64,000 nt of DNA, taken from Alloalcanivorax marinus (lineage in GTDB: Bacteria > Pseudomonadota > Gammaproteobacteria > Pseudomonadales > Alcanivoracaceae). The first letter of the stretch is position 1, and every line of letters starts with the position of its first letter. Position numbers and translations under genes: made by a program. Location of the stretch: the NCBI RefSeq assembly GCF_016785095.1, contig NZ_JAEKJB010000001.1, positions 186,001 to 250,000 of the forward strand. Direction: 5' to 3'. The notes below the pieces were generated by a model, which had not been told where the DNA came from, searched no databases, and saw nothing but the letters and a program-made list of their open reading frames with translations. Shown here in pieces: positions 1 through 64,000 of the stretch.

Positions 1-900
1 GTCGGTGAGTTGCTTAAGCGGCTTTTGCACCATGCCGGCGGCGGCGATGTAGGACAGGAAGCCACCCACGGTGAGCGCCTCGCCCATCAGGGTGATGTAC
101 AGATAGGTGACCGCGCCGATCGCCGCCGCCACGAACAGCTGCACGATCACCGTGGAGGCGATCTTGCTGGCGTTGAGCTTGGTGTTCTGCCGCGAAAAAC
201 GGCGGCTCACGGAATGGAAGCGGTCGGCCTCCAGCTTCTGGCCACCGAAAATCTTCACCGCCTGGTTGCCCTCGATGGCCTCGCCCAGGAACTGGGTGAT
301 GTTGCCCATGGACGACTGGATGCGCCGGCTGATGCGTCGGAAACGCTTGCTGGTCAGATTGACCACGGTGGCCACCAGGGGCGCCATCACCAGCAGGATC
401 AAGGTCAGCTTCCAGTTCTGGTAGAGCAAAAAGGTGATCAGCCCGATCACCGTCAGTCCCTCGCGCAGCATCACGATGATGGCGTCGGTGCCGGCGCTGG
501 TGACCTGCTGGGCATCGAAGATGATCTTCGACATGATCCGCCCGGAAGCGTTGTTGTTGTATTCCGCCTGGGGCAGACGCAGCACCTGGCCGAACACTTC
601 GTTGCGCAACCGGTAAACAATCTCCTGGGCCACCCAGGTCATCGAGTAACTGCCCATGAACTGGCCGATGCCCTGGGCCAGGGCGATAAAGAACGGCGCG
701 ATGGACACGATCACCACCCGGTGCGGTTCCGGGTTGACCACGGTCTCGCCCAGGTAACCGGCGAGCTGGGCGGCGCCGGCCTGGGTGGCGGCGTAGATGG
801 CGTAGCCGAAAAAACTGGCGAGCAGAATCGCCCAGTGGGGTTTTACGTAGGAAAGCAGCCGTTTGTAGGTCTGCCAGGCATCATCGGGTAGTTGGCTCAT
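1..900 (-). CDS. msbA: Lipid A export ABC transporter MsbA, N-terminal part (gene runs off the window)
   Basis: About 300 residues read on the minus strand from the ATG at 898-900 with no stop before the window edge. They form the transmembrane half of a type IV ABC exporter: hydrophobic helices, then an intracellular helix region with EGNQAVKIFGG and RFSRQNTK, typical of MsbA. MsbA flips lipid A-core from the inner to the outer leaflet of the inner membrane. The ATPase domain lies outside the window. The start overlaps the exbD stop (ATGA), and the order ExbB-ExbD-MsbA next to comEC is common in gammaproteobacteria. Family assignment is firm; MsbA rather than another exporter follows from context. 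Confidence 0.88.
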   Translation of the reverse strand, partial: MSQLPDDAWQTYKRLLSYVKPHWAILLASFFGYAIYAATQAGAAQLAGYLGETVVNPEPHRVVIVSIAPFFIALAQGIGQFMGSYSMTWVAQEIVYRLRNEVFGQVLRLPQAEYNNNASGRIMSKIIFDAQQVTSAGTDAIIVMLREGLTVIGLITFLLYQNWKLTLILLVMAPLVATVVNLTSKRFRRISRRIQSSMGNITQFLGEAIEGNQAVKIFGGQKLEADRFHSVSRRFSRQNTKLNASKIASTVIVQLFVAAAIGAVTYLYITLMGEALTVGGFLSYIAAAGMVQKPLKQLTD

Positions 901-1322
901 TGCCCCTCGTCATCGGCTTCGCGCGTGGTGAGCGACAGCTTATCAAAGCCGAGCTGTCCGGCCACGTCCATCACGCGCACCACCGCCTGGTAACTGGCGT
1001 TGGCGTCGGCGGTAATGATCATCGGCCGGGTGGTCTTGTCCTGACCCAGACGCAACAGCGCCGAGCGCAGACCCCGCTCGCTGTTGTCGGCGAGCTTCTC
1101 GCCATTGATCACATACTCGCCCAGCGGCGACACCAGAATCTCCACCGCCTCGGGCACCGCTTGCGGCGGCGTGCCCTTGGCCTCGGGCAAGGTCAGCGCC
1201 AGCTGGGTCTCGCGGGTGAAGGTGGTGGACACCATGAAGAAAATCAACAGCAGGAACACCACGTCGATCAGCGGCGTCAGGTTGACGCTGATTTCCTCCT
1301 GACGCGGGCGCGGGAATTTCAC
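897..1322 (-). CDS. exbD: ExbD/TolR-family biopolymer transport protein
   Basis: This 141-residue protein has a short cytoplasmic N-terminus, one membrane helix (about residues 17-35) carrying the conserved Asp in LTPLIDVVFLLLIFF, and a periplasmic ExbD/TolR domain. With ExbB it forms a proton channel that energises TonB- or Tol-type envelope machinery. The gene overlaps ExbB upstream and msbA downstream by 4 nt each, so the three are co-translated. No tonB lies beside it. A role linked to lipid A export or envelope upkeep is possible, but that is inference from position. Confidence 0.88.
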   Translation of the reverse strand: MKFPRPRQEEISVNLTPLIDVVFLLLIFFMVSTTFTRETQLALTLPEAKGTPPQAVPEAVEILVSPLGEYVINGEKLADNSERGLRSALLRLGQDKTTRPMIITADANASYQAVVRVMDVAGQLGFDKLSLTTREADDEGQ

Positions 1323-1960
1323 GGCTTGCCTCCGGCACCGTCCGCCGGGCCGGCTTCCCGGTCACCGTGCACCAGATCCACCAGGTGCACCGCGTTCTGT
1401 TCCATGCCCACGGTAATCTCCTCCACCCGGCGCACGAAGAAGCGGTGGAAGAAAATCGCCGGGATCGCCACCACCAGACCGGCGGCGGTGGTAAGCAGCG
1501 CCTGGGAAATGCCGCCGGCCAGTTGGGCGGCGTCACCGGTACCGTGGATCATGATCGCGGCGAACACGTCGATCATGCCGATCACCGTGCCCAGCAGGCC
1601 CAGCAGCGGGGCGATGGCGGCGATGGAACCCAGGGTGGCCAGGTATTTTTCCAGATCGTGGACCACGCCGGTGGCTTCCTCCTGGATGCTCTCCTTCATG
1701 ATCTCGCGGCCATGGCGGGCATTGGCCAGGCCGGCGGCGAGGATGCGCCCCAACGGCGACTGCTCACGCAAGGCATTGAGGCGCTGGGCGTTGAGTTGCC
1801 CTTTGCGCAGCCAGCCGCGCACCTGGTTGAGCGTATCCGGCGGCGACAGTTTACTCGGACGCAGGGTCCAGAAGCGTTCCACCACGATGGCCAGGGCCAC
1901 CACCGAACTGATCAGGATCGGGAGCATCATCCAGCCCCCGGACCGCACTAGATCCTGCAC
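1319..1960 (-). CDS. exbB: ExbB/TolQ/MotA-family proton channel protein
   Basis: This 213-residue protein has an N-terminal membrane helix (GGWMMLPILISSVVALAIV), a cytoplasmic loop, and two C-terminal helices with the family signature APLLGLLGTVIGMIDVF. It partners the adjacent ExbD. I chose the GTG at 1958-1960 because AAAGGGGA sits about 6 nt upstream; the longer GTG start at 1978 has no good Shine-Dalgarno sequence. The gene follows comEC by about 20 nt on the same strand, so comEC-exbB-exbD-msbA probably form one transcript. Confidence 0.85.
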   Translation of the reverse strand: MQDLVRSGGWMMLPILISSVVALAIVVERFWTLRPSKLSPPDTLNQVRGWLRKGQLNAQRLNALREQSPLGRILAAGLANARHGREIMKESIQEEATGVVHDLEKYLATLGSIAAIAPLLGLLGTVIGMIDVFAAIMIHGTGDAAQLAGGISQALLTTAAGLVVAIPAIFFHRFFVRRVEEITVGMEQNAVHLVDLVHGDREAGPADGAGGKP

Positions 1961-1981
1961 GTAAGATCCCCTTTCCACGAT

Positions 1982-4210
1982 TCACCAATAGCGCCCGCTG
2001 GCGGGCCGGTGCCAGGGCCGGCCATGGTCCTGGCGCCACTTTGTTATAAGCGCGGCATTATCAAGGCCCCCCAGGCGAAACACAATCATGCCGGTCCGGT
2101 CGGTGCGCAGAACCGTGACACCGGCCGCTTCCAGGCGGGCGACCAGGTCCGGCGCCGGGTGGTGGAAGCGGTTGGCGTAACCCACCGAGGCCACCGCCCA
2201 GCGCGGCGCCAGCGAACGCACCCAGGCGTCGGCGCTGGACGAGGCGCTGCCGTGATGGGCCAATTGCAGTACTTCCACCGGCGCCACCTTGCCCAGCAGT
2301 CGGTATTCCACCGCCGTGGTGATGTCGCCGGTGAGCAGCAGGCTGGCGCCCACCGCGTCCACGCGCAGCACACAGCTGGCATCGTTACCGCTCCAGCCAT
2401 CGTCGCGGGGCCACAGCACCCGGAAATCAACGCCGTCGAAACGCCAGTGCTGACCGGCCCGGCAGGCCGTGGCCGGCGCGGAGAGACGGCCCGGCTCCCC
2501 GGCCAGCAAGCGCCCCGGCCAGGGCAGATCCCCCAACCCGCCGGCGTGGTCGCCATCGCCATGGCTGACCACCGTGACATCCGGTCGCAGCCGATGACGG
2601 CGCAGCCAGGGCACCACCACCCGGGCCATGGCGGAGCCGCCCTCCCAGGCCGGCCCCACGTCGTACAGCACCAGATGCCGGGCGGTGCGCAACGCCAGGG
2701 CCTGGCCCTGGCCGACCTCGAACACCACCAGATCCACCCGCCCTGGCGGCGGTGCCCCCGGGTCCGGCAACCACCAGGGCAGCAGACACAGCACCAGCAA
2801 CCGGCGCGGCCAGGGCCAGGCCGGTAACAGCCACAGCAGGCAGGCGGCCAACAGCAATGCCCCACCCCAGCCGGCCGCCGGCGGCAGCGACGGGGCCGGC
2901 CAGGTGGCCAGGCAGTCCATGATCGCCACCGCCAGTTCCACGCCGGTCGCCGCCGCCATCAACGGCGGGCCGCTGTCCACGACCGCCCCCAGCAACGCCG
3001 CCGGCACCACCAGCAGGCTGAACAGCGGCACCAGCAGCAGATTGGCCAACGGTGCCCACCAGGCCCAGATACCGAACAGCGCGGCGCCGGCCACCGCCAT
3101 GGGCACCGGCAACGCCAGCATCACCGGCAGGCGCCCGCCGTCGAGCAGCAACAGAATCACCGCCACGGCGCCGAATGACAGCCACAAGCCCGCCGAGAGC
3201 GCCGCCAGCGGGTCCACCAGCAGCACCGCCATCAACGCCAGAGCCAGCACCCGGCCGGCGGGAGGCCCACGCCGGCGCAGCCGGCACCAGGCCAGCACCG
3301 CCATCATCAGCAGGGCCCGCTGGGTAGGCAGGCTGAACCCGGCCAGAGCGGCATAGCCCAGCCCCCCGGCCAGGGCCGGCAACCAGGCCAGTTGCTGCAG
3401 GGCCAGGTGCCGGGCCGGTGGCCACGCCCAGGCGTACAGGGGCGCCAGCAGCCAGCGACCGACCCACCACAACAGGCCGGTGACGAGAGTGAGATGAAGG
3501 CCGGAGATCGCCAGCAGATGGGCGGTGCCGGTGGCCTGGAACCGTTCCCGCAGGGTGGGACCCAGACCGCGCCGGTCACCGGCCACCAGGGCCGGGATCA
3601 CGGCCGCGCCCAGAGGGCTGCCGGCCAACCGCTCGCGCAGGCGCGCCGCCAGCCGCGCGCGAAAGGCATGCAGCCCCCCGGCGGCCCGCACCGGGCCCTC
3701 CACGGCCACCAGCTCGCCACGGGCATCCAAGCGCCGGGACAGCGCGAAACGGGCACCATCCGGCCCGGTCTGGTTGTGCCAGCCATGGGGGAAATAGAGC
3801 CGCACCCGGCCCTGGAAGCGGTCTCCGGCCTGGAGGGCGGGCAAAGGCCCCCAGGCGGTGACCCGCACCCGGTGGCGCCCCGGCCAGCGTGGCTCACCAG
3901 GACCCGGGCTCACCTCCAGCCATAGCCGCTGCCAGGCCACCGGCTCGCCGTAGCGGGCGCGCTGGTCACGCTCCACCAGATCCACCACCCGGGCCCGCAC
4001 GCTCAGTTCCTGGCCGTTCAACGGCTCCGGCAGCCGCGCCGCGAGGCCCTGGTGCAGCGTCAGCGCGCCCAGCCCCCAGGCCAGCGCCAGGCTCACGGCC
4101 AGGCGCGGCTGGCGGGCCACCACGGCCAGCCCCACCAGAGCCGCCAGGGGCCATGGCGAGGTACTCCATACCGCCGCGACCAAGGCCACGGCGACACCGG
4201 CGTAACGCAT
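1982..4210 (-). CDS. comEC: DNA internalization-related competence protein ComEC/Rec2
   Basis: This 742-residue protein has three parts in the usual ComEC order: an N-terminal soluble (DUF4131/OB-like) part after two membrane helices, a central polytopic competence domain starting near LLAISGLHLTLVTGLLWW, and a C-terminal metallo-beta-lactamase-like domain with SHGDGDHAGG and LAHHGSASSS. It forms the inner-membrane channel for transforming single-stranded DNA. The ATG at 4210 has AGGAG 7 nt upstream and is preferred; an in-frame ATG at 4228 adds six residues. No other competence genes are present. Confidence 0.93.
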   Translation of the reverse strand: MRYAGVAVALVAAVWSTSPWPLAALVGLAVVARQPRLAVSLALAWGLGALTLHQGLAARLPEPLNGQELSVRARVVDLVERDQRARYGEPVAWQRLWLEVSPGPGEPRWPGRHRVRVTAWGPLPALQAGDRFQGRVRLYFPHGWHNQTGPDGARFALSRRLDARGELVAVEGPVRAAGGLHAFRARLAARLRERLAGSPLGAAVIPALVAGDRRGLGPTLRERFQATGTAHLLAISGLHLTLVTGLLWWVGRWLLAPLYAWAWPPARHLALQQLAWLPALAGGLGYAALAGFSLPTQRALLMMAVLAWCRLRRRGPPAGRVLALALMAVLLVDPLAALSAGLWLSFGAVAVILLLLDGGRLPVMLALPVPMAVAGAALFGIWAWWAPLANLLLVPLFSLLVVPAALLGAVVDSGPPLMAAATGVELAVAIMDCLATWPAPSLPPAAGWGGALLLAACLLWLLPAWPWPRRLLVLCLLPWWLPDPGAPPPGRVDLVVFEVGQGQALALRTARHLVLYDVGPAWEGGSAMARVVVPWLRRHRLRPDVTVVSHGDGDHAGGLGDLPWPGRLLAGEPGRLSAPATACRAGQHWRFDGVDFRVLWPRDDGWSGNDASCVLRVDAVGASLLLTGDITTAVEYRLLGKVAPVEVLQLAHHGSASSSADAWVRSLAPRWAVASVGYANRFHHPAPDLVARLEAAGVTVLRTDRTGMIVFRLGGLDNAALITKWRQDHGRPWHRPASGRYW

Positions 4211-4328
4211 CCTTGCGCTCCTGATCATCCTGGTCGCGGAGATTCCCTAGGCGACGGCGCCCGGGATCGGCATAATAGCGCCCGCAACGGAACCCTCGTA
4301 TGGATTCCCGCCCGGGAAGCAGTCTCAC

Positions 4329-4850
4329 ATGCCGAAACGGTTATTCCGAAAATACCTGCCCTCGCCGGACCGCCTCAAAGGACATAAGTCCCTGAGCTTT
4401 CTGGGTGGCGTGTTGTCGGACCCCAACCTGTGGCACATCAACCGCCATTCCCTGGCCGGCGCCGCCTTCATCGGCGTCTTTACCGGGCTGCTGCCCATTC
4501 CCCTGCAAATGGGGCTGGCCGCCCTGCTGGCGGTGCGCTTCCACTGCAACCTGCCGCTGTCGGTGGTTCTGGTATGGATTTCCAACCCCGTTACCTATGT
4601 GCCGATCTTTTATTTCACCTACCGGATCGGTGCCTGGATGCTGGGCATGACCCCCAGCCCGCCCCACGGCATCAACGTGGCCTGGTTCGTGGAGCAACTG
4701 GTGCCGCTGTGGGCCGGTTCCCTGGTCTGCGCGCTGATCGCCGGCTTCACCTCCTACCTGGCGGTGAAACTGTTCTGGCGGCTGGCGGTGGTGCGCAGCT
4801 GGCACCTGCGCGCGCGGCGGCGCCGTCAGCAGCGCCGTAACAGCCGCTGA
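4329..4850 (+). CDS. DUF2062 domain membrane protein
   Basis: This 173-residue protein has a basic N-terminus, hydrophobic segments (HSLAGAAFIGVFTGLLPIPL and later helices) and the motif ISNPVTYVPIFY, which mark the DUF2062 family of small inner-membrane proteins of unknown function. The C-terminus is strongly basic (RARRRRQQRRNSR). The gene is divergent from comEC across roughly 100 nt, and homologues often sit beside comEC in gammaproteobacteria. No function can be assigned. Confidence 0.85.
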   Translation: MPKRLFRKYLPSPDRLKGHKSLSFLGGVLSDPNLWHINRHSLAGAAFIGVFTGLLPIPLQMGLAALLAVRFHCNLPLSVVLVWISNPVTYVPIFYFTYRIGAWMLGMTPSPPHGINVAWFVEQLVPLWAGSLVCALIAGFTSYLAVKLFWRLAVVRSWHLRARRRRQQRRNSR

Positions 4851-4945
4851 ACCCGGCCACCCGACAGGACGCAGAATACCCGCCACGCCGGGCCGCCGCT
4901 GTCGGCCATCGCGGTGTCTTTGCGTAGGCTGGGGCTTACCCGGCG

Positions 4946-5626
4946 TCAGAACGTTCTGAGAAGACCTTCGTGGAGTTCGTGGCGGGTCTGGCAGCGGCCG
5001 GCGATGCGATGATCGTGGGTGACGATCAGCAACGCGGTGCCCAGGCGCCGGTTGAGATCCAGCATCAGTTCCTGAACCTGATCGGCGGTGCGCTCGTCCA
5101 GGTTGCCGGTGGGCTCGTCGGCGAGCACCAGGGCCGGGTCGGTGACCAGCGCCCGGGCAATGGCCACCCGTTGGCGTTCGCCGCCGCTGAGCATGGCCGG
5201 CTTGTGGCTGGCGCGTGCCGCCAGCCCCACCTGGTCAAGCAGGCGCGCCGCCCGTTCCCGGGCCTCGGCGGGCCGCAAGCGGCGGATCAGCAACGGCATG
5301 GCCACGTTTTCCAGGGCGGTGAATTCCGGCAGCAGATGGTGGAACTGGTAAACGAACCCCAGGTAGTGGTTGCGAATACGCCCCAGACCCCGGTCGTTGA
5401 GCCCGGCCAGGGGCTGCCCACCGATGGCCACGGTGCCCTCGGTGGGCGCGTCCAGGCCACCGAGCAGATTCAGCAGGGTGGACTTGCCGGAGCCCGAGGC
5501 GCCAACGATGGCGGCGGTGTCGCCACGGCGCACGGTCAGGTTGACGCCGCTCAGCACCTCCAGCTCACCCTGCCCTTCCTGGTAGCGTTTGATCAGGCCA
5601 TCGGCGGCCAGCACGATGTCATTCAT
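4946..5626 (-). CDS. lolD: Lipoprotein-releasing ABC transporter ATP-binding protein LolD
   Basis: This 226-residue ABC ATPase has Walker [17 protein letters not shown], the Q-loop region [18 protein letters not shown] typical of LolD, signature LSGGERQR and Walker [13 protein letters not shown]. It powers extraction of outer-membrane lipoproteins from the inner membrane for transfer to LolA. Its start overlaps the end of the Lol permease gene by 8 nt. It is convergent with the DUF2062 gene, with about 95 nt between them and no obvious terminator. Confidence 0.94.
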
Positions 5627-6854
5627 AACGCAGCGCCTCCGCCGGCCGCACCCGGCTGGCCCGCCAGGAGGGGTAGAGAGTGGCGGCGAAGGTGATCACC
5701 ATGGCGATGGCGACGATGATCCCCACGTCGCTCCATTCCAGTTGCGACGGCAAATAGTTGACGAAGTAAGCATCGAACAGCCGGGTATTGAAGGTGCGTT
5801 CGATCCAGGCCGCCACCTCGCTGACGTTATTGGCCAGCAGCACCCCGAGCAGGGTGCCGAGGATGGTGCCGGCCAGACCGATCACCGCTCCCTGGACCAT
5901 GAAGATCCGCATGATGGTACCCGGCGACGCGCCCAGGGTGCGCAGCACGGCAATGTTGCCGCGCTTCTCGGTGACCAGCATCACCTGGCTGGAAATAATA
6001 TTGAACGCGGCCACCGCGACGATGAAGCTGAGCAGCAGGGTCATCATGCTCTTTTCCATCTTGATGGCCTGGAACAGATTGCCGTGGGTGCGGGTCCAGT
6101 CGGTGGTGTAGTAATCCGGGCCAAGTGCTTGCTGCAGCCCCCAGCCGATGTCCGGCGCCGCGAACAGATCGCTCAGCCGCAGATGGATGCCCTCCACGGT
6201 GCCAGGCTGGCGGTGCAGCACGGCGGCGTCCCGGGTGGATACATAGGCATACAGGCCGTCCACCTCGGCGCGGGCGCGGAACACCCCCACCACCTTGAAG
6301 CGCTTGAAGCGCGGCATCACACCCGCCGGCGACACGCTGGCCTCGGGCAGCACCAGGGTCACCTTGTCGCCGACCTCCGCGTTCAGCTTGCGGGCCAGAC
6401 CGTAGCCCAGCACCACCCCGAAACGGGTATCCGCCAGGGCATCGAAATCCCCTTCCCACATCATGTCGCCAACGATGGAAACGCGCCGTTCCGCCTCCGG
6501 CTCGACGCCATTGATCAGGGCGCCGGCCACGTTGCCCTTGTGGGTGAGCATGCCTTCAAGCTGAATGAACGGCGCCGCCGCTTCCACGCCCGGGTAACCG
6601 CTCACCTGATCGGCGAGCTGGCGCCAGTCCTCCACCGGCTCGCGGCCATGCACGGACAAATGGGTCACCATCCCCAGGATGCGGGTCTGAAGCTCACGGT
6701 CGAAGCCGTTCATCACCGACAAGACGGTGATCAATACGGCGACGCCGAGCATCAGCCCGAGCGCGGAGATCAGGGTGATCACGGAAATGAAGCTATTACG
6801 GGCCCGGGCGCCGGTGTAGCGCAGGCCCACGAACAGGGCAAAGGGTCGAAACAT
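5619..6854 (-). CDS. lolC: Lipoprotein-releasing ABC transporter permease (LolC/LolE, probably LolF type)
   Basis: This 411-residue MacB/LolC-fold permease has an N-terminal helix ([20 protein letters not shown]), a large periplasmic domain, and three C-terminal helices. The segment [17 protein letters not shown] is a LolC/E hallmark. I use the second ATG (6854), which gives [14 protein letters not shown], the usual family start; the first ATG at 6863 adds three residues. Only one permease accompanies lolD here, whereas enterics have both LolC and LolE. A LolF-type homodimer is therefore possible unless a second gene lies elsewhere. Confidence 0.9.
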
Positions 6855-7091
6855 GGCGCGCATTTAAGCACTAAAAGGCCGCGGGGCGCCAGACGAAAAC
6901 CGGCCCGCTGCCGGGATTGGCACGGGCGGGTTGTGATCGGCATCCACGACCGTCCAGCGCGGTCCTGGTTGAATTCGAATCCGCCGGCGAACACCGACGG
7001 TGTTCGGGCGAGGGTCCCGTTGGGACCGCGCCACTTGAACAAAGGTTCAGACTGTGGATGCTAAGGGGTCCAGATTGGGGGAAGGAACAAT

Positions 7092-7694
7092 ATGAACAAC
7101 ATCATTGCCGCGCTGCTGGTGGCGCTGATCGTCTCGCCGATGGCCGCCTGGGCCGCCGACGGCCCTACCCGGGGCATGAGCAAGGCGCAGGTTCGCCAGC
7201 AGTTCGGCGAACCGCAACGGGTGCGGACACCGGTGGGCAATCCGCCCATCGGGCGCTGGCACTACCCGGACTTCACCGTTTATTTCGAGAACGACATCGT
7301 GCTGCACAGCGTGTCCGAGGAGCGCCCGGCACGCACCGATGAGACCACCACCGTGCGTGAACGGGAAACAGGCCACCCTTTGCCTCCGGACGTGGAGAAC
7401 GAGGAAACCCAGATCGAAGTGGAGTCGCGCATCAAGAACCGGGACGCGGATTCCGACGATGAGCGCGACAAGAAAAGAGACGACGACGAAACCGACGAAT
7501 CCGACATCGCCCCGGGCAGCACCGGCGTGCGCGCCGCCGGCAGCGAGCAGGAAGAGGAAGCGGAGCGCGACCTGGATGCCGACCCGCAAGACCAGGACAC
7601 CGCCACCGACCCGGACAAAGCCGCCGACCGGTTCCGTTTCGACCCGGCGTCCGGCCGCATCGTGATCGAGGATGAGGACGACAACGAGGGCTAG
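7092..7694 (+). CDS. Secreted hypothetical protein with SmpA/OmlA-like N-domain and acidic tail
   Basis: This 200-residue protein has a clear Sec signal peptide (hydrophobic core IIAALLVALIVSPMAAW, likely cut after AWA). The next region, GMSKAQVRQQFGEPQRV ... HYPDFTVYFEN, resembles the small fold used by SmpA/BamE and related lipoproteins, although the lipobox Cys is absent. From about residue 80 the chain is very rich in Asp, Glu, Lys and Arg and looks disordered. The Shine-Dalgarno GGAAGGAA lies just upstream. I do not recognise the family beyond this; a periplasmic location is likely. Confidence 0.7.
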   Translation: MNNIIAALLVALIVSPMAAWAADGPTRGMSKAQVRQQFGEPQRVRTPVGNPPIGRWHYPDFTVYFENDIVLHSVSEERPARTDETTTVRERETGHPLPPDVENEETQIEVESRIKNRDADSDDERDKKRDDDETDESDIAPGSTGVRAAGSEQEEEAERDLDADPQDQDTATDPDKAADRFRFDPASGRIVIEDEDDNEG

Positions 7695-7762
7695 GCGGTT
7701 ATCATTGACGCTGATCGGCGACCGCCACACAATCGCGCGGTTGCCAATCAGCGAGCCGACCG

Positions 7763-8770
7763 ATGCGCCTGTTATTGCCCGAATGGCACCCCCAGTGGGG
7801 GGTGCTGCTGGCCTGGCCCGACGCCGACACCGACTGGGCCCGCCAGTTGGACGCCGCCCACGCCACCTACACCGCCCTGATCCGTGCCCTGCTCGACCAC
7901 GAGCGGGTGCTGTTGCTGTGCCGTGACGACGAGCGCGCCGACCAGGCCCGCCGATGCCTGGCCGAGGCCGGCGCCGACCTGAGCCGGCTGCGCATCGAGT
8001 TGGCCGACTACGACGATACCTGGGCCCGGGACTTCGGCCCCATCAGTGTCGCCGACGACGGCGCCCCGCGACTGCTGGACTTCCGTTTTACCGGCTGGGG
8101 CCACAAGTTCCCGGCGCGACGGGACGACGCCCTTAACGCCACCCTGCCCTGGCGCGCCCCCCGGGAAACCGTGGACCTGGTACTGGAAGGCGGCGCCATC
8201 GACACCGACGGCCACGGCACCCTGCTCACCACCCGGGCCTGCCTGCGCAACCCCAACCGCAACCCGCTGCTCAGCGAGCAGGAACTGGCCGAACGCCTGC
8301 GCGTCACCCTCGGCGTCGAGCGCATCTGGTGGCTGGACCATGGCGAGCTGGAAGGCGACGACACCGACGCCCACGTGGACACCCTGGCGCGCTTCGTCAA
8401 CGCCAACACCATCGCCTACGTGGGCTGCGACGACCGGGAGGACGCCCACCACGCAGCCCTGGCGGACATGGCCCGGGAACTGGAAGCCCTGGCTGATGCC
8501 CACGACCTGAGGCTGGTGCGCCTGCCCATGGCCAACGCCCAATACAACGCCGAGGGCGAGAGGTTGCCGGCCACCTACGCCAACTTCCTGATCACCAACC
8601 GCAAGATCCTGGTGCCGGTGTACGGCTGCGCCAGCGACGCGGCGGCACTGAATGCCCTGGCGGCGGTGGCCGGCGAGCGCGCCGTGGAGGGTATCCCCTG
8701 CCGGCCGCTGATCGAGCAGGGCGGCAGCCTGCACTGCGTGACCATGCAACTGCCGGAAGGCGTGCTGTAG
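7763..8770 (+). CDS. aguA: Agmatine deiminase
   Basis: This 335-residue protein belongs to the peptidyl-arginine/agmatine deiminase family. It hydrolyses agmatine to N-carbamoylputrescine and ammonia in the arginine decarboxylase route to putrescine. Visible features are PEWHPQWGVLLAWP at the N-terminus, the DDTWARDFGPI motif, GGAIDTDGHGTLLTT around the active site, and the nucleophile in GGSLHCVTMQLP (Cys325). AguB follows after 32 nt, so the two steps are probably co-transcribed. Confidence 0.94.
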   Translation: MRLLLPEWHPQWGVLLAWPDADTDWARQLDAAHATYTALIRALLDHERVLLLCRDDERADQARRCLAEAGADLSRLRIELADYDDTWARDFGPISVADDGAPRLLDFRFTGWGHKFPARRDDALNATLPWRAPRETVDLVLEGGAIDTDGHGTLLTTRACLRNPNRNPLLSEQELAERLRVTLGVERIWWLDHGELEGDDTDAHVDTLARFVNANTIAYVGCDDREDAHHAALADMARELEALADAHDLRLVRLPMANAQYNAEGERLPATYANFLITNRKILVPVYGCASDAAALNALAAVAGERAVEGIPCRPLIEQGGSLHCVTMQLPEGVL

Positions 8771-8802
8771 ACTGATTCACCCAACCCCTGAAAAGGAACA
8801 CC

Positions 8803-9696
8803 ATGCGCGTCGCCGCCATTCAGCAGCAAAACAGCGCCGACCTGGCGCGCAACCTGGACCGCTCCATGGAGAAGATCCGCGAGGCCGCCGCCGCCGGCGC
8901 CGAGCTGGTGATGCTCCAGGAGCTGCACCGCAGTCTGTATTTCTGCCAGACCGAGGATACCTCGGTGTTCGACCTGGCCGAGCCGATCCCTGGCCCCAGC
9001 ACCGACGCGCTCGGCGCCCTGGCCCGGGAGCTGAACATCGTGATCGTGGCCAGCCTGTTCGAGAAGCGCGCCACCGGCCTGTACCACAACACCGCCGTGG
9101 TGCTGGAACGCGATGGCAACCTGGCCGGCCTGTACCGCAAGATGCACATCCCCGATGACCCGGGCTTCTACGAGAAGTTCTACTTCACCCCCGGTGACGC
9201 CACCTTCAACACCGGCCAGTCCGGCTTCACACCGATCCGTACCAGCGTCGGCAAGCTGGGGGTGCTGGTGTGCTGGGATCAGTGGTACCCGGAAGCGGCG
9301 CGGCTGATGGCCCTGGCCGGCGCCGACCTGCTGCTCTACCCCACCGCCATCGGCTGGGATCGCACCGACGAGCCCGACGAGCAGGCCCGTCAGCTGGACG
9401 CCTGGATCACCGTGCAGCGGGCCCACGCGGTGGCCAATGGGCTGCCCGTGGTGGTGGCCAACCGTACCGGCTTCGAACCGGCGCCGGACGGCGACGGTGG
9501 CATACAATTCTGGGGTAACAGCTTCATCTGCGGCCCCCAGGGCGAATACCTGGCCCGCGCCGGCGACGACCAGGAGCAGATCCTGATCGCCGACCTGGAC
9601 CCGGCACGCTCCGAATCCGTGCGCCGCATCTGGCCCTACCTGCGCGACCGCCGCATCGACGCCTATGAGGACCTGACCAAGCGCTTCCGGGACTAA
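8803..9696 (+). CDS. aguB: N-carbamoylputrescine amidase
   Basis: This 297-residue nitrilase-superfamily amidase has the Glu-Lys-Cys triad in LQELHRSLYF, RKMHIPDDPGF and LVCWDQWYPEAAR (Cys157). The segment YEKFYFTPGD is characteristic of N-carbamoylputrescine amidases. It converts N-carbamoylputrescine to putrescine, CO2 and ammonia and so completes the pathway begun by AguA. The Shine-Dalgarno AAAAGGAA lies about 6 nt before the ATG. The gene is convergent with degV across a REP pair. Confidence 0.94.
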   Translation: MRVAAIQQQNSADLARNLDRSMEKIREAAAAGAELVMLQELHRSLYFCQTEDTSVFDLAEPIPGPSTDALGALARELNIVIVASLFEKRATGLYHNTAVVLERDGNLAGLYRKMHIPDDPGFYEKFYFTPGDATFNTGQSGFTPIRTSVGKLGVLVCWDQWYPEAARLMALAGADLLLYPTAIGWDRTDEPDEQARQLDAWITVQRAHAVANGLPVVVANRTGFEPAPDGDGGIQFWGNSFICGPQGEYLARAGDDQEQILIADLDPARSESVRRIWPYLRDRRIDAYEDLTKRFRD

Positions 9697-9725
9697 ACCC
9701 CCACTCCTCGCGCCCGCAAAAAATG

Positions 9726-9821
9726 GTAGGAGCGGCTGTAGGAGCGGCTGTAGGAGCGACTTTAGTCGCGATCACCCCACCGCGATCCGATTCCGGGGAT
9801 CGCGGCTGAAGCCGCTCCTAC
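9726..9821. repeat. REP palindrome pair (REPIN-like) with tandem 12-nt units
   Basis: GTAGGAGCGGCT occurs twice in tandem at 9726-9749 and is followed at 9750-9772 by GTAGGAGCGACTTTAGTCGC. An inverted copy with core CGCGGCTGAAGCCGCTCCTAC ends at 9821. This is the Pseudomonas-type REP sequence in head-to-head arrangement. It fills the gap between two convergent genes (aguB and degV), where such elements can also stop transcription. Confidence 0.88.
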
Positions 9822-9828
9822 GCGGGCG

Positions 9829-10788
9829 CTACTCGAACTGGTCGTTCTCGCTGGCGTAGGCCACGAACAGGCAACCGGCGCCCACGTTGATGGCGCCGGT
9901 GGGACTCATGGTGGAAATCAGCAGGCGCACGCCGCGCTCCTCCGCCGCCACCTTCAGCTCCGCGTAGCCCGGCATCGCCGAGACACGGCTCACGTCACCG
10001 GCGTAGCTCAGGCACACATGGCGGGAAATCAGATGGCCGCCACGAATGCGCCCGGCCACGTGCTCGAACAGCCGCCGCACGGATTTTTCGTAGCTGCGGT
10101 TCACCGCCGCCGGATTCTCCTCGCCGCCATGAATGCGGATGATCGGATGCATGGACAACGCCGACCCCACGCTCAGCGCCAGCCCGCGCATGGAATCCGA
10201 GAGCCGCTTGCGCTCGCCCTTCTTGAAACCCCGGTCGCGCACATAGCCCAGGTCCGCCGGCACCATGTAGCCGCAAACGTGGGGAACCATCTCATCGATA
10301 TTGAGGCGAATGGCGTTGCGATTGGCACCGCCGCGAATCAGCTCCACCGCTTCGCAGACCAGTACCGCGGTACCGGAAAAAAGGGTCTTGCTGTCGATCA
10401 CCCGCATGGAGAACGGGCCTGACACGCCGGCATCGGCGCGCACCTTCTGGTACTCCTTGAGGATCGAGAAGGACGCCTGGGTGGCGTTGTCGAAAATCTG
10501 GCTGCGCTTGCCGGACACCGTGATGCAGAACACCAGGTCGTAATCCAGCACCAGTTCCTCAAGGAACACGGCGCGAATCTGATCCGCCGAATAAGGAATG
10601 GATTCCGCGTCGCGGCCCTTGGCGTCGAGCTGGTCACGGTAGAAACGCGCGGTGGCGTCCGGGTCCCGCTTGTCCACCAGCAGGTCTTCACCGAGACGGA
10701 CGGAAATAGGCAGGATGCGAAGATTGTGTTCGCGGAAATATTGTTCCGGCAAATCGCAGGTCGAGTCGACGACGATACCGATACGCAT
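9829..10788 (-). CDS. DegV family fatty-acid-binding protein
   Basis: This 319-residue protein begins MRIGIVVDSTCDLP, the DegV hallmark, and continues with ISVRLGEDLLVDKRD and the lipid-site motif around ITVSGKRSQIFDNA (the family's SGTYQSA equivalent). It is about 30 residues longer than typical DegV proteins. DegV proteins bind fatty acids and in Firmicutes serve as FakB for fatty acid kinase; the role in gammaproteobacteria is less clear. No fakA-like gene is nearby. It stands alone between convergent aguB and tusA upstream. Confidence 0.88.
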   Translation of the reverse strand: MRIGIVVDSTCDLPEQYFREHNLRILPISVRLGEDLLVDKRDPDATARFYRDQLDAKGRDAESIPYSADQIRAVFLEELVLDYDLVFCITVSGKRSQIFDNATQASFSILKEYQKVRADAGVSGPFSMRVIDSKTLFSGTAVLVCEAVELIRGGANRNAIRLNIDEMVPHVCGYMVPADLGYVRDRGFKKGERKRLSDSMRGLALSVGSALSMHPIIRIHGGEENPAAVNRSYEKSVRRLFEHVAGRIRGGHLISRHVCLSYAGDVSRVSAMPGYAELKVAAEERGVRLLISTMSPTGAINVGAGCLFVAYASENDQFE

Positions 10789-10983
10789 GGTGGTTCCCCC
10801 AAATTGTGCTTGTTGTTATGGCGCGGCGGCTGGCCTCAAAAACTAGCACGCCGGTACGGCAACAACCACACCCCGATACCGTGGCCATTGACCGTCGGTA
10901 TCGACATTAGGGGAAAAAAGGTCAGCGGCAATTGGCGCCAGCTTTGCCCGGCCGGGTCGCCGGAGCAAGCGGTCCGGCGCCGC

Positions 10984-11226
10984 TCAGGCCGGTTTCTTCT
11001 CGATCCAGTAAAGATACAGCTCGCCGTCCTGGCGCCACTCCAGCAGGCGGTGACCGAGAAACTGGCAGAACTTGGGAATATCGCGCTCGGTGGAGGGGTC
11101 CGTGGCGCGCACCTCCAGCACCTCACCGGGCGCCATGTCGCGGACCTTGCCGTGCAGCAGCATGACCGGTTCCGGGCACAGCAGGCCGGTGGCGTCGAGG
11201 TGGTGTTGCGGCTGAATGTCAGTCAT
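10984..11226 (-). CDS. tusA: Sulfurtransferase TusA
   Basis: This 80-residue protein has the TusA/SirA fold signature: [20 protein letters not shown] with the sulfur-carrying Cys17 in CPEP, and the ending [12 protein letters not shown]. It relays persulfide sulfur from IscS to the 2-thiouridine tRNA modification pathway. I start at the ATG giving [11 protein letters not shown]; an upstream in-frame ATG would add 14 residues unlike the family. The downstream neighbour rlmM reads away on the same minus strand. Confidence 0.92.
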
Positions 11227-11320
11227 GGGGTATCGGCATTTCGGAGGGTGCGAAAAAAGGGCGGCCATTATAACCGGCCCGCCAAGGGCGGCGGCAAGCG
11301 ATCACCGCCCACCGCGCCGG

Positions 11321-12361
11321 TCACGGCGCCCGGGTATCCACCCAGACGGTGATTTCCTCGCGATCATGGTAAAGATGGGAAGCCTGGATCAGCGCCCCCA
11401 CCTGGCGGCGTTCCAGGCTATCGGCAAGGCGCTCCAGCAGCGCCCGGCTTTCCCGGTAACGGCGCGCCATGGGCAGCTTGAGGTTGAACAGCGCCGCCCG
11501 CGCCCAGCCCTGCTCCAGCCATTTCTGCATCAGCGCCAGAGTTCGCGCCGGCTTGTCCACCACATCGCAGACCACCAGATCCACCGGCCGCTCCGGGCGC
11601 CAGGTAAAGGCATCGCCGAACACGTGACGCACCGGGTACTCGTCCAGCAAACGGGCATCCAGGCGCCCATGATCGACGCCGGTGACCTTGAGCCCCAGGC
11701 GTGCCAGCTGCCAGCTCCAGCCGCCCGGGGCGGCGCCCAGATCCACGGCGGTGTGCAGGCCCGGCGGCTTGCCCCGGCCCAGGAAGCGCAGCATCGCCTC
11801 CTCCAGTTTCAGCGCCGAACGGCTGGGCGCCTCCGGCGCCAACCGCAGCCGCGTGACGCCGCCTTCCGGCAGCGGCACCTCGATCGGGCTGACGCCCACC
11901 CGGCCAGTGCGGGAATCCTCGAAGAAAAGATGCAGGCGGCGATCGGCCCGGTCGCGCAACAGACCGGCCTTGCGCAGGCGTGGTTCCAGGGCCTTACGGA
12001 AGCCGCGCAGAAAGCGCGCCAGCTCCCGGCCATCGTTGGTGTCGGGGTGCTCCAGATAGAGCTCGGCGAACGGCCCCTGCAGTGCCAGCTCCGGCCACAG
12101 GGCGCCGATGCGATCGTGCTCCGGCAGGTCCTCGAACGTCGCCGTGAGCGGGTAGAACGAGCGACCGAAGATCAGCCCGGTGTGCAGCAGAGCATCCGGG
12201 TCCCCCTGCAGGTTGTTCCACAGCACATAGCCGCTGCCGTCGGTGGCCTGGGGGTACCCGGAGGCCCCCAGTTCGGCGCAGCGGTCGGTGAGTTCCCCGG
12301 CCAGGTCCGATTCGAACCCGGGCCGGCACAGCGCCAGGAACACTTCCTCGCTGGATGACAT
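11321..12361 (-). CDS. rlmM: 23S rRNA (cytidine-2498-2'-O)-methyltransferase RlmM
   Basis: This 346-residue protein has an N-terminal THUMP-like part ([20 protein letters not shown]) and a C-terminal Rossmann methyltransferase domain with SAM motif [19 protein letters not shown], then [10 protein letters not shown] and [13 protein letters not shown]. It 2'-O-methylates C2498 of 23S rRNA. I chose the ATG at 12359-12361 (MSSSEEV); the frame stays open upstream only because it reads through a REP element. Confidence 0.93.
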
Positions 12362-12382
12362 GATGACTCCATACAGGGCCCC

Positions 12383-12405
12383 ATCGCGGCTGAAGCCGCT
12401 CCTAC
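12383..12405. repeat. Single REP element between purU and rlmM
   Basis: ATCGCGGCTGAAGCCGCTCCTAC, written here as the palindromic core CGGCTGAAGCCG plus CTCCTAC tail, is the same REP family as at 9726-9821. It occupies the short space between the purU stop and the rlmM start. Confidence 0.85.
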
Positions 12406-12422
12406 GAAAACGTGGGGGGCGG

Positions 12423-13295
12423 CTACTTAACAAACACCACGGTCTTGTTGCCGTCGACGATGATGCGGTCCTCCAGGTGCCAGCGCACCGCGCGCAGCAT
12501 CACCTGACGTTCCACATCCTGGCCCAGACCGCGCAGCTCGGCGGCGGAATGCCGGTGCGAAACGCGCTGCACGTTCTGCTCGATGATCGGCCCCTGGTCC
12601 AGGTCCTCGGTGACGTAGTGGCTGGTGGCGCCGATCAGTTTGACGCCCCGGTCCCAGGCCTGCTGGTAGGGATTGGCGCCGACGAAGGCGGGCAGGAACG
12701 AATGGTGGATATTGATGATGCGGTGCGGATGCCGGGACACGAATTCCGGGCTCAGGATCTGCATGTAGCGCGCCAGCACGATCACGTCCGCCTGGCCTTC
12801 CAGCAACTCCAGGGCCCGCGCCTCCGCCTCCGCCTTGTTGTCCTTGTTGACCGGGATATGGTGGTAGGGAATGCCGAAGCGTTCCACCTCGTCGCGCAGG
12901 TCGTCGTGGTTGCTGATCACCATCGGGATGGTGGCTGGCAGGTCGCCCCGGGATACCCGCCAAAGCAGGTCCATGAGCACATGGTCGTGGCGCGACACCA
13001 GGATCGCCATGCGCTTCTTGGCGCCGGGATGGCTGATGTGCCACTGCATGCCATAGCGCGCCGCCACCCGGTTGCGGAAGTTGTTTTCCAGGGCCTCGTG
13101 GCTGCAATCCAGATCCGGAGTCTGAAATTCCAGACGCAGGAAGAAAGTGCCATCCTGCTGGTCGCTGGAATGCTGGTCGAAATCGGTGATGTTGGCGCCG
13201 TGGTTGTACAGGAACGTGGATACGGCACTGATGATGCCCGGCTGGTCCGGGCAGGTAACGAGCAGGCGCGCGGTGGCGTCGTCAGCGGCGGTCAT
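12423..13295 (-). CDS. purU: Formyltetrahydrofolate deformylase PurU
   Basis: This 290-residue protein has an N-terminal ACT domain ([19 protein letters not shown]) and a C-terminal formyltransferase-fold domain with [18 protein letters not shown] and [17 protein letters not shown], which carry the catalytic His and Asp of the family. It hydrolyses 10-formyl-THF to formate and THF and so balances one-carbon and purine metabolism. The start overlaps the end of the upstream AraC-type gene by 14 nt, so translation is probably coupled. Confidence 0.94.
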
Positions 13296-14322
13296 TGAGG
13301 TCTCCGTGGAAATCGCCGAAATGTTGTCGCCGGTAGGCGGACGGGGTCTGGTTGGTCCATTTCTTGAACGCCCGGTGGAAGGAGCTGGCCTCGCTGAAGC
13401 CCATCAACAGGGCGATCTCGTCGATGCTCAGCTCCGGCTTGGACAGGTAGTACACCGAGGCGTCCTTGCGGATCGAATCCTTGATCTCCTGATAACTGGT
13501 GTTGCCCTCCTTGAGACGGCGGCGCAGGGTTTGCGGGGTCATGTCCAGTTTCTCGCAGATTTCGCCGAAATCCGGAAAGTGGTTGCCGTACTCAGTGGAG
13601 ATGATGGCGCGAATCCGCGCCGGCAGGCCCACGTTGTGCACCGTGCCGTCGAACAGTTGCGCCAGGGATGCGCGCAGGAACTTGGACAGTGACAACTCGT
13701 TCTGCACCAGGGGCAGGTCCAGGTAGTGGGCGGGAAACAGCACCTGGTTGCAATCACTGTCGTGGTAGGTGGGGCAATCGAACATAAAACGGTATTCATC
13801 GTCCTCGCGCAGGGGCTCGTAATCCAGATAAACCGCTTCCGGCACCACCGGCTTGCCCACCAGCCAGCCCATGAAACGCAACGACAGGAACAGCATCGTC
13901 TCGATGATCACATCACGGAAATCCAGGCGGGGATCGACCCGGGTGATCAGCCGCGCGGTATCACCGTCGCGCACCAACTCACTGTTCATGCTGAGATTGA
14001 ACAACTGGTAGAAGCGAATACCCCGGTCCACCGCCGCTTCCAGGTTGGGACAGTTGATCACCGCATGGGCCATCATGGAAAAAGTGCCCGGCTTGGATTT
14101 GCGGCCCTGGCCGAAGCCCAGGAACTCGTCCTGGGTCTGCTCCATCACCCGGAGCATCAATTTGATGAAGGTATCGCGCTCGATGCGCGCTTCCGGATCC
14201 TCCAGTACCCGCCGTTCGATGCCGCAGTCATCCAGCAGGGCGGGAATGCTCACCCCGCCACGGGCGGCGCCCTGCAGCACCTTCACCACGCGGCGCACAT
14301 TGATGGTTCTTTTCTGAATCAT
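13282..14322 (-). CDS. AraC-family transcriptional regulator (Arabinose_bd-type N-domain)
   Basis: This 346-residue protein has an N-terminal ligand-sensing domain (GVSIPALLDDCGIERRVLEDPEARI ... ) and a C-terminal double helix-turn-helix near residues 240-335 with LDMTPQTLRRRLKEGNTSYQ and DEIALLMGFSEASSFHRAFKKW. This layout matches regulators such as OruR and ArgR-like AraC proteins. The overlap with purU suggests shared expression. The effector is unknown; a link to one-carbon or glycine/choline-type catabolism is inference from the neighbour only. Confidence 0.85.
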   Translation of the reverse strand: MIQKRTINVRRVVKVLQGAARGGVSIPALLDDCGIERRVLEDPEARIERDTFIKLMLRVMEQTQDEFLGFGQGRKSKPGTFSMMAHAVINCPNLEAAVDRGIRFYQLFNLSMNSELVRDGDTARLITRVDPRLDFRDVIIETMLFLSLRFMGWLVGKPVVPEAVYLDYEPLREDDEYRFMFDCPTYHDSDCNQVLFPAHYLDLPLVQNELSLSKFLRASLAQLFDGTVHNVGLPARIRAIISTEYGNHFPDFGEICEKLDMTPQTLRRRLKEGNTSYQEIKDSIRKDASVYYLSKPELSIDEIALLMGFSEASSFHRAFKKWTNQTPSAYRRQHFGDFHGDLNDRR

Positions 14323-14464
14323 TGGCCGTCCTGAAGCGTCTTCGTTCCCCGGGGAACCCTGCCCGAAGCGGGCAAGCGCCCCATGATAATGAAACTGACG
14401 CCGAATGGCATGGCCGGCACCCTCGTTGGCCGCCGCCGGCCCACGGCGCGGGCGCCGATTCCCC

Positions 14465-14494
14465 TTTTAATTAAATTAAATATTAATTAAATTA
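14465..14494. promoter_or_regulatory. AT-only palindromic operator candidate abutting the tetR start
   Basis: A 30-nt run of pure A/T lies in otherwise GC-rich DNA. It carries TTAATTAA twice, at 14467-14474 and 14483-14490, 16 nt apart. It ends 5 nt before the TetR ATG at 14500, and no Shine-Dalgarno sequence is visible there. The likeliest reading is the autoregulatory TetR operator overlapping a -10 region, possibly with a very short leader. Confidence 0.55.
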
Positions 14495-14499
14495 GCGCC

Positions 14500-15162
14500 A
14501 TGAAAAAGCCCCCTGCCGCCAAAACGCCGCGACGGCGCGGCCGCCCCAGCGACGAAACCGGCAACCTGCGCGACCGGCTGCTGGACAGTGCCGTGCGCCT
14601 GTTCGGCGAGCATGGCGTGGCCGGTACGCCCCTGAACCGCATCGCCCGGGAGGCCGGCGCCACGCCCGCGCTGATGCACTACTACTTCGGCCACAAGGAA
14701 CGCCTGCTGGAGGCGATCGTCGAGGAGCGCATCCTGACCCTGATGGCGCCGGCCATCACCCTGGTGCTGAACGCCCCGCCGTCGCGACCGGCACGGGCGG
14801 TGATCGTCGAGCTGACCCGCCACCTGATCGTCACCGTGGACGCGGCGCCCTGGCTGCCGCCTCTGTGGATCAAGGAAATCATCTCCCGGGAGGGCCAGCT
14901 CCGCCCCCTGCTGATGCAACGCGACGCGCCCCGGCTGTTCCGCCAGCTCGGCGAACTGGTGGCCCGGGGTCAGGCGGAAGGTGACCTCAATCCGGATCTC
15001 GAGCCGCGCCTGTTTCCCATTTCCCTGATCGGCCTGACCATGTTCACCCTGGCCTCCCGACCGATCTGGTCACGGCTGCCTGATTACGGCGACATCCGCA
15101 CCGAGGATCTCATCAACCATGTGCTGGCCCTGCTCGACCGGGGCCTGGGGGGACCACCATGA
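14500..15162 (+). CDS. TetR-family transcriptional regulator (CecR/YbiH-like)
   Basis: This 220-residue protein has a basic N-terminus (RRRGRPSDE) and a TetR helix-turn-helix (SAVRLFGEHGVAGTPLNRIAREAG ... LMHYYFGHKERLL, residues about 25-72). The C-terminal ligand domain resembles CecR/YbiH, which in E. coli controls the ybhGFSR exporter. Here too it heads an exporter operon: its stop overlaps the HlyD-like gene by 4 nt. It probably represses the operon until a toxic compound binds. The AT-rich palindrome just upstream is the candidate operator. Confidence 0.88.
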   Translation: MKKPPAAKTPRRRGRPSDETGNLRDRLLDSAVRLFGEHGVAGTPLNRIAREAGATPALMHYYFGHKERLLEAIVEERILTLMAPAITLVLNAPPSRPARAVIVELTRHLIVTVDAAPWLPPLWIKEIISREGQLRPLLMQRDAPRLFRQLGELVARGQAEGDLNPDLEPRLFPISLIGLTMFTLASRPIWSRLPDYGDIRTEDLINHVLALLDRGLGGPP

Positions 15163-16157
15163 AAACCACTGGCGCCGTTCTGTTCGCCAAGACGGCCATT
15201 CGATTTGTCGCCGTGGCACTGTCCCTGGCCCTGTTGAGCGCCTGCGACGCCGAACCGGAGACGCTGCCTGGCACCCTGGAATGGGACCGGGTCGATATCC
15301 TCGCGGAAGCCTCGGAACCGGTGGTGGAGTTGTCGGTTCGGGAGGGCGAGCGGGTCGAGGCGGGGCAATTATTACTGCGCCTGGACCCGCGCCGAACCCA
15401 GGCACGGCTGGACGAAGCGCGGGCCACCCTGCGCCAGCAACAGGCCCGCCTGGAAGAGCTGCGCCACGGCGCCCGGCCGGAAACCGTGGATGCCGCCCGG
15501 GCGGAACTGGCCCAGGCGGAAAGCGACCGCGACACCGCCCGCACCGCCCTGCGCCGGGCCCGCTCCCTGCAAGAACGGGGCGCGCTCGCCCAAGCCGGCT
15601 TGGACGATGCCCGCAACGCCTTCGACACCGCCGAGGCCCGGGTCAACGCCCAGAAGGCCCGCCTCACCGAGTTGCTGCACGGCACCCGCCCGGAGCAACT
15701 TGAACAGGCGGAAGCGGCGGTGGACAGCGCCACCGCCCGGGTGGCGGGCCTGGCCATCAGTCGCCAGCGGCTGGACGTGATCGCGCCGGCGCCGGGCCGG
15801 GTGGACGCCCTGCCCCATCGCCTCGGCGATCAGCCCACCACCGGCGCCACCCTGGTCACCTTGCTGGCCGGCGCGGCACCTTATGCGCGGGTGTTCATCT
15901 CCGAGCCACGACGGGCTTCGATCCATCCCGGGGACCGCTACCGGGTGCGCGTCGACGGCGTCGACACGCCGTTCGACGCCGTCGTGCGCAGTGTGCGCAG
16001 CGAGCCTGCCTTTACCCCCTACTACGCACTCACCGGCGACGACGCCAACCGGCTCTCCTATCAGGCGGAGCTGGTATTGCAGGGCGAGGCGGCGCGGCAA
16101 CTGCCCGCCGGGCTGCCCTGCCAGGCCTGGCCGGCGGAAGACGGTGATGAGCGATAA
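15159..16157 (+). CDS. HlyD-family periplasmic adaptor lipoprotein of ABC exporter
   Basis: This 332-residue protein has an N-terminal membrane/signal segment ending in lipobox LLSAC (Cys29), a split biotinyl-lipoyl-like domain (VVELSVREGERVEAGQLLLRL ... VIAPAPGRVD) and a long coiled-coil hairpin between them (about residues 80-210, rich in Ala, Glu, Arg). This is the YbhG type of adaptor linking an inner-membrane ABC pump to an outer-membrane channel. It overlaps tetR by 4 nt and the ATPase gene by 11 nt. No outer-membrane channel gene is nearby. Confidence 0.87.
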   Translation: MKTTGAVLFAKTAIRFVAVALSLALLSACDAEPETLPGTLEWDRVDILAEASEPVVELSVREGERVEAGQLLLRLDPRRTQARLDEARATLRQQQARLEELRHGARPETVDAARAELAQAESDRDTARTALRRARSLQERGALAQAGLDDARNAFDTAEARVNAQKARLTELLHGTRPEQLEQAEAAVDSATARVAGLAISRQRLDVIAPAPGRVDALPHRLGDQPTTGATLVTLLAGAAPYARVFISEPRRASIHPGDRYRVRVDGVDTPFDAVVRSVRSEPAFTPYYALTGDDANRLSYQAELVLQGEAARQLPAGLPCQAWPAEDGDER

Positions 16158-17097
16158 CCCGGGCAGCCCCGCGATCCAAACCCGGGGCCTGACCCGTCGG
16201 TTCGGCGACCTGGTGGCCGTGGACCACCTGGACCTGTCGGTGCCGCGCGGCCAGGTGTACGGTTTCCTCGGCCCCAACGGCTGTGGCAAATCCACCACCA
16301 TCCGCATGCTGTGCGGTCTGTTGCTGCCCAGCGACGGCGACATCCGGGTGCTCGATCTGGACATCCCCCGCCAGGCCGAGACACTCAAGCAGCATATCGG
16401 CTACATGACCCAGAGCTTTTCCCTGTACCGGGATCTGAGCGTACGCGAAAACCTGGAATTCGTGGCGCGACTGTTCGGGCTGTCCCGGGCACGCCGGCGC
16501 CAGCGGCTCGACGAGCTGTTCCAGACCTACCGCCTGGAAGCCCTCAGCGAGCAACTGGCGGGCACCCTGAGCGGCGGCCAGCGCCAGCGGCTGGCGCTGG
16601 CCGCCGCCGTGCTCAACGAACCGGAACTGCTGTTTCTCGACGAGCCCACCAGCGCGGTGGACCCGCAATCCCGACGTGATTTCTGGGACGTGCTGTTCGG
16701 CCTCGCGGACAGCGGCACCACCCTGCTGGTGTCCACCCATTACATGGACGAGGCGGAACGCTGCCACCGGCTGGCCATCCTGCAGCAGGGCGAGCTCGTG
16801 GCGGAGGGCAGCCCGGACCAGCTCAAGCAACGGATGGAGGCGGTCTCCCTGCTGGTGGAAACCGACCGCCCGCGCCGCGCCCAGCATGCCCTGGACGGCC
16901 TGGAAGGAGTGCGCTCCTGCGCCCAGATCGGCGCCACCCTGCGGGTACTGGTGGACGACGAGGCCGCCCTCGCGCCGGTGCGCCAGCGGGTACGCACGGT
17001 GGACCCGGACGCCGGGGTGAACGTCACCGACGTCAACCTGGAAGACGTGTTCGTGGCCGCCACCCTGGCCCGCGCCCGGCACGGGGAGGCGCAGTGA
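16147..17097 (+). CDS. ABC-2 type exporter ATP-binding protein
   Basis: This 316-residue ABC ATPase has Walker A GPNGCGKSTTIRMLCG, Q-loop GYMTQSFSLYRDL, signature LSGGQRQRL and Walker B LLFLDEPTSAVDP. It matches one half of E. coli YbhF and the drug/antibiotic exporter ATPases. I start at the ATG inside the end of the HlyD-like gene (MSDNPGSPAIQTRGLTRRF); the reading frame is open further upstream, but that stretch has no family similarity. The TetR-HlyD-ATPase-permease order indicates a regulated efflux system. Confidence 0.92.
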   Translation: MSDNPGSPAIQTRGLTRRFGDLVAVDHLDLSVPRGQVYGFLGPNGCGKSTTIRMLCGLLLPSDGDIRVLDLDIPRQAETLKQHIGYMTQSFSLYRDLSVRENLEFVARLFGLSRARRRQRLDELFQTYRLEALSEQLAGTLSGGQRQRLALAAAVLNEPELLFLDEPTSAVDPQSRRDFWDVLFGLADSGTTLLVSTHYMDEAERCHRLAILQQGELVAEGSPDQLKQRMEAVSLLVETDRPRRAQHALDGLEGVRSCAQIGATLRVLVDDEAALAPVRQRVRTVDPDAGVNVTDVNLEDVFVAATLARARHGEAQ

Positions 17098-18203
17098 TGA
17101 TCGGATTCAGCCCCCGGCGCCTGTGGGCGGTGGTCACCAAGGAACTGCGCCAACTGAAACGGGACCGGCTCACCTATGCCATGATCGTGGGCATCCCGAT
17201 CATGCAGCTGCTGCTGTTCGGCTACGCCATCAACATGGACGTGCGCCACCTGCCCGCCGCCGTGGTCGACCAGGCGCACAGCAGCCGCAGCCGCCAGGTC
17301 ATCGATGAACTGCATCAGGCGCGGGTGTTCGATTTCCTGCACGCTCCAACCACCGCCGACCAGGCCCAGCGCCTGCTGCGCGCCGGCGACATCAAGGTGA
17401 TCCTGGTGGTGCCAGCGGATTTCGAGCACCGTCTGACCACCGACCAGCCGCCGTTGCAGCTGATCGTGGATGGCTCCGACCAGGTGGTGCAGCAGGCCGC
17501 CCGCCAGCTCAGCCAGTTCCCGGTGCGCGCCTATCTGAACGGGCAATCACTGAGCCCGCCAGCGGCGCAGGTGGCGGTGGTCGCTTACTACAATCCGGAC
17601 CGCGAGGCCCCGCTGAACACCGTGCCCGGCCTGATCGGCGTGATTCTGACCATGACCATGGTGATGTTCACCGCCATTGCCCTGGTGCGCGAACGGGAGC
17701 ACGGCAATCAGGAGTTCCTGATCACCACACCGTTGTCATCAGCGGAGCTGACCCTGGGCAAGGTGCTGCCGTTCATCGCCATCGGCCTGATCCAGACCAG
17801 CCTGGTGCTACTGCTCGGCAAGCTGATCTTCCAGGTACCGGTGCGCGGCCCGCTGCTGGACCTGTACCTGGCGGCGCTGGTGTTCATCGTCGCCAGCCTG
17901 GCGTTGGGCATCCTGATCTCCACCGTGGTGCGCAGCCAGTTCCAGGCCATGCAGGCGGCGATCTTCACCTTCCTGCCACAAATTCTGTTGTCCGGCTTCA
18001 TGTTCCCGTTCGAGGGCATGCCAAGGCCGGCGCAATGGTTCGCCGAGATTCTGCCGCTCACCCATTTCGTGAGGCTCAGCCGTGGCATCATGCTACGCGG
18101 TGCCGACCTGTCATCGCTGTGGCCGGAACTGCTGGCGCTGACGGTGTTCTCGGTGGTGGCGCTGAGCGTGGCCATTCTGCGCGTCAACAAGCGGCTCGAC
18201 TGA
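17097..18203 (+). CDS. ABC-2 type exporter permease
   Basis: This 368-residue permease has an N-terminal helix (DRLTYAMIVGIPIMQLLLFGYAI), a periplasmic domain, then five C-terminal helices with the ABC-2 motifs REREHGNQEFLITTPLSSAEL and LSGFMFPFEGMP. It resembles YbhS/YbhR, but only one permease gene is present, so it probably works as a homodimer. The ATG overlaps the ATPase stop (TGATG); a GTG one codon earlier is an alternative. Confidence 0.9.
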   Translation: MIGFSPRRLWAVVTKELRQLKRDRLTYAMIVGIPIMQLLLFGYAINMDVRHLPAAVVDQAHSSRSRQVIDELHQARVFDFLHAPTTADQAQRLLRAGDIKVILVVPADFEHRLTTDQPPLQLIVDGSDQVVQQAARQLSQFPVRAYLNGQSLSPPAAQVAVVAYYNPDREAPLNTVPGLIGVILTMTMVMFTAIALVREREHGNQEFLITTPLSSAELTLGKVLPFIAIGLIQTSLVLLLGKLIFQVPVRGPLLDLYLAALVFIVASLALGILISTVVRSQFQAMQAAIFTFLPQILLSGFMFPFEGMPRPAQWFAEILPLTHFVRLSRGIMLRGADLSSLWPELLALTVFSVVALSVAILRVNKRLD

Positions 18204-18290
18204 TACCGACCGGCGGCGGCTTGACTCGCCGTTGATGGCCACCGGCTATGCTGGGGCTTCCACCAGCGCGATGCACCATTTGGAAGTCCC

Positions 18291-19824
18291 ATGCCCCGAC
18301 CCCGCTTGATTCTGATTCTCGGCGACCAGCTCAGCCCCGGCCTGAGCAGCCTGGCCGAGGGCAACCCGGCCCGCGACCGCATTGTCATGGCGGAGGTGCG
18401 CGAGGAAGCCGGCTATGTGCCCCACCACCGCAAGAAGCTGGTGTTCCTGTTCAGCGCCATGCGCCACTTCGCCGCGCGCCTGCGCCGCCAGGGCTGGACG
18501 GTGGATTACCACGGGCTGGACCAAGGGCTGGGTGACCTGTGTGACGCGGTGCTGAAAAGCGCCCGGGAGTTCGACGCCGGCGAATTGCTGGTCACCGAAC
18601 CTGGCGAATACCGCCTGCGCGAGGCCATGAAACGGCACTGGCCGCAACGGCTGAGCCTGTCGGTACGGCTGTTGGAAGACCGCCGTTTTCTGTGCCGCGC
18701 CGAGACGTTCCGCGATTGGGCCGCCGGCCGCAAGCAGTTGCGCATGGAGTTTTTCTACCGGGAAATGCGCCGCCATACCGGCCTGCTGATGGAGCCGGAC
18801 GGTGAGCCAGTGGGCGGTCGTTGGAATTTCGACGCCGACAATCGCAAGCGCTACGACGGCAAGCAGCGGCTTCCGGGGCCAGCACGCTTCGAACCGGACG
18901 CCACCACCCGTCAGGTGATCGACCTGGTGGCCGAACACTACCCGGACCGCTTCGGCGATCTGGAGCCGTTTTGGTTCGAGGTCACCGAAACCCAGGCCGA
19001 GGAAGCCCTGGCCCATTTTCTGGAGCAGGCCCTGCCCCACTTCGGCGACTACCAGGACGCCATGACCGAGGGCGACGACTTCCTTTTTCACAGCCTGCTG
19101 AGCCCATACCTCAACGCCGGCCTGCTCGACCCGCTCAAGGTCTGCGAGGCGGCGGAACGCTGCTACCGGGAGGGGCGCGCGCCGCTCAACGCGGTGGAGG
19201 GCTTTATTCGCCAGATTCTCGGCTGGCGCGAATACGTGCGTGGCATCTACTGGCTGCTGATGCCGGACTACAAGGAAGAGAACCGGCTCGCCAGCCACGC
19301 CGACCTGCCCTGGTTCTACTGGAGCGGCGAGACCAAAATGCGTTGCGTGGCGGAGGCGGTGCGCGCCACCCGGGAGCACGCTTATGCCCATCATATTCAG
19401 CGGCTCATGGTCACCGGCAACCTGGCGCTGCTGCTGGGCGTGGAGGTAAAGCAGATCCATGAGTGGTATCTGGCGGTGTGTGGACGCCTATGAATGGGTG
19501 GAACTGCCCAATACCCTGGGCATGGTGATGCACGCCGACGGCGGCTACCTGGGCTCCAAACCCTATGCGGCCAGCGGCAAGTACATCCAGCGCATGTCCG
19601 ATTACTGCGGCGCCTGCCGGTACAAGGTGAGCAGCGCCGAGGAGGACAACAGCTGCCCCTTCAACAGCCTCTACTGGCACTTTATTCAGCGCCACCGGGG
19701 GCGGTTCGGAAAGCACCCGCGCATGGGCATGGTGTACAAGGCCTGGGAGCGCATGGCGCCGGCCAGGCGCCGGGCCATTCTCCAGCGCGCCGAGGCGCTG
19801 CTCGACGACATCGAAAACCTGTAG
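18291..19824 (+). pseudogene. phrB: Iron-sulfur (6-4) photolyase/cryptochrome (FeS-BCP, PhrB type), frameshifted
   Basis: The first frame encodes residues 1-394 of an FeS-BCP protein: LILILGDQLSPGLSSL at the start, then ILGWREYVRGIYW and HAYAHHIQRLMVTGNLAL. After HEWYLAV near 19478 the frame fails and stops at 19493. The remainder, DAYEWVELPNTLGM to the C-terminus at 19824, continues in the +1 frame. Restoring 2 nt (GTGTATGTG in place of GTGTGTG) would join both parts into about 511 residues, the family length. The broken part holds three cluster cysteines (TGC at 19606, 19615 and 19654); the fourth (Cys352) is intact. It is either a real recent mutation or a sequencing/assembly error. Confidence 0.85.
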
Positions 19825-19917
19825 TTCCGCCCACGCTTTGGTGGGGTTCTCCATTCGGGCCGCGTCCCGGAAAGGGGCCCACACCGAGACGCTTCGAGGT
19901 AGCGTCCCGCGCGGCTC

Positions 19918-20535
19918 CTACGGAGGCGACCGGCGGTCCAGGGTGGGGCTGGTCCAGGCGCGCTCGAGGGCCGAGGCAAGGCGCTCGTTGCCCCAGAACA
20001 ATTCGCCGCCGACCACGAAGGACGGCGCACCGAAGATGTCCAGGTCCCGGGCCCGATTGACGTCGGCGCGCAGTCGCTGGCCACCGCCCTCGGCCAGGGC
20101 CCGCTCCAGGGGAGCGTCGTCCAGGCCGGCGGCACGCAGGCAGGCCGATACCACCGTCGGCGTGGCCGGGTCGCGACGCTCGGCGAAGCCGGCCCGGAAC
20201 AAGGCCCGGCAGTATGCGGGCAGGCGCTCGTCCGGCTCGATCCAGGTGGCGGTCTTGGTGGCCAGGGCACTGTTGAACGGGAACCGGGTGGGCCTTTGCC
20301 AGGGCACTCCCAACCGGCGGGTCTCGCGCTGCAGATCGCGCCACAGGTAGCGGCCCTTGGCGGGGAACAGATTGAACGGCGAATCGGTCCAGCCCTGTTC
20401 CTGGAAGATCGGTCCCAGCACGAAGGGCTTCCAGCGTACCATCACGCCGGCGTCGGCGGCGGCGGGCTCGATCGTCTCCGCCGCCAGGTAGGCGTACGGG
20501 CTGGCGAAATCAAACCAGAATTCCAATTCGGCCAT
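19918..20535 (-). CDS. DsbA-family 2-hydroxychromene-2-carboxylate isomerase-like protein
   Basis: This 205-residue protein has the kappa-class GST/DsbA fold: MAELEFWFDFASPYAYLAAETI at the N-terminus, VRWKPFVLGPIFQEQGW in the middle, and FGAPSFVVGGELFWGNERL near the end. Enzymes of this family isomerise 2-hydroxychromene-2-carboxylate in naphthalene degradation using glutathione, but many members act on unknown substrates. No aromatic degradation genes are adjacent. I chose the ATG at 20535; the open frame upstream adds 32 unlikely residues. It is convergent with the broken photolyase. Confidence 0.85.
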   Translation of the reverse strand: MAELEFWFDFASPYAYLAAETIEPAAADAGVMVRWKPFVLGPIFQEQGWTDSPFNLFPAKGRYLWRDLQRETRRLGVPWQRPTRFPFNSALATKTATWIEPDERLPAYCRALFRAGFAERRDPATPTVVSACLRAAGLDDAPLERALAEGGGQRLRADVNRARDLDIFGAPSFVVGGELFWGNERLASALERAWTSPTLDRRSPP

Positions 20536-20709
20536 GGCTGTTTTCCGGTGAGTCCCCAAAAAAACGCAGTTTAGGCGCAAAAGGCGGGGCGCTTCACCCT
20601 CCCGTTGCTCATTTCGCCGTGCGTCGCCCATGGCGTCTTGCCAGCCGGCGGGAAGACGCTATCGTTAGACGCATCCCAGCCGTCCGTGATTCAGCACCGA
20701 GGAGCGCCG

Positions 20710-21982
20710 TTGCGTCAGTCTCTTTCCATTCGTGAAGTAAGTGCCCTGATCCGCACCCGTCTGTGGTTGCAGATCGTGATCGCCATGGTACTGGGCGTGG
20801 CCCTGGGCCTGCCGCTGTCGCCGGAAAGCGGCGGCCCGCTGGCGCTGGACGGCGCCACCGCCGCCGCCCTGGGTGAGTGGCTGACACTGCCCGGCGCGCT
20901 GTTCCTGAACATGATTCAGATGGTGGTGATTCCGCTGGTGGCCACCTCCATCATTCTCGGCCTGACCAGCGCCGGCGACGCCGACTTTCTGCGCCGGGCG
21001 GCGGTGCGCATCGTGCCCTACTTCGTGGCCACCACCACGGTGGCGGTGCTCATCGGCCTGACCCTGGCGTTATGGCTGCGGCCCGGCGACTACGTGCAGC
21101 AGGACCTGCTCAACCTGCCTCCCAGCCAGGCGTCCCTGGACATCGCCGGGGCCGCCCCGGATACCGGTGCCAGCCTGGCGGACACCATCGCCAATCTGAT
21201 CCCGGCCAGCATCTCGGCGGCCAGCCTGCACAACAACATGCTGCAGATCGTGGTCGCCTCGATCTTCGCCGGCGCCGCCATCGCCGCCCTCGGCCGGCTG
21301 CGCACCCGCACCCTGACGCGACTGCTGGAATCGGTGCAGCAGGTATCGTTGAAGATCGTCGGCTGGGCCATGTTCCTGGCGCCAGCGGCGGTATTCGGGC
21401 TGATCGCCGACTTCGTGATCCGCGCCGGCGCCACCGCCCTGGCCGGCATGTCGGCGTATATTTTCACCGTGCTGGCCGGTCTGGCGGTGCTGCTGGCGTT
21501 CTATCTGCTGCTGGTGGCGGTGTTGGGGCGAACCTCGCCGCTGCATTTTCTCAAGCAGGTGGGCGGTGCTCAGTTGCTGGCGTTTTCCACCTCCAGTTCG
21601 GCGGCCACCATGCCGCTATCGCTGAAAACCGCCGAGGACAAGCTGGGTGTGAAACCGCAGGTGGCCGGCGTCATCATTCCGCTGGGCGCCACCGTGAACA
21701 TGGACGGCACCGCCCTCTATCAGGTGGTGGCGGCGGTGTTCATCGCGCAGATGTTCGGCGTGCAGTTGGAACCGGCCACCCTGGCGCTGCTGATCATCAC
21801 CGTGGTGGGCGCGTCCATCGGCAGCCCCAGTACCCCCGGGGTGGGTATCGTCATCCTCGCCACCCTGCTCGGCGGGCTGGGCATTCCCGCCGAGGGGGTG
21901 GCGATCCTGTTGGGCGTGGACCGGCTGCTGGACATGAGCCGCACGGCGCTCAACGTCACCGGCGACCTGACCGCCTGCCTGA

Positions 21983-22002
<20 letters not shown>
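20710..22002 (+). CDS. Dicarboxylate/amino acid:cation symporter (DAACS/SDF family)
   Basis: This 430-residue membrane protein carries the family's serine-rich re-entrant loop STSSSAATMPLSLKTAED, the NMDGTALY motif (GATVNMDGTALYQVV) and the C-terminal region GVDRLLDMSRTALNVTGD. It belongs with GltP/DctA/SstT-type sodium- or proton-coupled importers of dicarboxylates or acidic amino acids. The start is probably TTG at 20710, preceded at 5 nt by GAGGAG. The 3' end overlaps the convergent sigma-54 activator gene by 20 nt. Confidence 0.9.
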
Positions 22003-23616
<1,614 letters not shown>

Positions 23617-23617
<1 letters not shown>

Positions 23618-24438
23618 CAGCCCTCCAGTTGCCAGTTGAAACGCCGCATCAACATCACGCAGACGCTGTCCAGGGCGTAGCCGATCACGCCGATCACCAG
23701 CACCACCGCGGTCAGCGCCGCGTAGTCCAGGGTGTCACGGGCGTCGTTGATGGCGTAGCCCAGGCCGCTGGTGACGCCCAGGTATTCCGCCGGCACCAGC
23801 ACCACCCAGGCCACGCCCACCGCCAGGCGGATACCGGCCATCATGTCCATCATCACCGCCGGCAGGATCACCCGGCGCAGCATCTGCAGGCTGTCGGCGC
23901 CCAGGTTGCGGGCCACCTTGAACCAGCCCGGGTCGATGCGCTTGACGCCGTGGGCGGTGGAAAACACGATCGGCCACAGCGCCGCCATCAGGATCAGGAA
24001 TACGATGGCGCCGTCCCAGCTGTCGAAGATCAGCACCGCCAGGGGCATCCAGGCCAGCGGGCTGATCATGCGCAGAAACTGGAACGGCAGGTTGGCCATG
24101 CGCATGGCCAGGGAGAAATAGCCGATCAGGATGCCCAGGGGAATGCCAATCAGCGCGCCCCAGAACAACCCGGCGCCAATGCGATAAAGGCTGGCGCCGA
24201 TGGCGTCCCACAGCGCCGTCTCGCCGAGCATCCGCCACAGGGCGGCGAAGGTGGGCCCGGGGGCGAAGTTGGCGAACATCATCGTTTCCGGGTTGCTGGC
24301 CAGGTAGAGCCCACCCAGCCACCAGACGAACAGCATCACGGCGATGCCACCCAACGGCCAGGCCAGCGGCGCCACCCGGCGCCACAACGCCGGCCAGGCC
24401 GGTGCCGCGGGGCGGGCCCGGGAAGCGAGGGTATTCAT
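23617..24438 (-). CDS. ABC transporter permease (NrtB/CmpB/CynB-like)
   Basis: This 273-residue inner-membrane permease of the nitrate/sulfonate/taurine family has several hydrophobic helices, first near PLGGIAVMLFVWWLGGLYLA. The EAA-like coupling loop KVARNLGADSLQMLRRVILPAVMMDMMAGIRLAVG docks the ATPase. Its start overlaps the binding-protein stop by 4 nt. Together with the two neighbouring genes it forms a complete importer. The linked cyanase favours cyanate or a cyanate precursor as substrate over nitrate. Confidence 0.9.
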
Positions 24439-25682
24439 ACGCGGATCACCTCTTCCCGGACAAAGGGGTCGTCGTCGTCCTTCTTGCCGGCGGGGAAGGC
24501 GATCAGCGACTTGCGCACGAAACGGTCATCGACCAGATCGCCGGCCACGAACTCCGGGTCCAGGGACTGCAGAAAACCGGTGTCGCCGCTGACCAGGGTG
24601 TCTTTCATCTGCTCGACGATGAAGCGGGTGGCGGACGGGTACGGCCAGGAGTGGAAATCCACCCGGCCAGTGTGCCATTCCGGGTGGCGGATGGCGTCCG
24701 GGTGCTCATAGTCAGCCGGGTTGTAGTGGGTCATGGCGCGCTCCACCACGTTGGCCGGCATCGGCAGGTAACCCTCGCCATCCCGGGACAACAGCCGGGC
24801 CACCTCGGCCTTGTTTTGCTGGGCGTCGTTCTGGGCGCGCACCAGGGCGTTCATCACCTTCTGGGTCCACACCGGCTTGGCGTTGACCTGGTTCTCGTTC
24901 ATGCACACCACGCAACAGGGGTGGTTCTTCCACATGTCACCGGTGAAGCGCAGCACCTTGCCGCCGGCCAGCAGTTCGCCGGCGGCGTTGAAGGGCTCGG
25001 CGACGATGTAGCCGTCGATCTTGCGCGCCGCCAGGGCGGCGGGCATGTCCGGCGGCGGCATGATCTGCAGGTTCACTTCCTTGGGCCCGAGCGGCTCGCC
25101 CTGCCCCTTGATCACCGGGGTCAGGCCGGCCTGGCGCAGGCCCATCTGCAGCACCACATTGTGCATGGAGTACCAGTACGGCACGGCGATCTGGGTGCCG
25201 CCCAGGTCGGCGAACTCCTCGGCGTCGGTATGGCGGCCCACCACGATGGCGGAACCGTTCACATGGGCCCAGGACATCACCTTGACCGGGAAATCGTTGC
25301 TGTAACGCATCCAGATCGGGATCGGCTTGAGGAAATGCACCAGGTTGAACTTGCCACTGGCGAAGCCTTCCACCAACGGCGACCAGCCGCGAATCAGGGT
25401 GGGCCGTTCCGCCTTCACGCCCTCTTCCTCGAAATAGCCGCGGGCATGGGCCACCAGCAGCACCGCCGCGTCGACGATGGGGATATAGCCGATGCGCAGC
25501 ACCGGGTCCTGTTCCTCGGCGAACGCCTGCCGGCTCAGCCCCAGGCCACCGGCGGTGAACATGCCGGCACTGGTGGCGGCGACGATGTCGCGCATGAAAT
25601 CACGCCGGCTCAGCCCGGTGTCGCAGGACTCGCAGGTGGGCAGGACCTGATCGTCGTCGTGGTGGTGGGATGAATCACTCAT
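24435..25682 (-). CDS. ABC transporter substrate-binding protein, Tat-exported (NrtA/CmpA/CynA-like)
   Basis: This 415-residue protein starts with an unusual polar stretch rich in His, Asp and Cys (SSHHHDDDQVLPTCESC), then a twin-arginine signal LSRRDFMRDIVAATSAG. The mature part begins near DPVLRIGYIPIVDAAVLLVAHA and shows the NMT1/SsuA-like fold with GWSPLVEGFASGKFNLVHF and YIVAEPFNAAGELLAGG, as in NrtA/CmpA. GAGGAG precedes the ATG at 25682; an upstream ATG inside the ATPase gene is less likely. Tat export is known for cyanobacterial NrtA-type proteins. Confidence 0.9.
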   Translation of the reverse strand: MSDSSHHHDDDQVLPTCESCDTGLSRRDFMRDIVAATSAGMFTAGGLGLSRQAFAEEQDPVLRIGYIPIVDAAVLLVAHARGYFEEEGVKAERPTLIRGWSPLVEGFASGKFNLVHFLKPIPIWMRYSNDFPVKVMSWAHVNGSAIVVGRHTDAEEFADLGGTQIAVPYWYSMHNVVLQMGLRQAGLTPVIKGQGEPLGPKEVNLQIMPPPDMPAALAARKIDGYIVAEPFNAAGELLAGGKVLRFTGDMWKNHPCCVVCMNENQVNAKPVWTQKVMNALVRAQNDAQQNKAEVARLLSRDGEGYLPMPANVVERAMTHYNPADYEHPDAIRHPEWHTGRVDFHSWPYPSATRFIVEQMKDTLVSGDTGFLQSLDPEFVAGDLVDDRFVRKSLIAFPAGKKDDDDPFVREEVIRV

Positions 25683-25710
25683 GAATCGCTCTCCTCGGGA
25701 TTGAAGGCGG

Positions 25711-26520
25711 TCAGCCGTTGCTGACGCGACGCAAACGGCCGCCATCGCGGTCCTTTTCCGGCAGCGGCGTGACGCTGTCGGTTTGCTGGAACAGGTCCAT
25801 CAACGCCCGCCGGCGCTGCTGGAATTCATTGGAGGCCGGGTCCCGGGGCCAGGGCAGCCCCACCTCCAGGCGGCTTTCGATGCGGCCCGGGTTCTGGGCC
25901 ATGATCAGCACCCGGTCGGCCATCAGGATGGCTTCGTCGATGTCGTGGGTAACGGTGACCAGGGTGATGCCCAGCTCGCCGCAGATGCCCGCCACTTCCT
26001 GCTGAAGACTGGCGCGGGTAAAGGCATCCAGCGCGGAAAACGGTTCATCAAGGAGCAGCACGTCCGGGCGCGTGGCCAGGGACCGGGCCAGGGCCACCCG
26101 TTGTTGCTGGCCACCGGACAGGCTCTGCACATTGACCCGGCTCTTGTCGGCCAGGCCCACCATCTCCAGCAACTGGTCCACCCGTTCGGCGATGTCCGCC
26201 TTGGAGGCGCCCGCGAACAGCAGGCCCAGGCCGACGTTGTCGCGCACATTCATCCACGGATACAGGGAGGGTTTCTGGAACATCATGTTCCACTTGGCGG
26301 AAGGCCGGGTGATCTGCCGGCCGCCGATCTTGACGCAACCGTCGGACGGCATCAGCAATCCGGCGATCATGTGCAGCAGGGTGGACTTGCCACACCCGCT
26401 GCGTCCGATCAGCACCACCCGTTCACCGCTTTTGATCTGGTCGTCAATGTCCTCGAGGACGGTGGCCGCCCCGGGTTTATAGCGGTGACTGATGGCGTTG
26501 AGACTAATGGTGGCTCCCAT
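25711..26520 (-). CDS. ABC transporter ATP-binding protein (NrtD/CynD-like)
   Basis: This 269-residue ATPase has Walker A GRSGCGKSTLLHMIAG, Q-loop MMFQKPSLYPWMNV, signature LSGGQQQRVAL and Walker B VLLLDEPFSALD, as in the nitrate/sulfonate/taurine importer group. It is the first gene of the leftward arm. GGAG stands 8 nt before the ATG, and a -24/-12 promoter lies about 52 nt upstream. It ends 28 nt before the binding-protein start. Confidence 0.92.
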   Translation of the reverse strand: MGATISLNAISHRYKPGAATVLEDIDDQIKSGERVVLIGRSGCGKSTLLHMIAGLLMPSDGCVKIGGRQITRPSAKWNMMFQKPSLYPWMNVRDNVGLGLLFAGASKADIAERVDQLLEMVGLADKSRVNVQSLSGGQQQRVALARSLATRPDVLLLDEPFSALDAFTRASLQQEVAGICGELGITLVTVTHDIDEAILMADRVLIMAQNPGRIESRLEVGLPWPRDPASNEFQQRRRALMDLFQQTDSVTPLPEKDRDGGRLRRVSNG

Positions 26521-26571
26521 CTGCGTACTCCGGTTTGCAACGGACCCCTTAACGGGTCGACGCAGTGTGAA

Positions 26572-26588
26572 GAGCAGGTTCCATGCCA
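26572..26588 (-). promoter_or_regulatory. Sigma-54 promoter for the leftward transporter operon
   Basis: On the minus strand the sequence is TGGCATGGAACCTGCTC, with GG and GC exactly 10 nt apart (-24/-12). It departs from TGGCACG-N4-TTGC at two conserved positions. The predicted start is near 26562, giving a 42-nt leader to the ATPase ATG at 26520. Confidence 0.65.
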
Positions 26589-26738
26589 GCTCACCGGGCG
26601 GGACGGTGGCGGGCCATCGACCGGACCGGCCCCCAGGCCCGAAAACGCCTTGATAACAGGCACTTGGCGCGGCTCTCGCGGCGGCACGCCGGCGCCGAAG
26701 CCGTGCAGAGGCCGGGGCCGGGGCGGCCCGCCAGGAAC

Positions 26739-26757
26739 GACAAAGTCGGACATTGTC
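26739..26757. promoter_or_regulatory. Enhancer-site candidate 1 (GACA-N11-TGTC)
   Basis: GACAAAGTCGGACATTGTC is a near-perfect 19-bp palindrome (8 of 9 pairs). Its centre (26748) is about 186 nt from the predicted leftward start. It shares the 10-mer CGGACATTGT with site 2. It is proposed to bind the Fis-type activator encoded at 21983-23617. Confidence 0.6.
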
Positions 26758-26850
26758 GGCTTTGTTGGTCTTTGTCGCCGCCCAAACAGCCCGCTAACGG
26801 GGCACCGAAGCGCTGCGACGGCAACCGGACAATGATCGGCAACGAAACCG

Positions 26851-26869
26851 GACATTGTTTCTGTTTGTC
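26851..26869. promoter_or_regulatory. Enhancer-site candidate 2 (GACA-N11-TGTC)
   Basis: GACATTGTTTCTGTTTGTC keeps the outer GACA/TGTC arms at the same spacing as site 1, but the inner pairs do not match. Its centre (26860) is about 184 nt from the predicted rightward start. A reversed-looking CGGACAATG at 26826-26834 lies close by. The rest of the 583-nt gap 26521-27103 shows no gene I can support. Confidence 0.5.
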
Positions 26870-27017
26870 GCGCTTCGTCCCGCCCCACGGGAATGCCGAG
26901 AGTCCCGTGATTCCGGCGCCCGGCGCCCCCGGCGTTCCGTTTCATCGCCGCCAACGGCTTGTTTTCCCTGCCTTTTCCCCTCCCTGCCCCGGGCCGGGCG
27001 TGGCGCGACAGCGCTTC

Positions 27018-27033
27018 TGGCACAGCGCTTGCG
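27018..27033 (+). promoter_or_regulatory. Sigma-54 promoter for the OsmC-cyanase operon
   Basis: TGGCACAGCGCTTGCG fits the -24/-12 consensus very closely, with GG at 27019-27020 and GC at 27031-27032, exactly 10 nt between them. The predicted start is near 27044, about 60 nt before the TTG start of the first gene. Confidence 0.8.
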
Positions 27034-27103
27034 ATAGGGCCCTTCGTGATGGCGGACCGCGCCGGTTCCGCCCCGTTACAACGACCCATGAAGGAGATGT
27101 CCC

Positions 27104-27652
27104 TTGAGCACGCAAACCGCCACTACCGTCAGCACCTACCTGCGCCCGATCGACCGCGACGGCCTTGAGGGCTTCGCCGAAAAAGGCCGCGCCAACCCGG
27201 AAAACCGGGGCACCAACAAGGTCCACACGATCTGTGAGGGCCAGTACCGCACGCTCAGCTACGTGGGCGACCATGAGCCGGTGGTGGTGGACGAGCCGCT
27301 GCATCTGTTCGGCCAGAACACCGCGCCGGCCCCCGGTGAAATCGTGTTGTCCGCCCTGGGCGGTTGTCTGGCCGTGGGCATCACCGCGGTGGCCACCTGG
27401 AAGAAGGTGAAACTGTCCCGCCTGGAACTGTTCCTTGAAGGCGACATTGGCAACACCGCCGCCTGGGGCGCCGGTGGCGCCCACCGCATCCCCTCGCAAA
27501 TGGGGTTCCAGGAAATCCGCGTGCGCGTGGTGGTGGAAGGCGACGCCAGCCGCGAAGAGCTGGACGAGATCGTCCAGCAGGCCAACTACTACTCCCCGGT
27601 GGCCAACACCATGCGCAACCCGATCGCCTTCGACATCGCCCTGGCCGAGTAA
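27104..27652 (+). CDS. OsmC family protein, first gene of the cyanase operon
   Basis: This 182-residue OsmC/Ohr-fold protein starts at a TTG with AAGGAG 7 nt upstream. The fold shows in APGEIVLSALGGCLAVGITA (Cys88) and the ending YYSPVANTMRNPIAFDIAL. OsmC peroxidases use two cysteines; here the second position reads Ser164 (SPVANT where others have CPV), so classical thiol-peroxidase chemistry is doubtful. Its place at the head of a sigma-54 operon with two flavin/iron redox proteins suggests a redox or sulfur/cyano-group role, which is inference. Confidence 0.85.
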   Translation: MSTQTATTVSTYLRPIDRDGLEGFAEKGRANPENRGTNKVHTICEGQYRTLSYVGDHEPVVVDEPLHLFGQNTAPAPGEIVLSALGGCLAVGITAVATWKKVKLSRLELFLEGDIGNTAAWGAGGAHRIPSQMGFQEIRVRVVVEGDASREELDEIVQQANYYSPVANTMRNPIAFDIALAE

Positions 27653-27709
27653 CCGGCCCGATCCACACACAGCGGCTCCGGCCTCGTGCCGGCGCCCCGG
27701 GAGGAGCCC

Positions 27710-28861
27710 ATGAACAGCGCCCAACCCCTTGATGTCACGCCGCCGGACAGCGACGCCGCCCTGCTTGAGCGGGTCGAGGAGATCGCCGCCGGCCCGCTCG
27801 CCGCCCTCGCCTACCGCATTGACCAGGAAGGCCATTACCCCCTGGAGATCATCCGGGCCCTGGGCGAGGCCGGCGCCCTCGATCCGCACCTGGCGGATCG
27901 CGGTGGCCGCTTCGATCTGGCCATCGCCGCCATGCAGCGGGTCAGCCGCCATTGCGGCACCACCGGCTTTTTGATGTGGACCCACCAGGTGTGCGCCCTG
28001 TACATGGCGGAATCCGGTAACCCGGCCCTGACCGGCGAGCGTCTGGAAGCCCACCGGCGCGGCGAACGCTTCGGCGGCACCGCCCTGTCCAACCCCATGA
28101 AGGCGCTCTCCGGCATTGAACGGATGGCCCTGCGCGCCCGGCCCGACGGCCAGGGCGGCTACCGGGTCAGCGGCGTACTGCCCTGGGTGAGCCATATCCA
28201 GAAAGGCCAGTACTGCGGCGCCCTGGCCCGGGTCCACGACGACCAGGGCGGCGACCAAGGCGAAATCATGTTCATGCTGGACTGCGACGACGACGTGGAG
28301 CTGCGCCCCTGCCCGGCCTTCGCCGGCATGGAAGGCAGCAGCACCTGGGGCATCCGCCTGGAGGATTACCCGGTGGGCGCGGAGCGGCTGATCGCCGACC
28401 CGGCGCAGCCGTTCGTGGCGCGCATCCGCGCCGGCTTCATCCTGCTGCAGGCGGGCATGGCCCTGGGCGTGGCCCAGGGCAGCCTGGATTCGATCCTGGA
28501 AGTGGAAGGCCAGCTCGGCCACGTCAACCAGTTCCTGGAACAGCGCCCGGAAGCACTGCGCGCGGAAATGGAGGATCTGGAAGCCCGCGCCGTGCGTCTG
28601 GCCGCCACCCCCTACGACACCAGCCGCGATTACCTGCTGGACGTGCTCGACCTGCGCACCCAGGGCGCCGAGTTCGCCCTGCGCGCCAGCCAGTCCGCCA
28701 TGCTGCACCAGGGCGCCCGGGGCTACGCCCTGTCCGCCGCCGCCCAGCGGCGCCTGCGCGAGGCCCAGTTCGTGGCCATCGTCACCCCGGCGATCAAGCA
28801 CCTGCGCTGGGAAATGGACCGGCTGTGCCGGGAGGACTGGCCCGAGGAGGCGGCATCATGA
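27710..28861 (+). CDS. Acyl-CoA dehydrogenase-like flavoprotein
   Basis: This 383-residue protein has the acyl-CoA dehydrogenase layout: an all-alpha N-terminal domain ([17 protein letters not shown]), a beta domain ([19 protein letters not shown] ... [19 protein letters not shown]) and a C-terminal helical domain. It resembles the DszC/SfnC-like monooxygenase or atypical dehydrogenase branch more than fatty-acid enzymes. I cannot point to a catalytic Glu with certainty. GGGAGGAG precedes the ATG. It overlaps the rubredoxin-reductase fusion by 4 nt, so the two probably work as a redox pair. Confidence 0.82.
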
Positions 28862-30204
28862 GCGCATCGCAACGCCCCTGGCGCCAATACATCTGCCTGG
28901 CCTGCGGCCTGATCTACGACGAGGAGCAGGGCGACCCGGACGGCGGCCTGCCACCGGGCACCCGCTTCGAGGACATCCCCGACGACTGGGAATGCCCGCT
29001 GTGCGGCGTCGGTAAAAGCGACTTCGAGCTTTACGAACCGCCCGCCGCCGCGATCAATCCGCCGCAGGCGCCGGCGGCGCGGCCGGTGGACGACAGCATC
29101 GTGGTGGTGGGCGCCGGCATCGCCGGCTGGAGCCAGGTCGAAGCGCTGCGCGCCCTGGACCGGGACGTACCCATCACCCTGGTCACCGCCTGCCAGGGCG
29201 ACGTCTACCACAAGCCGGAGCTGTCGGTGGCCCTGAGCCGGGGTCTGGACGCTCCGGCCCTGGCCCGGGAAAGCGGCGCCGACGCCGCCCGCCGACTGGG
29301 CGTTACCCTGCTCGCCAATACCTTCGCGGTGGGGCTGTCACCGGCGCTCAAGCAGCTGCGCACCACCCGCGGCACTCTCACCTACCGGGCTCTGGTGCTG
29401 GCCCACGGCGCCCGCCCGGCGCTGCCGCCGGTGCTGCCGGAGACCCTGTGCTGGCGCATCAACCACCTGCATGGCTGGGCCGGCCTGCAAACCGCCCTGG
29501 CCGGCGGTGCCCGGCGGGTGGCGGTGGTCGGCGCCGGCATGATCGGCTGTGAACTGGCCGAGGACCTGGCCCACGCCGGCCATGCCGTGACCCTGATCGA
29601 CCAGCAGCAAGGCCCGCTGGCCAATCTGCTGCCGGCCCCGGCGGTGCGACGCCTGACCCGCCACCTGGCGGACCTGGGCGTGACCTTCCTGGGCGGCACC
29701 CGGGTAGCCGGCGTGCGCGCCGCCGACGGCGGTCGTGACCTCACCCTGGAAGACGGCCACCGACTGCACGTCGATCAAGTGGTGGCGGCCACCGGCCTGG
29801 TCACCGAGCCACGCCTGGCGCGCCAGGCCGGGCTCGCTTTCGACCGGGGCATCGTGGTGGATGGGGACACCCTGGCCACCAGCCAGCCGGGCATCCATGC
29901 CCTCGGCGACTGCATCAGCATCGACGGCGCGCCGTGCCGTTTCATCGAGCCGATCCCCCGGCAGGCGGAGGCCATTGCCCACCATCTGCTGGATCTTCCC
30001 CACCCGGGCTATGGCCACCGGCCGCCGGTGGTGCGCCTCAAGACCCGGCGCCTGCCCATCGTGCTGCGCGGCGCTCCCAGCGCCGACCTGGCCTGGGAGG
30101 TAGAACACGACGACGACGATTACCTGGCCATGCGTCAATGCCGCGACGGCGAGGTCACCGCCAGCCTGACGGTGGGCCGCGCCCCACGGCGGGACGCCGC
30201 CTGA
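28858..30204 (+). CDS. Rubredoxin-FAD/NAD(P)H oxidoreductase fusion
   Basis: This 448-residue protein joins an N-terminal rubredoxin (residues about 8-55; iron ligands Cys13, Cys16, Cys46, Cys49 in CLACG and CPLCG) to a pyridine-nucleotide-disulfide-type reductase. The reductase has FAD motif [21 protein letters not shown](P)H motif [17 protein letters not shown] and the late FAD motif [12 protein letters not shown]. It is a self-contained NAD(P)H-to-rubredoxin chain like a fused AlkT/RubA. The likely electron acceptor is the flavoprotein encoded just upstream; with O2 this could be an oxygenase system. Confidence 0.9.
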
Positions 30205-30255
30205 TTTTTCATCCCACACTCCCCTCTTTTTCCCACACTCCATGGAGACGCAACC

Positions 30256-30705
30256 ATGATCAGTAACCGCACTCAAGTCACCGAAATGATCCGCGCCGCC
30301 AAGGTCGCCAAGGGCCTTACCTGGAAAGCGGTGGCCGACGCCGTCGGCAACAGCAAGGAATGGACCACCGCCGCCTGCCTCGGCCAGATGGCCATGAACA
30401 AAGAGCAGGCCGCCGTCGTCGGCGAGCTGTTCGGCCTGTCCGACGAAGCCGTGGCCTGGCTGCAGATCGTTCCCTACAAGGGCGGCGAATCCGACACCCA
30501 GCACAAGGACCCGCTGATCTACCGCCTCTACGAAGCAGTGCACGTCTACGGCGGCGCCATGAAGGAACTGATCCACGAGGAATTCGGCGACGGCATCATG
30601 AGCGCCATCGATTTCGATCTGGACATCCAGCGCCAGGAAGATCCCAAAGGCGATCGCGTGCGCGTGCTGATGACCGGCAAGTTCCTGCCCTACAAGGTGT
30701 ACTGA
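30256..30705 (+). CDS. cynS: Cyanase (cyanate hydratase)
   Basis: This 149-residue protein matches cyanase along its length. An N-terminal helical domain (KGLTWKAVADAVGNSKEWTTAACLGQM) is followed by the catalytic domain with Arg90 and Glu93 (YRLYEAVHVYG) and Ser116 (FGDGIMSAIDFDLD), equal to E. coli Arg96, Glu99 and Ser122. It converts cyanate and bicarbonate to ammonia and CO2. It is the last gene of the sigma-54 operon, 51 nt after the rubredoxin fusion, and is followed by a REP hairpin that may end the transcript. Confidence 0.97.
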   Translation: MISNRTQVTEMIRAAKVAKGLTWKAVADAVGNSKEWTTAACLGQMAMNKEQAAVVGELFGLSDEAVAWLQIVPYKGGESDTQHKDPLIYRLYEAVHVYGGAMKELIHEEFGDGIMSAIDFDLDIQRQEDPKGDRVRVLMTGKFLPYKVY

Positions 30706-30724
30706 CCCCCGCCCCAACAATACC

Positions 30725-30750
30725 GTGGGAGCGGCTTTAGCCGCTCCTGC
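30725..30750. repeat. REP element / probable transcription end after cynS
   Basis: GTGGGAGCGGCTTTAGCCGCTCCTGC core: GGAGCGGC-TTTA-GCCGCTCC forms an 8-bp stem and 4-nt loop. It belongs to the REP family seen at 9726 and 12383. It lies between convergent cynS and the thioesterase gene. Confidence 0.85.
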
Positions 30751-30769
30751 GGTGTGGTTCTGGCCTGGC

Positions 30770-31186
30770 TCAACGCACCGGCACGATCGACAGGGTCACC
30801 GTGGCCTTGGCGATCAGCTTGCGCTGGCCGTGCCCGTCCTCGGCGTATACTTCCGATTCGGCCACCGTGATGGCGCGGCCGGCCTTCAGCACCGTGGCCT
30901 CGCACACCAGCGCCACGCCCAGGGCCGGGCGCAGCAGGTTGACCTTGTACTCGGCGGTCAACGGCATGTGGGCGTCGTCCAGCAAGGTGCCCGCCGCCGC
31001 CCCGGCGGTATGATCCGCCAGGGTGCCCACCGCCCCCGCATGCACATAGCCGTTCTGTTGATGCAGCGCCTCGCGCACCGGTAACCGGGAGACCACCCGA
31101 CCGGCTTCGATGGACACCGTCTCCACGCCCAGCAGCCTCAGAAACGGCGGCCCCATCAGCTCGGCGATACGATCAAACTGGCCCAT
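30770..31186 (-). CDS. PaaI-type hotdog thioesterase
   Basis: This 138-residue hotdog-fold protein carries the PaaI/YiiD motif HQQNGYVHAGAVGTLADHTAGAAAGTLL, with the active-site Asp in the central helix. Such enzymes hydrolyse acyl-CoA thioesters; the substrate here is unknown. I begin at the ATG at 31186, preceded by GAGGAGAAAGG; longer in-frame starts exist. It is convergent with cynS and divergent from the TonB-dependent receptor, and I see no link to either. Confidence 0.87.
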   Translation of the reverse strand: MGQFDRIAELMGPPFLRLLGVETVSIEAGRVVSRLPVREALHQQNGYVHAGAVGTLADHTAGAAAGTLLDDAHMPLTAEYKVNLLRPALGVALVCEATVLKAGRAITVAESEVYAEDGHGQRKLIAKATVTLSIVPVR

Positions 31187-31349
31187 GGCCTTTCTCCTCA
31201 CAGCCGGAAAAACCACAAGCATCTCCCAGGCCGGCACTTTTCTCCAGCCGCGCCTGCAGGCCATGGAAAAACTGGGACTGTATCTATCCGGCCCGGTGAC
31301 CCGCCCCGCCTGACGGTGCCATCATCCGGCATTGCCCTCTCAAATCTAA

Positions 31350-31371
31350 CTGGTTCTCATTTACAAATGGG
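31350..31371. promoter_or_regulatory. Possible Fur-type site upstream of the CirA-like receptor
   Basis: CTGGTTCTCATTTACAAATGGG (31350-31371, start and end only) contains TTCTCATT, the half-site seen in the better Fur boxes of this window, and an inverted repeat CTCATTT/AAATGGG. Agreement with the full Fur consensus is weak. Confidence 0.35.
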
Positions 31372-31452
31372 AGGCAATATTCTATAAAGCCGCCTTACCG
31401 AGCGCCCCCGGCGTCGGCTTTTTTGGTTTGCCTTTTCAGAAGGATTTGTATC

Positions 31453-33480
31453 GTGACTTACCCCTCCCACGCCGTTACCGCCCTGGCTCTGGGCGTCGCC
31501 CTGGCCACCCAGACCGCCCACGCGGCCCAGCCCGACAACCATGTTCTCGAAGCGGTCACCGTGGTGTCCGCCGCCGGTTTCGAACAGCACATCGCCGACG
31601 CGCCGGCGTCGATTTCCGTGATCGACCGGGAACAGCTGGAAACCCATGGTTACCAGGACGTTACCGACGCCCTCAAGGACATTCCCGGCGTCACCATCAC
31701 CGGCGGCGGCTCCCGCCAGGACATCAGCCTGCGTGGCATGTCCGCCAAGTACACCATGATCCTGGTGGACGGGCGCCGCCTGTCCGGCCGCGAAGCCACC
31801 GCCAACGGTAACGACGGCGGCCTGGAGCAGAATTACCTGCCACCGTTGCGCGCCATTGAACGCATCGAGGTGATTCGCGGCCCGATGTCATCACTGTACG
31901 GTTCCGAGGCCATGGGCGGGGTCATCAATATCATCACCCGCAAGGTACAGAAACAATGGCTGGGTTCCTTCGGCAGCGAAGTCACCCTGCAGGACAACAG
32001 CGAATCCGGCGACGCCCGCCAGTCGGATCTGTACCTGGCCGGCCCGTTGCTCGAGGACAAACTGGGTCTGCAGGTCAACGGCCAGGTCCGCCATCGCGAG
32101 GAAGACGACATTCTCGAGGGCTTCGAGGAGCAGAAGGTACGCGGCGGCGGCGCCAAACTGGTGTTCACGCCGGATCACCGCAACGATCTGGCGGTGTCCT
32201 ACGACGAGGTGCGCCAGGAGCGTAACGGCTCACCGGGCAAATACTACGAGCCCGGCGCGGAAGCCTCGCAACGGCGCTTCAACAAGGAAACCGCCGCCCT
32301 CACCCACGAAGGCCGCTTCGGCGCCTGGAGCACCGAGTCCTATGTACAGAACGAAAAAACCGAGAACCCGGATCGGGAAGGCGAATTGCGCGACGGCATC
32401 ACCCTGGAAACCCTGATCGCCAATACCCAGGCCACCTACTTCGGCGACCGCCACATCGTTACTTTCGGCGCCCAGTACAAGGACGAGGACCTCACCGACT
32501 ACGCCACCAACCGTTTGCCCACCAGCGACGCCACGGAAATCAGTCGCTGGCAGTACGCGGTATTCCTGGAGGACGAATGGCGGCTGACCCGCACGCTGTC
32601 GCTCACCGGCGGCCTGCGCTTCAACAAGGACGAGAACTTCGGCAACCATGTGTCGCCCCGACTCTATGCCGTGCACCACCTGACCCCGGCGCTCACCCTC
32701 AAGGGCGGTGTATCCACCGGTTACCGGCAGCCGTCGCTGCGCGAAGCCGCCGACGACTGGGGCGGCGTCACCGGCGGCCCCTGGTCCGCCGCCGGCCAGC
32801 CCCGCGCCATCATGAAGGGCAACCCGGATCTGGACCCGGAAACCAGCATCAACTACGAAGCCGGCTTCGCCCTGGACCTGCCCACCGGCATCGCCACCAG
32901 CGTCATGCTGTTCCAGACCGACTTCAAGGATAAGATCACCGAATACCGGGAGTGTGAATCCGATCCGTCCTCGGACCGGAACGACCCTTCCACCTGGGAT
33001 TGCAGCGATTCCGGCGAGGCCTATTACTTCATCAGCAACCGCATGAACGTGGACGAGGCGCGCATGCAGGGCGTGGAGGCCACCCTGGCCTGGCGGCTGG
33101 CCACCGATCTGCGCTTCAACGCCAGCTACACCTACACCGATTCCGAACAGCGCACCGGTGAATTCAAGGGCGAGCCGCTCAACAAGATTCCCCGCCACAT
33201 GTTCAACGCCGGCCTGGAATGGCAAACCACCGACAAGCTGCAAAGCTGGGCCCGGGTCAATCATCGTGGCCGCACCTCGGACTATCAGTCCCGGGTCAGC
33301 ATGGCCGAAGGCACGCCGGGTTATTCGCTGGTGGACGCCGGCCTGAACTACCGCGCCAGCGAGCACCTGACCCTCAAGGCCGGGGTCTACAACCTCACCG
33401 ATCGCCAGGTCACCAACGAGGACTTCGAGATCATCCTCGACGGCCGCCGCTACAACGCCGGCCTGGTGGTGGATTTCTGA
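31453..33480 (+). CDS. TonB-dependent catecholate-type siderophore receptor (CirA/PfeA-like)
   Basis: This 675-residue protein has a signal peptide ending near TAHA, a TonB-box-like VLEAVTVVSA, a plug domain (ASISVIDREQLETHGYQDVTDALKDIPGVTI ... GPMSSLYGSEAMGGVINIIT) and a 22-strand barrel ending in the aromatic VVDF. It imports ferric siderophores, and the plug resembles CirA/FepA. The start is taken as GTG at 31453 with AGAAGGA upstream. It overlaps a periplasmic esterase gene by 1 nt (TGATG), the PfeA-PfeE arrangement, which suggests a catechol siderophore that is hydrolysed after uptake. Confidence 0.9.
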   Translation: MTYPSHAVTALALGVALATQTAHAAQPDNHVLEAVTVVSAAGFEQHIADAPASISVIDREQLETHGYQDVTDALKDIPGVTITGGGSRQDISLRGMSAKYTMILVDGRRLSGREATANGNDGGLEQNYLPPLRAIERIEVIRGPMSSLYGSEAMGGVINIITRKVQKQWLGSFGSEVTLQDNSESGDARQSDLYLAGPLLEDKLGLQVNGQVRHREEDDILEGFEEQKVRGGGAKLVFTPDHRNDLAVSYDEVRQERNGSPGKYYEPGAEASQRRFNKETAALTHEGRFGAWSTESYVQNEKTENPDREGELRDGITLETLIANTQATYFGDRHIVTFGAQYKDEDLTDYATNRLPTSDATEISRWQYAVFLEDEWRLTRTLSLTGGLRFNKDENFGNHVSPRLYAVHHLTPALTLKGGVSTGYRQPSLREAADDWGGVTGGPWSAAGQPRAIMKGNPDLDPETSINYEAGFALDLPTGIATSVMLFQTDFKDKITEYRECESDPSSDRNDPSTWDCSDSGEAYYFISNRMNVDEARMQGVEATLAWRLATDLRFNASYTYTDSEQRTGEFKGEPLNKIPRHMFNAGLEWQTTDKLQSWARVNHRGRTSDYQSRVSMAEGTPGYSLVDAGLNYRASEHLTLKAGVYNLTDRQVTNEDFEIILDGRRYNAGLVVDF

Positions 33481-34457
33481 TGAGCATCGACCGCCGACGC
33501 CGTTCCCTGTGCGCCGCCCTGGCCGGGGTCGGGTTGCTGCCCGCCACCGTGCTGGCGCGCCCGGACATGACCCGCACCATGGGCACCACCCTGGCCGACA
33601 CCGGCTCGCGCTGGTACCGGCTGCGAAGCTGGCGCCTGGACGCCGGACCCGACCGCCGCGCCCACCGCATCTGGCTGGCCATTCCCCGTGCCGAGGCCCC
33701 CGCCGCCGGTTACCCGGTGCTCTACCTGCTGGACGGCAACGCGACGCTGGCGCGCCTGCGCGAGGAGTGGCTGGCGCCGCTGATCGAAGGCCGGCCGCCG
33801 GTGCTGGTGATGATCGGCTACGATACCGATCTGATGTTCGACGGCGCCGCCCGGCAACGGGACTACACGCCACCCCGACCGGACGGCACCCGCCCGCGCG
33901 ACCGCCGTCATCCGGATCGGGAAAGCGGCGGCGCGGCACGGTTCCTCGATCGCATCGAACGCCATATCGTCCCGCGCGTGGCGGACACGGTGGCCATCGA
34001 TCCGACCCGGCGCGCGCTCTGGGGACATTCCTACGGGGGCCTGTTCACCCTGTTCGCGCTAAGCAGCCGCCCCACCCTGTTCGATGACTACTTCCCCACC
34101 AGCCCGTCCCTGGGCTGGGGCGACAACGTGCTGAACGCGCACCTGGAACGCCTTGCCGGGACCCCGCCGGGACAACCGGCGCGGGTCTGGTTGCGGCGCG
34201 GCAGCGAGGAACTGCGCGCCCCCGCCGACGCCGATCCGGCCACCCTGGAGCGGCTTCGCCGCCAGGCCAGCGAGCGCTTCTTGTCGTTCTGCGACGAGCT
34301 GGCGGACATCCCGTCGCTGACGGTGCGCCGGCGCATCGACCCCGGTCTTGGCCACGGCCCTATGTTCAGTGCATCGCTGCCGGACACCCTGCGGATCGCC
34401 GCCGGGCTGGCACCGCTTCAGGACTGGTCAATTGACAATGATTCTCATTCCAAATAA
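33480..34457 (+). CDS. Periplasmic siderophore esterase (IroE/PfeE-like alpha/beta hydrolase)
   Basis: This 325-residue protein has a signal segment (RRRRSLCAALAGVGLLPATVLA) and an esterase-D-type alpha/beta hydrolase fold: VLYLLDGNATLARLREEW, the nucleophile Ser in RALWGHSYGGLFTLFAL, and the late His in GLGHGPMF. Family members hydrolyse triscatechol siderophores to release iron. Translation is coupled to the receptor upstream. The last 25 nt of the gene contain the Fur-type promoter of the next gene. Confidence 0.87.
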   Translation: MSIDRRRRSLCAALAGVGLLPATVLARPDMTRTMGTTLADTGSRWYRLRSWRLDAGPDRRAHRIWLAIPRAEAPAAGYPVLYLLDGNATLARLREEWLAPLIEGRPPVLVMIGYDTDLMFDGAARQRDYTPPRPDGTRPRDRRHPDRESGGAARFLDRIERHIVPRVADTVAIDPTRRALWGHSYGGLFTLFALSSRPTLFDDYFPTSPSLGWGDNVLNAHLERLAGTPPGQPARVWLRRGSEELRAPADADPATLERLRRQASERFLSFCDELADIPSLTVRRRIDPGLGHGPMFSASLPDTLRIAAGLAPLQDWSIDNDSHSK

Positions 34458-34460
34458 AGT
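34432..34460 (+). promoter_or_regulatory. Fur-controlled promoter of the fecI-like sigma factor gene
   Basis: A -35 element TTGACA (34432-34437) and a -10 element TAAAGT (34455-34460) stand 17 nt apart. The Fur box TGACAATGATTCTCA (34433-34447) matches 13 of 15 positions of the 7-1-7 consensus TGATAATnATTATCA and covers the -35. Iron limitation should therefore induce the sigma factor. Confidence 0.75.
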
Positions 34461-34513
34461 CCGGTCGCGATAACAGCTTCGCTTTTTCTCTACTTGCACT
34501 TGGGGTGACCGGC

Positions 34514-35053
34514 ATGCACGCGGACGACGACAAACTCAGGGTCTACCTTGAGCACCGTGCCGCGCTGATCAACTACGCCACGCCGCTCACTGGCAGCCGG
34601 GCCACCGCCGAGGAGGTGGTCCAGGACGCCTGGCTGCGTTTCGCCAATGCCAACACACCGCGCCAGCCGGCGCAGTATCTGTACCGCATCGTCCGTAATC
34701 TGGCCATGGACCTGACCCGCCGCCTGACGGTGGAGAACCGCTACCGCCAGGAACAAGGAGAGGACGCACAGGGCTGGATGGCCCCCGGTGCCCTGCCCGA
34801 GCCGGAACGCAGCCTGATCAATGATGAACAGCTCCATGAGGTGGCCCGCGCCATGGCGGCACTGCCGGAGACCACCCGCAAGGCGCTGGAGATGCATCGC
34901 CTGGGCGGCGCGCGCCTGCAGGAGATCGCCAAGGCGCTGGGTATTTCCACCTCCTCCGCCCAACGTTTGGTGCATCAGGGCCTGGTGCGGGTGGCCCTGC
35001 ATCTGGACCGGGCCAACCAGACCGGTTCCGACAATGCCGATCTCCCTGAGTAA
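34514..35053 (+). CDS. FecI-type ECF sigma factor
   Basis: This 179-residue protein has sigma region 2 (RAALINYATPLTGSRATAEEVVQDAWLRF and YLYRIVRNLAMDLTRR) and region 4 (ALPETTRKALEMHRLGGARLQEIAKALGISTSSAQRLVHQ). Next to a FecR-like gene and an STN-domain receptor, it forms a cell-surface signalling unit: ligand at the receptor frees the sigma factor to transcribe the receptor gene. I use the ATG at 34514 (GGGGTG upstream); a GTG at 34505 is possible. Confidence 0.92.
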   Translation: MHADDDKLRVYLEHRAALINYATPLTGSRATAEEVVQDAWLRFANANTPRQPAQYLYRIVRNLAMDLTRRLTVENRYRQEQGEDAQGWMAPGALPEPERSLINDEQLHEVARAMAALPETTRKALEMHRLGGARLQEIAKALGISTSSAQRLVHQGLVRVALHLDRANQTGSDNADLPE

Positions 35054-35139
35054 TTACCCCGACTCATTCGTCATATAGGGGATAAGCACCTATCATGATC
35101 AGCCTCTTTTATCCGGGCACGGACCAGCAGGACGGAACC

Positions 35140-36081
35140 ATGACGACGTCGCCGACACCGCGCGAACAAGCCATCAGCGAGGCCATGGACTGGCTGCTGC
35201 GCCTGCAGGAAGAGCCGGATAACGTCGCCTTGCACGACCAGCACCAGCGCTGGCTCGACGCCGATGAACAGCACCGCGACGCCTGGCGCCACGCCCGCCA
35301 TTCCTGGCGGCTGATCGGCGCCCTGCCCGCCGCCGAGCCGGCGCCGCCGGCGCAGGCGCGCCCGGCCCGTCGCGGTCGCTGGTATCGGGGCGCCGCCCTG
35401 GCGGCGGCGGCCTGCCTGCTGCTGGCCTTGCTGCCGACCCTGTGGCTGCATCTGCGCGCCGACTATCTCACCGGCACCGAGGAAACCCGGCTGGTCACGC
35501 TGCCCGATGGCAGCCGGGTTCACCTGGGCGCCGCCAGCGCCCTGCGTACCGATTTCGACCAGGGCCGGCGCCGTGTCACCCTGCTGCGCGGCGAGGCGTT
35601 CTTCGACGTGACCCGGGACCCCGCCCATCCCTTCCTGGTACGCACCGACACCCTCGATGTCACGGTGCTCGGCACCCGCTTCAATGTCGCCATCGGCGCC
35701 CTGTCGGACACCGTGAGCGTGGCCAGTGGCCGGGTGCGGGTGGCCGACCAGCACCGCCGGCTGGCCGATCTGCGACCGGGCCAGCAGCTGTCGCGCTATC
35801 ATGACGGCGAGGTGCGCGAGGCCCGGCTGGCCGTCGAGGACGTGGGCGCCTGGCAACAACAACGGCTGTTCGTGGTGGACACCGCCATCGCCGATGTGAT
35901 CGCCGTTCTGCGGCGCTACGACGACCGGGGCATTCTGCTCGCCGATGATCGCCTGGGCGAACAGCGAGTCACCGGTTCCTTTGATCTGTCGGCGCCGGAA
36001 CAGGCCCTCGACAATCTGGTGCAACCGCACCAGGGCCGCATCCTGTCCCTGCCGGCGCTGCCGCGATTGGTGTTTCAGTAG
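35140..36081 (+). CDS. FecR-type sigma factor regulator
   Basis: This 313-residue protein has a cytoplasmic N-terminal FecR_N domain (AISEAMDWLLRLQEEPDN ... QHRDAWRHARHSWRLIG), one membrane helix (about 85-105) and a periplasmic FecR domain (RLVTLPDGSRVHLGAASALRTDF, then VTVLGTRFNVAI). The final 70 residues resemble an STN module. It carries the signal from the receptor's STN domain to the sigma factor. The ATG at 35140 gives the usual N-terminus. Confidence 0.9.
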   Translation: MTTSPTPREQAISEAMDWLLRLQEEPDNVALHDQHQRWLDADEQHRDAWRHARHSWRLIGALPAAEPAPPAQARPARRGRWYRGAALAAAACLLLALLPTLWLHLRADYLTGTEETRLVTLPDGSRVHLGAASALRTDFDQGRRRVTLLRGEAFFDVTRDPAHPFLVRTDTLDVTVLGTRFNVAIGALSDTVSVASGRVRVADQHRRLADLRPGQQLSRYHDGEVREARLAVEDVGAWQQQRLFVVDTAIADVIAVLRRYDDRGILLADDRLGEQRVTGSFDLSAPEQALDNLVQPHQGRILSLPALPRLVFQ

Positions 36082-36126
36082 AATTTTCTGGGAAAAAACA
36101 TCCCGGTCTCCGTCTTAGGGTTTTAA

Positions 36127-36145
36127 GAGAATAAATCTCATTCTC
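36127..36145. promoter_or_regulatory. Fur-like inverted repeat upstream of the STN receptor
   Basis: GAGAATAAATCTCATTCTC, whose outer arms GAGAAT/ATTCTC are inverted copies, lies 26 nt before the receptor ATG. It shares the TCTCATT half-site with the other iron boxes. It may bind Fur or overlap the ECF sigma promoter. Confidence 0.5.
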
Positions 36146-36170
36146 GAACCCAGGACAGGAGAGCCGCTTC

Positions 36171-38924
36171 ATGCCTCAATCGCTACCATGCCACCTGCTG
36201 GCGCTGGTACTGATCGCTCTATTCACCACAGGCGCCCAGGCCGCTGGTACCGATCCCGCACCGGCCGCCTCCAGCCAGGATTTCCAGATTCCCGCGCAAC
36301 CGCTGGCAAGCGCCATCAGCGCCTTTGCCCGGCAATCCGGCTGGCAGGTATCGGTGCGTTCGGAGCTGGCGACGGGCCGCCAGTCCCACGGCGTGAACGG
36401 CGCCCTGCCACCGGGGGCCGCGCTGTCGCGGCTGTTGGTCGGCACCGGGCTGGATTGGCGCGCCACCGGCCCCAACGCCGCCGTCATCCACCCGGAGGAT
36501 CAGGCCGGCGCCACCCTGGAACCGGTACGGGTACAAGCCACCGCGCCCTCCGACTACACCTACCAAACCGCCGGCTCCAAAAGCGTCATCGATCGCGGTC
36601 ACATCGAACGTTTCCGTGGCACCTCGGTGGGCGATATTTTCCAGGGCACCCCCGGCGTGCTGGTGGGCGAAAACCGCAACAGCGGTGGTCTGGATGTGAA
36701 TATCCGAGGCATGCAGGGCCAGGGCCGGGTGCCGGTGCTGGTCGACGGCGCCCGCCAGGAAACCACCGTTTACCGGGGCTACGCCGGGGTATCGTCACGT
36801 ACCTACATTGACCCGGATCTGATCGCCAGCATCGACATCGACAAGGGTCCGGTGATGGACGCCGGCGCCAGCGGCGCCACCGGCGGCGTGGTCAGCATGC
36901 GCACCATCGACGCCAATGACATCATCAAGCCCGGCAAGGACTGGGGCCTGCGGCTGCGCGGCACCGCCATCGGCAACAGCAGTTCGCCGCCCCCCTCCGG
37001 CACGCCGTCCGGCATCAACGGCACCGGTGCCGTCTACCGCACCGACTGTGCCGTGGCCAGCCTCTGCGAAGGCGAATACGCCCTGCCCGACAGTTTCGGC
37101 TCCGACCAGGGCATGGACCGCCCGGGGCTGTTCGACATGCGCAGTTGGGCCGGCAGCATCGCCGCCGCGCGCCGTTTCGAGAACTTCGATCTGCTCGCCG
37201 CCTATGCCCAGCGCAATCAAGGCAACTACTACTCCGGTGCCCACGGCCCCACCCCCGAGGTACAACTGGATACCCGCGAGCTGCCGTTCTATACCGAAGT
37301 CACCGCGGTACGTGAGGGGGTGTCCCGATTCCGTGGCGAGGAGCGCATCGTCAACAGCAACAATCGCAGCAACACCCTGCTGCTGAAGGGCAACTTCTAT
37401 TTGCCCGCCGACCAGATGTGGAAACTCAGCTACCAGCGCTACGACAGCGAGTACGGCGAGCTGATGCCCTCGCAACTGATCTGGTTCGACCAGATCAAGC
37501 AGACCCGCCCCAGCACCGTCACCGCTCATACCTATACCAGCCGCTACGACTGGGACCCGCTCGACAATGCCTGGCTGGATCTGCAGTTCAACCTCTGGCA
37601 CACGCACACCACAAGCGTTAATCGCAGTTACTCCGAGGACGTCTACCAGAGCTTCACCTCCAATCCCTCGCCGGAACGCTATGACCGCTGGGGAAGCGAT
37701 CTGAACAACGAAAGTCAGTTCGCCTGGTGGGGCGACCACACCGTCAAATACGGACTCACCGCGCAACGGGAAGACATCGATACCGAGGTGCCGGCGGACG
37801 CGGCGGGCAACCCGGATCTCAACACCGCCTATGGCCGCATCGGCGACCGCGACGAACTGGGTGCCTTCCTCAACTGGCAATGGCGCCCGATCCGGCCGCT
37901 CACCCTGGACGCCGGCATTCGCTATACCCGCGTGGAAACCGACGATCACAAGCTGGTGGTGCCGAAGGGGCACACCGAAAAACTCTACGACGACGACGGC
38001 CAGGTGATCGATGAAGTCTACGTGGAAAGCGTGTTCTGCGTGGACAACGACAACGACGGCGCCTGCGACCCGATCCGCTATCGCACCAGGAACAGCGGCA
38101 GCGCGCCGGTGTTCAGCGTCACCTGGGAGCCGTGGATGAACGGTCTGCAGTTCTACGCCCTGCACGCCGAGGCGCTGCGCATGCCGAGTCTGTTCGAGGC
38201 CACCCAGGGCTGGTCGGTGCAACCGGCCCTGGACGTGCCGCTCCAACCCGAGCATGCCACCAACCGGGAAGTGGGCATCAACTTCCTGGGCCGGGACCTG
38301 TTCCTGGGCGGCGACCGGCTCGCCGTCAAACTGGCCCGCTTCGACAACCTGACCGAGGACTACCTGACCCGCACGTCCACCAATACGTGGGAAGACAACC
38401 GCCAGCTGTTCGTGATGCGCAACATCGAAAGCGTCTCGCTACGTGGCGTGGAGCTGACCCTGGAATACGACGCCGGCTTCGCCTACATGAAGCTCGCCGG
38501 TACCAAATACGACCATATCGAAGTGTGCCACTACGGCAGCTACCGGCGCGAACGCTGCAACGACTACGGCGTCGCCAACTCCTACTTCAACAACATGATT
38601 CCGCCGGAATGGCACGCCTCCGCCACCCTGGGCGGCCGGTTGTTCCGGCGCCGCCTGGACCTCGGTACCCGGGTGACCTTCATGGGGCGGCGCACCGAAA
38701 CGCCGGCCTTCAACGACGACACCTCACTCGGCTTTCTCAGCCCGGTGCCGTGGCACGACTACCGCATCGTCGATCTCTACGCCAGTTGGCGACACAACGA
38801 CACCCTGAGCATCGATTTCAACATCGACAACGTCACCGATCAGTACTACCTGGACGCGCTCAGCCTGGGCATGGTCCCGGCGCCGGGACGCACCGCCCGA
38901 CTGGGCATGACCCTCAATTTTTAA
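36171..38924 (+). CDS. TonB-dependent receptor with STN signalling domain (HasR/heme-receptor-like)
   Basis: This 917-residue protein has a signal peptide (LALVLIALFTTGAQA), an STN domain (about 35-105: FQIPAQPLASAISAFARQSG), a plug (about 130-250) with VNIRGMQGQGRVPVLVDGAR and ASGATGGVVSMRTID, and a large barrel ending in LGMTLNF. The plug and long loops resemble heme/hemoglobin receptors of the HasR group. One loop near residue 625 carries DNDNDGACD, an EF-hand-like DxDxDG pattern flanked by cysteines. The FecI/FecR pair just upstream should transduce its signal. The ligand is not certain. Confidence 0.88.
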   Translation: MPQSLPCHLLALVLIALFTTGAQAAGTDPAPAASSQDFQIPAQPLASAISAFARQSGWQVSVRSELATGRQSHGVNGALPPGAALSRLLVGTGLDWRATGPNAAVIHPEDQAGATLEPVRVQATAPSDYTYQTAGSKSVIDRGHIERFRGTSVGDIFQGTPGVLVGENRNSGGLDVNIRGMQGQGRVPVLVDGARQETTVYRGYAGVSSRTYIDPDLIASIDIDKGPVMDAGASGATGGVVSMRTIDANDIIKPGKDWGLRLRGTAIGNSSSPPPSGTPSGINGTGAVYRTDCAVASLCEGEYALPDSFGSDQGMDRPGLFDMRSWAGSIAAARRFENFDLLAAYAQRNQGNYYSGAHGPTPEVQLDTRELPFYTEVTAVREGVSRFRGEERIVNSNNRSNTLLLKGNFYLPADQMWKLSYQRYDSEYGELMPSQLIWFDQIKQTRPSTVTAHTYTSRYDWDPLDNAWLDLQFNLWHTHTTSVNRSYSEDVYQSFTSNPSPERYDRWGSDLNNESQFAWWGDHTVKYGLTAQREDIDTEVPADAAGNPDLNTAYGRIGDRDELGAFLNWQWRPIRPLTLDAGIRYTRVETDDHKLVVPKGHTEKLYDDDGQVIDEVYVESVFCVDNDNDGACDPIRYRTRNSGSAPVFSVTWEPWMNGLQFYALHAEALRMPSLFEATQGWSVQPALDVPLQPEHATNREVGINFLGRDLFLGGDRLAVKLARFDNLTEDYLTRTSTNTWEDNRQLFVMRNIESVSLRGVELTLEYDAGFAYMKLAGTKYDHIEVCHYGSYRRERCNDYGVANSYFNNMIPPEWHASATLGGRLFRRRLDLGTRVTFMGRRTETPAFNDDTSLGFLSPVPWHDYRIVDLYASWRHNDTLSIDFNIDNVTDQYYLDALSLGMVPAPGRTARLGMTLNF

Positions 38925-38952
38925 GCACTCTGAACCCGATGGAGAAAGCATC

Positions 38953-41412
38953 ATGCAATTCCTGAAAACACCGTGCGCCCTGCTGTGCGCGTCACTGCTG
39001 CTGATCGCCTGTGGCGGAGGTGGTGGCGGCGGCGGAGGCGGAGGAGATAGCGATGGCGGCGTGGAGAAACCCACCGCCAACGCCGGCAGCGACCAGACCG
39101 TGGAGATGGGCACCACCGTGACCCTGGACGGTTCCGCCAGCAGCTCGCCGAACAGCGGCGCCGACATCAGCTACACCTGGACGCTGGCGCGCAAACCGAC
39201 CAACAGCGACGCTGAACTGTCCGATGACACCGACGAGCGCCCCACCTTCGTCGCCGACCAGCCCGGCATCTACCAGGCCCAGTTGGTGGTCAACGACGGC
39301 ACCGCCGACAGCGGCCAGGATCAGGTCACCATCACCGCCACCAACCCGGAACCGGTGGCCGTGGCGCGGACACAACATAACGAGCTGGTCGGCACCACGG
39401 TGCTTCTGGACGGCGGCGAGAGCCTGCCGCCCACCGGTGGAGACGCCAGTCTGCTCAGCTACGAGTGGCAGCTCACCGAGACCCCCGACGGCAGCACCGC
39501 CACCCTGGCCGATACCGGTACCGCCCTGACCAGCCTGTACACCGACGTGGCCGGCACCTACACCGCCACGTTGACGGTGCGCTATCAGGCGCAGACCAGC
39601 GAACCGCTCACCGTGACCATCATCGCCGCCGAGGCCAACGCCCGGCCGGTGGCCGATGCCGGCGGCCCCTACACCGTCGAGCGGGGCACCACCCTGACCC
39701 TCGATGGCGGCGCCAGCTCCGACGCCAACGGCAACCCGCTCAGCTATCGCTGGTACCTGTTCACGCCCAACACGGAAAGCGGTGACCGCGTCGCGAGCAT
39801 TCCACGCGGCTCCTCGCTGACCGTGGAGACCGCCCTGCAAGACGCGGACACCGCCACGCCCTCCATTACCCCGGACGTGGTGGGCACCTGGACCGTCTAC
39901 CTGGTGGTCCATGACGGCACCTCCATCAGCGACGTAAGCAGCGCCGACATCGAAGTCACCTTGCCCGCCGGCGCCGCCAACACCCCCCCGGTGGCGACCT
40001 GGTTCCCGAAACCCCATGTCGGCTTCTACACCGGGCGCTACAGCAATGAAGTGGAGCTGGGGGTCACCACCTGGGCCAGCGGCAACTCCTACGACGTGGA
40101 TGGCAACCGCATCAACAGCGCCAACCGGCGCTATCAATGGATCGCCACCCCGGACGGTTACGATGCCCAGGATCTCAGCGGCAGCGGCTCGTTCAGTTTC
40201 ACCCCCAGCGTGGAAGGCGACTACACCGTCCAGATGATCGTCAACGACGGCGAGGCGGACAGCGCCCCCGAACAACGCACCTTCACCGCCCGCACCGGCG
40301 CCAACAGCGCGCCCTCGGCCCACATCGACGTGGATTCCGGCACCGTGCTGGTGGGCACCCCCGGCTGGTTCGACGGTCGCGAAAGCAGCGATCCCAACGA
40401 CGACCGCCTGGAATACATCTGGACCCTGTTCGACAAACCCGACGGCAGCAACGCGGGGCTGACCTACCAGGACGTGACCCTGCAGGACGGCACGGTGCTG
40501 AACAACGCCCGCGCCGGCATCGTCCCCGACCAGCCCGGCATGTACATCGTGATGCTGGCGGTGCGCGATTCCCTGGGCGCCACCAACCGTCCCTCCGCGT
40601 TTCAGTTCGGGCGCCTGCTGGTCAAGTCCGAGAACAACGCGCCCACCGTGAACCTGCCCGGGTTCCGCTCCTCCGGCGTGAACACCAACCCGCTCTACCC
40701 GTACTGGGGCATGGATGAGACCCAGCCGGCCCCCACCGGCATCAGCACCATGATCCTGCCCCAGGTGGTCGACCCGGATTTCGACGACCTCTATTACCTC
40801 TGGACCCTGGACGAGCAGCCCGCGGGCAGTAATCTGGCCGACGCCTATACCTCGGAAAACCTGAGGCTCATCCCCACCGTGCCCGGTGACTACCGCGTGA
40901 CCCTGGTGGTCAGTGACGGCATGGACACCTCGGAGCCGCAATCGCTGACCCTGCGGGTCGTCGACGCGGATGCCTACCCGTCGCTGAAACTCAGCCTCGG
41001 CGGCATCTACACCGGCGCGACCGTGGGCATCGGCGACGTCCCCGAGGACCTGGCCACCCGCGAGATGGGCAACAACAGCACCGTGACCTTGCCCTACCAG
41101 AGTGACGACATCACCACCCAGGGCCTGACGGTGATGTACAAACTGACCGCCTCCGGGGGCGACTACACCATCACCGACCTGGAGGTCAGCACCGCCTACG
41201 GCGGCACCGGCCAGGCCCGGCTGGTGGGGCTCAGCGAGGGCCAGGTGATTCGAGAAGGCGAATCGGTGAATTTCGCTCTGGCCAGCCCGTCGGACTACAG
41301 CATGATCAGTTCCGACGCGGACTTCCGCTGGTCCTTCAACATCAAGGAACGGGACGACTGGTGGTTCGACTATCACTATCAGCGCGAGCAGCTGGTGATT
41401 CCCGGCCTGTGA
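38953..41412 (+). CDS. Large PKD-repeat lipoprotein following the signalling receptor
   Basis: This 819-residue protein has lipoprotein signal LLCASLLLIACGG (Cys20), a run of glycines as linker, then successive PKD/Ig-like repeats visible as ANAGSDQTVEMGTTVTLDGS, ADAGGPYTVERGTTLTLDGG and DVDSGTVLVGTPGWFDGRES, each ending in YTWTL-, YRWYL- or YIWTL-type strands. About six repeats seem present, followed by a distinct C-terminal domain. It lies 28 nt after the receptor, so it is probably a surface or periplasmic partner in ligand capture. That role is inference. Confidence 0.85.
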   Translation: MQFLKTPCALLCASLLLIACGGGGGGGGGGGDSDGGVEKPTANAGSDQTVEMGTTVTLDGSASSSPNSGADISYTWTLARKPTNSDAELSDDTDERPTFVADQPGIYQAQLVVNDGTADSGQDQVTITATNPEPVAVARTQHNELVGTTVLLDGGESLPPTGGDASLLSYEWQLTETPDGSTATLADTGTALTSLYTDVAGTYTATLTVRYQAQTSEPLTVTIIAAEANARPVADAGGPYTVERGTTLTLDGGASSDANGNPLSYRWYLFTPNTESGDRVASIPRGSSLTVETALQDADTATPSITPDVVGTWTVYLVVHDGTSISDVSSADIEVTLPAGAANTPPVATWFPKPHVGFYTGRYSNEVELGVTTWASGNSYDVDGNRINSANRRYQWIATPDGYDAQDLSGSGSFSFTPSVEGDYTVQMIVNDGEADSAPEQRTFTARTGANSAPSAHIDVDSGTVLVGTPGWFDGRESSDPNDDRLEYIWTLFDKPDGSNAGLTYQDVTLQDGTVLNNARAGIVPDQPGMYIVMLAVRDSLGATNRPSAFQFGRLLVKSENNAPTVNLPGFRSSGVNTNPLYPYWGMDETQPAPTGISTMILPQVVDPDFDDLYYLWTLDEQPAGSNLADAYTSENLRLIPTVPGDYRVTLVVSDGMDTSEPQSLTLRVVDADAYPSLKLSLGGIYTGATVGIGDVPEDLATREMGNNSTVTLPYQSDDITTQGLTVMYKLTASGGDYTITDLEVSTAYGGTGQARLVGLSEGQVIREGESVNFALASPSDYSMISSDADFRWSFNIKERDDWWFDYHYQREQLVIPGL

Positions 41413-41429
41413 GACAACCCTGACCAACC

Positions 41430-41461
41430 GGCCCGCCCCGGCCTTCGTTCCGGGGCGGGCC
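41430..41461. terminator. Perfect 12-bp GC hairpin between the PKD lipoprotein and TPR genes
   Basis: GGCCCGCCCCGG and CCGGGGCGGGCC pair completely around an 8-nt loop (CCTTCGTT). No U-run follows, so it may be an attenuator or an mRNA-stabilising 3' structure and not a strict intrinsic terminator. Confidence 0.55.
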
Positions 41462-41478
41462 GACGAGCGGAGAAATCC

Positions 41479-42060
41479 ATGCCCAAGAACATCCGGCCCT
41501 GGCTGCTGGTCCTGGCCCTGACCCTGGCCGACCCGGCCCGGGCCGCCGACCCGCGACACATCCAGGCCCTCAACGACGAAGCCCTGTCCCTGCACGCCGC
41601 CGGTGATTACGAACAAGCCGCGCAACGCTACCGGGAACTGCTCCCCCTGCTGGACGAACATTTCGGACCGGACAGCCTGGAGGCCGCCCGCATTCGCGCC
41701 AGCCTCGCCGACACGCAACTGGCCCGCAAACAGTTCAAGGACGCCGAGGCCAGTTACCGCGACGTGCTCGCCGCGCCGGCCACCGACCAGGCCCCGCTGC
41801 TACGTGCGGATGCCCTCAACGGCCTGGCCTCGGCGCTCTATATGCGACGCCAGTACGGCAAAGCCGAACCCCTCTATCAACAGGCCCGGGAGCTGCTGGA
41901 GGCACAACCCTCGCCACCGCCGGAACGGCTGGCCCTGGTACTGGACAACCTGTCCTCGCTGTATCGCACCCTGCGCCGTGACGCCCAGGCGCAACGGTAT
42001 GACGAGCAAGCCCGCAAGCTGCGCCGCCAGCAAAACAGCGCCGCGAAAGACCATCCCTAG
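41479..42060 (+). CDS. Periplasmic TPR-repeat protein
   Basis: This 193-residue protein has a signal peptide (WLLVLALTLADPARA) and about three tetratricopeptide repeats: LNDEALSLHAAGDYEQAAQRY, RASLADTQLARKQFKDAEASY and LNGLASALYMRRQYGKAEPLY, followed by a fourth degenerate one. TPR domains mediate protein contacts. It sits behind the receptor and PKD lipoprotein and ahead of a FAD monooxygenase; I cannot assign a specific function. Confidence 0.82.
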   Translation: MPKNIRPWLLVLALTLADPARAADPRHIQALNDEALSLHAAGDYEQAAQRYRELLPLLDEHFGPDSLEAARIRASLADTQLARKQFKDAEASYRDVLAAPATDQAPLLRADALNGLASALYMRRQYGKAEPLYQQARELLEAQPSPPPERLALVLDNLSSLYRTLRRDAQAQRYDEQARKLRRQQNSAAKDHP

Positions 42061-42163
42061 GGCCCCGGCGCGCGGATCGGCGGCGACCCTGCCGCAGATC
42101 AAGGCGCCGGCGCTGGCCGGCGCCTACATTCACCGGCTGACCCTGATTCGAGGAGGCGACGGA

Positions 42164-43333
42164 ATGGACGCGGATGTGATCATCGTGGGCGCCGGGCCCG
42201 CCGGGCTGAGTCTGGCCCGGGTACTGGGCAGCGCCGGCCTTCAGGTGCGGGTTCTGGAGAAACAGCCCCGCGCGGCCCTGGAGGAACCGGCCTTCGACGG
42301 TCGCGAGATCGCCCTCACCCACACCTCCCGGCGCCACCTGATCGACTGGGGCATCTGGGAGCATCTGCCCGCCGAGGACATTTCCGATCTGCGCCATGCC
42401 CGGGTGTTCGACGACGGCCTGCGCCGCCACAGCCTGGACATCGACGCACGGCTGGGCGGCCGCGACCAGCTCGGCTGGCTGGTGCCCAACCAATGCCTGC
42501 GCCGCGCCGCCTGGGCGGCGGTCCGGGCCTGCCCCGGGGTGACCGTGCTGGACGGTGTCGAAGTCAGCGACCCGCGCATCGAGCGCGACGCCGCCAGCGT
42601 GGCGCTGGACGACGGCCGGCGTTTGCGCGCTCGCCTGCTGGTGGCCGCCGACAGCCGCTTCTCCGCCACCCGGCGCGCTCTGGGCATCGCCGCCCGGGTC
42701 CGTGATTACGGCAAGAGCATGATGGTGTTCCGGGTACGCCACGAACAACCCCACCATCACCAGGCCTGGGAGTGGTTCGGCCACGGCCAGACCCGCGCCC
42801 TGCTGCCGCTCAACGGCGACCGGGCGTCGGTGGTGCTGACCCTGCCGGCCAACGAGCTGGAGCGCCTGCTGGCCCTGGACGACGACGCCTTCAACCACGA
42901 CATCAGCCAGCGCTACCAGGGCCGCCTGGGCGCCATGACGCGCATCAGCGAGCGCCATGTCTATCCGCTGGTGGGGGTCTACGCCAGCCGTTTCCACGGC
43001 CCCCGCTTCGCCCTGGTGGGCGACGCCGCCGTGGGCATGCACCCGGTCACCGCCCATGGCTTCAACCTGGGCCTGAGCAGCGTGGCGCATCTGGCCGCGC
43101 GCCTGATTCCGGCGCACCGGGCGGGCCGCGATCCCGGCGCCGCCGAGTTGCTGGAAAGCTACCACCGCGCCCACCGACGCGGCAGCCTGCCGCTGTTCAA
43201 CGCCACCCACCTGGTGGTGTCGTTGTACACCGACGACCGGGCCCCGGCCCGCCTGTTGCGCGGCGCCGCCCTGAAAGCCGCCAATACCCTGACCCCGTTC
43301 AAACGGCTGATCGCCCGCCAGGTCACCGGCTGA
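42164..43333 (+). CDS. UbiH/COQ6-family FAD-dependent hydroxylase (UbiM-like)
   Basis: This 389-residue flavoprotein monooxygenase has FAD motif DVIIVGAGPAGLSLARVLG, a DG-type middle motif, and GPRFALVGDAAVGMHPVTAHGFNLGL, which carries the GD motif of ubiquinone hydroxylases. UbiH/F/I/M enzymes hydroxylate the ubiquinone ring. I suspect UbiM, a broad-specificity form, from the HPVTAHGFNLGL stretch and the isolated location. Start at 42164 with AGGAGG 7 nt upstream; the open frame before it overlaps the TPR gene in another frame. Confidence 0.8.
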   Translation: MDADVIIVGAGPAGLSLARVLGSAGLQVRVLEKQPRAALEEPAFDGREIALTHTSRRHLIDWGIWEHLPAEDISDLRHARVFDDGLRRHSLDIDARLGGRDQLGWLVPNQCLRRAAWAAVRACPGVTVLDGVEVSDPRIERDAASVALDDGRRLRARLLVAADSRFSATRRALGIAARVRDYGKSMMVFRVRHEQPHHHQAWEWFGHGQTRALLPLNGDRASVVLTLPANELERLLALDDDAFNHDISQRYQGRLGAMTRISERHVYPLVGVYASRFHGPRFALVGDAAVGMHPVTAHGFNLGLSSVAHLAARLIPAHRAGRDPGAAELLESYHRAHRRGSLPLFNATHLVVSLYTDDRAPARLLRGAALKAANTLTPFKRLIARQVTG

Positions 43334-43417
43334 CCCCTGGCGCTCGGCGCCGGGGCGGCCTACCATGCGCGGCGACCACGCCCGTACCGTCCTGACCGCC
43401 GGATTAATGCCGTACCG

Positions 43418-44119
43418 ATGTCCAGCCTCCGTTCCTCGCCCTGGCGCCACGCGCTGTCCCTGACCACACCGGTAATGCTGGGCTATGTGCCCCTGGGCAT
43501 TGCCTTCGGCGTGCTCTGCGTGCAGATGGGCCACGCCTGGTGGCTGGCGCCGCTGATGTCGGTGGCGATCTACTCCGGCGCCAGCCAGTTCCTGTTGTTG
43601 AGCCTGCTGGCGGCGGGCGCCTCGCTGACCGAGATCGGCGTGGCCATCTTTCTGCTCAGCGCCCGACACCTGTTCTATGGCCTTTCCCTGGTGGGCCGGT
43701 TCCGGGGCAGCGGCGCGCGCAAACCCTATCTGGTGTATGCGCTCACCGATGAAACCTACTCGCTGCTCAGCTCCCGGGAGGAAACCCGCGACCCGGCGGT
43801 GGCCTTCCGTATCAGCCTGCTCAACCAGGGCTGGTGGTTGCTGGGCTCCCTGCTGGGCGCCCTGGCCGGCAGCCTGCTGTCGTTCGACAGCACCGGCATG
43901 GAGTTCGCGCTCACCGCTTTGTTCATCGTGCTGACCCTGGAACTGATGGCCACGGTAAGACGTGTCACGCCCTTTGCCATTGGCCTGGGCTGCGGCCTTG
44001 GCGCCCTGTTTCTACTGCCCCAGCGGCACATGCTTCTGGCCGCCATCGGCGCCGCCTGCCTGGTGCTGTTGCTGGATTACCGCCGCCGCGCGCCGCGCGT
44101 CCTGGAGCAGCGCCCATGA
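43418..44119 (+). CDS. azlC: AzlC family branched-chain amino acid exporter subunit
   Basis: This 233-residue membrane protein has the AzlC signature PLGIAFGVLCVQMGHAWWLAP, YSGASQFLLLSLLAAGAS and LSARHLFYGLSLVGRF. AzlC with AzlD exports branched-chain amino acids or analogues. The stop overlaps the azlD start by 4 nt. It has no visible tie to the iron genes around it. Confidence 0.9.
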   Translation: MSSLRSSPWRHALSLTTPVMLGYVPLGIAFGVLCVQMGHAWWLAPLMSVAIYSGASQFLLLSLLAAGASLTEIGVAIFLLSARHLFYGLSLVGRFRGSGARKPYLVYALTDETYSLLSSREETRDPAVAFRISLLNQGWWLLGSLLGALAGSLLSFDSTGMEFALTALFIVLTLELMATVRRVTPFAIGLGCGLGALFLLPQRHMLLAAIGAACLVLLLDYRRRAPRVLEQRP

Positions 44120-44445
44120 GCACCGATACGGTTTTAGTGGCGGTGGCGATCGGCGCGCTGGCCAGCCTCGCCTCCCGGGCGCTGCCGTTCCTGGCCCTGT
44201 CACGGCACCACGACCATCCATTGCTGGCCTGGCTGGGCCGTTATCTGCCCGCCGCCATCATGGTGATTCTGGTGGTCTATTCCCTGGCCGACCTGCGACC
44301 GCTGCAACTCCATGATCCGAAGGGCGCGCCGCTGCTGCTGGCCTGCGCGCTGGTGGTGGCTCTGCACCTGTGGCGTCGCAACGTGCTGATCTCCATCGTG
44401 GTCGGTACCGGCGCTTATATGGCCATGGTGCAATACGGCACCTGA
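44116..44445 (+). CDS. azlD: AzlD domain-containing small membrane subunit
   Basis: This 109-residue protein has about four hydrophobic segments (VAVAIGALASLASRALPFLAL, YLPAAIMVILVVYSLADL, LLLACALVVALHLW, LISIVVGTGAYMAMV) and the AzlD length. It forms the exporter with AzlC. Confidence 0.88.
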   Translation: MSTDTVLVAVAIGALASLASRALPFLALSRHHDHPLLAWLGRYLPAAIMVILVVYSLADLRPLQLHDPKGAPLLLACALVVALHLWRRNVLISIVVGTGAYMAMVQYGT

Positions 44446-44482
44446 CCGCCCGCTTGTGCCCCGGCGGCCCCATCCTTATAGT

Positions 44483-44497
44483 TGATAACCATTCTCA
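44483..44497. promoter_or_regulatory. Fur box upstream of the PchR-like regulator
   Basis: TGATAACCATTCTCA agrees with TGATAATnATTATCA at 12 of 14 informative positions. It lies 27 nt before the ATG of the AraC-family gene, so iron should repress that regulator. Confidence 0.75.
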
Positions 44498-44523
44498 ACA
44501 CCACCGATCATCCGGAGCCCTGC

Positions 44524-45477
44524 ATGACGGCGATGCCCGCCCCTCGACGCTTCACCCTGTCCGACTATCAGCGTTTCGGTGAACGCCACGGCTTCGAATA
44601 CCTTTGGCACGACCTGGAGGGCGACGACGACCCGTGCCTGGCGGAAGGCATGATGGAGGAAGTGACGGTGGCCGGCGGCCTGACGCTGGTGATCTCCGAC
44701 GTGCTCAACCATCGACGTTATGGCGCCCGCTCCCTGATGGCCCCCGGTTTTACCTCGATCCTGCTGCTTGAGGGCCACGCCGAGGCCCGTTTGGGCGGTC
44801 GCGCCAAGCGGCTGACTCTCAATGACAACGACGCCATCACCGTCAGCCATGGCGACACCGAGGCGATGAGCGGTGAGCATCAGGCCGGCCTGCGCCTGCG
44901 CAGCGTATCGCTGCTGGCCCGGGAATCCACGCTCAGCAACCAGGCAGCGCCGGCGCCCCTGCGCCAGCGACTGGCCCGTGGCGGCTTCAGCCTGAACGGC
45001 TGGCGCGCCGATGGTCACCTTCGCGTGTTGGCGGAGAGCCTGTTCCAACCCCGCTGGGACGGCGGCCTCGGCCGCCTCTGGCAGGAAGGCGTGGCCCTGC
45101 AGATACTGGCCCAGGCGTTGTCCGTGGGAGACGATGCCACGCCGCCGCCAGCCCGGCTGAGCGAGCGCGACCGGCGCGCCCTGGCCCGTGTCCGGGAGGC
45201 ACTGCACCAGCAACCGGAACACGACCACACCCTGGATGCCCTGGCGCGGCTGGCCTGTATGAGCAGCAGCACCCTGCGCCGCAAGTTCCGGTGCGCCTAT
45301 GGGCAAAGCGTGTTCGATTACCTGCGCGACCGGCGCCTGGAGCGGGCCAGTCACGGCCTGCGCCGGGAAGGCTGGAGCGTGGAACAGGCGGCGGAACGCG
45401 CCGGCTACCGCCACGCCAATAACTTCGCCGCCGCCTTCAAACGGCGTTTCGGCATGGTCCCCAGCCGCTGGCGCTAG
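44524..45477 (+). CDS. AraC-family regulator, PchR-like
   Basis: This 317-residue protein has an N-terminal sensing domain (LTLVISDVLNHRRYG ... GFTSILLLEGHAEARLGG) like that of the siderophore-responsive activator PchR, and a C-terminal AraC helix-turn-helix pair (LDALARLACMSSSTLRRKFRCAYGQSVFDYLRDRRLERA and AERAGYRHANNFAAAFKRRFG). With a Fur box upstream it is probably an iron-starvation regulator that senses a siderophore. Likely targets are the receptors or the MFS pump in this region; this is inference. Confidence 0.85.
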   Translation: MTAMPAPRRFTLSDYQRFGERHGFEYLWHDLEGDDDPCLAEGMMEEVTVAGGLTLVISDVLNHRRYGARSLMAPGFTSILLLEGHAEARLGGRAKRLTLNDNDAITVSHGDTEAMSGEHQAGLRLRSVSLLARESTLSNQAAPAPLRQRLARGGFSLNGWRADGHLRVLAESLFQPRWDGGLGRLWQEGVALQILAQALSVGDDATPPPARLSERDRRALARVREALHQQPEHDHTLDALARLACMSSSTLRRKFRCAYGQSVFDYLRDRRLERASHGLRREGWSVEQAAERAGYRHANNFAAAFKRRFGMVPSRWR

Positions 45478-45495
45478 GGCCTGTTCACAGGCCCT
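45476..45495. terminator. Hairpin overlapping the stop codon of the PchR-like gene
   Basis: AGGGCCTGT and ACAGGCCCT are exact inverted copies separated by TC, followed by AAAA and no T-run. It starts within the TAG stop codon. It could act as a terminator. Confidence 0.45.
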
Positions 45496-45594
45496 AAAAC
45501 GCGCGCCGCGCAGCGATTAGCGAACACCGGCCAGCGGCGGCGGCGATGGCCGACGGCGACAATATGGGGCCATTTTCAGCCTGGACCCACGCCC

Positions 45595-46788
45595 ATGAGC
45601 CCTACCTCCCCCGCACCGGCTTTCCGCCTGTCTCCCCTGCTCGGCGCCTACCTGTGCTGCACCATGGCGATGATGGCCTTCGTCTCCCTGATCGGCCCGA
45701 TCGCCCGCCAACTGGGTCTGCCGGCCTGGCAGGCGGGCACCGTGGTGTCGGTGGCCGGGGTACTGTGGATGCTGCTGTCACGGCCCTGGGGCGCCCTGAG
45801 TGACCGGCGTGGACGGCGGCCGGTGCTGCTCTCCGGTCTGGTCGGGTTCACCCTGGCCTATGGCGCGCTGTGCGCCTTTCTGATCGCCTGCCTGCGATGG
45901 GGCGCCGCGCCCCTGTGGGTGTTCGCCGGCCTGTTGCTGACCCGTGGCCTGGCCGGTGCCTTCTTCGCCGCCGTGCCCACCACCGGCCAGGCCCTGGTGG
46001 CGGATCATTTTCCCGTGGGCCGGCGCACCGGCGCCATGGCTTCACTGGGCGCCGCCAACGCCGTGGGCGTGGTGCTGGGGCCGGCGCTGGCCGCCCTGCT
46101 GGCCCGCCAGGGGCTGTGGTTGCCGCTGCTGGCCACCCCCGTGCTGCCCGTGCTGGCGCTGGCGCTGATCTGGCGTCTGCCGCGCACCGGGCCGGCGCGG
46201 GCCGATGACACGGCTTCCATCCTGCCCCTCGGCGACCGCCGTCTGCGCCGCCCCATGGTGGTGGCGTTCCTGGCCATGGGCACGGTGTCGATAGCACAGA
46301 TCACGGTCGGTTTCTTCGCCATCGACCGTCTGCACCTGTCCCCGGAGGCGGCGGCCCGGGCGGCGGGCCTGGCGCTCACCGTGGTGGGCGTGGCGCTGAT
46401 CCTGGCGCAGTTGCTGGTAAGGCGCCTGGGCTGGCCGCCGGCACCGCTGATCCGTACCGGCCTGCTGGTGGCCGCCGCCGGCTTCGCCCTGGTGGCCCGG
46501 AGCCACGATCACGTCACCCTGATGGCCGGTTTCTTCGTCGCCGGCGCGGGCATGGGCTGGGTGTTCCCGGCCTTCGCCGCGCTGGCCGCGAACGCCGTGG
46601 GACCCTCGGAACAGGGTGCCGCCGCCGGCTCCGTGGGCGCCGCCCAGGGCCTCGGTATCGTGCTTGGCCCGCTGGCCGGCAGCTTGTTCTATGAGATCGC
46701 GCCGGGGGTTCCCTACGCGGTGGCCGCCCTCGCCCTGGTGATCACGGCGCTGTGGCCGTTACCGGCGCGAACGGCGCAAGCCACCTGA
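45595..46788 (+). CDS. MFS transporter (12-helix drug/siderophore efflux type)
   Basis: This 397-residue protein has the major facilitator motif between helices 2 and 3 (SRPWGALSDRRGRRPVLLSGLVG), a second-half counterpart and about twelve hydrophobic segments. The fifth-helix stretch GAANAVGVVLGPALAALL matches drug-proton antiporters. Located between a PchR-like regulator and a metal receptor, it may export a siderophore or metallophore, though no biosynthetic genes are in the window. Confidence 0.87.
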   Translation: MSPTSPAPAFRLSPLLGAYLCCTMAMMAFVSLIGPIARQLGLPAWQAGTVVSVAGVLWMLLSRPWGALSDRRGRRPVLLSGLVGFTLAYGALCAFLIACLRWGAAPLWVFAGLLLTRGLAGAFFAAVPTTGQALVADHFPVGRRTGAMASLGAANAVGVVLGPALAALLARQGLWLPLLATPVLPVLALALIWRLPRTGPARADDTASILPLGDRRLRRPMVVAFLAMGTVSIAQITVGFFAIDRLHLSPEAAARAAGLALTVVGVALILAQLLVRRLGWPPAPLIRTGLLVAAAGFALVARSHDHVTLMAGFFVAGAGMGWVFPAFAALAANAVGPSEQGAAAGSVGAAQGLGIVLGPLAGSLFYEIAPGVPYAVAALALVITALWPLPARTAQAT

Positions 46789-46892
46789 GCGGTGAAGGGG
46801 CGGCGAAGGGACGGTGCGGCGTTATACCGCATCCACCCACGCCCCGGCCTTGCTAGAGTCTCGCGCGTTTTTGGACCGCGAGAGACCCAACC

Positions 46893-48950
46893 ATGAAAGC
46901 ACCCCATCGCCGCGCCGGCGCCCTGTTGCTCCTGGCCCCGGCCGCCACCCTGCACGCCGCCGAACCGACCGGCGACGCCACCACCGACCACCTTCTGGCA
47001 CCGGTGGTGATTACCTCGGTGGCGCCGTCGTCCCCGCTCACCCTGGAAACCGACCCGGGCGAGCCACGCCAGCCGGTGCCGGCCAGCGACGCCGCCGACT
47101 ATCTGAAGACCATCCCCGGTTTCTCGGCGGTGCGCAGCGGTGGCAGCAACGGCGATCCGGTGCTGCGTGGCCAGTTCGGCTCGCGGCTTAACCTGCTGGT
47201 GGACGGCGGCGAGATGATCGGCGCCTGCCCCAACCGCATGGACGCGCCCAGCTCCTACATTGCCCCGGAAACCTACGACCGGCTGACCGTGATCAAGGGC
47301 CCGCAAAGCGTGCAGTGGGGGCCCACCGGCTCCGCCGGCACGGTGCTGTTCGAGCGTGAGCCGCTGTATTTCAGCACCGCCCACCAGTCACTCAACGCCG
47401 CCTTCCTGGCCGGTTCCCACGGTCGCCGGGACCAGGTGCTGGACGCCACCCTGGGCGACCGCCCCGGTTACCTGCGTTTCAGCGGCAACCACGGCGAAGC
47501 GGACGACTACCGGGATGGCCATGGCGAACGGGTGCCATCAAGCTGGGAGAAATGGAACGCCGATGTCAGCGCCGGCTGGACGCCCACCCCGGACGCCCTG
47601 ATCGAGCTGCGCGCCGGGCGCGGCGACGGCGAAGCCCGCTACGCCGGGCGCGGCATGGACGGCAGCCAGTTCGATCGGGAAAGCCTGGGCCTGCGCTGGC
47701 GCTTCGGCGCCCTCGGCGAGGTGCTGGAACGCATCGAGGGTCAGGTCTACTACAACTACGCCGACCATGTGATGGACAACTACAGCCTGCGCACGCCCTC
47801 CGGCACCGGCATGATGGCCGGTCCCATGGCCGCCAACGTGGACCGGCGCACCCTGGGCGCCCGGCTCAAGGGCACCTGGCTGTGGCAAGGTACCGAGCTG
47901 GTCGCCGGAGTGGACGCCCAGACCAGCACCCACCGGGAACGCAGCGCCATGGGCGTGGACGCCTACCACGCCGAGCCCTGGACCAAGGACGCCGAGTTCC
48001 AGCGCCATGGCGCCTTCGCCGAGTTGACCCGGCATCTGAACGGCCCGGCGCGACTGATCGCCGGCGCCCGCCTGGACCACCACACGGTGGAGGACCACCG
48101 CGCCACCCTGGGCGGCGGCATGGGCATGCCAATGGCCAACCCCACCGCCGGCGACGAACGCCGGGACACCCTGCCCTCCGGCTTCCTGCGCTACGAGCGC
48201 GACCTGCCGGCCCGGGGCGCCACCCTCTACGCCGGCCTGGGCCACGCCCAGCGCTTCCCGGACTACTGGGAGCTGTTCTCCCCGGACGCCGGCCCGGCGG
48301 CCAGCGCCAACGCTTTCGACGGCGTCGAGCCGGAGAAGACCACCCAGCTCGACCTGGGCGCCCAGTACCGGAGCGACGCCCTGGACGCCTGGGTGTCCGC
48401 CTATGTGGGGCGCATCGAGGACTACATTCTGTTCCGCTACCAGGACGGCATGATGGGCGCCACCAGTCAGGCGGACAATGTGGACGCGCGCATCATGGGT
48501 GGTGAGCTGGGCGCCACCTGGCGCTTCGCCGACCATTGGAGCGCCGACGCCAGCCTGGCCTATGCCCGTGGCGACAACCGGGACGACGGCGAACCGCTAC
48601 CGCAGATCCCGCCGCTGGAAAGCCGCCTGGGGCTGAACTACCAGCGTGGCGACTGGAGCGCCGCCGCCCTGGCCCGGCTGGTGGACGGCCAGCACCGCAT
48701 CGACGCCGGCAACGGCACCGTGGTGGGCCGGGACCTGGGCGACAGCGGCGGCTTCGCCACCCTGGCCCTGAACGGCGCCTGGCGCGTGAACCGTAGCCTG
48801 CGACTGAGCGCCGGCGTCGACAACCTGTTCGACCGCGCCTACGCCGAGCACCTGAACCTGGCCGGCAACGCCGGCTTCGGCTTCCCCGGTGACGAGCGCA
48901 TCAACGAACCGGGCCGCACCGTCTGGGCGCGGATGGATCTGACGTTCTAG
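46893..48950 (+). CDS. oprC: TonB-dependent copper receptor (OprC/NosA family)
   Basis: This 685-residue outer-membrane protein has a signal peptide ([15 protein letters not shown]), a plug with [20 protein letters not shown], then [21 protein letters not shown] and [12 protein letters not shown], the hallmark of the copper receptor family, and a barrel ending in ARMDLTF. Met-rich loops ([11 protein letters not shown] and [11 protein letters not shown]) fit copper binding. It probably takes up copper or its complexes. The stop shares CTAG with the stop of the convergent RND pump gene. Confidence 0.92.
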
Positions 48951-51900
48951 GGCCGCCCGGTGTCCCGGTCCGGCGCGCCGCTGACCCGTTCGGTGAGTGT
49001 CTGCACCAGCACATACAGGCCGGGGATAAGAATAATCCCCACCAGGGTCGCCGCCAGCATGCCGCCGAACACGGTGGTGCCCAGGGCGCGGCGGGCCCCG
49101 GACCCGGCGCCGGTGGCGAACACCAGCGGCAGGATGCCGAGAATGAACGACAGGGCCGTCATCATCACCGCCCGGAAGCGCTGCTCGGCGGCGATGCGCG
49201 CCGCCGCCTGGATGGACTGGCCGGCCTGCTCCCGTTGCACGCGGGCGAACTCCACGATCAGGATGGCGTTCTTGGCGGCCAGGCCGATCAACAGCACCAT
49301 GCCGATCTGCGCGTACAGGGAATTGGCCTGGCCCGATACCCACAGGGCGAGCGCCGCGCCGGCCACCGCCACGGCCAGCGACAGCAGGATGCTCACCGGC
49401 AGGGTCCAGCTCTCGTACTGGGCCACCAGAAACAGATAGGCGAACACCAGCGCCAGGGCGAACACCAGCAGCGACGAGCCGGCGGTCTGCTTTTCCTGAA
49501 ACGACAGGCCGGACCACTCGAAGGCATAACCCGCCGGCAGTTCACGGTCGGCCAGCGCTTCCACCGCCTCGAGGGCATCCCCGGAGCTCACCCCCGGGGC
49601 GGCGGCGCCGTTCACCGGCGCCGCCACATAACGGTTGTAGCTGGACAGCGAATAGGGAGCCAGCACGGTGCGCACGCTGGCCAGCACCCGCAACGGCACC
49701 ATTTCACCCTGGTCATTGCGCACCCGTACCGCGAGCACGTTTTCCGGGTAGGCCCGGAAGTCGGCGTCGGCCTGCACGCTGACCTGGAAGATGCGGCCTT
49801 CGTGGGTGAAGTCGTTGACGTAGCGGCTGCCGAACACCGCCCCCAGGGTGGAATAGATGCGCGCCACCGGCACCCCCATGGCCTGGGCGCGGTCGCGATC
49901 CACATCCAGGTAGAGCTGCGGCACGTCGGCGCTGAACGCACTGGTGGCGCCGGCGACTTGGGGCAAGGCGTTCACGCCGGCGAGAAAGGCGCGGGTCACC
50001 TGGGCCAGTTGTTCCGGAGGCTGGCCCTGCAAAGCCTGCAAGCGCAGGTCGAAACCACCCACCGCCCCCACGCCGGGGATCGGCGGCGGCGAAAACACCG
50101 AAACGATGGCACCGGGCAGCACGCCCAGCTCCCCCTGAATGCGTGACTGCAACGCATCCAGGCGCAGCGACCGTTCCTCCCGCTCGCTCCACGGATCCAG
50201 GGTCACCAGCATGAAACCGCCATTGGGGCTGGAGGCGCTCTGCAACAGGCTGAAACCGGCCACCGAGATCACGTTCTCCACCCCCGGCGTCGCCAGCAGG
50301 CGCTCCTCCACGTCACTGATCAACGCCGTGGTGCGTTGCAGGGAGGCGCCGTCGGGCAGGCGGACATCCACGAACAGCGCGCCCTGATCCTCGTCCGGCA
50401 AAAAGCTGGAAGGCAGGCCCGAAAACGCCAGCAGAGCCACCGCGACAGCCAGGGCGATCCCCAGCGCGGCGGCCCACCAGTAGCCCACCAGACGTTCCAC
50501 CAGCCGCGCATAGCCGCCCCGCACCCGGTCCAGCCCATCGGAAAACAAACGCAACGGCCCGCGCGCCGGGCGCGGTGGGCGCAGCAGGGTGGCGCACAGG
50601 GCCGGGCTGAGCGTCAGGGCCAGTACCGAGGACAACACCATGCTCGACGACAGCGTCACCGCGAACTGGCGGTACAACTGGCCATTGATGCCGGGAATGA
50701 AAGCGGTGGGCACGAACACCGCCAGCAGCACCAGGGTGGTGGAGATCACCGGGCCGGTGACCTGCCCCATGGCCTTCCAGGTGGCCTCCGGCGCGGGCAG
50801 CCCTTCCTCCTCCATGATCCTCTGCACGTTCTCCAGCACCAGAATGGTGTCATCCACCAGCACGCCGATGGCCAGGATCATCGCCAACAAGGTCACCGTG
50901 TTGGCGGAATAACCCACCGCCAGCAACACCGCGAAACTGGCGATCAACGACACCGGTACCGTCAGCGACGGGATCAGCGTGGAGCGCCAGTCGCGCAGGA
51001 ATACGAACACCACCGCCACCACGATCAGGAAAGTGACGATGAAAGTGATGATGATCTCGCGGATAGTGACGTCCACGAAGCGGGTGGCGTCGTACACCGT
51101 GCGGTACTCGAAATCCTCCGGGAAGGTGGCGGCCAGACGCTGCAACTCGGCGCGCACTCCCGCCGCCGTGTCCACCGCGTTGGAACCCGGCGCCTGGTTG
51201 ATGCTGAGCATGGCGGTCTGCTGGCCATTGAGCAGCGCGCTGGCGCTGTAGCTACGGGCCCCCAGCTCCACGCGACCGACGTCGCGCAGTCGCACGATAC
51301 CGCCATCGGGATCGGAGCGAATCACGATGTTCTCGAAGGACTCCGGGTCCGAGAGGCTGCCCTGGGCGGTCAGCGTGTACTCCAGCGCCATGCCGTCCGG
51401 CGCCGGTTCACCCCCCACCTGGCCAAGGGACGCCTGCACGTTCTGGGTCTGGATCGCCGTTGCCACGTCCTCCGGGGTCAGCGACAGGGCCGCCAGACGA
51501 CCGGGGTCGATCCAGATACGCATGGCGTATTCGGAGGTCCCCACCACCGAGGCCTGGCCGACGCCTGGCACCCGGGCAATCACATCGACGATGTTATTCG
51601 AGGCGTAGTTGGACAGGGCCAGCGCATCCATGGCGCCACCCGGCGAAATGAAGCCGATGGCCATCATGAAATCCGGGGAACTGGTGTTCACCGTGACCCC
51701 CTGCTCGGTCACGGAGGCGGGCAGCCGGGTCAGCGCCGACTGCAGCCGGTTTTGCACGTTGATACGGGCCAGATCCGGGTCGGTGCCCACCGCGAAGGTC
51801 ACCGACAATGAATAGGTGCCGGCGTTGGAGGCGTTGGACGACATATACAGCATGCCATCCACGCCATTGACGGCTTCCTCGATGGGGCCTCCCACCGCCT

Positions 51901-52078
51901 CGGAGATCACCTGGGCACTGGCGCCGGGGTAGACCGCCGACACCTGCACGGTGGGCGGTGACATATCCGGATACTGGGTCACCGGAATGGCGCGCAACGC
52001 CAGGGCACCGGCCAGGAACATGACGATCGCCACCACCAGGGCGACCCGGGGGCGACGGATGAACACCCCGGAGATCAT
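48947..52078 (-). CDS. RND multidrug efflux permease (HAE1/AcrB-MexF type)
   Basis: This 1043-residue inner-membrane pump has twelve membrane helices in two halves. The proton-relay aspartates appear in [20 protein letters not shown] and the essential Lys in [17 protein letters not shown]. The periplasmic docking and porter domains are complete. It begins [20 protein letters not shown], as AcrB homologues do. It overlaps the adaptor gene by 4 nt. No outer-membrane channel gene follows, so it must borrow one encoded elsewhere. Confidence 0.94.
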
Positions 52079-53220
52079 GGCTGCTCCGGAGCCGCGTTAC
52101 CGGCCGGGCCGGCCTCGCTTTCGGTCACCGGCACGCCATCGGCGAGGCGCTGCGTGCCCTGCACCACCACGCGCTCACCGGCGCTCAGGCCATCACGGAC
52201 GAACCAGCCCCGGTCATGGCGCTCGCCGGTGACGATACGGCGCTGCCGGGCCACCCCCTGGTCATCGATGACGAACACATATTCGCCCTCGCGATCACGC
52301 AGAACCGCCGACTGCGGCACCAGCGGCGCCGACTCCGCCCGAGCCGCGCCGATCAGCAGCGTGACGTACTGGCCGGGCACCAGCAGGCCGTCGGGGTTAT
52401 CAAAACGAGCCAGGAACCCGAGCAGGCCGGTGCCCGGGTTGATTTCATTGCCCACCACGGCCAGCGTGCCGTGTCCCGGGTAAAGGCTGTTATTGGGCAG
52501 ACGCAGGCGCATCGACACCGACGCCGGGTCCAGGTCATCCAGGGGGCCATACCGCTGCCGGAGAGAGACCACCTGCCCTTCCGGCAGGTCGAACGCCACG
52601 TAAACCGGATCGGTACGCACGACCCGGGCCAGCGCGCCCGACCCGGGACCGGCCAGATTGCCCCGGGTCAGCGCCGGCGCGCTGATCTGACCGGTGATCG
52701 GCGACGGCAGGTGGGTGTCGGCCAGGTCCAGGCGCGCGGCCCGGACTTGCGCCTCGGCGGTTTGCACCTCCGCCTCGGCGACCCGCAATGCCGCCTCCGC
52801 CTCGTCCAGGGAGGCCCGCGACACGGTGCCTCTCCGGGCCAGCGTGCGCATGCGCTCGTGGTTCTGGCGAGCGTTGTCACGGCTGGCCCGGGCCCGCGCC
52901 AGCCCGGCTTCGGCGGCGGCCAGCGCCGCCTCGTAACGGCGCGGGTCCAGGGAGAACAAAAGATCGCCCTCTTCCACCTGTTCACCACCGGTGAACGCTA
53001 CCTCGGCGATCACCCCCTCTACCTGGGCGCGCACATCCACCGCCTCGATGGCCCGTACCCGGGCGACGAATTCCGTGCTCCGATCACGGGATTGCTCGGT
53101 GACCGCGCCGGTGACCACCGGCACCGCCGGGCCTGCTCCCTTCGCCACCGCGCCGGCGCCGGCGAGCAGCAGTGCCACCACCAGCGAGACCGCGCGCGGC
53201 ACCGTGATTGCCTTATGCAT
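52075..53220 (-). CDS. RND efflux periplasmic adaptor (membrane fusion protein)
   Basis: This 381-residue adaptor has a signal segment ([17 protein letters not shown]), a lipoyl-type domain split by a coiled-coil hairpin ([20 protein letters not shown] ... [13 protein letters not shown]), then beta-barrel and membrane-proximal domains. It lacks a lipobox Cys, unlike AcrA. AAGGGG stands 9 nt before the ATG at 53220; a TTG three codons upstream is possible. It pairs with the RND permease. Confidence 0.9.
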
Positions 53221-53366
53221 TCCTAACAACCCCTTTTATCCGTCCTGGCCCGGCTTGCCCCACCGCGGCCGGGTCAACGGGCCGGATAGTACCGCACGGC
53301 CCCACCGAAACCCAGACGGGCGCCGGCGCGACACCTCCTCGACTGGTCGAGGGAGCGGCGTGGGGG

Positions 53367-54158
53367 TCAACCAGGGGGCAGAGCGCCCTCCACGTGCAAC
53401 ACCGGTCCATCCGGGTGATCGAGCCAGCGACTGCGCAGGCCATAGACAGCGGCCAGCCGCTCCGGGGTGAGCACCCGGGCCGGTGCGTCGTCCGCCAGCA
53501 GGCGGCCCCGGTCCAGCATCAACACCCGCGAGGCGAAGGCATTGGCCAGGGTCAGGTCGTGGCACACCAGCACGATCAGATAGTCGCCCTGCTCGGCCAG
53601 CGCCGCCAGGGTTTCCAGCACCCGGTACTGCTGGGCCGGGTCCAGCGCCGAGGTGCTTTCGTCCAACAGCAGCAGGCGCGGCCCCGGGGTTTCCCAGATC
53701 TGCGCCAGCACGCGGGCCAGATGCACCCGTTGCTGCTCGCCACCGGACAGCGACGGATAGGCCCGCCCACGCAGGTGGGCGACGCCGAAGCGGTCCAGCA
53801 GGTGCGCCACCAGCGGGTCGTTGGCGTTGCCGTGGCGGCGCCCGGGCAGGCCCAGGGCCACCACTTCATCGGCGCGCACCGGGAACCCCACCGGCGTGTG
53901 TTGCAACATCACCGAGCGACGCCGCGCCAGTTCCGACAGCGGCCAGTCCGGCAGCGGCCTGCCGTGCAGGGTCACGGCGCCGGCGTCCGGGGTAAGATCG
54001 CCGGCCAGGGCTCGCATCAGGGTGGACTTGCCGGCGCCGTTGGGGCCCAGCAGGGCCAGGCGCTCGCCGGCGCGGGCCTGGAAGCTCACCTCCGAGAGCA
54101 GCGCACGATCACCGGCGCGCACGGTCACGCCGGCCACGTTCAGCAGCGTATCGGTCAT
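53367..54158 (-). CDS. hmuV: Heme ABC transporter ATP-binding protein HmuV
   Basis: This 263-residue ATPase has Walker A GPNGAGKSTLMRALAG, Q-loop MLQHTPVGFPVRADEV, signature LSGGEQQRVHLARVL and Walker B LLLLDESTSALD. The HmuV-type features are the FPVRADEVVALG stretch and the neighbouring HmuU and HmuT. It drives heme import across the inner membrane. It ends the hemO-hmuT-hmuU-hmuV operon. Confidence 0.92.
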   Translation of the reverse strand: MTDTLLNVAGVTVRAGDRALLSEVSFQARAGERLALLGPNGAGKSTLMRALAGDLTPDAGAVTLHGRPLPDWPLSELARRRSVMLQHTPVGFPVRADEVVALGLPGRRHGNANDPLVAHLLDRFGVAHLRGRAYPSLSGGEQQRVHLARVLAQIWETPGPRLLLLDESTSALDPAQQYRVLETLAALAEQGDYLIVLVCHDLTLANAFASRVLMLDRGRLLADDAPARVLTPERLAAVYGLRSRWLDHPDGPVLHVEGALPPG

Positions 54159-54161
54159 CGC

Positions 54162-55172
54162 TCAGACTCCGTTGCGGCGCAGCAGCAGCACCAGGAAGAA
54201 AGGACCGCCTAGCAACGCCATCACCAGGCCGATGGGCAATTCCGCCGGTGCCACCAGGGTGCGCGCCAGGGTATCGGCGAACACCGTGAGCAAGGCGCCG
54301 AGCACCCCGGCACCGGGGATCAGCCAACGGTGATCGACGCCGATCAACAAGCGCACCAGGTGTGGCGCCACCAGGCCGACGAAGCTGATCTGCCCGGCGG
54401 CGGCCACCGCCGCGCCCACCGACACCGCCCCCAGCACCATCACCGCGCGCTTGGCCCGGGGCACCGCGTGGCCCAGATGCAGGGCCGCCTGCTCGCCCAG
54501 CATCAAGCCGTTGAGCGGCCGTGCCAGCAGCGGCATCAGCACGATGCCGGCCAGCAGCCAGGGCGCCACCAGGGCGACGTCGGACCAGCGACTGTGCGCC
54601 AGGCTGCCCATGGCCCAGAACGTCAGGGTGCGCAGTTCGTTGTCATCGGCCAGGAAGGTGAGCACGCCGGTCAGCGCCATGGCGATGGCGCCGATGGCGA
54701 TGCCCGCCAGCAGCAACAGGGCGACACGGGTCTCGCCGCCCCGGGAAGCGATGCGCCACATCAGGAAGGTGGTCACCAGGGCACCGGTGAAGGCGGCCAG
54801 CGGGATCGCCTGGTGGCCCAGGGCGCCACCGCCGAGCACGATCACCGCCACGGCGCCGAGGGCGGCGCCGGCGGAAATACCGATCAGGCCGGGGTCGGCG
54901 AGGGGGTTGCGGAACAGCCCCTGAAGGGCCGCGCCGGTGGACGCCAACGCCGCTCCCACCAGAGTGGCCATGATGATGCGAGGCAGGCGCAGATCGCGCA
55001 CCACCCGGTAGCCGGGCTCATCACCGGCGCCCCAGAGCCCCTGCCACAGGGTCGCCGGCGCCACCGACAGCGGGCCGGCCAGGGCGGCGATGACCATGCC
55101 CAACGCCAGCAGCGCGGCGAGCGCGCCAAGGGTCGGCGCCACCGGCCAGCGCCGGGGCTCAGCCTCCCTCAC
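54162..55172 (-). CDS. hmuU: Heme ABC transporter permease HmuU
   Basis: This 336-residue FecCD/BtuC-type permease has about ten hydrophobic helices, the conserved RLPRIIMATLVGAALASTGAALQGLFRNPLADPGLIG near the start, and FVGLVAPHLVRLLIGVDHRWLIP near the end. The start is inferred as GTG at 55172 inside the end of hmuT; an upstream ATG would add residues in the wrong style. Translation is probably coupled to hmuT. Confidence 0.9.
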   Translation of the reverse strand: MREAEPRRWPVAPTLGALAALLALGMVIAALAGPLSVAPATLWQGLWGAGDEPGYRVVRDLRLPRIIMATLVGAALASTGAALQGLFRNPLADPGLIGISAGAALGAVAVIVLGGGALGHQAIPLAAFTGALVTTFLMWRIASRGGETRVALLLLAGIAIGAIAMALTGVLTFLADDNELRTLTFWAMGSLAHSRWSDVALVAPWLLAGIVLMPLLARPLNGLMLGEQAALHLGHAVPRAKRAVMVLGAVSVGAAVAAAGQISFVGLVAPHLVRLLIGVDHRWLIPGAGVLGALLTVFADTLARTLVAPAELPIGLVMALLGGPFFLVLLLRRNGV

Positions 55173-55983
55173 CGGTGACCACCTCCAGGACGTCTTCCAT
55201 GGCGTCCGGCAGGCGCGGGCCGAAGCCCAGCAGGCGCATGCCATCGGCCACCAGCACCCGGCCATGGGCACCGGCATCCGTGCTTTCCAGCAAGGGCAAC
55301 TGTTCCGGCTGGAAGCTGCCGGGGCGGGTCTCGGCGATGATGATCAACTGCGGGTCCGCGGCCAGCACCGCTTCCGCGTTGAGTGGCTTGTAGCCCTCCC
55401 CTTCCGCCACATTGGGCAGCCCCAGGGCATCCAGCAGGGCCTGGCCCTGGGTGCCCTTGCCCGCCACCTGCACGCCGTGGCGGCCAGCGGACAACACCAG
55501 CAGGGTGCGCGGCGGGTCCGCCAGCGGCAGCCGTTCATCCAGGGTCGCGAAGCGCTCGCGCAGCTCGGCGTTCAGTTGCTCGCCGCGCTCTTGCAGATCC
55601 AGCGCCTCGGCGACCTGCTCGACCCGGGCCAGCAGCCCGGTCGGGCTCCACTCCGGATCGATCACGCGTACTTCCGTGGCCTGCTTCAACTGAGCCACCG
55701 CCGGCGGCGGGCCGGCCTCCCCGGACAGCAGCACCAGATCCGGCCTCAGGGCCAGGGTGCCCTCCACCGGCAGCGCCCGCACATAGCCCAGCTTGGGCAG
55801 TTGCCGCGCCGCCGCCGGGTAATTGCTGGTGGAGTCCACCGCCACCAGCCGCTCGCCGGCATCCAGCGCGTAGACGATCTCGGTCAATTCACCGCCGGCC
55901 ACCACCAGACGCTGCTGGGCCTGGCCGGCCACCGCCATGCACAGTGCCAGCAGCCCGATCAGAACTCGCATGCCATCCCTCAT
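55159..55983 (-). CDS. hmuT: Periplasmic heme-binding protein HmuT
   Basis: This 274-residue protein has a signal peptide (VLIGLLALCMAVAGQA) and a class III binding-protein fold: RLVVAGGELTEIVYALDAGERLVAVDSTSNYP, GYVRALPVEGTLALRPDLVL and NAEAVLAADPQLIIIAE. The YP and GYVR segments fit HmuT/ShuT heme-binding proteins. Its ATG overlaps the heme oxygenase stop by 4 nt. Confidence 0.92.
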   Translation of the reverse strand: MRDGMRVLIGLLALCMAVAGQAQQRLVVAGGELTEIVYALDAGERLVAVDSTSNYPAAARQLPKLGYVRALPVEGTLALRPDLVLLSGEAGPPPAVAQLKQATEVRVIDPEWSPTGLLARVEQVAEALDLQERGEQLNAELRERFATLDERLPLADPPRTLLVLSAGRHGVQVAGKGTQGQALLDALGLPNVAEGEGYKPLNAEAVLAADPQLIIIAETRPGSFQPEQLPLLESTDAGAHGRVLVADGMRLLGFGPRLPDAMEDVLEVVTGEGG

Positions 55984-56591
55984 GCCATTACCGCTTCCAC
56001 GGATTCGCGCACGAACGCGAACGCGGCCCGGGCGCCGCGCACCGCCTGGTCCTGCCCGGCGTCGCCCAGCCCCAGCTCATCAAGCTGGGCCTTGAAACGC
56101 TTCCAGTGCAGGCCGCGACCGTCCGGATGGCCGGCCAGATGACGGGCGCCGAAGTCGGCGCTCAGATCCAGCTCCTGCTGGGCGCGCTTGAACAGAAAGG
56201 CGGCCCCCAGATTGGAGCCCTCGTTGGTGTACAGCCAGCCGATCACGGCGTCGCCGTCTTCGATGGCCGCCGCCCGACCGGCGGCGCGGTCCGCCTCGAT
56301 GTCGGCCTCGGCGATGCCCAGATCACGGCAATCCGCCTCGATCAGATCCACCCGGCTGCGCTCCAGCAGCCCCGGAAACCGTTGCTGCAGATCATCGCGC
56401 TCATAGAGCGGCGCGGTGGCGGTCTGGAAACGCAGCTGCACGCGCAGGAAACGGGCGTAGTGCGCGCGGTCCAGGAACGGCGACAGGGCGCTGATGCGGC
56501 TGTCCAGCGCGTCGTGGATGGCGTGGGTTTCCTGCTTGAGGCGGGCGGACAGAGTGCGGTCCGCTTGGGCGGGGTCGGCAAGCGTGGTCAT
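55980..56591 (-). CDS. hemO: Biliverdin-producing heme oxygenase
   Basis: This 203-residue protein is all-helical. The proximal heme His lies in LKQETHAIHDALDSRISAL, and YTNEGSNLGAAFLF marks the distal helix region with its flexible glycines. It opens heme to biliverdin, CO and iron. The start at 56591 has GAGGAA 6-7 nt upstream; an ATG at 56615 would add eight residues. Leading the hmuTUV operon, it frees iron from imported heme. No outer-membrane heme receptor is in this operon. Confidence 0.9.
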   Translation of the reverse strand: MTTLADPAQADRTLSARLKQETHAIHDALDSRISALSPFLDRAHYARFLRVQLRFQTATAPLYERDDLQQRFPGLLERSRVDLIEADCRDLGIAEADIEADRAAGRAAAIEDGDAVIGWLYTNEGSNLGAAFLFKRAQQELDLSADFGARHLAGHPDGRGLHWKRFKAQLDELGLGDAGQDQAVRGARAAFAFVRESVEAVMA

Positions 56592-56622
56592 CGGCTGTTC
56601 CTCGTGGTTATCCATGAAACGA

Positions 56623-56641
56623 GCCCGGGTTAAACCCGGGC
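56623..56641. terminator. Hairpin between the RcnB-like gene and hemO
   Basis: GCCCGGGTT and AACCCGGGC are inverted copies separated by one base, in the 130-nt gap after the RcnB-like stop (minus strand) and 32 nt before the hemO start. It may end the rcnB transcript or sit in the hemO leader. No Fur box was seen in this gap. Confidence 0.45.
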
Positions 56642-56721
56642 CCTACCACTAAAGACGAACAGCTCGCGGATTTTCCTCACCGGAATGGTGAAATTCTGGC
56701 GCCGGCCATTGATCAGCCCAC

Positions 56722-57084
56722 TTAGTGGACGCCGATCACCGATACGATCACCCCGGTGGTAATGGCGATCAGCACGAAATCATTGTCCACCTTGACCCAG
56801 CGGCGATCCTTGCCGGGCGCCGGCAGATCGTGGTGGCGCCAGTCATCGACGACGTGGCGATCACCCCGGTAGGCCTCCGGCAACCGATCCCCCTGGTGCC
56901 AGCCGGCGGGGTCCCGCTTGGAGGCGGCGGGAGCCGGTCGTGCTTCCGGGCCGGCCTGGTGATGCTCGGGGGCCGCGTTGCCACGGTGGTCGGGCTCATC
57001 CCCCGGGCGCGGGCCGGCCCAGGCGGTGGTCAGGCTGCCCAGGCTCAGGCACAGAATAAGAAGGTTGCGGGTGCGTGCGTTCAT
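56722..57084 (-). CDS. RcnB-like periplasmic protein
   Basis: This 120-residue protein has a signal peptide (NLLILCLSLGSLTTAWA), a His/Pro/Arg-rich middle and the RcnB-type end: GDRLPEAYRGDRHVVDDWRHHDLPAP, then DNDFVLIAITTGVIVSVIG. E. coli RcnB is a periplasmic factor in nickel/cobalt homeostasis; many homologues have no known metal. GGAGA precedes the ATG at 57084. It is transcribed toward hemO. Confidence 0.8.
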   Translation of the reverse strand: MNARTRNLLILCLSLGSLTTAWAGPRPGDEPDHRGNAAPEHHQAGPEARPAPAASKRDPAGWHQGDRLPEAYRGDRHVVDDWRHHDLPAPGKDRRWVKVDNDFVLIAITTGVIVSVIGVH

Positions 57085-57212
57085 GACGGTGTCTCCGTTG
57101 GGTACGTACCACCACCCTGCCCGCTCAACGCGCAAGAAATGCGCCCGCTTTGTGCAAATAATCAGAAGCCACCACGGCCCCGCCCCGGGGTTTCGCTCAA
57201 AATGGGTTTCGC

Positions 57213-58613
57213 TCAAAAAAAGCCGGCGCTGGCGGCGCCCGGCTGTTCCAGAGCGTCGGCGATCAGATGCAGGGCCTGGGCCAGGTCCTGACGGCTGGCG
57301 GGACCGCCCAGGCACAGGCGCACCGCCTCCGGCGGCTTGCCATTGACGGCGAAGGCGTCGCTGACCACCACGTTGATGTTCTGGGCGCGCAGCCGGGCGG
57401 CGAACGCCACCCGGCTCCAGGCCTCGGGCATCTTCAACCACACATGGAACGCCTCCGGATGGGAGCGGTAATCGGCGCCGGCGAGAATCTCGGTGACCAG
57501 CGCCTGGCGGGCCTGGGATTCCTGGCGGGTCAGCGACAGCGCCAGATCGGCGGTGCCGTCCTGCACCCAGCAGGAGGCCAGCGCGGCGGTGATCGGCGAG
57601 GCCATCACGGTGGTGGCACGCAGGGTCACGGTGAGCCGGGACCGCACCCGGGCCGAGGGCAACGCCAGGTAGGCCACGCGCAGACCGGCCCCCAGGGATT
57701 TACTGAATCCGCACAGATAGTAGGTCAGCTCCGGCACCAGGCTGGCCAGGGCCGGCGGTCGGTGGCTGGGCAGCAAACCATAGGCGTCGTCCTCGATGAT
57801 CGGCAGGTTGTGCTTGCGGGCGATCTGCGCCACCCGGTGGCGGCGTTCCTCGCTGAGCGTCACCGCCGCCGGGTTGAGCAGCACCGGGTTGCAGTACAGC
57901 GCCTTGGGGTGGTGTTCGGCGCACAACCGCGCCAGCGCGTCCGGGTCGAAACCGTCGTCATCCAGCGGCAACCCCACCAGGCGGATGCCGAGCTGGCCGG
58001 CGATGGCGCGCAGACCCGGATAGGTCAGGGACTCGCACAGCACCACGTCGCCGGGCCGCGCCAGGCTGCCGAGCACCGCCAGCAGCGCGCTCTGCACCCC
58101 CGGGCACACCAGCACCCGGTCCTCGCTGACGCGCAGGGGCCGGCGTTGCAGCCAGGCCACCGCCGCGTCCCGGTCCTCGGCGGACCCGCCGAACTCCTGG
58201 TAACGCATCAGCGGCTGCAGATCCGGCCCCAGGGCTCGCAGGCCCGCTTCCATGCGCTCTCGCAGCAGCGGGTCGCGAGGCTCCGGCGGCAGATTCATGG
58301 TCATGTCCACGGCGCGGGCGGCGCTGGCGCTACGCCGGCTGAGCCGGCCCGGCTGGCAGACAAAGGACCCCTGCCCCACCCGCGAGTAGATCAACCCGCG
58401 CCGCTGGGCCTCGTTGTAGGCCCGCGACACGGTGGCGTAGTTGAGGCTAAGCGCCGCCGCCAGGTCACGCAGCGGCGGCAGTCGTTCACCCACGGTAAGC
58501 CGACCGGCCAGGATATCGTCGCCGATGGCGTCGGCGATGCGCAGGTAGACCGCCTTGCCGCCGGTTTTGAGTTGCGGCCGCCAGCCGTCCTTTTTCGCAC
58601 TATCGATGGTCAT
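57213..58613 (-). CDS. MocR-type regulator (GntR HTH fused to aminotransferase fold), divergent from nit1C
   Basis: This 466-residue protein has an N-terminal winged helix (LRIADAIGDDILAGRLTVGERLPPLRDLAAALSLNYATVSRAY, about 20-90) and a C-terminal class I aminotransferase-like domain with the PLP lysine in YLCGFSKSLGAGLRVAYLAL and EDDAYGLLPS. MocR proteins bind PLP-linked ligands and repeated DNA sites. Divergent from nitB over a 279-nt gap holding several TTGATTG copies, it may regulate the nit1C cluster. That is inference. The ATG at 58613 is preferred to a GTG three codons upstream. Confidence 0.88.
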   Translation of the reverse strand: MTIDSAKKDGWRPQLKTGGKAVYLRIADAIGDDILAGRLTVGERLPPLRDLAAALSLNYATVSRAYNEAQRRGLIYSRVGQGSFVCQPGRLSRRSASAARAVDMTMNLPPEPRDPLLRERMEAGLRALGPDLQPLMRYQEFGGSAEDRDAAVAWLQRRPLRVSEDRVLVCPGVQSALLAVLGSLARPGDVVLCESLTYPGLRAIAGQLGIRLVGLPLDDDGFDPDALARLCAEHHPKALYCNPVLLNPAAVTLSEERRHRVAQIARKHNLPIIEDDAYGLLPSHRPPALASLVPELTYYLCGFSKSLGAGLRVAYLALPSARVRSRLTVTLRATTVMASPITAALASCWVQDGTADLALSLTRQESQARQALVTEILAGADYRSHPEAFHVWLKMPEAWSRVAFAARLRAQNINVVVSDAFAVNGKPPEAVRLCLGGPASRQDLAQALHLIADALEQPGAASAGFF

Positions 58614-58744
58614 GCTCTGCACCAGGGTTGTTCACCGGCGCCGGGGGATGTCCGGCGCCGCGTACCGCTTTGATTGGTCGCCGGCCCGGGGCGCCGTCCG
58701 CATACCCCGGCCAAACGCCGCCCATTGGGCCACAACAGCCCAAA

Positions 58745-58785
58745 CCAATCAATCAATTTAATACTTGATTGGCATCTTGATTGCA
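58745..58785 (+). promoter_or_regulatory. nitB promoter region: TTGATTG repeats and a -24/-12 element
   Basis: CCAATCAA (58745-58752) and TTGATTGG (58765-58772) form an inverted repeat with a 12-nt gap, and TTGATTG recurs at 58777-58783. The stretch TGGCATCTTGATTGCA (58770-58785) has GG and GC exactly 10 nt apart and fits a sigma-54 promoter, with a start near 58796. A further TTGATTGG lies at 58670-58677. The repeats may be MocR sites overlapping the promoter. Confidence 0.6.
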
Positions 58786-58844
58786 GTTGTTTGAGTGCCC
58801 GATCCCGGGCCATGCGCCGGCGCCCCGCGCCGGTGCGCGACACC

Positions 58845-58881
58845 CGACATACGCAGACACACGACATACGACATACGCAGA
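58845..58881 (+). repeat. 13-nt direct repeats in the nitB leader
   Basis: CGACATACGCAGA occurs at 58845-58857 and 58869-58881, with a third partial copy CGACATACG at 58862-58870. The second copy runs directly into the Shine-Dalgarno sequence of nitB. Confidence 0.75.
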
Positions 58882-58892
58882 GGGAGGCGGCT

Positions 58893-59375
58893 ATGCCCAC
58901 CGTAGAAAAAGCAGCGCATCAAAAAGGCGATTTCTTCGTCGACTACGAAGAGAAGGTGTTCGAGGACGTCAAGGCGGAACCCGGCGAGAAGGCGCTGGTA
59001 ACCTTCCATACCGTGGCGTTCGAAGGCTCCATTGGCCTGGTCAACATGCTTCAGGCGACGCGCCTGCTGCGCAAGGGGTTTGATACCTCGGTGCTGCTGT
59101 ACGGCCCCGGTGTCACCCTGGGCTTGCAGCGGGGTTTCCCGACCCTGGGCGACGAGGCCTTCCCGGGCCATCTGGCGGTCAACAACCAGCTCACCAAATT
59201 CATGGGCGAAGGCGGCAAGGTGTATGCCTGCCGGTTCGCGTTGCAGGCTCTTTACGGCCATGGCGAGCCATCATTGATTGAGGGGATAACACCAATCAAT
59301 CCTCTGGACGTGCTCGACCTGGTGCTGCTGCACCGCCGGGACAACGCCTTCATCCTCGACACCTGGACCCTGTAA
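58893..59375 (+). CDS. nitB: Nit1C protein NitB (MSMEG_0572/Sll0783 family)
   Basis: This 160-residue protein belongs to the Sll0783/MSMEG_0572 nitrogen-starvation family, whose role is unknown. Visible conserved stretches are [36 protein letters not shown] and [18 protein letters not shown]. This DsrE-like alternation suggests a small alpha/beta fold. GGGAGG precedes the ATG. It is the first gene of the nit1C cluster, with the nitrilase 10 nt downstream. Codons near 59274-59300 include a rare ATA within a TTGATTG/CAATCAA inverted repeat. Confidence 0.9.
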
Positions 59376-59385
59376 GGAGGGCGCC

Positions 59386-60426
59386 ATGAGCGAGGCAAGG
59401 ATGGTACGGGCGGCGGCGGCGCAAATCGCGCCGGATCTGGAGACCGCCGGCGGCACCCTGGACAAGGTCCGCGAGTGGATCGACGACGCCGCCGAACAGG
59501 GTGTGCAATTGCTCGTTTTCCCCGAAACCCTGGTGCCCTACTACCCCTACTTCTCGTTCGTGCGCCCCCCGGCGCTCTCCGGCCCGGACCATCTCGCCCT
59601 GTACCAGCGGGCGGTGACGGTGCCGGGCCCGGAGATCGACCGGGTCGCCGAGCGCGCCCGCCACCACGGCATGGTGGTGGTGCTGGGCGTCAACGAACGG
59701 GACCGGGGCACGCTCTACAACACCCAGGTGGTGTTGGACGGCGACGGTCGGCTGTTGCTCAAACGTCGCAAGATCACCCCCACCTACCACGAACGCATGA
59801 TCTGGGGTCAGGGCGACGCCAGTGGCCTGCAAGTGGTGGACAGCGCCGTGGGCCGGATTGGCGCGCTGGCCTGCTGGGAGCATTACAACCCGCTGGCCCG
59901 CTACGCGCTGATGACCCAGCACGAGGAAATCCACTGCGGCCAGTTTCCCGGCTCCATGGTGGGGCCGGTGTTCGCCGATCAGATCGAGGCGGCCATGCGC
60001 CATCACGCCGCCGAGTCCGGCTGCTTCGTGGTCAACGCCACCGGCTGGCTGGAGGACCACCAGATCAGCGCCATCACCGACGACCCGGCCCAACAAAAGG
60101 CCCTGCGCGGCGGTTGCATGACGATGATCGTGTCGCCGGAGGGCAAGGTGCTGGGCGAGCCGGTCACCGAGGGCGAGGGGCTGTGCGTGGCGGACCTGGA
60201 CATGGCCCTGATTCTTAAGCGCAAGCGGATGATGGATTCCGTGGGGCATTACGCCCGCCCGGAATTACTGAGTCTGCTGATCGACCGCCGTCCGGCGGCC
60301 CCCGTTCATGACCTGAACGATTTGCACGACCTTCACGGCCCGCGCGGCGACGCCGCCGGGGCCTCCATCGGGAGCGATGAGCATGAGCAGCAAGAGTACC
60401 CGCTTCAATCAGCGGCTCATCAATGA
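59386..60426 (+). CDS. nitC: Nit1C nitrilase NitC
   Basis: This 346-residue nitrilase has the Glu-Lys-Cys triad: Glu47 ([15 protein letters not shown]), Lys129 ([16 protein letters not shown]) and Cys163 ([14 protein letters not shown]). The PYYPYFSF and CWEHYNPL segments mark true nitrilases over amidases. In described nit1C clusters this enzyme is linked to growth on cyanide as nitrogen source. TAAGGAGG stands just upstream. The last 44 nt overlap nitD, and the C-terminal tail of about 50 residues is low-complexity. Confidence 0.94.
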
Positions 60427-61486
60427 GCTGCAGACCCGGGGCGTGCGGCTGAGCGATCCGGCCGCCGGCGCCCCCAGCCGGCGTGGCGGCGCCGGCCCCT
60501 CCGACCACAAGGCGGTGGAAATCGGCGGCAAGGTGGTGATGATTCCGGTGCACACCGCCGGCGCCGGCGACTCCCCCTATGAACTGGACGGCCGCCGGGT
60601 CACCCGGGGCGGCGAGGAGATCGCGCGCATGGCGTTCACCGACCGGCCGCGTTTCTACGATCTGAGCACCGCCGACGGCGTACCCTACTCCCACATCGCC
60701 ACCCTGCACGGCAAGGACGTGCTCGCCACCACCGTGTTGCAGACCTGCATCCGTTACAACAACCGCAAGGTGTCCTGTCAGTTCTGCGCCATCGGCCAGT
60801 CCCTGGACGAGGGCCGCACCATCGCCCACAAAACGCCGGCGCAACTGGCCGAGGTGGCGAAAGCGGCGGTGGAACTGGACGGCGTCAAACACATGGTGAT
60901 GACCACCGGCACCCCGAATCTGCAGGATCGCGGTGCCCGGGTGCTGTGCGACAGCGCCAGCGCCGTGCGCGCCGCCGTGAACCTGCCGATCCAGGGCCAG
61001 TGCGAGCCGCCGGACGACCGCGCCTGGTTCCGGCGGCTGCGCGACAGCGGCATCGAAAGCCTGGGCATGCACCTGGAAATCGCCACCCCGGCCCTGCGCG
61101 AGAGGATCATGCCGAGCAAGGCGTCGATCAGCGTGGACCAGTACCTGGAGGCGTTCGCCGACGCCGTGGATGTGTTCGGGCGCGGCCAGGTAAGCACCTA
61201 TCTGCTGGCCGGCCTGGGCGACACGGTGGAAGACACCCTCGCCCTGTGCCGGCGGCTGGTGGCGCTGGGCGTATACCCGTTCGTGGTGCCGTTCGTGCCG
61301 ATTTCCGGCACCCCGCTGGAACATCACCCTTCGCCCTCGGCGGTGCATATGCGCCGTATTCTGGAGCCGCTGGGCGCGCTGCTGCGCGGCGGCGGCCTGC
61401 GCTCGGCGGACATCAAGGCCGGCTGTGGCCGCTGCGGCGCCTGCTCGTCGCTGTCCGCCTTCGAGGACGTGGAGCAAGCCTCATGA
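60383..61486 (+). CDS. nitD: Nit1C radical SAM protein NitD (MSMEG_0568 family)
   Basis: This 367-residue radical SAM protein has an unusual cluster pattern, C-x9-C-x2-C (Cys122, Cys132, Cys135), in place of the common C-x3-C-x2-C. A second cysteine group, C-x2-C-x2-C (348, 351, 354, in CGRCGAC), near the C-terminus probably binds another cluster. The barrel continues with [12 protein letters not shown] and [16 protein letters not shown], like biotin synthase-type enzymes. The reaction is unknown. ATG at 60383 has GGGAG 8 nt upstream; an ATG two codons earlier also exists. Confidence 0.9.
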
Positions 61487-62025
61487 TCCTGGAGCCGGTG
61501 ACCCCGTTCCGCAGCCGCGAGTACGCGGTGAAGCTCACCTCCGAGGCCTGGGAATACCAGGCCGCCCGTGACCTGCGTCGCCGGGTGTTCTGCCACGAGC
61601 AGGGCCTGTTCGACGGCGATGATGGTGATCCGCTGGACCGTCGCGCTCTGACCATCGTGGCGCTGGCCTATGTGGCCGGCGGCCCGGACGAGGTGGTCGG
61701 CACGGTGCGCATCCACAGCGACCGGCCCGGTATCTGGTATGGCTCCCGGCTGGCGGTGGCGCGTGGTTACCGGCGAGATGCCCATCTGGGCAGCGCCCTG
61801 ATCCGGCTGGCGGTGGGCAGCGCCCGGGCGCGCGGTTGCGAGGCGTTCTTCGCCCAGGTGCAGGCCGTCAACGAACCCTTGTTCCGCGCCCTCCACTGGG
61901 ACAGCCTTCGGCCCCTGGCCCTGCACGGTCGCGATCACGTGCTGATGCGCGCGCGCCTGTCCCACTACCCGCCGCTGCCGGACGGTCGGCTGCCACTGCT
62001 GGCCACCAGCCGGCAGGCATCCTAG
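61483..62025 (+). CDS. nitE: Nit1C GNAT acetyltransferase NitE (MSMEG_0567/Sll0786 family)
   Basis: This 180-residue GNAT-fold protein shows DLRRRVFCHEQGLFDGDD at the start, VVGTVRIHSDRPGIWYGSRLAV and the acetyl-CoA-binding region YRRDAHLGSALIRLAVGSARARG, then FFAQVQAVNEPLFRALHW. Its start overlaps the nitD stop by 4 nt. The acceptor is unknown. Confidence 0.92.
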   Translation: MILEPVTPFRSREYAVKLTSEAWEYQAARDLRRRVFCHEQGLFDGDDGDPLDRRALTIVALAYVAGGPDEVVGTVRIHSDRPGIWYGSRLAVARGYRRDAHLGSALIRLAVGSARARGCEAFFAQVQAVNEPLFRALHWDSLRPLALHGRDHVLMRARLSHYPPLPDGRLPLLATSRQAS

Positions 62026-62035
62026 GGAGGTCCGC

Positions 62036-63031
62036 ATGGAGCTGGAGGCGCTGATCAGCGCGCTACGCGACGCCCCGGCGTTCGCCCACAAGGGCGATAT
62101 CCGACCGGTGATGGCGGGCCTCGCCGGCCTCGACAGCGGCCACCTGCCGCTGGGCGACGACGCCGCCGCCCTGGCCGACGGCGACGGCTTTCTGCTGATG
62201 GCCATGGAAGGCTTCGTCAACGAATTCGTGGCCGCCGAGCCGTTCTTCGCCGGCTACTGTGGCGTCATGGTGAACGTCAGCGACATCGCCGCCATGGGCG
62301 GTCGCGCCCTGGCGGTCACCGACGCACTGTGGAGCCGGGGCGACGATCAGAGCGCGGCGATCCTGGCCGGGCTCCGCGAAGCGGCGGGCAAATACGGCGT
62401 CCCCCTGGTGGGCGGCCACAGCAACGCCCATTGCGACCGGCCGCAACTGTCGGTGGCGATCCTGGGCCGCGCCCGGGCCCTGCTCACCAGTTTCGATGCC
62501 CGCCCCGGCGATACCCTGCTGGTGGCCTGCGACCTGCGCGGGCGCTACCGGGCCGTGGGCGACAATTGGGATGCCAGCAGCGACGCTCCCGGGGCTCGCC
62601 TGCGCGATGACCTGGCGATCCTGCCGGGGCTGGCCGAGGACGGCCTGTGCCAGGCCGGCAAGGACATCTCCATGGCCGGGCCGGTGGGCACCGCCCTGAT
62701 GCTGCTGGAAGCCTCCGGGGTAGGCGCGGAGCTGAGCCTGGATGCCCTGCCCCGGCCACCGGGGGTGCCGCTGGAACGCTGGCTGCGCACCTTCCCCAGC
62801 TATGGCTTCGTGCTGGCGGTGGCGCCGGACCGGGTGGCCGAGGTGACACGGCGTTTCCGGCGCCGCCAGCTGGCCGTGGCCGACGCGGGCCGGGTCACCT
62901 CCGGCGGCCATCTCACCCTGACCCTGGGCGACCAGCGGTTGCCGTTCTGGAACCACCACGAAACCCCGTACCTGGGGCGCCCCTTCCCCCCTTCTTCCCC
63001 AGCCCGTCATCAAGGAGGCCACTATGCCTGA
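62036..63031 (+). CDS. nitF: Nit1C AIR-synthase-related protein NitF (Sll0787 family)
   Basis: This 331-residue protein has the PurM/SelD/HypE ATP-binding fold: LPLGDDAAALADGDGFLLMAMEG, YCGVMVNVSDIAAMGGRALAVTDALW, VPLVGGHSNAH and GKDISMAGPVGTALMLLEASG. Relatives phosphorylate or cyclise small molecules using ATP. AGGGAGG precedes the ATG. It overlaps nitG by 8 nt. The specific reaction in nit1C is unknown. Confidence 0.92.
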   Translation: MELEALISALRDAPAFAHKGDIRPVMAGLAGLDSGHLPLGDDAAALADGDGFLLMAMEGFVNEFVAAEPFFAGYCGVMVNVSDIAAMGGRALAVTDALWSRGDDQSAAILAGLREAAGKYGVPLVGGHSNAHCDRPQLSVAILGRARALLTSFDARPGDTLLVACDLRGRYRAVGDNWDASSDAPGARLRDDLAILPGLAEDGLCQAGKDISMAGPVGTALMLLEASGVGAELSLDALPRPPGVPLERWLRTFPSYGFVLAVAPDRVAEVTRRFRRRQLAVADAGRVTSGGHLTLTLGDQRLPFWNHHETPYLGRPFPPSSPARHQGGHYA

Positions 63032-63365
63032 AGTGCATTTCAACGTGCGCTGGCCGGATCACAGCGAACAGAGCTGTTACTCCCCGTCCACCGTGATCCA
63101 CGATTTTCTGCGCGCCGGCGAGAGTTATCCGCTGGCGGAATTCCTGACCCTGAGCCGGGACGCCCTGACCCTGGCCGGCGACCGGGTGGAGCAAAAGTAC
63201 GGTTTCCGCTGCACCAGCGCCGACAGCCAGTTACTGGCCCTGGAAACCAGGGGGCGGCAATTCGCCGGACAGGCCGACGCCCGCGTCACCGTGACCCGGG
63301 TAGGCGCCGCCACGCCCGCCCCTTCGTCCACCGACTCGTCCATGACCAACAAGGAATCCTCATGA
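63024..63365 (+). CDS. nitG: Nit1C small protein NitG (MSMEG_0570 family)
   Basis: This 113-residue protein matches the MSMEG_0570 nitrogen-starvation family in its first 80 residues: [43 protein letters not shown] and [16 protein letters not shown]. The tail is Ala/Ser/Thr-rich. AAGGAGG precedes the ATG. It overlaps nitF and nitH. The function is unknown. Confidence 0.9.
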
Positions 63366-64000
63366 CCTTCGCCCAACGCCATTACCCGGTGATCGTGGTG
63401 GGCGGCGGCCAGGCCGGCCTGTCCACCAGTTACCTGCTCCAGCAACGGCGCATCGAACACCTGGTGCTGGAAAAGGAGCAAGCCTTCCACGCCTGGAAGG
63501 CGCAACGCTGGGACAGCTTCTGCCTGGTCACGCCGAACTGGCAGTGCCGACTGCCGGATCACCCCTATGACGGCGACGATCCCCACGGTTTCATGGTCAA
63601 GGAAGAAATCGTCGCCTGGATGGAACGCTTCCGTGCTTCCTTCGAACCGCCCCTGATCGAGGGCATTACCGTGCAGGCGGTGCGTGCCCTGCCGGTGGGC
63701 GGCTACCGCCTGGACACCGACCGGGGCCCGCTCACCGCCGACCAGGTGGTGATGGCGGTGAGCAGCTATCACCGGCCCAAGGTGCCGGACTACGCCCGCC
63801 GGCTGCCGGCGCGGATCAAACAGGTGGATGCCTCCGCCTACCGCAACCCGGCGACCCTGCCGGAGGGCGCGGTGCTGGTGGTGGGCACCGGCCAGTCCGG
63901 CTGCCAGATCGCCGAGGACCTGCACCTGGCCGGTCGTCGGGTGCACCTGGCGGTGGGACCGGCGCCCCGCGTATCGCGTTTCTACCGTGGCCGCGACGTG
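63362..64000 (+). CDS. nitH: Nit1C flavin-dependent oxidoreductase NitH (MSMEG_0569 family), 5' part
   Basis: The first 213 residues are present; the gene runs off the window. They show FAD motif [18 protein letters not shown], the flavin-monooxygenase-like [18 protein letters not shown], and NAD(P)H motif [18 protein letters not shown]. This is a flavin monooxygenase-type enzyme that ends known nit1C clusters. Its ATG overlaps the nitG stop by 4 nt. Confidence 0.92.

Follow-up and report, generated by a model that had tools for sequence, protein, structure and literature searches.

The gap at positions 26521-27103 of the window, which is the whole 64,000-nucleotide stretch of Alloalcanivorax marinus DNA that was analysed, separates the leftward from the rightward operon of a cyanase module and, judged from its sequence, is a real sigma-54 control region of an ordinary kind that has been conserved. 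Quite probably, it is a control region shared by two divergent sigma-54 operons, in which the adjacently encoded activator would bind GACA-W-TGTC units and drive both promoters. Support at the sequence level comes from the co-occurrence of operator, promoter, and activator gene across modules, with upstream activator sites that are both conserved and enriched.

The leftward operon (minus strand) consists of overlapping genes that code for the ATPase of an ABC transporter (25711-26520, the first gene), its NMT1-like substrate-binding protein (24435-25745), its permease (23617-24438), and, as the last gene, a sigma-54 activator (21983-23617). A domain search assigned GAF, sigma-54 AAA+, and Fis-type helix-turn-helix (HTH) domains to the latter, and the GAFTGA loop, which we take to be the sigma-54 activator loop motif, is visible in its sequence; the original prediction of an activator with a Fis-type HTH encoded in the leftward operon is thus borne out. 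The rightward operon (plus strand) opens with the gene for an OsmC-like protein with a TTG start (27104-27652), followed by those for an acyl-CoA-dehydrogenase-like (ACAD-like) flavoprotein (27686-28861), a rubredoxin domain fused to a pyridine-nucleotide reductase (28825-30204), and cyanase (30256-30705). Downstream of the cyanase gene, the window holds a gene for a TonB-dependent receptor (31423-33480); such a receptor also adjoins the module in L034 and L057 (80% identity) and may function in outer-membrane uptake for the module.

Two sigma-54 (-24/-12) promoters, predicted from the sequence and from a whole-genome pattern search, point outward from the gap, specifically TGGCATGGAACCTGC at 26574-26588 on the minus strand (predicted start at approximately 26562) and TGGCACAGCGCTTGC at 27018-27032 on the plus strand (predicted start at approximately 27044). 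Both have the GG-N10-GC spacing that the -24/-12 element requires, in line with the earlier claim of two outward promoters with 10 nt between GG and GC; they are the same sites, although their ends, previously set at 26572-26588 and 27018-27033, have shifted slightly. By convention, transcription starts 12 nt beyond the C of the -12 GC, and the predicted starts were placed at this distance. The pattern TGGCAY-N5-YTGC has 61 matches on both strands of the genome, against 39 for a control pattern, and two of the 61 flank the operator sites and are oriented outward. No sigma-70-type site was found in 26400-27200, and an rpoN gene is present in the genome.

Between the promoters lie two 19-bp GACA-N11-TGTC sites (26739-26757 and 26851-26869), as originally described; the pattern occurs at 17 places in the 4,175,302 bases of the genome, compared with 13 for the reversed control pattern, and two of these 17 places fall in this gap, 112 bp apart, which exceeds chance. 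Each site is part of a larger cluster with no strand assigned. The left operator cluster (26739-26776), delimited from the sequence, consists of GACAAAGTC followed by two CTTTGT half-sites and includes the perfect unit GACATTGTC at 26749-26757. The right operator cluster (26828-26869), delimited from the sequence and its relatives and conserved within the genus, is composed of a degenerate third unit GACAATGAT at 26828-26836, GACATTGTT at 26851-26859, and TTTGTC at 26864-26869. The sole perfect unit of the window belongs to the left, less conserved cluster, and the right cluster is devoid of perfect units. These operator sites are probably read by the adjacently encoded activator.

Modules with the ACAD-like gene are found in Azoarcus, Marinobacter, Paraburkholderia, Burkholderia, Caballeronia, Acetobacter, and others, with plasmid-borne copies in Marinobacter, Caballeronia, and Acetobacter. 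A class-wide sample of 369 genomes contains 13 that have them, that of the window included, and they are also present in 12 of 399 genomes in the order of genome G199 and in 9 of 116 in the family of genome G743; the loci compared were the window (27104-30705), L031-L039, L052-L071, L111, L120, and L183-L201. The 9-bp palindrome GACA-W-TGTC was first spotted by eye in the osmC and transporter upstream regions of the training set. It occurs 27 times in 17 of 26 osmC-upstream regions, against a mean of 0.14 after shuffling, 11 times in 10 of 15 transporter-ATPase regions, 8 times in 5 of 12 cyanase regions, and never in 30 gaps before internal genes, counts that are not independent, as divergent regions were counted for both arms and many loci are close relatives. 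L071 was dropped from these counts, and loci lacking an osmC region of at least 100 bases (among them L055, L056, and L059) were left out of the osmC counts. The unit is often repeated approximately 10 bp apart, and in a comparison of 35 distinct units, the flanks show additional partial half-sites at a distance of roughly one helical turn.

When 1344 spaced dyads were scored without bias over 34 regions, the top two ranks went, in this order, to ACA-N1-TGT (51 observed versus 2.9 expected) and GAC-N3-GTC (35 versus 1.8), followed in third place by the sigma-54 pair GCA-N7-TGC, with ACA-N11-TGT in ninth place (21 versus 2.8); the near-duplicates L036, L053, L057, and L195 and four activator-less loci were excluded from the scan, and other related rows (e.g., L065-L067, L196-L200) were kept. 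Moreover, in the regions scored after the motif had been fixed, GACAWTGTC is present in 7 of 16, compared with 80 of 3200 random 450-base stretches from the same loci; these 16 are out of 21, since L184, L186, L191, L192, and L193 have no scorable osmC region. Without L111 and L120, which had been fetched earlier, the unit is found in 6 of 14 regions, against approximately 2.5% of random stretches, and in 6 of 10 among the modules with an activator gene. The conserved operator unit, as the comparison of modules indicates, is the 9-bp GACA-W-TGTC. What persists of the recognition site proposed at the outset is a conserved palindromic operator, in which GACA-N11-TGTC gives way to GACA-W-TGTC units: the longer pattern occurs 9 times in only 6 of 26 osmC regions, all of them Alloalcanivorax-type or Marinobacter loci, and in 3 of the 16 later regions (L111, L120, and L196), and was rejected as the operator; it is a secondary spacing of the 9-bp unit.

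The operator and the promoter accompany the activator gene. With up to 2 mismatches allowed, a sigma-54 site is found in 33 of the osmC regions of 38 activator-bearing modules; a perfect unit is found in 24 of these regions, and ACAWTGT or the tandem form in 31. Four osmC regions with no activator gene in the fetched stretch have no sigma-54 site, unit, or tandem form; all four come from one genus and count as one comparison, and the absence of the gene refers to the fetched stretch. Seven of the 38 activator-bearing modules (L060, L197, L054, L061, L063, L070, and L201) lack ACAWTGT or the tandem form before osmC. The lack has an explanation in L060, whose osmC lies behind a rhodanese gene that itself has a perfect promoter and a unit in front of it, and L197 has only GACAAT/GACAAA half-sites before osmC, which leaves L054, L061, L063, L070, and L201 as exceptions. 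Regarding other elements, matches to the IHF consensus amount to 7 in 7 of 34 regions in one orientation (0.43 expected) and to 2 in the other (0.48 expected), an excess that includes the osmC-upstream regions of L034, L035, and L058; one match each is found in L034 and L057, and none in the window, L031, and L032, so that IHF has no part in the proposed mechanism.

It is unlikely, on balance, that a regulator other than the neighbouring activator (e.g., a distinct repressor or a general nitrogen regulator) binds the units and that the activator reads something else. In favour of this view, binding of the units by the activator is a prediction from sequence, and they do not look like the NifA site, TGT-N10-ACA, despite the activator's resemblance to NifA. 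The activator shares with NifA the GAF-AAA+-Fis HTH layout, nifA is the highest-scoring NCBIfam model for it (461.3 bits), and its best match in the PDB is a Nif-specific regulatory protein (9qq6). An identity as NifA itself was discarded, as the score does not reach the curated cut-off of 528.85 and TGT-N10-ACA is not enriched, with 3 observed versus 2.6 expected in 34 regions, i.e., background. Against a different reader of the units, their occurrence in distant modules follows that of the activator gene and of the sigma-54 promoters, and the pattern GCAC-N5-8-GTGC, typical of NtrC-like sites, has 0 occurrences versus 1.0 expected in the same number of regions. Moreover, a perfect sigma-54 site lies downstream of only one of the 20 units outside the window, as would be expected of a local regulator, and for this reason the activator looks dedicated to this locus.

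Specifically, GACAWTGTC is found at 21 places in the genome, approximately what composition alone would give by our own estimate, and 17 of the 20 sites outside the window are inside a frame that runs from stop to stop over more than 300 codons, which is weak evidence in a GC-rich genome. Five of the 20 have a GG-N10-GC element (up to 2 mismatches) no more than 400 nt away, and one such element is perfect (L156, contig C7, approximately 47645-47873), compared with approximately 0.1 perfect-type pairs of unit and sigma-54 site expected by our own estimate. At L156, a GACATTGTC unit is located approximately 205 nt upstream of the perfect sigma-54 site, and this site precedes a short ORF that looks exported by eye; it is a possible second target, with a single unit and close to chance. 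One further GACAWTGTC site is found together with GACA-N11-TGTC at the start of a gene that we read as rmf-like (L146).

Within the genus, the ACAD-like gene is present in 5 of 13 genomes, that of the window included (E up to 1e-60), namely in the window, L031 (an Alcanivorax MAG), L032 (A. mobilis), L034 (A. balearicus), and L057. The same divergent layout, both sigma-54 promoters, and the right-hand cluster are kept in 5/5 copies, of which L034 and L057 are nearly identical, and much of the remaining intergenic sequence has diverged. The left-hand cluster is found in 2/5, the window and L032, and is absent from L031, L034, and L057, so that the expected conservation of both sites in related intergenic regions holds for the right cluster and fails for the left one. 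From the core of the right cluster, the distance to the rightward start is 189, 176, 176, 175, and 175 nt in the window, L031, L032, L034, and L057, respectively, and that to the leftward start is 293, 234, 398, 198, and 198 nt. The conserved putative enhancer is the right-hand cluster, to which the left-hand cluster adds extra, lineage-variable sites.

The same copies bear on the near-equal spacing that had been singled out as a striking design for loop-forming enhancers. Recalculation reproduced the values, with the centres of the two sites 186 nt (left) and 184 nt (right) upstream of the predicted starts at 26562 and 27044, and this spacing speaks for a symmetric arrangement in which each site would serve its own promoter at a distance selected for matched loops. 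However, a mirror within 2 nt arises by chance in approximately 1.6% of cases for two randomly placed sites and in 4.5% for three; mirror spacing alone is therefore weak evidence of design. Moreover, the best-mirrored units differ by 2 nt in the window but by 35 nt in L031 and by 43 nt in both L034 and L057, and in L032, which has one unit only by the unit pattern, the N11 matches are 221 nt from the left start and 181 or 171 nt from the right one, with differences of 40 or 50 nt. Since relatives differ by 35-50 nt and three of the four, the nearest among them, lack the left cluster, a symmetric-loop design is not conserved, mirror spacing is ruled out as a conserved feature, and selection for matched loops appears very improbable. 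The mirror geometry belongs to the genome of the window and not to the system, and a neat spacing in a single genome calls for comparison with related genomes before it is taken as a sign of design. Least credible of all is a role of the left cluster in transcription termination or as a structured RNA element in place of an operator, as the one terminator-like stem in its favour (26738-26767) compares with an average of 0.9 such stems in shuffles, 26400-27200 has no Rfam match, and the same units recur before other modules.

In the regulatory circuit that we favour, the GAF-AAA+-Fis activator would bind the GACA-W-TGTC units, often with half-sites about one helical turn away, and loop the DNA to the sigma-54 RNA polymerase at both promoters. 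The leftward promoter would thereby drive the expression of the transporter and of the activator itself, and the rightward one that of the OsmC protein, the ACAD-like protein, the rubredoxin reductase, and cyanase. Physical binding, RpoN dependence, autoregulation, and looping are all steps that we infer from the arrangement of the elements. Self-regulation is plausible because the activator gene closes the leftward operon, and positive autoregulation would follow if the leftward promoter is the main one of the operon. Autoregulation is not a general feature, as units before separate activator genes are few (1 in 21 regions). From the gene content, our guess is that the GAF ligand could be a compound related to cyanate.

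The closest comparison is with the cynABDS system of Pseudomonas pseudoalcaligenes CECT5344, for which CynF is reported to be needed for cynABDS expression, with induction by cyanate, repression by ammonium, and predicted promoters of the sigma-54 type upstream of cynA and of the sigma-70 type upstream of cynF (PMC6627978). The present system would work in much the same way, and both systems have a Fis-type sigma-54 regulator beside an ABC transporter and cyanase, and a predicted sigma-54 promoter before the structural genes. In contrast, cynF is described there as divergent from cynABDS, with its own predicted sigma-70 promoter (PMC6627978), whereas here the activator gene is co-directional with the transporter genes, downstream of them, and last in the operon, and genes for the OsmC protein, the ACAD-like protein, and the rubredoxin reductase are added. 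The activators of the canonical-type clusters found by the analysis are more distant, with 37-43% identity to that of the window over part of the protein. In a survey guided by cyanase, 98 of 390 genomes have the enzyme, and 40 regions from 39 genomes were read. Units are present in four of them (L111, L138, L116, and L135), of which those in L116 and L135 are away from the upstream region of any module gene. No unit is found inside the canonical cynFABDS-like clusters of L110, L119, L123, L138, and L139; the unit of L138, from a genome of the same genus as that of L058, is located directly before a second activator, downstream of a transporter of the kind found in this module.

The presence of cyanase implies cyanate as a substrate or an intermediate of the module. 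Among the best-matching open-licence full-text literature, no description of the module or of its operator was found. A tentative idea, which we consider doubtful, is that the activator and GACA-W-TGTC define an undescribed regulon for an imported one-carbon compound of sulfur and nitrogen (e.g., thiocyanate) that is converted to cyanate and then handed to cyanase. In such a regulon, spread over proteobacteria and partly carried on plasmids, the ACAD-like flavoprotein, the OsmC protein, and the rubredoxin reductase would make cyanate, and cyanase would remove it. Apart from this idea, the operator, now better defined than first proposed, and the activator are a testable pair for an uncharacterised cyanase-linked module that ranges over Alloalcanivorax, Marinobacter, Burkholderiales, and others, with some copies on plasmids, and a reporter of the rightward promoter could be exploited to screen for the inducer and hence for the substrate of the module.

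Lastly, some neighbouring genes make a sulfur-containing nitrogen substrate plausible, as a lead only. Of 51 loci, 9 (L120, L196, L197, L199, L200, L060, L066, L067, and L056) have a gene for a two-domain rhodanese in the vicinity of the ACAD-like gene; in L120 it separates the activator gene from osmC, and in L060 it opens the osmC operon. TauE-type exporters are found near the module in 4 of 51 loci, and 7 of the 51 (L061, L062, L063, L064, L068, L070, and L071) have a DUF302 gene of approximately 130 codons as a neighbour of the ACAD-like gene.
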